Part shown: one piece after another, positions 1-31,663 of the stretch
Layout: each line of letters begins with the position of its first letter
Numbering within the stretch: the first letter of the stretch is position 1
Source of the DNA: a virus
IMG/VR virus record: IMGVR_UViG_3300033985_000287
Location: 1 to 31,663 of that record
Direction: 5' to 3' (one strand)
DNA length: 31,663 bases
The notes under the pieces: model-generated
What the model saw: the letters and a program-made list of their open reading frames with translations, nothing else
Database searches by the model: none
Told to the model about the DNA's origin: nothing
Position numbers and translations under genes: made by a program

Positions 1-210
1 ATGGTTTTAAATAAAGATTATGTTATAGAAAAATGTAGGGCTATTGGCTTAAGTCAAAATGAATTAGCTTCAAGGGCTGGAGTTTCAAAAGGAACATTAA
101 GTAGAGCTTTAAATGGCAAAAGAGGAGCAGGTAGGAAACTTTTAGGTGGATTACTAAGGGTTTTACCACAAGCTACTTTTCAGCAATTAATAATAGAAAA
201 TAAAAATTAA
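1..210 (+). CDS. Small XRE-like helix-turn-helix protein
   Basis: This 69-aa protein is essentially one helix-turn-helix domain. Residues about 18-40 read LSQNELASRAGVSKGTLSRALNG in outline, the canonical XRE pattern with Q19, the AxxAGVS turn and a recognition helix ending at N38-G39. No effector or oligomerisation domain fits in the remaining 30 residues. It begins at the first base of the window, so its upstream region and ribosome binding site cannot be seen and the true start could lie earlier. It sits 16 bp upstream of the next gene and heads the replication module, so a role as an early-operon DNA-binding regulator is plausible. That role is inferred from fold and position only. Confidence 0.75.
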   Translation: MVLNKDYVIEKCRAIGLSQNELASRAGVSKGTLSRALNGKRGAGRKLLGGLLRVLPQATFQQLIIENKN

Positions 211-226
211 AGAAGAGGTGTTATAA

Positions 227-595
227 ATGGATATTAATGTAAAAGTGAGATTAGAATCTCCAGAACTTATGGCTGCTATATTAGCTTTAGCAGAAGCACT
301 ACCACAAATAAAATTAGGTGCTGTTTTACCAATAAAAGAAGAACAAACAGTTGAACCGAATACTGAAGTTATTAAAACTGAAAGTAAAAATGAAGAACCT
401 TTAAAACAAGAATTTAAAAAGGAAGAAAGTAAAACTGTAGCTTTAGAAGATGTTAGGGCTAAGCTTGCAGCACTTTCACAGGCAGGTAAACAAAAAGAAG
501 TTAAGGCATTAATTAAAAAGTTTGGAGCAAATAAATTAACAGAAGTTGCAGAGGAACACTATGTGGCATTACTTAAGGAAGCGGAGGCGATTTGA
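227..595 (+). CDS. Conserved phage protein of unknown function, charged linker
   Basis: This is a 122-aa protein with a short hydrophobic N-terminal segment (about residues 1-35) and a highly charged E/K-rich linker (about 40-72). The C-terminal helical segment (about 73-122) begins LEDVRAKLAALSQAGKQ and ends in a Leu/Ala/Glu-rich helix. AGAGGTG lies 6 bases before the ATG. The gene sits between an HTH gene and the DUF2800 nuclease, with its stop codon overlapping the next start (TGATG), which implies translational coupling. I recognise the C-terminal segment as common in small early proteins of Firmicute phages, but no biochemical role is known to me. A structural helper of the recombination or replication genes is a guess from position. 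Confidence 0.7.
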   Translation: MDINVKVRLESPELMAAILALAEALPQIKLGAVLPIKEEQTVEPNTEVIKTESKNEEPLKQEFKKEESKTVALEDVRAKLAALSQAGKQKEVKALIKKFGANKLTEVAEEHYVALLKEAEAI

Positions 596-1761
596 TGAGT
601 GAAAAGGCTCATGCAATGCTTTCAGCTTCAGGCTCAAAGCGTTGGCTCACTTGCACTCCATCTGCACAGCTAGAGCTTGAATTTGAAGAAGAAAGAAGTA
701 GTTATGCTGAGGAAGGGACACTGGCCCATGAAATAGCGGAGCTAATGCTTTCATTACACTTAAAGCTAATAAGTAAGCAAGCTTATAACAAAAGGATCAA
801 TAAACAAAAGGAAAATAGCTTCTACTGCAAGGAGATGGAGGATTACGTACGAATCTATGTTGATTACTGCATTGAAAGAATTAATGAAGCTTATTCAAGA
901 TCAAAGGATACAGTAATACTCCTAGAGCAAAAATTAGATTTTTCAAATTATGTTCCAGAGGGATTTGGAACAGGAGACTTGGTGATAATATCTGATGCCA
1001 TCTTAGAAATTGTAGATCTTAAATACGGAAAAGGAGTAGCAGTAGACGCCACTGATAATACACAGATGATGTTATATGCCCTTGGAGCCTTCAATCAGTT
1101 TGAATGTCTCTATGATATTGAAAAACTAAGAATGACCATTGTTCAGCCGAGGCTTGATAGTATTTCCACAGCTGAAGTAAGTGTAGACAGGCTTACTGAA
1201 TGGGCAGAAAACTATGTTAAGCCAAGAGCAAACATGGCAATAAAGGGAGAAGGAGAATTTTGTGCAGGAGAGCATTGCAGGTTCTGTAGGGCAAGATTCA
1301 CTTGTAGAGCTAGAGCAGAAGCAAACTTAAAACTTGCTAAATATGATTTTAAAGCACCTGCACTACTAACTGATGATGAGATATCAGAGATTTTAAGCGG
1401 TGTAGGCGATTTACAGAAGTGGGCTAATGATATCTACAGCTATGCTTTAAATCAGGCAGAAAACCATGGCAAAAAGTGGCCAGGCTATAAGCTTGTTGAG
1501 GGTAAAAGTTCAAGAAAGTATAAGGATGAAACCTTAGTTGCACAAGCTTTAGTTGCTGCAGGGATAGAGGAGAATAAACTCTATAGTAAATCGCTATTAA
1601 CTGTTACAGCTATGGAAAAACTTCTCGGAAAGAAGCAGTTTACTGAGCTTCTTGGAGAGTTAATTATAAAGCCTATGGGAAAACCAACTCTTGTTTCAGA
1701 AATGGACAAAAGACCAGAATTAAGTTCTATAAAATCAGCACAGTCTGATTTTGAAAATTAA
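595..1761 (+). CDS. DUF2800 protein, RecB/Cas4-like PD-(D/E)XK nuclease
   Basis: The 388-aa product matches the phage DUF2800 family. Around residues 124-160 it shows GTGDLVI, then VDLKYGKG, then a downstream Q-x-x-L-Y. This is the D...DxK...QxxxY order of RecB-type PD-(D/E)XK nucleases. A cysteine cluster at about residues 222-240 (C-x5-C-x2-C-x5-C) resembles the iron-sulphur motif of Cas4/AddB-like enzymes. The ATG at 595 is chosen over the in-frame TTG at 592 because GGAGG (583-587) lies 7 bases before the ATG and only 4 before the TTG. The start overlaps the upstream stop. Paired with the DUF2815 gene directly downstream, as is usual in these phages, it is probably an exonuclease of the replication or recombination pathway. 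Activity is inferred from motifs. Confidence 0.88.
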   Translation: MSEKAHAMLSASGSKRWLTCTPSAQLELEFEEERSSYAEEGTLAHEIAELMLSLHLKLISKQAYNKRINKQKENSFYCKEMEDYVRIYVDYCIERINEAYSRSKDTVILLEQKLDFSNYVPEGFGTGDLVIISDAILEIVDLKYGKGVAVDATDNTQMMLYALGAFNQFECLYDIEKLRMTIVQPRLDSISTAEVSVDRLTEWAENYVKPRANMAIKGEGEFCAGEHCRFCRARFTCRARAEANLKLAKYDFKAPALLTDDEISEILSGVGDLQKWANDIYSYALNQAENHGKKWPGYKLVEGKSSRKYKDETLVAQALVAAGIEENKLYSKSLLTVTAMEKLLGKKQFTELLGELIIKPMGKPTLVSEMDKRPELSSIKSAQSDFEN

Positions 1762-1781
1762 AAGTATTGGAGGAAGGTAAA

Positions 1782-2330
1782 ATGACAAATCAAATTAATA
1801 CAAAGGTGGTTACAGGAAAAATAAGAATGTCTTATGCAAATCTATTTACAGCAAGGGCAATAGCTGAAGGACAAGAGCCAAAGTATAGCCTATGCGTGTT
1901 AATTCCAAAGAGTGATAAGGAAACTATAAGGAAAATAAATGGGGCAATTGATGCCGCAAAAAAAGCAGGAGCCTCACTTTGGGGAGGTAAGCTTCCTTCA
2001 AACCTTAAAACTCCTTTAAGAGATGGGGATGAAGAAAGACCAGATCAAGAAGAATATGCTGGACATTATTTTTTAAACGCTACCTCAAAGCAAAAGCCAG
2101 GAATTGTAGATAGAAACCTTAATGAAATAATAGATCCATCTGAGGTTTACTCAGGCTGTTATGGTAGGGTTTCATTAAATTTTTATGCTTTCAATCAAGC
2201 AGGTAATAAAGGCATTGGCTGTGGTCTTCAGAACGTTCAAAAGTTAGCTGATGGAGAATCCTTAACAGGCAGAACACGAGCTGAGGATGATTTTGAAGCA
2301 ATAGATGATGAAGATGATATTTTAGGATAA
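1782..2330 (+). CDS. DUF2815 family, probable phage ssDNA-binding protein
   Basis: This 182-aa protein belongs to the phage DUF2815 family, recognised from the N-terminal KVVTGKIRMSYANLF segment and the central YAGHYFLNATSKQKP stretch. The C-terminus is strongly acidic (about the last 16 residues, containing DDFEAIDDEDD and ending ILG). That tail is typical of single-stranded DNA-binding proteins that recruit partners. The ATG at 1782 is preferred over a TTG at 1767 because GGAGGAAGG at 1769-1777 is positioned for the ATG and would lie inside the coding sequence if the TTG were used. It lies between the RecB-like nuclease and the DNA polymerase, consistent with coating ssDNA at the fork. The SSB role is inferred from the tail and the neighbours. 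Confidence 0.85.
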   Translation: MTNQINTKVVTGKIRMSYANLFTARAIAEGQEPKYSLCVLIPKSDKETIRKINGAIDAAKKAGASLWGGKLPSNLKTPLRDGDEERPDQEEYAGHYFLNATSKQKPGIVDRNLNEIIDPSEVYSGCYGRVSLNFYAFNQAGNKGIGCGLQNVQKLADGESLTGRTRAEDDFEAIDDEDDILG

Positions 2331-2335
2331 AGTTT

Positions 2336-4288
2336 ATGAGAATTTTATCAATAGACATAGAAACATATTCAAGCATAGATCTCACCAAGTGTGGGGTTTA
2401 TGCTTACACAGAAGCTGAAGACTTTGAAATTTTATTATTTGGATATGCCTTTGATGATGAAGAAGTAAAAGTTATTGATTTGAAAAGTGGAGAGCAGCTA
2501 TCAGATGAGGTTAAGGAGGCCTTAACTGATTCAGAGGTAATAAAAACAGCTTTTAATGCTAACTTTGAAAGAACCTGCATTGCAGCTCATTTCAAAATAA
2601 ACATTCGGCCAGAACAGTGGAGGTGTACTGCTGTTAATGCTTTAGAACTTGGACTTCCTACAACTCTAGAAGCTACTGCAAAATGTTTAAAACTCCCACA
2701 ACAAAAGATGACAGAAGGGAAAGCACTTATAAGATATTTTTCTATTCCCTGCAAAGAAACAAAAGCTAATGGCTTTAGAAACAGAAACCTCCCTGAAAAT
2801 GATAGAGAAAAATGGGAGACTTTTAAAAGCTATTGTGCCATGGATGTAGAGGTTGAAAGAAATATAAGGAAACAGCTTGAGAATTATAAAATTAATGAAA
2901 ATGAACAAAAGCTTTGGTGCTTAGATCAAAGGATAAATGATATGGGAGTAAAGGTTGATACTGAAATTATAAAACATGCACTATCTTGTGATTCAAAGTA
3001 TCATGAGAGGCTAAAGCATGAGGCGGTAAACCTAACTGGTGTAGAAAATCCAAAAAGTACTGCTCAAATGAAAAAGTGGTTGCTTGAAGCGGAAGGTTTG
3101 GAAATAGATACTTTATCCAAAGAAACAGTAGCTACTCTTTTAAATGAAGTAACCAATGAAGATGTTAAAAGAGCACTGGAACTTAGGCAGGAGCTCTCAA
3201 AAACTTCTATTAAAAAGTATGAAGCCATGGATAGAGCCTTATGTAAGGATAAACGAATAAGAGGACTTCTTCAATTCTATGGTGCAAATAGAACTGGCAG
3301 ATGGGCAGGAAGGCTGGTGCAGGTGCAAAATTTACCACAAAATAAAATGAAGGACCTTGATTTAGCAAGAAATCTTTTGAAAGAAGGTAAGTATGAAGAT
3401 ATAGAACTTCTCTTTGATAGTGTTCCTGATGTTTTATCCCAGCTCATAAGAACAGCATTTATTCCCTCAGAAAATAGTAGATTTATTGTTGCAGATTTTA
3501 GTGCCATTGAAGCTAGAGTCATAGCATGGCTTGCAGGTGAAAAGTGGAGAATGGAAGTATTCAATTCTCATGGAAAGATTTATGAGGCATCAGCTTCACA
3601 AATGTTTAAAGTACCAATAGAGTCTATTACTAAAGGCAGTCCTCTTCGGCAGAAAGGTAAGATTGCAGAGCTTGCTCTAGGCTATCAAGGAAGTAAAGGA
3701 GCTCTTCTTGCTATGGGGGCATTAAAGATGGGACTTAAGGAAGAAGAACTTCCAGAGCTTGTAGCAGCTTGGAGAAACTCAAATCAGAACATAGTAAAGT
3801 TTTGGGGTGATGTAGAAGCAGCTGCAATTAAAGCAGTTAGAGATAAGACTATAGTTACAATCCAACATGGGATAGAATTTTCTTTTGAGGCAGGAATACT
3901 TTTTATAAAACTTCCTTCAGGTAGAAAGCTTTCCTATGTAAGACCAAGGCTTGAAACTGATGAAAGATTTAATAAGCCTATGATTACATATGAGGGAGCT
4001 GAACAAGGAACCAAGCAGTTGGGAAGATTAAACACTTATGGAGGAAAGCTTGTTGAAAATATAGTTCAAGGAGCAGCAAGGGATTGCTTAGCAGAAGCAA
4101 TGCTGAGATTAGATAAGGCGGGGTATAAAATTGTAATGCATATCCATGATGAAGTGGTATTAGATGTACCTTATGGATTTGGTTCACTGGAAGAGGTTGA
4201 AAAAATCATGGCTACACCAATTGAATGGGCTAAGGGATTACCACTAAGAGCTGATTCCTTTGAAAGTAGTTATTATAAGAAAGATTAA
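2336..4288 (+). CDS. Phage family A DNA polymerase with 3'-5' exonuclease
   Basis: This 650-aa replicative polymerase is of the DNA polymerase I family without a 5' nuclease domain. The N-terminal DEDDy exonuclease shows DIE at 7-9 (ExoI), FNANFE at 73-78 (ExoII) and YCAMD at 166-170 (ExoIII). The polymerase domain has motif A at 386-395 (ADFSAIEARV, catalytic D387), motif B at about 438-452 (RQKGKIAELALGYQG) and motif C at 603-607 (IHDEV, catalytic D605). All catalytic residues expected for both activities are present, so it should be a proofreading enzyme. The ATG follows the upstream stop by 5 bases, with only a weak AGGAT-like ribosome binding site, suggesting coupling to the DUF2815 gene. 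It is probably the fork polymerase of this phage, working with the downstream primase-helicase. Confidence 0.96.
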   Translation: MRILSIDIETYSSIDLTKCGVYAYTEAEDFEILLFGYAFDDEEVKVIDLKSGEQLSDEVKEALTDSEVIKTAFNANFERTCIAAHFKINIRPEQWRCTAVNALELGLPTTLEATAKCLKLPQQKMTEGKALIRYFSIPCKETKANGFRNRNLPENDREKWETFKSYCAMDVEVERNIRKQLENYKINENEQKLWCLDQRINDMGVKVDTEIIKHALSCDSKYHERLKHEAVNLTGVENPKSTAQMKKWLLEAEGLEIDTLSKETVATLLNEVTNEDVKRALELRQELSKTSIKKYEAMDRALCKDKRIRGLLQFYGANRTGRWAGRLVQVQNLPQNKMKDLDLARNLLKEGKYEDIELLFDSVPDVLSQLIRTAFIPSENSRFIVADFSAIEARVIAWLAGEKWRMEVFNSHGKIYEASASQMFKVPIESITKGSPLRQKGKIAELALGYQGSKGALLAMGALKMGLKEEELPELVAAWRNSNQNIVKFWGDVEAAAIKAVRDKTIVTIQHGIEFSFEAGILFIKLPSGRKLSYVRPRLETDERFNKPMITYEGAEQGTKQLGRLNTYGGKLVENIVQGAARDCLAEAMLRLDKAGYKIVMHIHDEVVLDVPYGFGSLEEVEKIMATPIEWAKGLPLRADSFESSYYKKD

Positions 4289-4314
4289 GAAGGTTTAGGA
4301 AGCAGGTGATAAAA

Positions 4315-6777
4315 ATGATGGATACCCAAGTGAAAGGATTATTAAAGTTAGAGCATGATGGAATTATTGCTATTGCTACAGGAAGAAATCGCAAAGAAAC
4401 AAAGTGGAAAAACCTTGATATTAAATGGTCAGAGTTTTTAGAAAGGCTCAGCAGGACCATGTATACTTCAGAAACAGTTGAGGAATATAAGAAGCTCTCT
4501 AAAAGTGAACAGGATAATATTAAAGATGTAGGTGGATTTGTTGGGGGAGCTTTAAAGGGTGGAAGAAGAAAAAGTGACACTGTGATTAAAAGAACACTTC
4601 TTACTTTAGATGCTGACTATGGTAAGGAAGGGCTATGGGATACCATAGAAATGCTATTTGATTTTGCCTGCTGCATGTATTCAACTCATAAGCATAGTCC
4701 AGATAAACCAAGGCTTAGAATAGTAATTCCTTTAAGTAGGCCAGTAACTTCTGAAGAATATCAAGCGGTGGCAAGAAAGGTAGCTGCAGATATAGGAATA
4801 GACTTCTTTGATGACACAACTTATGAACCATCTAGATTAATGTACTGGCCATCAACTAGTAGTGATGGAGTTTACGAATTTAAGTTTCAGGATACCCAGT
4901 GGCTAAATCCAGATGATATTTTAAATAGATATGAAGATTGGAAGGACACAAGCTTTTGGCCTGAGTCCTCAAGAACTAAAAAGCAGAGAGAAAAGCTTGC
5001 AGATAAACAAGGAAACCCAAGAGAAAAGACTGGAGTGGTAGGTGCCTTTTGTCGTACCTATTCCATTCATGAAGCAATAGAAAGTTTTTTAAAGGATATT
5101 TATGTTCCTTCTGTTGAGGGAAATAGATACACCTATGTTAAAGGTTCTACCTCAGGAGGACTCGTTATTTATGAAAATGGAGATTTTGCTTATTCACATC
5201 ATGGAACTGATCCTGCAGCTGGAAAGCTATGTAATGCCTTTGATCTAGTAAGAATTCATAAGTTTGGAGAGCTTGATGAAGATGCAGAGCTGAACACTCC
5301 AATAATAAAACTACCTTCTTACCAAGCTATGATGGACTTTTGCAGGGGAGATGAGGCTGTAAAGCTTACTCTTGGTGAGGAACGATTAAATACTGCAAAA
5401 GAGGATTTTACTGAAATTGATAAAGGCATAGATATAGATACAGAATGGCTAAAGCTACTTGAAGTTGATAAGAGAGGCTTTTATAAGCCAACTATAGGTA
5501 ACATAGTTTTGATTCTTGAAAATGATCCATATTTAAAAGGGAAAATAGCTCTAAATGAGTTTTCACATAGAACAATGATAAGAGGTAATCTGCCTTGGCA
5601 CAGACTTAAAAATGCCTCAGAGGGGGATGCTTGGAAAGATAGTGATGATGCAGCTTTAAGGCATTATATTGAAAAGGTGTATGAAATAACTGCACCAACA
5701 AAAATAAATGATGCTGTTTTAATTGTAGAAGAAAGAAACAAGTATCATCCTATTAGAGAATATTTACAAGGCTTAGTTTGGGATGGAGTTTCAAGAGTAG
5801 ATACTTTATTAGTTGATTATCTTGGGGCAGAGGATAGTGCTTATACTAGAGCTGTTACAAGAAAAGCAATAGTTGCAGCTGTAGCTCGTGTGTTTGTTCC
5901 AGGTATTAAGTTTGACTATATGCTTGTTTTAGTTGGAAGGCAGGGTATAGGTAAAAGTCATATTGTTAGTTTACTTGGACAGTCTTGGTATTCAGATTCT
6001 TTAAATACTGTGCAGGGAAAGGAAGCTTACGAGCAGCTTCAGGATGCTTGGCTTATAGAAATGGCGGAACTTTCAGCAACTAAAAAGGCAGAAGCTGAGG
6101 CAGTAAAACACTTTATTTCTAAAAGAGAAGATATTTACAGAGTTGCTTATGGAAAAAGGGTTACTAAGTTTCCGAGGCAATGTGTGTTCTTTGGAACTAC
6201 TAATGATAATGAGTTTCTTAAAGATAAAACAGGAAATAGAAGGTTTTGGCCTGTTGTAGTAGGTCTTTATGAAAAGAAAAAGAACCTGTGGCATGATATG
6301 GTACAAGCTGAGATAGATCAAATATGGGCTGAAGCTTTAGAAATTTGGAATTGTGGAGAAAGTTTATACCTTGGAGCTGATATTGAAAAAGAGGCTATTA
6401 AAAGACAGGAACAGCATACTGAGGAAAGTTCCAAGGAAGGTTTGATAAGAGAATACCTTAATAGGCTGTTACCTGAAAATTGGGGTGACCTTGATGTGGG
6501 AGCTAGAAGGCGTTTTATCCATGGCAGCGAATTTGGTGAAGCTGAAGAAGGTACTGTAAAAAGAGATAAGGTTTGTGCAATGGAAGTTTGGGTAGAACTT
6601 TTTCAAGCTGATCCAAAGCAAATGACACCTATTCAAGCAAGAGAAATAAATGATATTCTTCGTAAGCTTGAAGGCTGGCAGCCCTATTCAAAGGGAACTG
6701 GAAAGCTTAAATTTGGGAAAATGTATGGCTATCAAAAAGCTTTTGTAAAAGAAAATTCTGATGTCCATGACATATAA
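4315..6777 (+). CDS. Primase-helicase: AEP-like N-terminus and VapE SF3 ATPase
   Basis: The 820-aa protein has two modules. Residues about 95-180 carry LDAD (98-101), STHKH (123-127) and RLRIVIPLSR (133-142), the metal-binding and histidine motifs of an archaeo-eukaryotic primase (PrimPol) fold. The C-terminal virulence-associated E module has a Walker A GRQGIGKS (about 541-548), a Walker B-like WLIEMAEL and a sensor block FFGTTNDNEFLKDKTGNRRF, as in superfamily 3 helicases. ATG 4315 or 4318 is preferred over GTG 4306, because AGGTGAT at 4304-4310 is the ribosome binding site and contains that GTG. It probably initiates replication by opening and priming the origin. The ATGTC repeat tract begins inside its last codons, so origin and initiator adjoin. 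'VapE' is only a family name and does not imply virulence here. Confidence 0.93.
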   Translation: MMDTQVKGLLKLEHDGIIAIATGRNRKETKWKNLDIKWSEFLERLSRTMYTSETVEEYKKLSKSEQDNIKDVGGFVGGALKGGRRKSDTVIKRTLLTLDADYGKEGLWDTIEMLFDFACCMYSTHKHSPDKPRLRIVIPLSRPVTSEEYQAVARKVAADIGIDFFDDTTYEPSRLMYWPSTSSDGVYEFKFQDTQWLNPDDILNRYEDWKDTSFWPESSRTKKQREKLADKQGNPREKTGVVGAFCRTYSIHEAIESFLKDIYVPSVEGNRYTYVKGSTSGGLVIYENGDFAYSHHGTDPAAGKLCNAFDLVRIHKFGELDEDAELNTPIIKLPSYQAMMDFCRGDEAVKLTLGEERLNTAKEDFTEIDKGIDIDTEWLKLLEVDKRGFYKPTIGNIVLILENDPYLKGKIALNEFSHRTMIRGNLPWHRLKNASEGDAWKDSDDAALRHYIEKVYEITAPTKINDAVLIVEERNKYHPIREYLQGLVWDGVSRVDTLLVDYLGAEDSAYTRAVTRKAIVAAVARVFVPGIKFDYMLVLVGRQGIGKSHIVSLLGQSWYSDSLNTVQGKEAYEQLQDAWLIEMAELSATKKAEAEAVKHFISKREDIYRVAYGKRVTKFPRQCVFFGTTNDNEFLKDKTGNRRFWPVVVGLYEKKKNLWHDMVQAEIDQIWAEALEIWNCGESLYLGADIEKEAIKRQEQHTEESSKEGLIREYLNRLLPENWGDLDVGARRRFIHGSEFGEAEEGTVKRDKVCAMEVWVELFQADPKQMTPIQAREINDILRKLEGWQPYSKGTGKLKFGKMYGYQKAFVKENSDVHDI

Positions 6778-7113
6778 AAGTGATGTCTTTAAGGCTAAAA
6801 ATGATGTCTTTGATGTCCTTATTATAAATTTTAGAGTAATGTCCTTGATGTCCATATTATTAGAGTAAATTCTATAATTATTGAATTTATAGAAAATGTA
6901 ATGTCTATGATGTCTATAAAAACATACCATAGACATTACTAAGGACATCACTTGAAGTGGCTTAATATAAGGGGTTTAAGTATATATGTCTTTAATGTCT
7001 TTATTTTTCTATATAGGGATATAGAATATAGAAATACCTATATATACGTATATGTATATACGCTATATACACGTACACGTATAGGAAAACCACCTTTAAG
7101 GATATCAGGACAT
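6759..7113 (+). repeat. ATGTC repeat tract, candidate phage replication origin
   Basis: This is the only long non-coding stretch of the window (6778-7132). It holds at least ten copies of ATGTC on the + strand. Four pairs are spaced exactly 9 bp apart: 6804/6813, 6839/6848, 6901/6910 and 6986/6995. Inverted GACAT copies lie at 6769, 6932, 6944 and 7109. A perfect 12-bp inverted repeat (GTAATGTCTATG at 6898-6909 and its complement at 6928-6939) spans one pair. The repeats are followed at about 7009-7085 by an AT-rich alternating purine-pyrimidine run (TATATACGTATATG type), a likely duplex-unwinding element. Iterons plus an AT-rich DUE beside a primase-helicase gene are the usual anatomy of an origin. 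The role is inferred. Confidence 0.6.
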
Positions 7114-7132
7114 GGAAGTAGGGAGGTATAGG

Positions 7133-7411
7133 ATGAAGGAAAGTAAAATTGAGAAAGCCTTAAAAAATAAGGTGGAAGAAATGGGAGGTATGGCTTTAAA
7201 GTTTGTATCTCCAGGAATGGCCGGTGTACCAGATAGAATTGTGCTTATACCAAAAGGAAGAGTTGTTTTTATAGAATTAAAGTCACCAGGTAAAAAGTTA
7301 AGACCGCTTCAGTTAAAAAGAAAATCGCAGCTTGAACTTCTAGGCTTCAAGGTTTATATAATAGATTCACTTCAAGGCATAGATGGTTTTGTAAGGGAGG
7401 TTTTTCAGTGA
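7133..7411 (+). CDS. VRR-NUC domain nuclease
   Basis: This 92-aa protein is a single VRR-NUC domain, the compact PD-(D/E)XK nuclease found in phages and in FAN1-type structure-specific nucleases. Key positions are E7, GVPD at 31-34 (D34), E48-x-K50 in FIELKSPG, and Q60 after the strand. The ATG at 7133 is chosen because GGGAGG (7121-7126) lies 6 bases upstream. An in-frame ATG at 7112 has no ribosome binding site and would lie at the edge of the repeat tract. The coding end overlaps the next start by four bases (GTGA). A VRR-NUC gene immediately before an SNF2 helicase is a standard phage pair, probably resolving branched replication or recombination intermediates. That substrate is an inference. 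Confidence 0.92.
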   Translation: MKESKIEKALKNKVEEMGGMALKFVSPGMAGVPDRIVLIPKGRVVFIELKSPGKKLRPLQLKRKSQLELLGFKVYIIDSLQGIDGFVREVFQ

Positions 7412-8775
7412 TTTTTAAACCACATGATTATCAACAGTATGCAAAACAATGGATTATTGAAAAACCGAGTTCAGGATTGTTTTTGGATTTAGGAATGGGA
7501 AAAACAGTATGCACCCTAACAGCAGTTGAAGAGCTTTTGTATGATTACTTTGATGTGTCAAAGGTCTTAGTTATAGCACCTCTAAGAGTAGCAGAAGATA
7601 CCTGGAGTAGTGAGGTACAAAAGTGGGAGCATCTAAAAAATTTAAAAATATCGAAGGTACTTGGAAAAGAGGAGGTAAGAATTGAAACTTTAAAAGAAAA
7701 GGCTGATATTTATGTTATCAATAGAGAAAATGTTGAGTGGCTTGTAGAGTATTTGGGTAAAGAGTGGTTTTTCGATATGGTAGTAATTGATGAACTTTCA
7801 AGTTTTAAATCTCCAAAGTCTAATAGGTTTAGGGCATTGAAGAAAGTAAGGCCTTTTATAAAAAGGATTGTAGGTCTTACTGGAACACCAGCACCGAATG
7901 GACTTATAGATTTATGGTCACAAATTTATCTTTTGGATCAAGGAGAGAGGCTTGGAAAAACACTTACTGGATACAGAGATAGGTATTTTCAGCCAGACAA
8001 AAGAAACCAAACAGTAATATTTTCTTGGAAGCCAGTAGATGGAGCAGAAGATAGAATTTATGAAAAATTAAAGGATATATGCATAAGCATGAAGGCAGCA
8101 GATTATTTAAAACTTCCTGAAAGAATAAATAATAGCATAATGGTTCAGCTACCTAAAGAGGCGGAAATGAAATATAGAAAACTTGAAAAAGAACTTCTGC
8201 TACCACTTGAAGATGCAGATATTGTTGCCGATACTGCTGCAGTACTTACAAATAAACTTTTGCAAATGGCTAATGGTGCTGTTTATGATGAGAATGGTGA
8301 AGTAAAAGAAATTCATGATGCAAAGCTTAAAGCCTTAGATGATGTGATTGAAGAAGCAAATGGTAAACCAGTTTTAATATTTTATGCCTATAAGCATGAT
8401 CTTTATAGATTATCCGAATACCTAAAAAATAAAGAGTTCAGAGTGTTAAATAATTCGGAGGATATTGAATCATGGAATAAAGGCAAAGTACCAATAATGC
8501 TAGTTCATCCAGCTTCAGCAGGACATGGGCTTAATCTTCAGTTTGGAGGGAATATAATTGTGTGGTTTGGACTTACTTGGAGCTTAGAACTTTATCAGCA
8601 AGCCAATGCAAGACTTTATAGGCAAGGACAACAGCAAAGTGTAGTAGTAAATCACATTATTGCAAAAGGAACTATTGATGAAGATGTTATGAGAGCACTT
8701 GAAAATAAAGAAGTGGGACAAGAAGCACTTCTTCAGGCAGTAAAGGCAAGACTAAAACAAATTTCTGCTAGCTAG
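7408..8775 (+). CDS. SNF2-family DEAD-like helicase
   Basis: This is a 455-aa superfamily 2 helicase/translocase of the phage SNF2 type. The Q-motif region PHDYQQYA lies at 5-12, Walker A DLGMGKT at 27-33, motif II DELS at 128-131 and motif III TGTPAPNG at 158-165. The C-terminal RecA-like lobe has HPASAGHGLNLQ and the arginine-finger motif QQANARLYRQGQ (about 396-407). The start is GTG, with GGGAGG 7 bases upstream, and it overlaps the VRR-NUC stop. Length and motif set match the family's usual phage form with no insertion or truncation. It probably remodels DNA at replication forks or during recombination with the neighbouring nuclease. Confidence 0.95.
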   Translation: MIFKPHDYQQYAKQWIIEKPSSGLFLDLGMGKTVCTLTAVEELLYDYFDVSKVLVIAPLRVAEDTWSSEVQKWEHLKNLKISKVLGKEEVRIETLKEKADIYVINRENVEWLVEYLGKEWFFDMVVIDELSSFKSPKSNRFRALKKVRPFIKRIVGLTGTPAPNGLIDLWSQIYLLDQGERLGKTLTGYRDRYFQPDKRNQTVIFSWKPVDGAEDRIYEKLKDICISMKAADYLKLPERINNSIMVQLPKEAEMKYRKLEKELLLPLEDADIVADTAAVLTNKLLQMANGAVYDENGEVKEIHDAKLKALDDVIEEANGKPVLIFYAYKHDLYRLSEYLKNKEFRVLNNSEDIESWNKGKVPIMLVHPASAGHGLNLQFGGNIIVWFGLTWSLELYQQANARLYRQGQQQSVVVNHIIAKGTIDEDVMRALENKEVGQEALLQAVKARLKQISAS

Positions 8776-8817
8776 AATTATATAAAGACCTGTGAGTGAA
8801 AGAGAGGGGGAACAAAT

Positions 8818-9297
8818 GTGGAGACTAAAGAATACGTTGAGTATTTACTTGAAAACTATAATGAGATTTTAAAGGATATTGAGCAGTTAAAGTTTGAACT
8901 TGAAACCTTTGAGGAATTAGTTCCAGAAGAAATGATAGATGTCATGAATTTCTCAACAGGGAATGAAGAAAGAGTAGCAGCTTATAGAGTATCAGATAAA
9001 ACTTGCAAAATAGCATTGATATATAATGAGGTAGCTAAAAGAATGAATAATGAAGCTAAGGAAGAAATAAGGAAAATGATAATAGCTTCTGAATATGAGA
9101 TTAAGAAACTTGATTACTGTATTGATAGGTTAGATGAAAAAGTTAAAGAAACAATAAAGAGTGTTTATATCAATAAATATTCATGGGCAGACGTGTGTAA
9201 AAAGTTGTATATAAGCGAAAATACTTTAAATAAGTATAGAAGAAAAGGTATAGAAGAAATAAAAGGTATGTTTCAGCTTGGAAGACTGGCAAATTAG
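8818..9297 (+). CDS. Sigma-region-4-like late transcription regulator (ArpU/RinA-type)
   Basis: This 159-aa protein is largely helical, with an N-terminal coiled-coil-like region (about 1-45). The C-terminal helix-turn-helix (about 115-150) reads INKYSWADVCKKLYISENTL followed by a basic recognition helix NKYRRKGIEE. This is the pattern of sigma-70 region 4-like phage regulators such as ArpU, RinA and DUF1492 proteins, which switch on packaging and morphogenesis genes. The start is GTG 8818, preceded by GAGGGGG; the ATG at 8816 is out of frame. Its position at the boundary between replication and packaging modules supports a late-activator or antiterminator role. The precise family and target promoter are not certain from sequence alone. 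Confidence 0.8.
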   Translation: METKEYVEYLLENYNEILKDIEQLKFELETFEELVPEEMIDVMNFSTGNEERVAAYRVSDKTCKIALIYNEVAKRMNNEAKEEIRKMIIASEYEIKKLDYCIDRLDEKVKETIKSVYINKYSWADVCKKLYISENTLNKYRRKGIEEIKGMFQLGRLAN

Positions 9298-9308
9298 CTG
9301 GTCTTTTT
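9282..9308 (+). terminator. Intrinsic terminator overlapping the regulator's 3' end
   Basis: A 9-bp stem (AAGACTGGC at 9282-9290 with GCTGGTCTT at 9297-9305, two G-U pairs) has a 6-nt loop and is followed by five T. The left arm and loop lie inside the last codons and stop of the regulator gene. It should end the early transcript just after the late regulator. Confidence 0.75.
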
Positions 9309-9375
9309 GTTGTTTGCAAAATAAATTTGAAGTAATATATAGTTATATGTAGTTAATTTGAAAGGGGATGGGGTC

Positions 9376-10698
9376 TTGGGTTTATTTTATTGGCATTCAA
9401 AAGTTGAAAATGGAAATACACTAAAAGAGGAATTACTTGGTTTAGATAAAATTAGTATTGTAAGAATAGCATCTGCATATTTTTCAAAAGAGGGATTAGA
9501 AATTTTAAAAGAGCTTAGAGATAAGCATTTATTAAAAAAACAGAATATCCATTTATATTTATCGCCAGAATTTTCAATAGATAAGCCTTATGAGTTACTT
9601 GAGGAATTAAGAGAATTCTGCAATGTATATATTGTATTTAATATTAGATTTCACCCCAAAGTGTATTGGTTAAAATCAAGTAGCAAAAGCAAATTAATAT
9701 TTGGATCATCAAATTTTACTAGAGGTGGATTTACTGATAATATTGAATTTGATATGGTTAGTGAAATTAATAAAAATGATGAATTAAAATTGGATATGTT
9801 TTTTAAGTACTGTAATGATAATAGTGAATTAGTGAATGAGGAAATAATTAAATTTTATAAGGATAAAGCAGATGAATTTAATAAGTTAAAAGACACTAAT
9901 AGAAAAATTAACAAGGCTTTATATTCATACGAAAGAAGAAATGATGCATTTGAAGAAGACGATTATAGCTTAGATGAAATGTATTTTACTTACCAAGATT
10001 ACGAAACCTTATTTATGAGAAACCAAGCATTAAATGATGCTGCAATAAATGCTAGAAGAAAGGCAATTAAAGACAAAATATTAAAAATTCATAAGAAAGT
10101 ATATTCAACTTTAAATAAAGAGAATATTCATTGTCATTGGAGACCTGAAAATATAACATCTTTAATAAGGCCATGTGAATTTAATTTTGGAAGAGTAGGA
10201 TGGGTAGGAGTAAGGTATGGGAAACATAAAGACGAAATTGATATTTTAAATATAGGTTCAGAAAAAGATGAAGAACTAGGATTTCAAAAACATTCTTGCT
10301 TGCAGTTTTGTATTACATCAAGTGGATTTGAAATAAATTTGTTTCATGCAGTAAGAAGAGATGCTGTAGATAGGAATTACCTTCATGAGAATATTAATAG
10401 TCTTAAAAGTAAAATTGTAAAGGAGTTAGATAAACTTAGGGGAGAAGGATTAGAATGGATAATTCATGATAATGCACAAGATAAAGACTATATATTTAAA
10501 ATAGATAATGAAAAAAGCGAAGATTTTATTTCATTTTACAAAAAGTATGATGAGGAAGGAAGAGAATCTTATTTAGCATATTATTTAGAACCTGATAATG
10601 ATAATTTAAAAGACCTTAATAGTATTAGTAAAGTTGTGATAGAGAAAATAAAGATATTTTTACCTTTGTATAATTTATTAGCTTTTAGGATTAAATAA
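9376..10698 (+). CDS. Phospholipase D-fold nuclease-like protein, cargo gene
   Basis: This is a 440-aa protein. Residues 1-130 form one PLD/HKD half-domain with FHPKVYWLK (H93, K95) and then FGSSNFTRGG (G110, N113), the HxK...GSxNxTxxG signature of BfiI/NgoFVII-type restriction nucleases and helicase-linked PLD nucleases. With a single HKD motif it would need to dimerise. A charged helical region (about 140-260) and a C-terminal domain of about 180 residues, containing HCHWRPENI and HAVRRDAVDRNYL, are unassigned. The TTG at 9376 follows AAAGGGG by 8 bases and is preferred over TTG 9358. The gene is flanked by terminators on both sides and is more AT-rich than the replication genes, the profile of a horizontally acquired cargo gene. 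DNA cleavage in defence or superinfection exclusion is possible, but no partner gene is present. Confidence 0.8.
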   Translation: MGLFYWHSKVENGNTLKEELLGLDKISIVRIASAYFSKEGLEILKELRDKHLLKKQNIHLYLSPEFSIDKPYELLEELREFCNVYIVFNIRFHPKVYWLKSSSKSKLIFGSSNFTRGGFTDNIEFDMVSEINKNDELKLDMFFKYCNDNSELVNEEIIKFYKDKADEFNKLKDTNRKINKALYSYERRNDAFEEDDYSLDEMYFTYQDYETLFMRNQALNDAAINARRKAIKDKILKIHKKVYSTLNKENIHCHWRPENITSLIRPCEFNFGRVGWVGVRYGKHKDEIDILNIGSEKDEELGFQKHSCLQFCITSSGFEINLFHAVRRDAVDRNYLHENINSLKSKIVKELDKLRGEGLEWIIHDNAQDKDYIFKIDNEKSEDFISFYKKYDEEGRESYLAYYLEPDNDNLKDLNSISKVVIEKIKIFLPLYNLLAFRIK

Positions 10699-10768
10699 AA
10701 TTCAATGGGTGGTTAGGAAACGGTTAGAAAGTTGATGAAAAGTAGAGAGAAACAAATCATAAAATCTA

Positions 10769-10777
10769 TGTTATAAT
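10769..10777 (+). promoter_or_regulatory. Extended -10 promoter upstream of packaging genes
   Basis: TGTTATAAT at 10769-10777 is a perfect extended -10 element (TGn plus consensus TATAAT). The -35 position about 17 bp upstream is poor (GAAACA-like). The gap carries no gene, so this is a reasonable start for the HNH and late-gene transcript. The transcript would meet a terminator within about 50 nt. Confidence 0.6.
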
Positions 10778-10802
10778 TTAAAGTGTAGAAAAAAATATAT
10801 AT

Positions 10803-10831
10803 ACCTCTTGGAGAAATCTGAGAGGTTTTTT
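10803..10831 (+). terminator. Strong intrinsic terminator just after the promoter
   Basis: A 10-bp stem (ACCTCTTGGA at 10803-10812 with TCTGAGAGGT at 10817-10826, two G-U pairs) has a GAAA tetraloop and six T from 10826. It lies only about 25 bp after the -10 element, so it would yield an RNA of under 50 nt unless bypassed. It could also serve as the terminator of the upstream PLD gene. Confidence 0.8.
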
Positions 10832-10860
10832 AAATAAGAAAAATTAAATAATTTAGATAT

Positions 10861-10893
10861 AGCTTCTGAGGATATTCCCTTGGGAGCTTTTTT
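10861..10893 (+). terminator. Second leader terminator
   Basis: An 11-bp wobble-rich stem (AGCTTCTGAGG from 10861 with its partner ending CCTTGGGAGCT at 10888) is followed by TTTTTT to 10893 and the ribosome binding site of the next gene at 10898. It is the second terminator-like hairpin in under 100 bp between promoter and first gene. Confidence 0.65.
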
Positions 10894-10909
10894 ATTTGGA
10901 GGAATAGAT

Positions 10910-11128
10910 ATGGCTATTCATAAATGTAAAAGGTGTATTTGGAGCAACAAGATCAGTTCAAACATTTTATTCTGTATCTTTCCAAGGTGCATCATGAAAG
11001 AAGATATACCAGAACAGGTTACTGCTGCAAAGGAAACTGTAGTTGTTCCTAAAGCCAGAACAACTTGTTATGATAAAAGGAAAAGGGGAAAGAAGCATGT
11101 GTCCAAGAAAACCAAGAAAGCCTTGTAG
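10910..11128 (+). CDS. Small Cys-rich phage protein upstream of HNH
   Basis: This 72-aa basic protein has an N-terminal cysteine cluster: HKCKRC at 4-9 followed by C26 and FPRC near residues 28-31, which could bind one zinc ion. The C-terminus is Lys/Arg-rich. GGAGG at 10898-10902 lies 7 bases before the ATG; an in-frame TTG at 10880 falls inside the terminator hairpin and is rejected. The gene overlaps the HNH start by 32 bases in another frame, so the two are probably co-translated. Similar small zinc-ribbon proteins often precede HNH endonuclease genes in clostridial phages. No function is known to me, and an accessory role in DNA packaging is only suggested by position. Confidence 0.75.
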   Translation: MAIHKCKRCIWSNKISSNILFCIFPRCIMKEDIPEQVTAAKETVVVPKARTTCYDKRKRGKKHVSKKTKKAL

Positions 11129-11489
11129 TTTTAGAGGATGTCCTGAACTAACTGAAGGAAGGTACTGTGAAAAGCACCAGAAACAAGTGGACAGTGAGTA
11201 CAATAAAACAAGCAGGCCCTTTAAACATTTATACAACACAAGTAGGTGGAAGAAGCTGAGAAAGGAATTCTTGCAGCAGCATCCTCTTTGTGTTGAGTGT
11301 AAAGCTAAAGGTGTTATTAAAGCAGCAACTATTGTAGATCATATTAAAGCTCATAAAGGGGATGAAGGTTTGTTCTGGAACCAAAGTAACTGGCAACCTT
11401 TATGCAAAGAGTGTCATGACAGAAAGACTGCAAAGGAAGATGGTAGGTTTGGAAGAAAGAATATTGTTTATTCTTATTCAAACACTTAA
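11097..11489 (+). CDS. HNH endonuclease of the cos packaging machine
   Basis: This 130-aa protein has the HNH fold: DH at 81-82, N98 in FWNQSNWQPLC, and H107 in CKECHDRK. Zinc-knuckle cysteines are C65/C68 (CVEC) and C103/C106 (CKEC). An extra Cys/His set near the N-terminus (C10, C15, C24, H27) could bind a second zinc. The ATG at 11097 is chosen because AGGGGAA lies upstream. A longer in-frame opening from 11043 would have no ribosome binding site. Such HNH proteins next to terminase genes are known to be required with the large terminase for cos cleavage in HK97-like phages. The GC-rich island directly downstream supports that role here. Confidence 0.93.
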   Translation: MCPRKPRKPCSFRGCPELTEGRYCEKHQKQVDSEYNKTSRPFKHLYNTSRWKKLRKEFLQQHPLCVECKAKGVIKAATIVDHIKAHKGDEGLFWNQSNWQPLCKECHDRKTAKEDGRFGRKNIVYSYSNT

Positions 11490-11512
11490 TACTCATTGAT
11501 TGGATTTGGACA

Positions 11513-11601
11513 AGGGGAGGGGGATAGAAATCTCTACAGCTCCTTTGCCAAAGGTCGGGTGGGCCCCTTCGTGTGAAAAATCGCAAAATTGTAGAGGGGG
11601 G
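11513..11601 (+). other. Putative cos (packaging) site, GC-rich island
   Basis: About 90 non-coding bases directly after the HNH gene are far richer in G+C than everything around them. They hold G-runs at both edges (GGGGAGGGGG at 11514-11523, AGGGGGG at 11595-11601), an inverted repeat CTCTACA (11532-11538) / TGTAGAG (11590-11596), and a central GGGTGGGCCCCTTCG core around the palindrome GGGCCC (11561-11566). I recognise this arrangement from the HNH-terminase junction of other Firmicute HK97-type phages. Cohesive-end cleavage in the core is inferred and the exact nick sites are not determinable here. Confidence 0.6.
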
Positions 11602-11658
11602 TATAACAATACAAGTGAAGATGAAGAAACTAGAATTTTAAATGGTTTAAGAAGTGTT

Positions 11659-11706
11659 ACACCTTAAAAAATTATGTGAAAACATATGCTTTTTAGGGTG
11701 TTTTTT
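11659..11706 (+). terminator. Intrinsic terminator after the cos-like island
   Basis: A 12-bp stem (ACACCTTAAAAA at 11659-11670 with TTTTTAGGGTGT at 11690-11701, one G-U pair) encloses a smaller nested hairpin TATGT-gaaa-ACATA and is followed by six T. It separates the HNH/cos block from the methyltransferase gene. Confidence 0.8.
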
Positions 11707-11733
11707 ATTGATTTTATAAGGATGGTGAAAATT

Positions 11734-12978
11734 GTGGATATTCAGAAGATAACTGTTGATAAATTAAATCCAGCAAAATATAATCCTAGAAAAGATTTAA
11801 GGAAAGGTGATTCAGAGTATGAGAAACTCAAGAGGTCAATTGAAACCTTTGGATATGTTGAACCTGTGATTTGGAACAAAAGAACGGGGCATATTGTTGG
11901 TGGGCATCAAAGATTTAAAATATTAAAAGAACAAGGAGCAACTGAAATAGATTGTGTAGTTGTTGATATGGAGGAAGCTGAAGAAAAAGCATTAAATATT
12001 GCTCTTAATAAAGTTAGTGGGGATTGGGATATGCCAAAGCTTGCTGAACTTTTAGAAGACCTAGATAAATCAATGTTTGATGTATCTCTTACAGGCTTTG
12101 ATGCTGCTGAAATAGAAGATTTATTTTCAAAGGTTCATGATAAAGATGTTAATGATGATGACTTTGATGCAGATAAAGCTTTAGAGGATATTAAAAATCC
12201 TATTTCAAAATCAGGAGATATATGGCTTTTAGGAAAGCATAGACTTATTTGTGGTGATAGTACTAAACTTTCAGATGTTGAAAAATTAATGGATGGAAAG
12301 AAAGCAAATCTTTGTGTAACAGATCCACCCTACAACGTTAACTATTCAGCTGGGAAAGAAAATGAAAGAGTTATTAAAAATGATCACATGGAGGACAGTA
12401 AGTTTTATGATTTCTTACTTGCAGCCTATAAAAATATGTTTACTGTTCTTGATGATGGAGCAGGAGCTTATATATTCCACGCTGATACTGAAGGTTTAAA
12501 CTTTAGAAAAGCTTTTAAGGATGCTGGATTTCATCTTGCTAATGTTTGTATTTGGGTTAAGCAAAGTTTAGTTCTTGGTAGGAGCGATTACCAATGGCAG
12601 CATGAACCTGTACTCTATGGTTGGAAACCTACAGGAAAACATAGATGGTATGCAGATAGAAAGCAAACAACTGTATGGAATTTTGATAGACCAACTAATA
12701 GTCCTGACCATCCAACAATGAAGCCAATACCTTTAATGGCGTATCCAATTCAAAATAGCAGCATGACTAACTGTATTATATATGAGCCTTTTGCAGGTAG
12801 TGGTTCTACTTTAATTGCTTGTGAGCAGATAGGTAGAATATGCTATGCTGTAGAGCTTGATGAAAAATACTGTGATGTTATTGTTAAAAGATATATTGAA
12901 ACAGCAGGAGAAGATGGCGTTTTCTTACTTAGAGATGGTGAAAAAATAGCATATAAAGATGTATCAAAAAGTGAATAA
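11734..12978 (+). CDS. ParB-like domain fused to DNA methyltransferase
   Basis: This 414-aa fusion has a ParB/Srx-type domain at residues about 5-95, with NPRKDL and the IVGGHQR box at 54-60. The methyltransferase part has catalytic motif IV DPPY at 197-200 and the S-adenosylmethionine-binding motif I FAGSGST at 353-359. Motif IV before motif I marks it as beta-class, and DPPY fits N6-adenine or N4-cytosine methylation. No restriction endonuclease lies nearby, so it is an orphan enzyme that may protect phage DNA or adjust transcription. The start is uncertain: GTG 11734 follows AAGGATGGTG at a workable distance, and ATG 11722 is the alternative. A terminator precedes the gene; the next unit has its own promoter. 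Confidence 0.92.
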   Translation: MDIQKITVDKLNPAKYNPRKDLRKGDSEYEKLKRSIETFGYVEPVIWNKRTGHIVGGHQRFKILKEQGATEIDCVVVDMEEAEEKALNIALNKVSGDWDMPKLAELLEDLDKSMFDVSLTGFDAAEIEDLFSKVHDKDVNDDDFDADKALEDIKNPISKSGDIWLLGKHRLICGDSTKLSDVEKLMDGKKANLCVTDPPYNVNYSAGKENERVIKNDHMEDSKFYDFLLAAYKNMFTVLDDGAGAYIFHADTEGLNFRKAFKDAGFHLANVCIWVKQSLVLGRSDYQWQHEPVLYGWKPTGKHRWYADRKQTTVWNFDRPTNSPDHPTMKPIPLMAYPIQNSSMTNCIIYEPFAGSGSTLIACEQIGRICYAVELDEKYCDVIVKRYIETAGEDGVFLLRDGEKIAYKDVSKSE

Positions 12979-12983
12979 AATGC

Positions 12984-13031
12984 TTGATATATATGTGTTT
13001 TAGAGTGATATATAGTATAACAAAAAACACA
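12984..13031 (+). promoter_or_regulatory. Palindromic promoter element, copy 1
   Basis: TTGATA (12984-12989) stands 17 bp before GATATA, or 19 bp before an extended -10 TGATATATA (from 13006). It is overlain by a perfect 8-bp inverted repeat, TGTGTTTT (12994-13001) and AAAACACA (13024-13031), with a 22-nt spacer containing AGAGTGATATAT. The same layout recurs at 13412-13459. Because transcription would begin inside the spacer, the repeat is better read as a DNA operator than an RNA hairpin. Confidence 0.6.
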
Positions 13032-13046
13032 CTTGGAGGTAAGAAA

Positions 13047-13358
13047 ATGAAAGCATTATTTGGAAGAAAGGTGTTAAATTTAAAGGAACTTAAGGAGCTT
13101 ACAAAAGAAGCTAAGAAGGATGGAGCAAAAGGAACAGCCTACGAAGTTACAAAAGAAATTGAGCTAAGCGATGAGGAATTTAAAGAATTTGCAAAAGACT
13201 TCTGCAAAGACCAGCATTGGATAAACAAAGAAGATGGTGGTTGCAACGAAAAAGGAGAACTAAGATGTATAAGGGTTAAGAATACAAAAACAAATAAAAG
13301 CATTTTAGTAGATTCAGAAGGCTACACCTACCCAAGGTACACAGCCATTGAAAATTAG
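13047..13358 (+). CDS. Small phage/ICE-type protein of unknown function
   Basis: This 103-aa protein has a basic N-terminus (MKALFGRKVLNLKELKELTK), a central acidic helix ELSDEEFKEFAKDFC (about 41-55), and a C-terminal half that looks like small beta strands ending VDSEGYTYPRYTAIEN. It resembles uncharacterised proteins of clostridial phages and conjugative elements, possibly the DUF6329 group. I am not certain of the family number. The ATG at 13047 lies 7 bases after GGAGG. Upstream in-frame codons from 12984 are only translation of the palindromic promoter and are rejected. A terminator follows at once, so it is a single-gene transcription unit under promoter copy 1. Confidence 0.75.
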   Translation: MKALFGRKVLNLKELKELTKEAKKDGAKGTAYEVTKEIELSDEEFKEFAKDFCKDQHWINKEDGGCNEKGELRCIRVKNTKTNKSILVDSEGYTYPRYTAIEN

Positions 13359-13365
13359 GCAGAAG

Positions 13366-13388
13366 CAGGCTTTAGGGCCTGTTTTTTT
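13366..13388 (+). terminator. Intrinsic terminator of the small gene
   Basis: CAGGCT/GGCCTG arms (13366-13371 and 13376-13381, one G-U pair) with a 4-nt loop are followed by seven T. It closes the single-gene unit before promoter copy 2. Confidence 0.75.
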
Positions 13389-13411
13389 CTTAAAATATTT
13401 ATACAAAGTAC

Positions 13412-13459
13412 TTGATATTACCTGTGTTTAGAGTGATATATGTAATTACCAAAACACAG
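13412..13459 (+). promoter_or_regulatory. Palindromic promoter element, copy 2
   Basis: TTGATA (13412-13417) has the same spacing as copy 1 to GATATA and to the extended -10 TGATATATG (from 13434). The inverted repeat is CTGTGTTT (13422-13429) and AAACACAG (13452-13459), again with exactly 22 nt between arms. The arm boundary is shifted by one base relative to copy 1, yet both remain perfect palindromes. The right arm abuts the ribosome binding site GGGAGG (13459-13464), so a bound protein could also block translation. Confidence 0.6.
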
Positions 13460-13471
13460 GGAGGAATGAAG

Positions 13472-14224
13472 ATGGATAGAAAAGAAATAGTTAAAACTTT
13501 AAGTGAAGCCTTAGGTTCTCAAGCAAAGTATCTTGGAGCACCAAGCTTTTCCTATGAAATTAAAACGGAAAAAGAAATATACACCATAGATAGGCAGGGA
13601 AGTATTACAACTTCACAAGGTAGGTTTGTTAAACTTAATGAAATCTTAAAGGGAGATCACCCTAAAGAAAAAATAGAGGCTACAGCTATTGATAGCTTTA
13701 ATTTAGAAATTCCATTAGGAGAACATACGGGAAGAACATTAATGAATATTTTAAATATGCTTTACAGTAAACAGCAGCTAATTTTTAAAGCTTTCGAATT
13801 AAAAGAAACGTTTATTGAAGAAGCCTTTATAAAGAATTTGAATTTAAAGAGAACAGAAACTTTAGAAGAATTTCAAAATGCTATTACTGAAGTTGGAATT
13901 GATGGTTGCAAAGGCATAACCTTTGATTTTGAAAAAGGAACTTTTACCTTAAAGCTATTAGGTGAAAACTTAAGCCATGAGAAAATATCTGTATTTATAG
14001 AACTTGCATCTTTAATAAATGTGAACGCACAAAAATTAAAGCACACCTCTTTTAAGCAGGCTCAGGAGGATAACCCTAAATATGCATTCAGAACTTGGCT
14101 CATTCGCCTTGGCATGAATGGAAGTAAGTATAAGGATATAAGGAAAACACTTCTTTCAAATCTTGAAGGCAGTTGTGCTTTTAGAAAATTACAACAGGAA
14201 GGAAGTGCTCAAATAAATGGATAA
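13472..14224 (+). CDS. Conserved protein often labelled 'virulence-related', function unknown
   Basis: This 250-aa protein begins MDRKEIVKTLSEALGSQAKY and continues through a strand-rich segment containing YTIDRQGSITTSQG. An acidic/helical middle follows, then a C-terminal region with FRTWLIRLGMNGSKYKDIRK (about 211-230), which resembles a small DNA-binding helical unit. I recognise it as a family common in Firmicute phages and conjugative elements that databases often call virulence-related, without experimental support known to me. The ATG at 13472 lies 7 bases after GGGAGG; ATG 13466 is only one base from it. Its 3' end overlaps the next gene by 8 bases, implying coupling. It is controlled by promoter copy 2. 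Confidence 0.75.
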   Translation: MDRKEIVKTLSEALGSQAKYLGAPSFSYEIKTEKEIYTIDRQGSITTSQGRFVKLNEILKGDHPKEKIEATAIDSFNLEIPLGEHTGRTLMNILNMLYSKQQLIFKAFELKETFIEEAFIKNLNLKRTETLEEFQNAITEVGIDGCKGITFDFEKGTFTLKLLGENLSHEKISVFIELASLINVNAQKLKHTSFKQAQEDNPKYAFRTWLIRLGMNGSKYKDIRKTLLSNLEGSCAFRKLQQEGSAQING

Positions 14225-14432
14225 ATTTTTTACTCAAAAGAGCTGTGATAGATGTGGAGGAAGCTTAAAGGATGGCAGAATAATGTCAATGTATAATGAG
14301 GATTGTATCTGTTTAAGATGCAAAGAAAAAGAAAGGAAACGCAGTGATTATAAAGAAGCTGTAGAAGCTGAATATAAAGAAGTTAAGAAAGGGAATTACA
14401 ACTACAAGGGTATAAAAGGAAAAACAAAATGA
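14217..14432 (+). CDS. Small zinc-ribbon-like protein
   Basis: This 71-aa protein has two CxxC knuckles, CDRCGG at 10-15 and CLRC at 32-35, separated by 18 residues: a treble-clef or zinc-ribbon arrangement. The C-terminal half is charged and helical (DYKEAVEAEYKEVKKGNYN) and ends in a basic tail. The start overlaps the end of the upstream gene by 8 bases, so the two proteins are probably made together. Homologous small proteins accompany the upstream family in phages and conjugative elements. Function is unknown; nucleic-acid or protein binding through the zinc site is the usual guess. Confidence 0.75.
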   Translation: MDKFFTQKSCDRCGGSLKDGRIMSMYNEDCICLRCKEKERKRSDYKEAVEAEYKEVKKGNYNYKGIKGKTK

Positions 14433-14436
14433 GTTT

Positions 14437-14464
14437 AAGGGTCTACGATTGTAGGCTCTTTTTT
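14437..14464 (+). terminator. Intrinsic terminator before the terminase genes
   Basis: A 10-bp stem (AAGGGTCTAC at 14437-14446 with GTAGGCTCTT at 14451-14460, two G-U pairs) and a GATT loop are followed by six T. It separates the accessory cassette from the head operon. Confidence 0.75.
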
Positions 14465-14491
14465 AGTTAGCCAAAAGAGGAGGTGATACCT

Positions 14492-14965
14492 ATGGCACAG
14501 AGAGGAAGAAAACCAAAGCCTACAGCAATTAAAGTTCTTGAAGGAAATCCAGGGAAAAGACCCCTTAATAAAAATGAACCCAAACCAGAGAAAAAGGCTC
14601 CTAAATGTCCCACTTGGCTTGAGGCAGAGGCTAAGAAGGAATGGAGAAGGATGAGTAAAACCCTAGAAGCTATAGGTGTCTTAACGCAAGTGGATGCCTC
14701 AGCTTTTGCAGGTTACTGCCAAGCCTATGCAAGGTGGAAGGAAGCAGAAGAATTTCTATCAAAGCATGGAACTATTTTTAAAACACCATCTGGATATATT
14801 CAGCAGGTTCCTCAAGTATCAATTGCTCAGACTTATCTAAAAATTATGAAGGACTTTTGTTCAGAGTTTGGACTTACTCCTGCTGCAAGGTCAAGAATAG
14901 CAGTATCTACAACAGATGGAAGTTCTGAGGATCCAATGGAGGATATCCTTAGGGTGGTGAAGTAA
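14492..14965 (+). CDS. terS: Terminase small subunit, P27 family
   Basis: This 157-aa protein has the hallmarks of P27-type small terminases. The basic N-terminus RGRKPKPTAIK is followed by LEGNPGKRPLN, then PTWLEAEAKKEWRRM and the helical core ending GLTPAARSRI. It would recognise the phage packaging site and deliver the DNA to the large subunit. The ATG at 14492 follows a near-perfect ribosome binding site AGGAGGTGAT (14478-14487). The in-frame GTG at 14483 is part of that site and is rejected. The stop overlaps the ATG of the large subunit (TAATG), so the subunits are coupled. The putative cos lies about 2.9 kb upstream rather than directly adjacent. Confidence 0.95.
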   Translation: MAQRGRKPKPTAIKVLEGNPGKRPLNKNEPKPEKKAPKCPTWLEAEAKKEWRRMSKTLEAIGVLTQVDASAFAGYCQAYARWKEAEEFLSKHGTIFKTPSGYIQQVPQVSIAQTYLKIMKDFCSEFGLTPAARSRIAVSTTDGSSEDPMEDILRVVK

Positions 14966-16515
14966 TGTTTGATGAAATAAAAGCTCAAAGAGCTGTAAAT
15001 TTTATAAACAATCTTAAGCATACCAAAGGAGTATGGCATGGAGTTCCTTTTGATTTACTTCCTTGGCAGGATAAAATAATCAGAGATATATTTGGAACTG
15101 TTAAAGATAATGGCTTTAGGCAATATAACACAGCCTATGTTGAAATACCTAAAAAGAATGGTAAATCGGAAATTGCAGCAGCTATAGCACTTTATCTTAC
15201 CTGTGCAGATAGTGAATGGGGAGCTGAGGTTTATGGCTGTGCAGCTGATAGGCAGCAAGCTTCAATAGTATTTGATGTAGCTGTAGATATGGTTGACCAA
15301 TGCCCTGCACTTAAGAAAAGGATAAAACCTATAATATCTCAAAAGAGATTAGTATATATGCCTTTAGGAAGTTTTTATCAAGTGCTATCCTCTGAGGCGT
15401 TTTCAAAACATGGACTTAATGTACATGGAGTTATATTTGACGAGCTTCATGCACAACCTACTAGAGAATTATATGATGTTATGACCAAGGGCAGTGGAGA
15501 TGCTAGAATGCAGCCGCTGTTCTTTTTAATTACTACAGCAGGTACTGATAGAAACTCTATATGTTATGAAGTGCATCAAAAGGCAGATGATATTCTGAGA
15601 GGTAAAAAATTTGATCCAACCTTTTATCCTGTTATTTACGGAATTAAAGATGAGGATGATTGGAGTTTAGAGGAGAATTGGTATAAAGCTAATCCTTCAC
15701 TTGGACATACCATACCTATTGAAAAGGTTAGAGATGCTTTTAATAGTGCAAAGGAAAATCCAGCAGAAGAAAATATATTCCGCCAGCTAAGACTTAATCA
15801 ATGGGTAAAGCAATCAGTAAGATGGATGCCTATGGATATATGGGAGAAATGCTCTTTTGCTGTTGACATAGATAAATTAAAAGGCAGGGAATGTTATGGT
15901 GGACTTGACCTTTCAAGTACAAATGATATTACAGCCTTTGTATTAATATTTCCGCCAACACCAACAGATGATAAGTATTATGTACTTCCTTTCTTTTGGA
16001 TACCAGAAGAAAACTTAAAGCTTAGGGTTAGACGTGACCATGTACCTTATGATGTGTGGGCAAAGCAAGGGTTTCTTAAAACTACAGAGGGAAATGTTAT
16101 TCATTATGGATTTATTGAAAGCTTTATAGAGGACTTAGGAAAGAAATATAACATAAAACAAATAGCTTTTGACCGCTGGGGAGCCGTGCAGATGGTTCAA
16201 AATCTTGAAGGCTTAGGCTTTACAGTAGTTCCTTTTGGTCAAGGGTATAAAGATATGAGTCCTCCAACTAAAGAGCTTATGAAGATAACCTTAGAAAAGA
16301 AAATAGCTCATGGAGGACATCCAGTTTTATCTTGGATGATGGATAACGTATATGTTAGAACTGACCCTGCTGGAAACATAAAGCCTGATAAAGAAAAATC
16401 CACTGAAAAAATAGATGGAGTGGTTGCACTTATTATGGCTTTAGACAGAGCCATTAGAAAAGAAATTAAGGAAAATATCTATGAAAAACGTGGTATGAGA
16501 AGCTTACTGGATTAG
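14965..16515 (+). CDS. terL: Terminase large subunit (ATPase-nuclease)
   Basis: This 516-aa HK97-type packaging motor has an N-terminal ATPase with Walker A IPKKNGKS at 61-68, Walker B GVIFDE with D159/E160, and a coupling motif LITTAG at about 188-193. The C-terminal RNase H-fold nuclease has the acidic triad D315 (GGLDLSSTND), D403 (AFDRWGA) and D484 (KIDGVVAL). All key residues are present and the length is typical, so it should be functional. It converts ATP hydrolysis into DNA translocation at the portal and cuts DNA at cos, in this phage type with the HNH protein encoded upstream. Confidence 0.97.
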   Translation: MFDEIKAQRAVNFINNLKHTKGVWHGVPFDLLPWQDKIIRDIFGTVKDNGFRQYNTAYVEIPKKNGKSEIAAAIALYLTCADSEWGAEVYGCAADRQQASIVFDVAVDMVDQCPALKKRIKPIISQKRLVYMPLGSFYQVLSSEAFSKHGLNVHGVIFDELHAQPTRELYDVMTKGSGDARMQPLFFLITTAGTDRNSICYEVHQKADDILRGKKFDPTFYPVIYGIKDEDDWSLEENWYKANPSLGHTIPIEKVRDAFNSAKENPAEENIFRQLRLNQWVKQSVRWMPMDIWEKCSFAVDIDKLKGRECYGGLDLSSTNDITAFVLIFPPTPTDDKYYVLPFFWIPEENLKLRVRRDHVPYDVWAKQGFLKTTEGNVIHYGFIESFIEDLGKKYNIKQIAFDRWGAVQMVQNLEGLGFTVVPFGQGYKDMSPPTKELMKITLEKKIAHGGHPVLSWMMDNVYVRTDPAGNIKPDKEKSTEKIDGVVALIMALDRAIRKEIKENIYEKRGMRSLLD

Positions 16516-16526
16516 GGGGTGATAAT

Positions 16527-17786
16527 TTGAAATTTATAGATAGAATGAAATTATTTATGACTCCACAAAATGCATTGTTTGAGGTTCTTCAGAAATATTC
16601 TGAGGACTTTTTAAGTGGAGAAGAAGTTCCTGCAGATAACAATTTAAGAATTGATACAGATACAGCTATGAGTTTTTCTGCAGTATTTGCCTGCAATAGA
16701 GTTTTATCAGAAACCTTGGCAAGCTGTCCTATTATGCTTTATGAAAAAGATGATAAAGGAAATAGACATCAAGTTACAGACGTTGCTGAATATGGCTTGC
16801 TTCATTATGCACCAAATGCAGAAATGACTCCCGTTCAATTTAAAGAGTTTGGTATGACAAATATAAACCTTGGCGGAAACTTTATATCACAAAAGGTTTT
16901 TAATATGCATGGAGAGCTTTTAGAACTTAGACCTATATCATGGGATAGAGTAAGGATTGATATAGATAAGGCTACAGGAAGACTCCTTTATTTTATAGAT
17001 GGAAAACAAGAGCCTAAAACAAGAGATGAAATACTTCATATTCCGGGATTAACCTTAGACGGTTATATAGGCATAACACCTCTTAGTTATGCGGCACTTA
17101 CTATTGATATTGGACTATCTCAGGACAAATTTGAAAGAAACTTCTATTATAATAGGGCCTCTACCAGTGGAATATTTCAGTATCCAAATGAACTTGGTGA
17201 TGAAGCTTTCCAAAGACTAAAAAAGGATATTAAGAAAAACTACACAGGACTTTCTAATGCAGGTGTTCCAATGATTCTTGAAGGCGGTGGCCAGTTTAAG
17301 GAAATAACCATGAAGCTTACAGATGCACAGTTTTTAGAATCCAAGAGATTCAGAATTGAAGATGTGTGCAGAATTTTCAGAGTACCCCTTCATCTGGTGC
17401 AGGATTTAACAAGATCCACAAATAACAATATTGAACATCAGAGTCTTGAGTTTATAGTCTACACCATGCTTCCTTGGTTTAAGCGTTGGGAGGAGAATTT
17501 AAATCTACAGCTATTATCAAAGGAATCCAGAAGAAAAAATAGATATTATGAATTCAATATTAGCGGACTGCTTCGAGGAGATATTAAATCCAGATATGAA
17601 GCCTATGCACAGGGAAGGCAATGGGGTTGGCTTTCTGTTAATGATATTAGAAGACTTGAAAATATGAATCCTATAGAGAACGGTGACCGATATCTAGAGC
17701 CACTTAATATGAGCGAAGCAGGAAAGCAGGAACAACTTAAGGCTTTAAGGGAAGAAGTGTTTAATTTAATAAGTGAAGGGAAGTGA
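16527..17786 (+). CDS. Portal protein, HK97 family
   Basis: This 419-aa portal protein forms the dodecameric ring through which DNA enters the head. Family features include the N-terminal AVFACNRVLSETLASCPIML region (about 51-70), PNAEMTPVQFKEFG, the LTLDGYIGITPLSYA segment and DVCRIFRVPLHLVQD in the clip/stem region. The start is TTG 16527, placed a few bases after GGGGGTGAT; there is no better ATG. It directly follows the large terminase and precedes the prohead protease, the standard HK97 order. The length is normal and no disruption is seen. Confidence 0.95.
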   Translation: MKFIDRMKLFMTPQNALFEVLQKYSEDFLSGEEVPADNNLRIDTDTAMSFSAVFACNRVLSETLASCPIMLYEKDDKGNRHQVTDVAEYGLLHYAPNAEMTPVQFKEFGMTNINLGGNFISQKVFNMHGELLELRPISWDRVRIDIDKATGRLLYFIDGKQEPKTRDEILHIPGLTLDGYIGITPLSYAALTIDIGLSQDKFERNFYYNRASTSGIFQYPNELGDEAFQRLKKDIKKNYTGLSNAGVPMILEGGGQFKEITMKLTDAQFLESKRFRIEDVCRIFRVPLHLVQDLTRSTNNNIEHQSLEFIVYTMLPWFKRWEENLNLQLLSKESRRKNRYYEFNISGLLRGDIKSRYEAYAQGRQWGWLSVNDIRRLENMNPIENGDRYLEPLNMSEAGKQEQLKALREEVFNLISEGK

Positions 17787-17791
17787 TTTAA

Positions 17792-18535
17792 TTGCCATTT
17801 TGGAACTTTAAAAATAGTGAAGAAAATCAGGAGGAGATAGAGCTTAGAATTGATGGTGACATTGCTATGGATGATGACTTTTGGTCCATGCTATTTGGAA
17901 TAGAAAATGTTACTCCAAAGGGATTTATAGCAGAGCTTGCTCAGTATAAAGGTAAAGATATAAATGTTTGGATTAACTCCTATGGTGGAGATGTTTATGC
18001 AGCTTCAAGAATTTACACAGCTTTAAAGGAGCATAAGGGAAAAGTTAAAGTCAAAATTGATGGTGTAGCAATTTCAGCAGCTTCAGTTATAGCTATGGCA
18101 GGAGATGAAATACTTATGTCTCCAACATCAATAATAATGCTACACAACCCCTGGGGAACTTTTCAAGGTGAAGCTAAGGATTTAAGGCATGGAGCTGATG
18201 TGCTAGATGAAGTAAAGGAAACTATAATTAATGCCTATCAGCTTAAAACAGGCAAATCAAGAGCAAAAATATCTCAGATGATGGATGAGGAAACTTGGAT
18301 GAGTGCAAAAAAAGCTATAGCTGAAGGCTTTGTAGATGGAATGCTTTATACAGAAAATAAAGAAGAAACAGTGGAAAATTCTTTTATGTTCAGCAGATTT
18401 GCTATTCAAAATAGTGTTAATAACAGGACTAGAGATTTTATAAAACAGTATAATCAAAGGTTTAAAGAAACCTATAAAGATGAAGAAAAAATTAAATTAT
18501 TAAAATCAAAACTTGCCTTAGAGTGTGAACTTTAG
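17792..18535 (+). CDS. ClpP-type prohead maturation protease
   Basis: This 247-aa serine protease has the ClpP fold used by HK97-like phages for head maturation. The substrate-binding strand INSYGGDVYAA lies at about 61-71, and the catalytic serine S95 is in GVAISAASVIAMAGD (91-105). The catalytic histidine H118 is in MLHNPWG, and an acidic residue in the DVLDEVKETI region completes the triad. The start is TTG 17792 after AGGGAAGTGAT. The C-terminal 40 residues are a charged tail likely removed or acting as a scaffold tether. It should cleave the delta domain of the capsid protein encoded next. Confidence 0.94.
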   Translation: MPFWNFKNSEENQEEIELRIDGDIAMDDDFWSMLFGIENVTPKGFIAELAQYKGKDINVWINSYGGDVYAASRIYTALKEHKGKVKVKIDGVAISAASVIAMAGDEILMSPTSIIMLHNPWGTFQGEAKDLRHGADVLDEVKETIINAYQLKTGKSRAKISQMMDEETWMSAKKAIAEGFVDGMLYTENKEETVENSFMFSRFAIQNSVNNRTRDFIKQYNQRFKETYKDEEKIKLLKSKLALECEL

Positions 18536-18574
18536 GGCATTTATTATTTTAAAAATGAAAGGAAGGTAATGTAT

Positions 18575-19858
18575 ATGTCAGAAAAAATGAAAGAATTATT
18601 AGCTCAGTTATCAAATTTAGAAACAGAATCTAAAAACCTTATAAATAAAGAGGAGGCTACAGCTGATGAAATAAATGCAAAGCTTTCTGAAATTAAGGCT
18701 TTAAAAGCTAAAATTGAGGCACAAAAAGAAATTGATGCAATGGATACTGAAAGACAAAAACAAGCACAAACACCTGTAAATGAACCAATATATGCTCAGC
18801 CAAAGAATCACAATGAAAAGAAGTGGAAGTGCATGGGTGAGTTTTTAGGCGCTGTTGCTAAGGCTTCATCTCCAGGTGGAAGAATGGACAACAGATTAAC
18901 TTACCAGAACTCAGCAACAGGACTTAATGAAAGCATAGCTTCAGAAGGAGGATTTTTACTAGAAAATGAGTTTATAAATGACTTATTTGAATCCATGATG
19001 ACACAAAGTCAAGTAGCAAATAGGATTAGAATGATTCCAATAGGCGCTAATACCAATAGGCTTAGAGCACTTGGAATTGATGAAAACAGCAGAGCAAACG
19101 GAAGCAGATGGGGTGGAGTTCAGGCTTACTGGGTAGCAGAAGCTGAAACAGCAGCTCAAAGTAAACCAAAGTTTAAGGAAATTGAAATGTCACTTCAAAA
19201 GCTTTTAGCACTTTGCTATGTAACAGATGATTTACTTCAGGACACAACAGCACTTGAAGCTATAGTAAGACAAGCCTATGCAGATGAAATGAGTTTTAAG
19301 ATTGATGATGCAATTATTAATGGTACTGGTGTGGGAATGCCTCTTGGAATACTTAATTCAGATGCTTTAGTTACTGTACCTAAAGAAAAAGACCAGGCAG
19401 CAGGAACTATAAAGTATGAAAATATACTTAAAATGTGGAGTTCAATGCCTGCAAGACTTAGAGCAAATGCAGTATGGTATATAAACCAAGAGATAGAGCC
19501 ACAGCTATATACTATGGCACTTAACATTGGAACTGGTGGAGCACCTGTGTTTATGCCTTCTGGTGGTGCTGCAACTTCTCAATACAGCACACTGCTTAAT
19601 AGACCAATTATTCCAATAGAGCAGTGCTCACCTCTTGGTAAAAAGGGAGATATAATCTTAGCTGACCCAACTCAATACATTGGAATAGATAAGAAAGCAC
19701 CATCTGCTGATGTGTCTATTCATGTAAGGTTCCTTTATGATGAGCAGGTATTTAGATTCATCTATAAGTTCAATGGAATGCCTTATAAGACTAAGCCAAT
19801 TATGCCTTACAAGGGTGCAAATCCATTGAGTCCATTTGTAACTTTAGGTGATAGATAA
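18575..19858 (+). CDS. Major capsid protein, HK97 fold
   Basis: This 427-aa HK97-type capsid protein begins with a coiled-coil delta (scaffold) domain at about 1-65, rich in L, E and K, followed by a linker where the protease probably cuts (around 70-105). The mature domain contains TGLNESIASEGGFLLENEFIN, the ALCYVTDDLLQD segment, INGTGVGMPLGIL and the C-terminal DPTQYIGIDKKA block. The ATG at 18575 is preferred over ATG 18569, because GGAAGG at 18561-18566 is 8 bases from the former and 2 from the latter. It is the most abundant virion protein. Cargo DNA begins just after its stop codon. Confidence 0.95.
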   Translation: MSEKMKELLAQLSNLETESKNLINKEEATADEINAKLSEIKALKAKIEAQKEIDAMDTERQKQAQTPVNEPIYAQPKNHNEKKWKCMGEFLGAVAKASSPGGRMDNRLTYQNSATGLNESIASEGGFLLENEFINDLFESMMTQSQVANRIRMIPIGANTNRLRALGIDENSRANGSRWGGVQAYWVAEAETAAQSKPKFKEIEMSLQKLLALCYVTDDLLQDTTALEAIVRQAYADEMSFKIDDAIINGTGVGMPLGILNSDALVTVPKEKDQAAGTIKYENILKMWSSMPARLRANAVWYINQEIEPQLYTMALNIGTGGAPVFMPSGGAATSQYSTLLNRPIIPIEQCSPLGKKGDIILADPTQYIGIDKKAPSADVSIHVRFLYDEQVFRFIYKFNGMPYKTKPIMPYKGANPLSPFVTLGDR

Positions 19859-19867
19859 AATAAAAAA

Positions 19868-19910
19868 ATACCACAAATAGCTGCGAGTTTGGTAATGTTT
19901 GTGGTATAAT
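19868..19910 (+). promoter_or_regulatory. Hairpin overlapping an extended -10 promoter
   Basis: A perfect 10-bp inverted repeat, ATACCACAAA (19868-19877) and TTTGTGGTAT (19898-19907), lies 10 bp after the capsid stop. It can act as a terminator because AATTTTTC follows. Its right arm also contains TGGTATAAT (19902-19910), an extended -10 promoter. Before the insertion sequence arrived, this -10 lay about 40 nt upstream of the membrane protein start, an ideal leader length. A palindrome over a -10 could also be an operator. Confidence 0.5.
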
Positions 19911-19982
19911 TTTTCTTATCTATAAATGAGCGTTTCTGCATCCAGTAATTTACAGTACAAAAAATAATAGAACATTTATGTC

Positions 19983-20029
19983 CTCTCCTGTTATAATTAA
20001 GTTTGCACACAAAACATAACAGAGGAGAG
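19983..20029 (+). promoter_or_regulatory. Transposase RBS-sequestering inverted repeat with internal promoter
   Basis: CTCTCC-TGTTAT (19983-19994) is complementary to ATAACA-(2 nt)-GGAGAG (20016-20029), which contains the transposase ribosome binding site. An extended -10 TGTTATAAT (19989-19997) overlaps the left arm, so the IS's own transcript should start near 20004, inside the loop, and lack the left arm. Only read-through RNA from the capsid operon would carry both arms and hide the site. Confidence 0.6.
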
Positions 20030-20035
20030 AAATAA

Positions 20036-21244
20036 ATGTTCAATGGCTCAATTATAACAAAATCATCAGCTATAATCAAATTTTTTAGAGAATCAAGATT
20101 TACTCTTTATTTTACTAAACCACAGCTTCATATCATAGTACTAATCATGAGTGCAATGATAAAAAAAGGGTTTGCAGGTAAAGTTACTGATGCATCTGAA
20201 CTTATGCCTTTCAGACATAGGACTAATATCGGAAAATTTTTATCCCAAAGCCCTTGGAATGAGGATTATGTTGAAAGAGCACTCCGTAGTCTAGTTATCA
20301 AGAAGATTTGGGATATTTCTAGAACAACTGGAAAGCCAATTTATGTTGCCATAGATGATACTATTTCAGAAAGAACTGTGCCCTCGTCAAAGGCACTAAA
20401 ACCTATTGAAAAATGCAGCTTTCACAAATCTCATTTAAAAGGTAAAACTGTTTATGGACATCAATTAGTAACTGTTATGCTTATTTGTGATGACGTTGTT
20501 ATGCCTTACGCAATTTCTATTTATGATAAAAAGATTAAAAGTAAAATTGAAATGGCTATTGAGCTTATAAATTCTCTACCTTCTCCAATAAATGAGGGTT
20601 ATGTTTTGTGCGATAGTTGGTATAGTTGTAAAAAGATCTTTAAGGCTACTGAAAACGCTGGCTTTAAATATGTAGGTGGTTTACGTACTAATAGAGTAAT
20701 TTATCCACCAACATATAAAAGACTCGGCATTAAGCTTAATCATTTTGGAAAAACACTAACTAAAGAGGATGTCGACCTAGTCAAAGTTGGCAACTCAGAA
20801 TATTATGTTTATTCTTATAAAGGAAGACTTAGCGATCTAAAAGAAGCTTTAATAGTTCTTAGCTGGCCTAAGGAAGCACTTTTCAAAGAAGGATGTTTGA
20901 GAGCTTTTATAAGCCCTACTGATTCAAATATATCTATACTAGAATTATTGAATCATTACAGACATCGATGGCCTATAGAAACATTTTTTAGAGAGTCTAA
21001 GAAAAAGCTAGGTTTAGACGACTATCAAATTCGCAGTGAAAAAAGCATAAAAAGATACTTGCTTATTATGATGACTACTTATGTTTATTGTGGTTTAGAA
21101 GTATCTGAAAATACGTTAAAATTTAGTGATGGTTTAAAAACTGCAAGAGCTCAATTAGAAGTTGAAAAAATAACCTTCATTTATAAAAAAACTCAAGCAG
21201 GAGAGCCTCTTGATGCCATTTTGGAACTTTTTAATGCAGCTTAG
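20036..21244 (+). CDS. IS4/IS701-type DDE transposase
   Basis: This 402-aa transposase has an RNase H-fold DDE triad. The first Asp is in VAIDDT (D107/D108), the second in LCDSWYS (D193), and the Glu is in YRHRWPIETFFRESKKKLG (E315), the Y-(2)-R-(3)-E-(6)-K signature of the IS4 superfamily. A helical N-terminal DNA-binding region (about 1-95) precedes it. It would cut at the 13-bp ends and insert the element elsewhere. The frame is complete with no frameshift. The ATG lies 8 bases after a GGAG inside the RBS-masking repeat. The flanking phage genes are on the same strand, so phage late transcription reads into it. Confidence 0.93.
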   Translation: MFNGSIITKSSAIIKFFRESRFTLYFTKPQLHIIVLIMSAMIKKGFAGKVTDASELMPFRHRTNIGKFLSQSPWNEDYVERALRSLVIKKIWDISRTTGKPIYVAIDDTISERTVPSSKALKPIEKCSFHKSHLKGKTVYGHQLVTVMLICDDVVMPYAISIYDKKIKSKIEMAIELINSLPSPINEGYVLCDSWYSCKKIFKATENAGFKYVGGLRTNRVIYPPTYKRLGIKLNHFGKTLTKEDVDLVKVGNSEYYVYSYKGRLSDLKEALIVLSWPKEALFKEGCLRAFISPTDSNISILELLNHYRHRWPIETFFRESKKKLGLDDYQIRSEKSIKRYLLIMMTTYVYCGLEVSENTLKFSDGLKTARAQLEVEKITFIYKKTQAGEPLDAILELFNAA

Positions 21245-21338
21245 GTTATCTCTTTGATTATTGTGCTGGAAATATATGTTTGATATTTCGCTCATTTATA
21301 GTCTTATTATATTCAAATTGTGAGTGAGGGGATATTAT

Positions 21339-21725
21339 TTGAGAAGAGATAAATTATTAATTCTAACAAGAGTCCTTTATATATTATTTCTTATTGGAAC
21401 TATAATTTCATTGGTAATTGTTTATAAAGATATAAAGAATAATATTGCAATTAAATTTGTAATTGGATATGTAATTCTGACTTTCTTTTTACTTTTATAT
21501 ATCCCTATAGTAACAATTTTGAATTTAAGAAAATCAAAACTGATTGATATAAAAACAAGAATGATTAAGTTTATTTCTTTATTTATTATATTTACTGCTT
21601 TAAATTATGGTATTGACTTTATTTTAAGACATTCTAATATAAATATATTCAGAGAGATACCAACTGCTTTAGGATTAGCATTTGGGCTTTCATTTATTGA
21701 TGTAATACTTTTTAAGAAGAAATAG
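21339..21725 (+). CDS. Four-helix membrane protein, cargo gene
   Basis: This 128-aa hydrophobic protein has four predicted membrane segments (about residues 7-27, 36-58, 77-92 and 103-122) separated by short charged loops, with basic termini (MRRDK and LFKKK). It has no signal peptide and no catalytic motif that I recognise. The TTG at 21339 follows GAGGGG (21326-21331) by about 7 bases; GTG 21324 lies within that site. It does not resemble a holin or a head protein. Its position between the capsid gene and a head structural gene is atypical for a core phage function, so it looks like a lysogenic-conversion (moron) gene. The insertion sequence upstream probably separates it from its promoter. 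Confidence 0.7.
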   Translation: MRRDKLLILTRVLYILFLIGTIISLVIVYKDIKNNIAIKFVIGYVILTFFLLLYIPIVTILNLRKSKLIDIKTRMIKFISLFIIFTALNYGIDFILRHSNINIFREIPTALGLAFGLSFIDVILFKKK

Positions 21726-21731
21726 ATAAAG

Positions 21732-21759
21732 TATTTTATTAGCTCACAGCAATAAAATA
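21732..21759 (+). terminator. AT-rich hairpin after the membrane protein gene
   Basis: A perfect 9-bp inverted repeat TATTTTATT (21732-21740) / AATAAAATA (21751-21759) with a 10-nt loop lies 7 bp after the stop codon. It has no clear T-tract, so it may be a weak terminator or a 3' stabiliser. Confidence 0.4.
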
Positions 21760-21768
21760 ATATTCACA

Positions 21769-21794
21769 AAAGGCTTGCCAACGCAGGTCTTTTT
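21769..21794 (+). terminator. Intrinsic terminator of the head operon
   Basis: AAAGGCTTGC (21769-21778) pairs with GCAGGTCTTT (21783-21792) through a 4-nt CAAC loop with two G-U pairs, followed by a T-rich tract. It probably terminated the capsid transcript before cargo DNA was inserted between it and the capsid gene. Confidence 0.7.
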
Positions 21795-21831
21795 CTTTTA
21801 TTCAATTTAAAATTAAAAGGGGGATTTAACC

Positions 21832-22308
21832 ATGACTTTAGTTGAAAAATATAAAGTGGTTCAAGCAATAGAACCTAAAACCACTAATGCTGCAATAACA
21901 GGAGCATATGTAAGTCTCAAAAATGTAATACGAGGAGCAGTTGTAGTAAACCTAACTCAGGCAGTAGGACACGCAACTCAAATCTCCTTGTATCAGGCAA
22001 AGGATGTTTCAGGCACTGATGCAAAACCTTTAACAAATACTGTTGCAGTATGGGCAAATGAAGATGTATCTTCAGGAGATTCACTTACAAGAAAAGCAGA
22101 CGGGGTAAGCTACACTGTAGCAAATACAGCAAAAAATAAGCAGGTAGTATTTCATATTGACCCTGCTAAGCTTGATATAAATGAAGGATTTACTTGCCTT
22201 AATGTAAGAATTGGAGCAAGCACACAAGCTACTAACTTTGCATCAGCAGAATACATTTTAGATAGTAAGTATGCAGGAGATATTCCTTCATCTGTAGTTG
22301 TTGATTAA
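21832..22308 (+). CDS. Phage head structural/decoration-like protein
   Basis: This 158-aa protein starts MTLVEKYKVVQAIEPKTTNA and is almost entirely beta-strand in character, with repeated polar Thr/Asn/Ala stretches and a VWANEDVSSGDSLTRK segment. There is no signal peptide and there are no cysteines beyond one near residue 123. I recognise it as a protein encoded between capsid and connector genes in several Firmicute siphoviruses, likely a head decoration or minor structural protein. The sequence alone does not prove virion incorporation. AAAGGGGG (21816-21823) lies 8 bases before the ATG. It stands as its own unit, with a terminator on each side. Confidence 0.65.
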   Translation: MTLVEKYKVVQAIEPKTTNAAITGAYVSLKNVIRGAVVVNLTQAVGHATQISLYQAKDVSGTDAKPLTNTVAVWANEDVSSGDSLTRKADGVSYTVANTAKNKQVVFHIDPAKLDINEGFTCLNVRIGASTQATNFASAEYILDSKYAGDIPSSVVVD

Positions 22309-22311
22309 TTC

Positions 22312-22333
22312 AAGGAGCCATAGTGCTCCTTTT
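22312..22333 (+). terminator. Short terminator before connector genes
   Basis: Perfect 7-bp stem AAGGAGC (22312-22318) / GCTCCTT (22325-22331) with a 6-nt loop and a short T-run. It directly precedes the ribosome binding site of the next gene and may only attenuate. Confidence 0.6.
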
Positions 22334-22349
22334 CTTTCGAGGTGATAAG

Positions 22350-22922
22350 ATGGCAATCAAAATAATAAATCCTCCAGTAATTGAACCAATTACTTTAAAT
22401 GAAGCAAAACAACATCTGAGAGTTGATGGAAATGATGATGATATTCTAATTATGAGCCTTATAAAGCAGGCAAGAGAGTATTGTGAAAATTATCAAAACA
22501 GAAAATATATAACTCAGACTTTGGAATTAGTACTTGACAGCTTTCCACAAGGGAATGCCATAATCTTTTATAACTGTTCCCCAGTGCAAAAGGTAGAAAG
22601 CATAAAGTATTATGATGTAAACAGACAGGAATATTTATTTGATGAGAGCAATTATATTTCTGATTTAGATGGCTTTGTAGGCAGAGTTGTTTTAAATAGA
22701 GGAAAGCACTGGCCCATAGTGGAACTTCAATCCGTAAATGCCGTAAGAGTTAGAGTTGTTGCAGGCTATGGAGATAGTGGAGATAAAGTGCCTGAAGCAA
22801 TAAAGTGGGCAATTATTCTTCAAATGAAGCTTTTATATGATGATTACAGACCAGAGGAAAAAACAAAGTTAGAGGAAGCAAGAAATGCTCTTCTTTCTAT
22901 GAATAGGGTGATTCCAGTATGA
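22350..22922 (+). CDS. Head-tail connector protein, gp6-like
   Basis: This 190-aa protein begins with the family pattern IEPITLNEAKQHLRVDG (about 10-26), then LIKQAREYCENYQNRKYITQ and a C-terminal helical region AIKWAIILQMKLLYDDYRPE. This matches the HK97 gp6/phiE125 gp8-type adaptor that docks beneath the portal ring. The ATG at 22350 follows GAGGTGAT (22339-22346); an in-frame GTG at 22323 lies within the terminator and is rejected. Its end overlaps the next start by four bases (ATGA). It seals the DNA-filled head and provides the platform for the head-closure protein. Confidence 0.92.
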   Translation: MAIKIINPPVIEPITLNEAKQHLRVDGNDDDILIMSLIKQAREYCENYQNRKYITQTLELVLDSFPQGNAIIFYNCSPVQKVESIKYYDVNRQEYLFDESNYISDLDGFVGRVVLNRGKHWPIVELQSVNAVRVRVVAGYGDSGDKVPEAIKWAIILQMKLLYDDYRPEEKTKLEEARNALLSMNRVIPV

Positions 22923-23245
22923 AATCAGAAGAATTAAGACACAGAATAACTATTCAAGTTTTAGAAACTTTAACAAATCAGAATGGTTTTGAAATTGAGA
23001 CCTGGGTGGATTTTAGAGATTTCTGGGCAGCCGTTACAAATCTTCATGGCAGAGAATATTTTGCAGCAGCAGCTGTTCAAGCAGAGAAAACTGTAAAATT
23101 TACTATAAGATACACAGAGGAAATAGATACTTCAATGAGGATTTTATTTAAAGGAAAGCAGTACAATATAACTTCAATTGATAACATAAAATATGCCAAT
23201 AAATTCATAGAAATCAAGGCTATGGAGGTTGATAGCAGTGGCTAA
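22919..23245 (+). CDS. Phage head closure protein
   Basis: This 108-aa protein contains LRHRITIQ near the start, WVDFRDFWAAVTNLHGREYF (about 29-48) and IRYTEEIDTSMRILFKGKQY (about 60-79). This is the beta-barrel pattern of the SPP1 gp16/HK97 head-closure (stopper) family. It starts within the stop of the connector gene (ATGA), so translation is coupled, and it overlaps the next gene by 8 bases. In the virion it would form the ring that closes the portal channel and binds the tail. No anomalies. Confidence 0.93.
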   Translation: MKSEELRHRITIQVLETLTNQNGFEIETWVDFRDFWAAVTNLHGREYFAAAAVQAEKTVKFTIRYTEEIDTSMRILFKGKQYNITSIDNIKYANKFIEIKAMEVDSSG

Positions 23246-23630
23246 GATAGAACTTGAAGGAATGCAGGAACTTATAGACAGAGTTAATAAACTTGGTGTT
23301 AAAGGTGAAATAATTAAGAAAAAGGCTCTTGAAAAGGCTGGAAACTTAGTTAAAGATAGCATGGAGAAAAATGCTCCAAGGTCAAGCCTAAGTAAAAAGC
23401 ATATGGCGGATAATATAAAGGTTTCAGATATAGAAAAAGAAAATGGAGTGGACTTTGTAGAGATTGGTCCTAATAAAGGAGATAATTCAGAATTCTTTTA
23501 TTCAAAATTCAGCGAGTGGGGTACAAGTTCGCAACCAGCTCAACATTGGGCAGAGAACTCTGTCCTTGAGAATAAAAGAGAGATAAATAATATTATAAAG
23601 GAAGAACTACAAAGGGGACTTGAGGAATGA
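23238..23630 (+). CDS. HK97 gp10-family tail-completion protein
   Basis: This 130-aa protein has the HK97-gp10 pattern: an N-terminal LEGMQELIDRVNKLG helix, KALEKAGNLVKDSMEKNAPR with the conserved Ala-Pro, and WGTSSQPAQHWAENS, where family members have an aromatic-Gly segment and a P-x-F-like stretch. The GTG at 23238 is chosen because GGAGG (23224-23228) is 9 bases away. The TTG at 23229 directly abuts that site. Its end overlaps the next start by four bases. It acts in joining head and tail. Confidence 0.9.
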   Translation: MAKIELEGMQELIDRVNKLGVKGEIIKKKALEKAGNLVKDSMEKNAPRSSLSKKHMADNIKVSDIEKENGVDFVEIGPNKGDNSEFFYSKFSEWGTSSQPAQHWAENSVLENKREINNIIKEELQRGLEE

Positions 23631-23971
23631 TAAATAAATTGATTATGGATACCTTAAAGCCGCTTAAAATTCCAGTAGCCTTTCAAAAGTACAGTGGAAA
23701 GGCAGAATCTTATATTACTTTTCATGAGTATTTAACTTCAGGTGAAGAGTATGAAGATGATGAGGAAGCTTTAACAGCACATTATGTTCAAGTAGATGTA
23801 TGGTCAAAGGCTGACTACACAGATATAGTCAAAACAATAAAAGAACTTTTGATTAAAGCAGGGTTCAAAAGATTAAATGAAATAGACCTTTATGAAGAAG
23901 ATACAAAAATCTATCATAAAGGTCTTAAATTTTATTATTTAGAAGAAATGGAGAGTGATTCAAATGGCTAG
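23627..23971 (+). CDS. Probable tail terminator protein
   Basis: This 114-aa alpha/beta protein begins MINKLIMDTLKPLKIPVAFQ, has a YITFHEYLTSGEEYEDDEEA region, and then the YVQVDVWSKADYTDIVKTIK segment that typifies DUF3168/gpU-like tail terminators. These form the ring that caps the tail tube. It sits exactly where HK97-type phages encode this protein, between gp10 and the major tail gene. The ATG overlaps the upstream stop, with AAAGGGG some 10 bases before. Family assignment rests on order and pattern, so confidence is slightly lower than for its neighbours. Confidence 0.82.
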   Translation: MINKLIMDTLKPLKIPVAFQKYSGKAESYITFHEYLTSGEEYEDDEEALTAHYVQVDVWSKADYTDIVKTIKELLIKAGFKRLNEIDLYEEDTKIYHKGLKFYYLEEMESDSNG

Positions 23972-24536
23972 ACAGATAGGACTTAGAGATATTCATATAG
24001 CTATATTAAAAACTGATGATGCTACGGGAGCTACCTATGATCCACCAATAAAGCTTGAAAGAGCAATAAGTGCAAAGCTTTCTCCGAAATCAAATTCAGA
24101 TAATATTTATTCTGATGATGCGGTGGAAGATATTATTACTGCTTTTGAAGGTGTAGATGTTGAAATAGAAGTTAATCAGCTTTCTCTTACAAGCAGAGCA
24201 AAACTTCAAGGAGCAAAGGTTGTAAAAGGGGTTCTTATTGAAAATAAGGATGATATGCCTCCAACTTTGGCTTTAGGTTTTAAATCTAAGAAGAACAATG
24301 GGAAGTACAGGTATGTGTGGCTTCTTAAGGGTAAATTCGAACTGGCAACAGATGAATATGATACAGAGGCAGAAAAGCCAAAGGCACAGAGTGCAAAGCT
24401 AAAGGGTAAATTCTATTCAAGGGACTTTGATGGAAATTATAGATTCATCTGTGATGAAGATGCTCAGGGAGTAGATGCAGGTATAATCAGTTCGTGGTTT
24501 ACTGCAGTTCCTAGTGAGCCGGTTGTAACGCCATAA
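23964..24536 (+). CDS. Major tail tube protein
   Basis: This 190-aa protein fits the phi13-type major tail family of siphoviruses. It opens MARQIGLRDIHIAILKTDDA, carries LERAISAKLSPKSNSD (where the strands leading to the tube beta-sandwich begin), and has VDVEIEVNQLSL and LALGFKSKKNNGKYRYVWLLKGKF. Hexamers of such proteins stack to form the non-contractile tail tube. The ATG at 23964 is preferred over the ORF opening at 23955, since GGAG lies about 10 bases upstream. It is complete. Its stop is followed directly by non-phage-like DNA leading to a MerR regulator gene. Confidence 0.9.
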   Translation: MARQIGLRDIHIAILKTDDATGATYDPPIKLERAISAKLSPKSNSDNIYSDDAVEDIITAFEGVDVEIEVNQLSLTSRAKLQGAKVVKGVLIENKDDMPPTLALGFKSKKNNGKYRYVWLLKGKFELATDEYDTEAEKPKAQSAKLKGKFYSRDFDGNYRFICDEDAQGVDAGIISSWFTAVPSEPVVTP

Positions 24537-24647
24537 ACTATTAAATGAAATTGATTTAATTGCAATGAAATGTTTTGTATAATAAAACATAGTTAAAGGA
24601 TAGCTGTCAAAAAGTTAAAAATCTAGGATAGTTTATAGATTAAAGAC

Positions 24648-24678
24648 TTGACTAACACCTAAGGGGACACCTTAAGAT
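24648..24678 (+). promoter_or_regulatory. MerR-type promoter with 19-bp spacer and dyad
   Basis: TTGACT (24648-24653) and TAAGAT (24673-24678) are separated by 19 bp, the over-long spacer typical of promoters activated by MerR proteins. A dyad TAAGG-ggaca-CCTTA is centred in the spacer. It lies 21 bp upstream of the MerR-family gene, consistent with autoregulation. Confidence 0.7.
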
Positions 24679-24698
24679 AAGATTAGGAGGTGTTATGT

Positions 24699-25586
24699 AT
24701 GCAAGTGAATGAAATTTGCAAACAAACAGGCTTAACGAAAAAAGCAATTGAATATTATCAGTTAAAGGGGCTAGTAGCACCAAAAATAAGCCAAAATGGA
24801 TATAGAGAATTTTCAGATTTGGATTTAGATTGCTTGAAAGAAATTGCATTACTTAGAAAACTGGATTTAAGCACTGATGAGATTAAGCAAGTAATTTGTA
24901 GTAATGATAAAAAACTTACTCTTGCTACAATTAAACAAACAAAAGAGGTTCAAGTTAGAGCAAAATTATATAGAATTGATTTAATAGAACAATTGATTGA
25001 TGGCGTGGATATAGCTAAAATTCAGGATGAAATAAATATATTGGAACAACAATCAACTATTAAAGAAAAGCTATTAATGGCTTTTCCAGGATACTATGGG
25101 AGATATTTAAGCATACATTTTGGTCAATTTCTAAATGAACCAATTAAAACTAGTGAGCAGAAACTACTATTTAATAAAATGGTTAGCTTTCTTGATGATA
25201 TGGAATCAATTGAGATTCCCAAAGAACTCCAATCATTTTTAGATGAGGCAGATCAATACATGTCAGATGTAGAAATTGAAGAAATGAGTGTTAATATACA
25301 GAGCGCCTATGATAATTTTGATGAGTACTGGGAAAATAATAAAAATAATATAATTCAATACTTAGAATTTAAGAAAGCAGATGATTATCAAAACTCAGCA
25401 TTGGCACAACTTATGGATTTGTTTCGCAACTTTGGCGAAACTAGTGGTTATTATGATATTTTCATTCCTACTATGAAAAAACTAAGTCCTGCATATGATT
25501 TATATTGCAAGAAGATGCTTGAAGCAAATGAAAAGTTAACACAAAAAATGCCTGACGTAGAAAATTGGTATAAATCAATAAAATAG
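24699..25586 (+). CDS. MerR-family transcriptional regulator, cargo gene
   Basis: This 295-aa regulator has an N-terminal winged helix-turn-helix (residues about 2-70: VNEICKQTGLTKKAIEYYQL, then GYREFSDLDLDCLKEIALLR), a dimerisation helix (about 75-130), and a long C-terminal region rich in acidic and aromatic residues. The latter includes FPGYYGRYLSIHFGQFL and could bind a ligand. It has no metal-binding cysteine set, so a metal sensor is unlikely; an effector-binding or drug-sensing type is more plausible. AGGAGG lies 8 bases before the ATG at 24699. It stands alone between the major tail gene and the tail chaperones, with its own promoter, so it is a cargo gene that could alter host expression. 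Target genes other than itself are not visible. Confidence 0.9.
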   Translation: MQVNEICKQTGLTKKAIEYYQLKGLVAPKISQNGYREFSDLDLDCLKEIALLRKLDLSTDEIKQVICSNDKKLTLATIKQTKEVQVRAKLYRIDLIEQLIDGVDIAKIQDEINILEQQSTIKEKLLMAFPGYYGRYLSIHFGQFLNEPIKTSEQKLLFNKMVSFLDDMESIEIPKELQSFLDEADQYMSDVEIEEMSVNIQSAYDNFDEYWENNKNNIIQYLEFKKADDYQNSALAQLMDLFRNFGETSGYYDIFIPTMKKLSPAYDLYCKKMLEANEKLTQKMPDVENWYKSIK

Positions 25587-25607
25587 CATCATAGTTATAG
25601 TAACGAT

Positions 25608-25637
25608 AACAGGGAATATATAAAACCCTGTTTTTTT
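25608..25637 (+). terminator. Intrinsic terminator after MerR gene
   Basis: AACAGGG (25608-25614) pairs with CCCTGTT (25626-25632), with an 11-nt loop, followed by a seven-T tract. It may have terminated the major tail transcript before the MerR gene was inserted upstream of it. Confidence 0.8.
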
Positions 25638-25668
25638 ATACGAAAAATAAAAAAAGGAGTTGATAAAT

Positions 25669-25992
25669 TTGAAAGCATCAGAACTTAAAAACAAAGGAAT
25701 TAAAATCAATATTGGAAATAAAGACTATGAACTTAAATTTGATATGAACACCTTCTGTGAGTTAGAAGAGGTATATGGTGATATTAATAAGGCCTTTGAA
25801 GACTTACAGAATAGAAAGATCAAAGCAATTAGAGCACTGATTTACTCAGCAATCAAAGCTGAAGATGAAAGTGTAACTCTTAAAGAAGTAGGAAAAATGC
25901 TTACTTTAAATGATATGGAGAGATTAGGTACAGCTATTAATGAAGCATTGGTAATAGCAATGCCAGAAGTAACTGAAAACATGGGGGAATAG
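25669..25992 (+). CDS. Tail assembly chaperone, gpG-like
   Basis: The 107-aa zero-frame product begins MKASELKNKGIKINIGNKDY, continues FDMNTFCELEEVYGDINKAF, then has a helical core LIYSAIKAEDESVTLKEVG, and ends PEVTENMGE. Position before the tape measure gene and this helical pattern fit the chaperone that coats the tape measure during tail assembly. The TTG at 25669 lies 9 bases after AAGGAG; an earlier TTG at 25660 abuts that site. Its last codons contain a run of five G directly before the stop, the site of a probable -1 frameshift that yields a longer second chaperone. Confidence 0.85.
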   Translation: MKASELKNKGIKINIGNKDYELKFDMNTFCELEEVYGDINKAFEDLQNRKIKAIRALIYSAIKAEDESVTLKEVGKMLTLNDMERLGTAINEALVIAMPEVTENMGE

Positions 25993-26186
25993 AAAGCCAC
26001 ACTGATTCTGAAGGATGGGATTGGGAGTGGCTTTTATATTTAGGAACAAATCTTTTAAAAATGACTGAGGAGCAGTTTTGGAAAAGTACACCTAAGAAAT
26101 TACAAGCACTATTCAATGTACACAAAAAAGTTAATGGAATTGAGGAAGAAGAGGAGCTTGATTATATAGATAATGTTATTTTCTAG
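25669..26186 (+). CDS. Frameshifted tail chaperone, gpGT-like (-1 shift)
   Basis: Slipping one base back on the G-run at 25983-25987 gives a fusion of about 172 aa that continues from the zero frame into the -1 frame, open to the TAG at 26184-26186. The extension has ESHTDSEGWDWEWLLYLGTN, then LLKMTEEQFWKSTPKKLQAL and FNVHKKVNG, then an acidic tail. That Trp-rich FWKSTPKKLQALFNVH pattern is characteristic of the T part of gpG-T chaperones. The -1 frame has a stop at 25974-25976 and no start codon with a ribosome binding site, so it needs the frameshift to be made. The tape measure ribosome binding site overlaps its stop. Confidence 0.82.
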
Positions 26187-26197
26187 GAGGTGATGCG

Positions 26198-28831
26198 ATG
26201 GCAGCAGATGCAAGTACAGTTGTTGCAAGAGTTGGTCTTGATGACAGAGGTTTTCAGGAAGGTGTAGCAAAAATACAAAGAGGACTTAAACTTGTTCAAA
26301 GTGAATTTGCAGCAGCTTCTTCTAAGCTTGGTGATTTTGGTAAATCTGAAGAAGGTCTAAGGCTTAAAGCAGATACTTTAAATAAACAGATAGAACTTCA
26401 AAAGGATAAAGTTGCAGCATTAGAAAAAGCATATCAAAAGAGTGTAGAAACAAAGGGTGAAGATACAAAGGCTACTGAAAACCTAAAAATAAAGCTTAAT
26501 TATGCTACAGCAGAACTTAATAAAATGGAGAATGAGCTGAAAGAGGCAACAAGAGAACTTAAGGAAAAAAGCTCGGCTTGGTATAAACTTTCAGAGTCTA
26601 TGGAAAAAGCAGGGGAAAAGATGAAGTCTGTAGGAGAGAAGATATCTTCAGTTGGAAGTAAGCTTTCCTCTGCTGTTACATTACCTCTTGTAGGAATTGG
26701 AACAGCAGCTACGAAAATGGCTATGGATGCAGTTGAATCAGAAAATCTCTTTGAAGTGGCTATGGGTTCTATGGCAGGAGATGCAAGAAAGTGGTCTGAA
26801 GAAACTTCTAAGGCCTTAGGTTTAAATGCCTATAATGTTAGAAATAATATGGCTACTTATAATGCAATGCTAACAAGTATGGGACTTACAACAGATGAAT
26901 CCTTAAAAATGTCTGAAGGATTAACACAGCTTTCTTATGATATGGCTTCATTTTACAACCTTAAGCCAGAGGAGGCTTTTGAAAAGCTAAAGTCAGGTAT
27001 TTCAGGAGAGGCAGAACCTCTTAAGTCATTAGGTATTTTGGTTAATGATACAACAATAAAAACTTATGCCTATGCAAATGGGATAGCAAAGCAAGGACAG
27101 GAATTAACTGAAGCTCAAAAGGTTCAAGCAAGGTATGGGGCAATCATGGAAGCAACCAAGAATGCTCAAGGTGACCTTGCTAGAACTATGGACAGCCCAA
27201 CAAATAAGATCAGAATAATGAAAGAACAGGCAGAGCAGATCGGTATTCAATTTGGACAGATTCTAATTCCAATACTTGAAAAACTTATAGCTGTAATAAA
27301 GCCTTTGATGGATAAGTTCCAAGGACTATCAAAGGAACAGCAAGAGAACATTGTAAAGATAGGTTTGGTTGTAGCTGCGATTGGTCCTGTTATTTTAATA
27401 ATAGGAAAAGTTATTTCTATCATAGGAACACTATCTTCAATTATAAGTGCTGTTTCAGGAGCAATTGCAGCAGCAGGAGGTGCTTCGGAGGCATTTGGTG
27501 CAGTATTTACAGCATTAACTGGTCCAGTTGGAATTGCAATAGCTGTTATTGCTGGACTTGTTGCTGTTGGGGTTCTTTTGTATAAAAACTGGGATACTAT
27601 AAAAAATACTGCAAGTGCAATATGGCAGGCTCTTACTACAAGCATTAGTAATTCTGTAACTGAAATAAAAACAGCAATAGTTTCTACTTGGGAATCAATA
27701 AAAGCTGTGGTTCTTCCAATAGTTGAGGGTATAGCAAATGTTATTAAAACTATATGGGATGGTGTAAAAACAGGATTTGCTTTCCTATGGGAAGTGATTA
27801 AAGCTATCTTTATCAGTGCTTGGACTATTATTTCATCAATTGTTCAAACCTATATAAATATAGTTACGGCAGTGATAAGCGTTGCTTGGCAGCTTATTCA
27901 AGTTGTAACAAACACTGTGTGGAATGCTGTATCTGGGGTGATAAGTACTGTTTGGAATGGCATTGTGGCATTTCTGAATCCAATAATACAAGGAATAGTG
28001 AATGTTTTGACTGGTGCTTGGAATGCTATAAAATCTGTTACAACAACGGTGTTTAATGCAGTTTCTTCAATAATAAATACGGTCTGGAACTCAATAGTTA
28101 ATTTTATTACTCCTATAATAAATTCCATAGTTTCTACTTTGACTACAGCTTGGAATACCATAAAATCAGTGACAACTACCGTTTGGAACACCATACAGTC
28201 AGCTTTAAATGCAGTATGGAATGGAATAAAGAATACCACCACATCTGTTTGGAACTCTATCTCAAGTTTCTTTTCAAGCATGTGGAGTGGAGTATCAAAC
28301 TTATTTACAAATACAGTAAATGGTATTAAAAATACTGTATCTAATGTATGGAGCAGTATTTTAGGAGTTACAACAAATGTATGGAATAATATTAAATCTG
28401 CAATAATGACACCAATTAATGCAGCAGTGAATTTTGTGCAGGAGCAGATAGATAGAATAAAAGGATTTTTCGATAGACTAGATATCAAATTTCCTCACAT
28501 TAAATTGCCACATTTCAGTATTGAAGGTGAATTTAGCTTAAAACCTCCTAGTGTACCGCACTTAGGTGTAGATTGGTATGCAAATGGAGGAATCTTTAAC
28601 AGACCAAGTGTTATCGGTGTTGGTGAAGCAGGAACTGAAGCTGTACTTCCTATTGATAGATTAGATGATCTTATGGCAAAAGCAATTGAAAAAGCCAAAG
28701 GAGGAAGTGGTAGCGGAATAACACTTCATATAGAAAACTTCATTAATAATACAGAAAAAGATATAGAACAGCTTGCATATGAACTTGAATTTTATAGGCA
28801 GAGAGTAGCAATGGGAAGAGGAGGTGCTTAG
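26198..28831 (+). CDS. Tail tape measure protein (TP901 family)
   Basis: The 877-aa protein sets tail length and is injected with DNA. An N-terminal helical region (about 25-170) is rich in charged coiled-coil heptads. The TP901-type core carries NLFEVAMGSMAGDARKWSEE, then PEEAFEKLKSGISGEAEPLK. Hydrophobic Ala/Ile-rich segments at about 385-465 could be membrane-spanning. A Trp-rich repeat region (about 480-730) shows 11-residue periodicity, including a tandem 44-aa duplication. The C-terminus has GGIFNRPSVIGVGEAGTEAV, common in these proteins. No lytic domain is recognised. The ATG follows AGGAGGTGAT (26185-26194). Confidence 0.95.
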   Translation: MAADASTVVARVGLDDRGFQEGVAKIQRGLKLVQSEFAAASSKLGDFGKSEEGLRLKADTLNKQIELQKDKVAALEKAYQKSVETKGEDTKATENLKIKLNYATAELNKMENELKEATRELKEKSSAWYKLSESMEKAGEKMKSVGEKISSVGSKLSSAVTLPLVGIGTAATKMAMDAVESENLFEVAMGSMAGDARKWSEETSKALGLNAYNVRNNMATYNAMLTSMGLTTDESLKMSEGLTQLSYDMASFYNLKPEEAFEKLKSGISGEAEPLKSLGILVNDTTIKTYAYANGIAKQGQELTEAQKVQARYGAIMEATKNAQGDLARTMDSPTNKIRIMKEQAEQIGIQFGQILIPILEKLIAVIKPLMDKFQGLSKEQQENIVKIGLVVAAIGPVILIIGKVISIIGTLSSIISAVSGAIAAAGGASEAFGAVFTALTGPVGIAIAVIAGLVAVGVLLYKNWDTIKNTASAIWQALTTSISNSVTEIKTAIVSTWESIKAVVLPIVEGIANVIKTIWDGVKTGFAFLWEVIKAIFISAWTIISSIVQTYINIVTAVISVAWQLIQVVTNTVWNAVSGVISTVWNGIVAFLNPIIQGIVNVLTGAWNAIKSVTTTVFNAVSSIINTVWNSIVNFITPIINSIVSTLTTAWNTIKSVTTTVWNTIQSALNAVWNGIKNTTTSVWNSISSFFSSMWSGVSNLFTNTVNGIKNTVSNVWSSILGVTTNVWNNIKSAIMTPINAAVNFVQEQIDRIKGFFDRLDIKFPHIKLPHFSIEGEFSLKPPSVPHLGVDWYANGGIFNRPSVIGVGEAGTEAVLPIDRLDDLMAKAIEKAKGGSGSGITLHIENFINNTEKDIEQLAYELEFYRQRVAMGRGGA
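27947..28210 (+). repeat. Tandem 132-bp (44-aa) duplication in tape measure gene
   Basis: Residues 584-627 and 628-671 of the tape measure protein are two consecutive 44-residue copies. Both share the frame TVWN-x-IV-x-F-(I/L)-x-PII-x-x-IV, then L-T-x-AWN-x-IKSVTTTV. Each contains four 11-residue subunits. The copies differ at many third positions, so the duplication is old. It implies that tail length changed by whole helical units. Confidence 0.8.
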
Positions 28832-28832
28832 G

Positions 28833-29534
28833 ATGCTTAGTTTTAATTTTGGCTCTAAAAACAGCTTTACAGACTATGGGATTTTAATAACTAAGAGACC
28901 TTCTATTCCTTCGCCTAAAAGAAGAATAACCAATGTTGTAGTTCCAGGAAGAAATTCAAGCTTGAGATTTGATGAAAATACTTATGAGGATATTACAATA
29001 ACAGTTGAATGTTCTTTAAAGGAAGGAAGCCTTCCTAACAAAATAGATGATATAAAAGGTTGGCTTATAGGAGCAGGAGAAAGCAGCTTAATTTTTGATT
29101 TCCAAACAGATAGAAAGTATGTAGCACAAGTAGTTAATGCAATTGATTTTACCCAAGCTTATAAATATTTTTCTAAGTTCGTTATTGTTTTTAACTGTCA
29201 GCCTTTTAAATATGCAGTAAATAATAGTACTACAAATTTAATAGCATCAGGGAAGATAACAAATCCGGGAACAATATACTCCGAACCTGTAGTAAAGGTT
29301 GTGGGGAATGGAGATATTACTTTGAATATCCAATCTCAAACTGTAAAATTTAAAGGAATAACAGATCATATTATTTTAGATAGTCTTCAGCAAAATGCAT
29401 ATAATCAAAGTGGTGAAAATCTAAATAGCAAGGTTACAGGGGAATTTCCTGTTTTATCTGTTGGAGATAACAGCATCTCTTGGAGTGGTAATGTTTCTAA
29501 GGTAGAAATCACTCCAAATTGGAGGTGGCTATAG
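28833..29534 (+). CDS. Distal tail protein (Dit)
   Basis: This 233-aa protein opens LSFNFGSKNSFTDYGILI and continues KRPSIPSPKRRITNVVVPGR with FDENTYEDITITVECS. This is the N-terminal belt domain of Dit proteins that form a hexameric ring at the tail tip. A strand-rich C-terminal domain (about 130-233) includes ITNPGTIYSEPVVKVVG, the usual galectin-like fold position. GAGGTG (28821-28826) sits 6 bases before the ATG at 28833. The upstream in-frame GTG is inside that site. It overlies the baseplate hub and anchors the Tal protein encoded next. Confidence 0.92.
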   Translation: MLSFNFGSKNSFTDYGILITKRPSIPSPKRRITNVVVPGRNSSLRFDENTYEDITITVECSLKEGSLPNKIDDIKGWLIGAGESSLIFDFQTDRKYVAQVVNAIDFTQAYKYFSKFVIVFNCQPFKYAVNNSTTNLIASGKITNPGTIYSEPVVKVVGNGDITLNIQSQTVKFKGITDHIILDSLQQNAYNQSGENLNSKVTGEFPVLSVGDNSISWSGNVSKVEITPNWRWL

Positions 29535-29535
29535 T

Positions 29536-31434
29536 TTGATCTGCGTTTATGATAGAAGGACTTTAAAAGGGAACTTTGATAATAATGGTTTAGCGGTTTT
29601 ACATGAGTGCATCCTATTAGAAATAACAGAAGAGTTAAATGGACAGTATGCTTTGGAATTAGAGTATCCTGCTAATTCTAAAAAGGTTCAGTATTTACAA
29701 GAGTTCAATATACTAAAAGTTAATGAACAGCTATTTAGAATATATAAAGTGGAAAAAGTACAGGCCAGTGATAAAAGGATTAAGGTTTATGCAAACCATA
29801 TCTTTTATGACATGGCCTATTATTTTATAGAAGATGTTAGAGCAGAAAACGCACCAGTAAAAACTGCAATGCAAAAAGCTTTAGTCAATGATTTGTCTCT
29901 AATTTATGAAGTGGATAGTGATATTGTAGTTGCCAATACACTTTATATGGTAGAAATAAGTCCAGTTGAAGCGTTTTTCAAGATGATAGAGAAATGGGGA
30001 CAAGGGGAACTTTTAAGAGACAACTACACAGTTAAAATTCTAAAGCAGATGGGAAATGACACTGGGGTATTAATAAAGTACGGAAAGAACATTCAAGGTT
30101 TGAAGGTTACTGTTGATACAACAGAAGTAGTAACAAAGCTTTATCCTAAAGGTGCTGGCGGAGTTAAGTTGAAAGAAAAATATATTAGTGTTCCTAATTG
30201 GGATAGCAGCAGTTATCCTCCATTTCCGATTATAAAAAAAGTAGAAATTAATGATGCTGGTGATGAAGTAACCTTAAGGAAGATGGCTATTGATTTAGCA
30301 AATGTTATTGGTTTAAGTACTGTTAATATTCAGGTGGATTTTATTGAACTTAGCAGGACCAAGGAATATGCACAATATAAACAGCTTGAAACTGTAAAGG
30401 TTGGGGATATTGTTACCGTAAGGCATAGTGAATTTAATGTTGATGTTAAGGTAAAGGTAATTAAAACAAAAAAGAATGTATTAACAGGCTTAAATACTAA
30501 AGTTGAACTTGGACAGCCACTAAAGGATTTAACTAATACAATGGACCCTAGTTCTTTGCTTAAAACTGTAAAAGATGATTTAGGAAACCAAGTAGCACAA
30601 GCTTTAAGTTCTATGCTTTATTATGCGAGTCCACAGGTTTTAACAATAAACACTTCTGTGCAGCAACCTATTTATTTAGGGGTTACTGCAATAGCTAATA
30701 CCAATCTCACATTACTTTTATCTATTTACGGTGTTGCAAGTCAAGCATGTACGTTAACAATAAAAATACAACTTGATAATGCGGATATAACTTTCACGCC
30801 AAAAACAAAACTGCAGCAAGGGGATAACACCATAGGAATACCGCTTGGAATTCCACAGGTAGCAGCGGGAGCACATTATGTAGGTGTATTTTTTAGTGTT
30901 GATGCTGGAACTTTTACAATACCATTATGGAATTTACAGCTTATGATTGATGGTAGAAATCTTCAAGGTGGACTTAATGCAGAACCACCACACGCAGAAG
31001 TTAAAGATTCTCAAGCCTTTGTTGCTATGCACAGTATGTATTTTAATTTATTAAGTGGAAATACATTTAGAAATATAATTATAGATCAACCAGTTAATCA
31101 AGCAGGAAATACAAATCCAAACAATCCTGCATTAAGCAGCAACCAAGGAGTTGCTATAAATACAATTACGGCAAATAAGAATCAGATAATTTCCTATTTT
31201 ATAAGTCAAATAAAGTATGGGGTTATATGGGATGTGATTCCTGCTTTAAGTAATAGATATTTATATGATGTATCTGATTTAGCAATAGACAGTAATGGAA
31301 TGTATTTTTTAAGTACAGTTCCTGCAGTTGAATTTACAAAGCTTGCAGACCCAATCACTGATGGAGTTATCTTCTCAGCACCAATGGCAGATGCATCAAA
31401 GTGGTCTTATATAGAAACCTTGGAGGTGAAGTAA
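29536..31434 (+). CDS. Tal-type tail-associated protein
   Basis: This 632-aa protein has an N-terminal half (about 1-330) following the prophage endopeptidase tail (Tal) / gp27-like hub pattern. It contains LEITEELNGQYALELEYP, INEQLFRIYKVEKVQ-like strands and KLYPKGAGGVKLKEKYI, and ends where VKVGDIVTVRHSEF and VKVIKTKKNVLTGLNTKVEL occur. The C-terminal half (about 370-632) is beta-rich with low-complexity Thr/Asn/Ala content and probably reaches outward. I see no peptidase active-site motif. The start is TTG 29536, about 8 bases after GGAGGTGG. It closes the tail tip and may contact the host surface. Confidence 0.85.
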   Translation: MICVYDRRTLKGNFDNNGLAVLHECILLEITEELNGQYALELEYPANSKKVQYLQEFNILKVNEQLFRIYKVEKVQASDKRIKVYANHIFYDMAYYFIEDVRAENAPVKTAMQKALVNDLSLIYEVDSDIVVANTLYMVEISPVEAFFKMIEKWGQGELLRDNYTVKILKQMGNDTGVLIKYGKNIQGLKVTVDTTEVVTKLYPKGAGGVKLKEKYISVPNWDSSSYPPFPIIKKVEINDAGDEVTLRKMAIDLANVIGLSTVNIQVDFIELSRTKEYAQYKQLETVKVGDIVTVRHSEFNVDVKVKVIKTKKNVLTGLNTKVELGQPLKDLTNTMDPSSLLKTVKDDLGNQVAQALSSMLYYASPQVLTINTSVQQPIYLGVTAIANTNLTLLLSIYGVASQACTLTIKIQLDNADITFTPKTKLQQGDNTIGIPLGIPQVAAGAHYVGVFFSVDAGTFTIPLWNLQLMIDGRNLQGGLNAEPPHAEVKDSQAFVAMHSMYFNLLSGNTFRNIIIDQPVNQAGNTNPNNPALSSNQGVAINTITANKNQIISYFISQIKYGVIWDVIPALSNRYLYDVSDLAIDSNGMYFLSTVPAVEFTKLADPITDGVIFSAPMADASKWSYIETLEVK

Positions 31435-31435
31435 T

Positions 31436-31663
31436 ATGCCAGCAATAAGCACACAGCTTTCAGCCTTAGGCAATACAGGAATGACTAGGCTTGGAACTAC
31501 TAATGATGATACTACAGTAAATATTGCTATGGGAATGACAATGAAATATGGAGGAGCTGATGTAACTACCATTTATACAAGCGGTAACAGTTGGGTTGGC
31601 TTTGGAAGTAGTACACAGCATTTAAATATAAGGCTATGTTTTAATATAGTGTTGAAAAGTTAG
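31436..31663 (+). CDS. Tail-tip accessory protein, probably truncated
   Basis: This 75-aa frame starts MPAISTQLSALGNTGMTRLG and continues with VNIAMGMTMKYGGADVTTIY and SGNSWVGFG. GGAGGTGA lies 6 bases before the ATG, so expression should be good. I recall longer relatives downstream of Tal genes in Firmicute phages. Here the phage-like sequence stops at about residue 65 (QHLNI) and the last ten residues, RLCFNIVLKS, look unrelated. The change coincides with GGCTATG at 31632, which could be the end of an insertion element. The window ends at the stop codon, so the remainder cannot be seen. Function is unknown. Confidence 0.6.
   Translation: MPAISTQLSALGNTGMTRLGTTNDDTTVNIAMGMTMKYGGADVTTIYTSGNSWVGFGSSTQHLNIRLCFNIVLKS

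Follow-up and report, generated by a model that had tools for sequence, protein, structure and literature searches.

The window analysed here, i.e. the whole stretch of 31,663 nucleotides of IMG/VR virus record IMGVR_UViG_3300033985_000287, carries two copies of what sequence comparison identifies as one phage promoter class, in which the conserved object is the promoter core and not the palindrome around it (Table 1). The sequence of the class, its spacing, orientation, placement before genes and phage lineage were established. The explanation that we favour as a whole, with a probability of about 0.55, is that of a single class of phage promoters, read with the aid of a DUF1492 regulator and furnished with a hairpin acting against read-through.

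Table 1. Features of the window relevant to the two promoter copies.
Feature	Coordinates	Strand	Description
Candidate reader	8818..9297	+	DUF1492 / phrog_36 / RinA-like late transcriptional regulator, sigma-region-4-like C-terminal domain
Promoter copy 1	12983..13013	+	-35 cTTGATAT 12983-12990, 8 nt, TTTAGAGTGATATAT 12999-13013
Left arm, copy 1	12994..13001	+	TGTGTTTT, 5' of -10
Right arm, copy 1	13024..13031	+	AAAACACA, in predicted leader, 5' of Shine-Dalgarno
Gene behind copy 1	13047..13358	+	DUF6329 / phrog_21303 protein, function not known
Terminator-like hairpin and T run	13366..13388	+	CAGGC-TTTAGG-GCCTG, between gene 1 and promoter 2, by inspection
Promoter copy 2	13411..13441	+	-35 cTTGATAT 13411-13418, 8 nt, TTTAGAGTGATATAT 13427-13441
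Left arm, copy 2	13421..13429	+	CCTGTGTTT, 9 nt
Right arm, copy 2	13452..13460	+	AAACACAGG, 9 nt, overlaps start of Shine-Dalgarno
Gene behind copy 2	13472..14224	+	'Virulence-related protein' family, part of phrog_2443 (labelled amidoligase enzyme)
Terminator-like hairpin	14437..14460	+	Precedes terminase small subunit gene (terS), from scan

Promoter core and its carriers

The TTGATA hexamers were read at 12984-12989 in copy 1 and 13412-13417 in copy 2, AGAGTGATATAT was placed at 13002-13013 and 13430-13441, respectively, and in both copies 17 nt separate TTGATA from GATATA. Two elements with TTGATA, an extended -10 and perfect arms 22 nt apart, as described in an earlier note on this DNA, were therefore confirmed from the sequence. 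The window contains just two exact copies of the 15-mer TTTAGAGTGATATAT; the remaining matches have three mismatches, which is chance level.

Across the sites collected, the consensus reads CTTG[C/A]TAT, exactly 8 nt, TT[T/C]AGAGTGATATAT and then GTAnnACC(A/G)AAA. Its long conserved core, TT[T/C]AGAGTGAT(A/T/G)(T/A)AT, stands where a TATAAT box would be expected, and ACC(A/G)AAA trails the core within the predicted first transcribed bases. In one branch the -35 is CTTGACT or CTGGATA; it should be added that a sub-branch, CTGGATAT-N8-TT[TC]AGAGCGAATATGTACCTACCGAAAGG, was seen three times in Agathobacter phage NatCom_13861 (L418; 20856, 22677 and 23105).

The exact 15-mer was found in at least 120 IMG/VR stretches, and in 116 of 120 a -35 (CTTG[C/A]TAT or a near match) precedes it by exactly 8 nt; such abundances are lower bounds, and the site sets share ancestry. 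Among bacterial genome contigs, the -35 accompanied 86 of 117 matches, the other 31 including nearly all of those outside Firmicutes and Gardnerella, i.e. expected chance matches. A pattern that specified the -35 and the tail but nothing between them recovered TT[T/C]AGAG, with AGAG at 91-100%; specifying the core instead recovered CTTG at 94-98% and TAT at 87-89%. The spacing, too, proved strict: the N15 pattern was present in at least 120 IMG/VR stretches against one for N14, shorter by one base, and the N9 pattern in 49 of 50 phage records (approximately 110 sites) against none of the 50 for N10, longer by one base. The reversed-pattern control gave no sites in 50 phage records. The distance between the -35 and the translation start varies little, its median being 62 nt.

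The carriers are phage sequences numbering in the hundreds, nearly all of them from Gram-positive bacteria of the gut and the environment. They represent Ca. Heliusvirales and relatives, in Clostridia, Bacilli, Negativicutes, Erysipelotrichia and Gardnerella, with PV036459 (Ca. Heliusvirales), Gardnerella phage vB_Gva_AB1 and Streptococcus phages Javan422, Javan630, Javan191 and Javan105 as annotated examples. An unnamed family common to phages of clostridia and their relatives, which the earlier note had suspected, does exist (at least 120 IMG/VR stretches and 86 genome-contig loci); conjugative elements, proposed there as further carriers, were not found, and the neighbours are phage genes. 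At 269 loci these neighbours comprised TerL (146) and ParB-methyltransferase (141), as well as portal, TerS, capsid and serine recombinases. Each phage has one to five sites, on the coding strand, mostly before short units between methyltransferase and terminase genes, and also before serine recombinases.

When TerL relatives were picked without regard to the motif, 36 of 51 had a sense site (up to 4 mismatches) and none an antisense one, and several of the remaining relatives carried diverged sites, e.g. CTTGACTTTACACCCGTTTAGAGTGATTTATGTAGTACC. The core was present in 21 of 25 whole records of this TerL-chosen set, on a single strand per phage, with zero sites in the reversed control.

Rfam, searched with the window and 13 motif loci, returned no hits above the gathering cut-off and nothing relevant at a permissive threshold. 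We found no description of the class there or in the literature searched, which excluded subscription papers and preprints and yielded no relevant paper on the 15-mer or AGAGTGATATA. The core offers a signature by which to recognise the regulon of a temperate gut phage group that is common and most genes of which have no known function, and a promoter whose sequence is kept from Clostridia to Gardnerella would make a useful portable part for work with anaerobes.

Genes, start codons and terminators

The family of the gene behind copy 2 is the commonest one downstream of the promoter (136 of 312). Starts backed by a Shine-Dalgarno sequence are ATG 13047 for the DUF6329 gene and ATG 13472 for the second gene. 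The longest frames begin at TTG 12984 and TTG 13412, cross the element and read ...FRVIY..ITK..., with FRVIY in both because it is the translation of TTTAGAGTGATATAT; these longer frames are artefacts. The warning in the earlier note that annotation from the longest frame would create false N-terminal extensions was justified, and since the FRVIY frame is open for at least 45 codons at only 75 of 274 fetched sites, the risk of mis-annotation is real, not universal. The signature marks the true start codons and allows such extensions to be corrected.

The hairpin at 13366-13388 was not listed by the terminator scan; a similar one occupies the equivalent position in the IMG/VR record L330. Promoter 2 lies 5' of terS and terL on the same strand, with the hairpin at 14437-14460 intervening, so that transcripts from promoter 2 may end before terS, and expression of the structural genes may depend on read-through or on a further promoter. 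Further downstream, the usual late gene order is broken at 20036-21725, where genes for a transposase-like protein and a small membrane protein separate the major capsid gene from the next structural genes, and a MerR-family regulator gene (Pfam MerR_1; 24690-25586) is situated among the tail genes; in Streptococcus phage Javan105 (L414), a MerR regulator is encoded right behind TerL.

The first unit, consisting of promoter, gene and terminator, has the typical layout of a moron, and both copies could in principle be ordinary host sigma-A promoters of phage cargo genes that work in the lysogen with no help from a phage factor. TTGATA/TTGCTA and TTGACT do resemble TTGACA, the distance to GATATA is 17 nt, and sigma-A is the sole factor common to the hosts of the element. 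We nevertheless consider this reading rather improbable: a sigma-70 scan (TTGACA, 16-18 nt, TATAAT) reported neither copy, the -10 hexamer is poor, with G first and A last, and the AGAGTGAT 5' of it is nearly invariant, for which sigma-A has no need. Cargo promoters, moreover, normally keep no single sequence across phages of different bacterial classes.

Candidate reader of the promoter

The most likely reader is the host RNA polymerase aided by the DUF1492/phrog_36 regulator with its sigma-region-4-like domain. DUF1492 corresponds to Ltrb, one of the Ltr families of late regulators (PMC5601072), and the window has such an Ltr-family gene upstream of the promoters, at 8818-9297. Its product matched DUF1492 with an E-value of 8e-5, above the cut-off, and phrog_36 with 3e-20. 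The AlphaFold model (pLDDT 86) has a long helical N-terminal part, and its C-terminal domain superimposed on solved sigma region 4 domains with TM-scores by target of 0.7-0.87 and rmsd of 1-2 A; the Foldseek E-values for this small domain were weak, 0.1 or worse. Immediately 3' of the regulator gene, at 9358-10698, is a gene for an NgoFVII-like PLD restriction endonuclease, possibly a phage-borne defence.

A DUF1492 relative was recognised in 36 of 50 motif phages; in the other 14 no recognisable DUF1492 protein was found, some of them having a similar-looking small protein at that place. More distant DUF1492 proteins occur without the motif in Streptococcus phages Sfi21 and 7201 and Fusobacterium phage phiHugo. 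The -35 forms TTGACT or TGGATA were present at 9 of 15 loci with a diverged regulator versus 2 of 71 with a classic one; the latter loci have TTG[C/A]TAT, 69 of 71 being free of the alternative forms, which were also noticed in the Heliusvirales records L417 and L418. The type of -35 therefore changes with the class of DUF1492, and phage ancestry, as a confounder, could give the same pattern. These data fit a sigma-4-like partner contacting the -35. It should also be added that L330 has a TerL identical to that of the window and both promoter copies, together with a classic DUF1492 protein, while the regulator of the window is diverged; the two are otherwise closely related and differ by an exchange of the regulator.

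Additional proteins resembling sigma region 4, such as ORF3 and ORF45 of Gardnerella phage AB1, occur in many motif phages, and one of these, or some other sigma-like phage factor, might read the promoter while DUF1492 controls something else. Recognition of the long -10 core would be easier to understand with a complete or split sigma factor than with a sigma-4-only protein. Against this stand the correspondence between the -35 type and the DUF1492 class and the fact that no other single sigma-like family has been shown to accompany the motif, and we regard such a factor as unlikely.

With the DUF1492-aided polymerase as the reader, the promoters would turn on short units beside terminase genes and serine recombinases once replication is under way, and the invariant AGAGTGAT would be recognised either by a host polymerase whose state has been altered or by an additional factor. 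From the signature one can predict the genes that share regulation with the recombinases and the terminase region, and it points to a candidate regulator.

Inverted arms and comparison with known systems

The arms are perfect at both window copies, and the gap between them is 22 nt in each case. The earlier note had taken this spacing to be invariant and, expecting transcription to begin within the spacer, had favoured a DNA operator for a dimeric protein. At other sites, the gaps range from 16 to 39 nt, being most often 21-23 nt, and the invariant 22-nt spacer was rejected; of the spacings sought in other genomes, that of the promoter was conserved and that of the arms was not. Arms of at least 6 nt were detected at 35 of 169 non-redundant sites (about one-fifth), against 13.9 with permuted partners, and arms of 9 nt at seven of 169, against 0.6; at most sites they are missing or weak. 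Their sequences differ among sites (CCTGTGTTT, CTCCGTTT, CCTCCATTC, TGTGCTTT; gaps mostly of 21-39 nt), and within the leader the position of the partner is scattered across a stretch longer than 10 nt. The arms, in which the earlier note saw selection on symmetry, are complementary beyond chance; they are not, however, the conserved element.

Since a dimeric DNA-binding protein requires a conserved sequence at a fixed distance, and neither conserved arm sequence nor fixed spacing was found among the sites, an operator on which a dimeric repressor or activator would bind the inverted arms is highly improbable, notwithstanding the equal gaps in the window and a certain concentration of arm matching at gaps of 21-23 nt. 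The better interpretation is a hairpin, because the arms vary yet stay complementary, as strands of a hairpin do, unlike a fixed operator. Leaders joined to their own left arm folded at -12.4 kcal/mol versus -10.9 kcal/mol with a shuffled arm (1.5 more stable, p 2e-9), the own arm also surpassed reversed or permuted ones, and flanking control 8-mers gave no comparable gain, which argues for selection for pairing and not for a fixed operator. The antisense strand gave the same signal, so this comparison would fit pairing in RNA and pairing of DNA strands equally well.

Transcription is predicted to start between the arms, and the earlier statement that the left arm is outside the gene's own RNA is probably right. 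With the left arm 5' of the -10, the hairpin would exist in RNA only in transcripts from further upstream. The layout of a promoter inside a hairpin, with the left arm 5' of the predicted start, is present at copy 2 (-15.8 kcal/mol when the transcript includes the left arm); at copy 1, the read-through RNA is predicted to fold differently, without use of the arms. The right arm often finishes at or inside the Shine-Dalgarno sequence, for which the unpaired fraction was 0.43 with the left arm versus 0.46 with a shuffled arm (p 0.05, marginal) and 0.64 in the short RNA. Masking of the Shine-Dalgarno sequence as a universal feature was rejected, being a tendency only.

By analogy with T4 gene e, the hairpin may block translation of read-through RNA; we infer this lock rather than observe it, because masking is marginal, copy 1 is predicted to fold off the arms and both strands give equal signal. 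The variable hairpin would hold the core promoter in its loop, with the right arm abutting or covering the Shine-Dalgarno sequence, and would probably reduce translation from RNA reading through from upstream; we propose that the genes would thereby be used only when their own promoter fires. A further generalisation, tentative and in our view rather doubtful, is a switch common to the whole phage group, in which a sigma-4-only regulator would retarget the host polymerase to AGAGTGAT from Clostridia to Actinobacteria, with the hairpin silencing read-through.

Phage-specific promoter classes and Ltr regulators are already known kinds. T4 late and SPO1 middle promoters have a phage-specific consensus repeated through the genome and depend on the host polymerase with a phage factor. 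T4 late promoters consist of TATAAATA and are read by gp55; the sequence here is unrelated to those of the T4 late and SPO1 middle promoters, and belongs to a whole phage group across several bacterial classes. The Ltr systems of Gram-positive phages (RinA, ArpU, Ltrb/DUF1492) have their responsive genes just downstream, beside terminase genes. An Ltr-type late promoter would drive one long packaging-structure-lysis transcript; in the window, the terminator-like hairpin at 14437-14460 separates promoter 2 from terS and terL. Known Ltr proteins bind direct repeats 5' of the -35 and act with a plain -10 box (PMC13123087), whereas no direct repeats were found upstream of the -35 at either window copy. 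Unlike in Ltr targets, the constraint here is in the core promoter itself, there are several copies per phage, and one serves recombinase genes.

In T4 genes e, soc and 49, which are late genes located within early regions, the late promoter lies in the 5' strand of a hairpin, which hides the ribosome binding site only in the longer early transcripts and leaves the late ones unsilenced (PMC3014915). The likeness to gene e would consist in the promoter within the hairpin and the left arm outside the transcript from the predicted start; the hairpin here, in contrast, is variable and missing at many sites, with marginal masking of the Shine-Dalgarno sequence. What sets this class apart from known systems is that the constraint falls on the core promoter in place of upstream repeats, that the element recurs at units of terminase and recombinase genes, that it extends across host classes and that its layout places the promoter within a hairpin.
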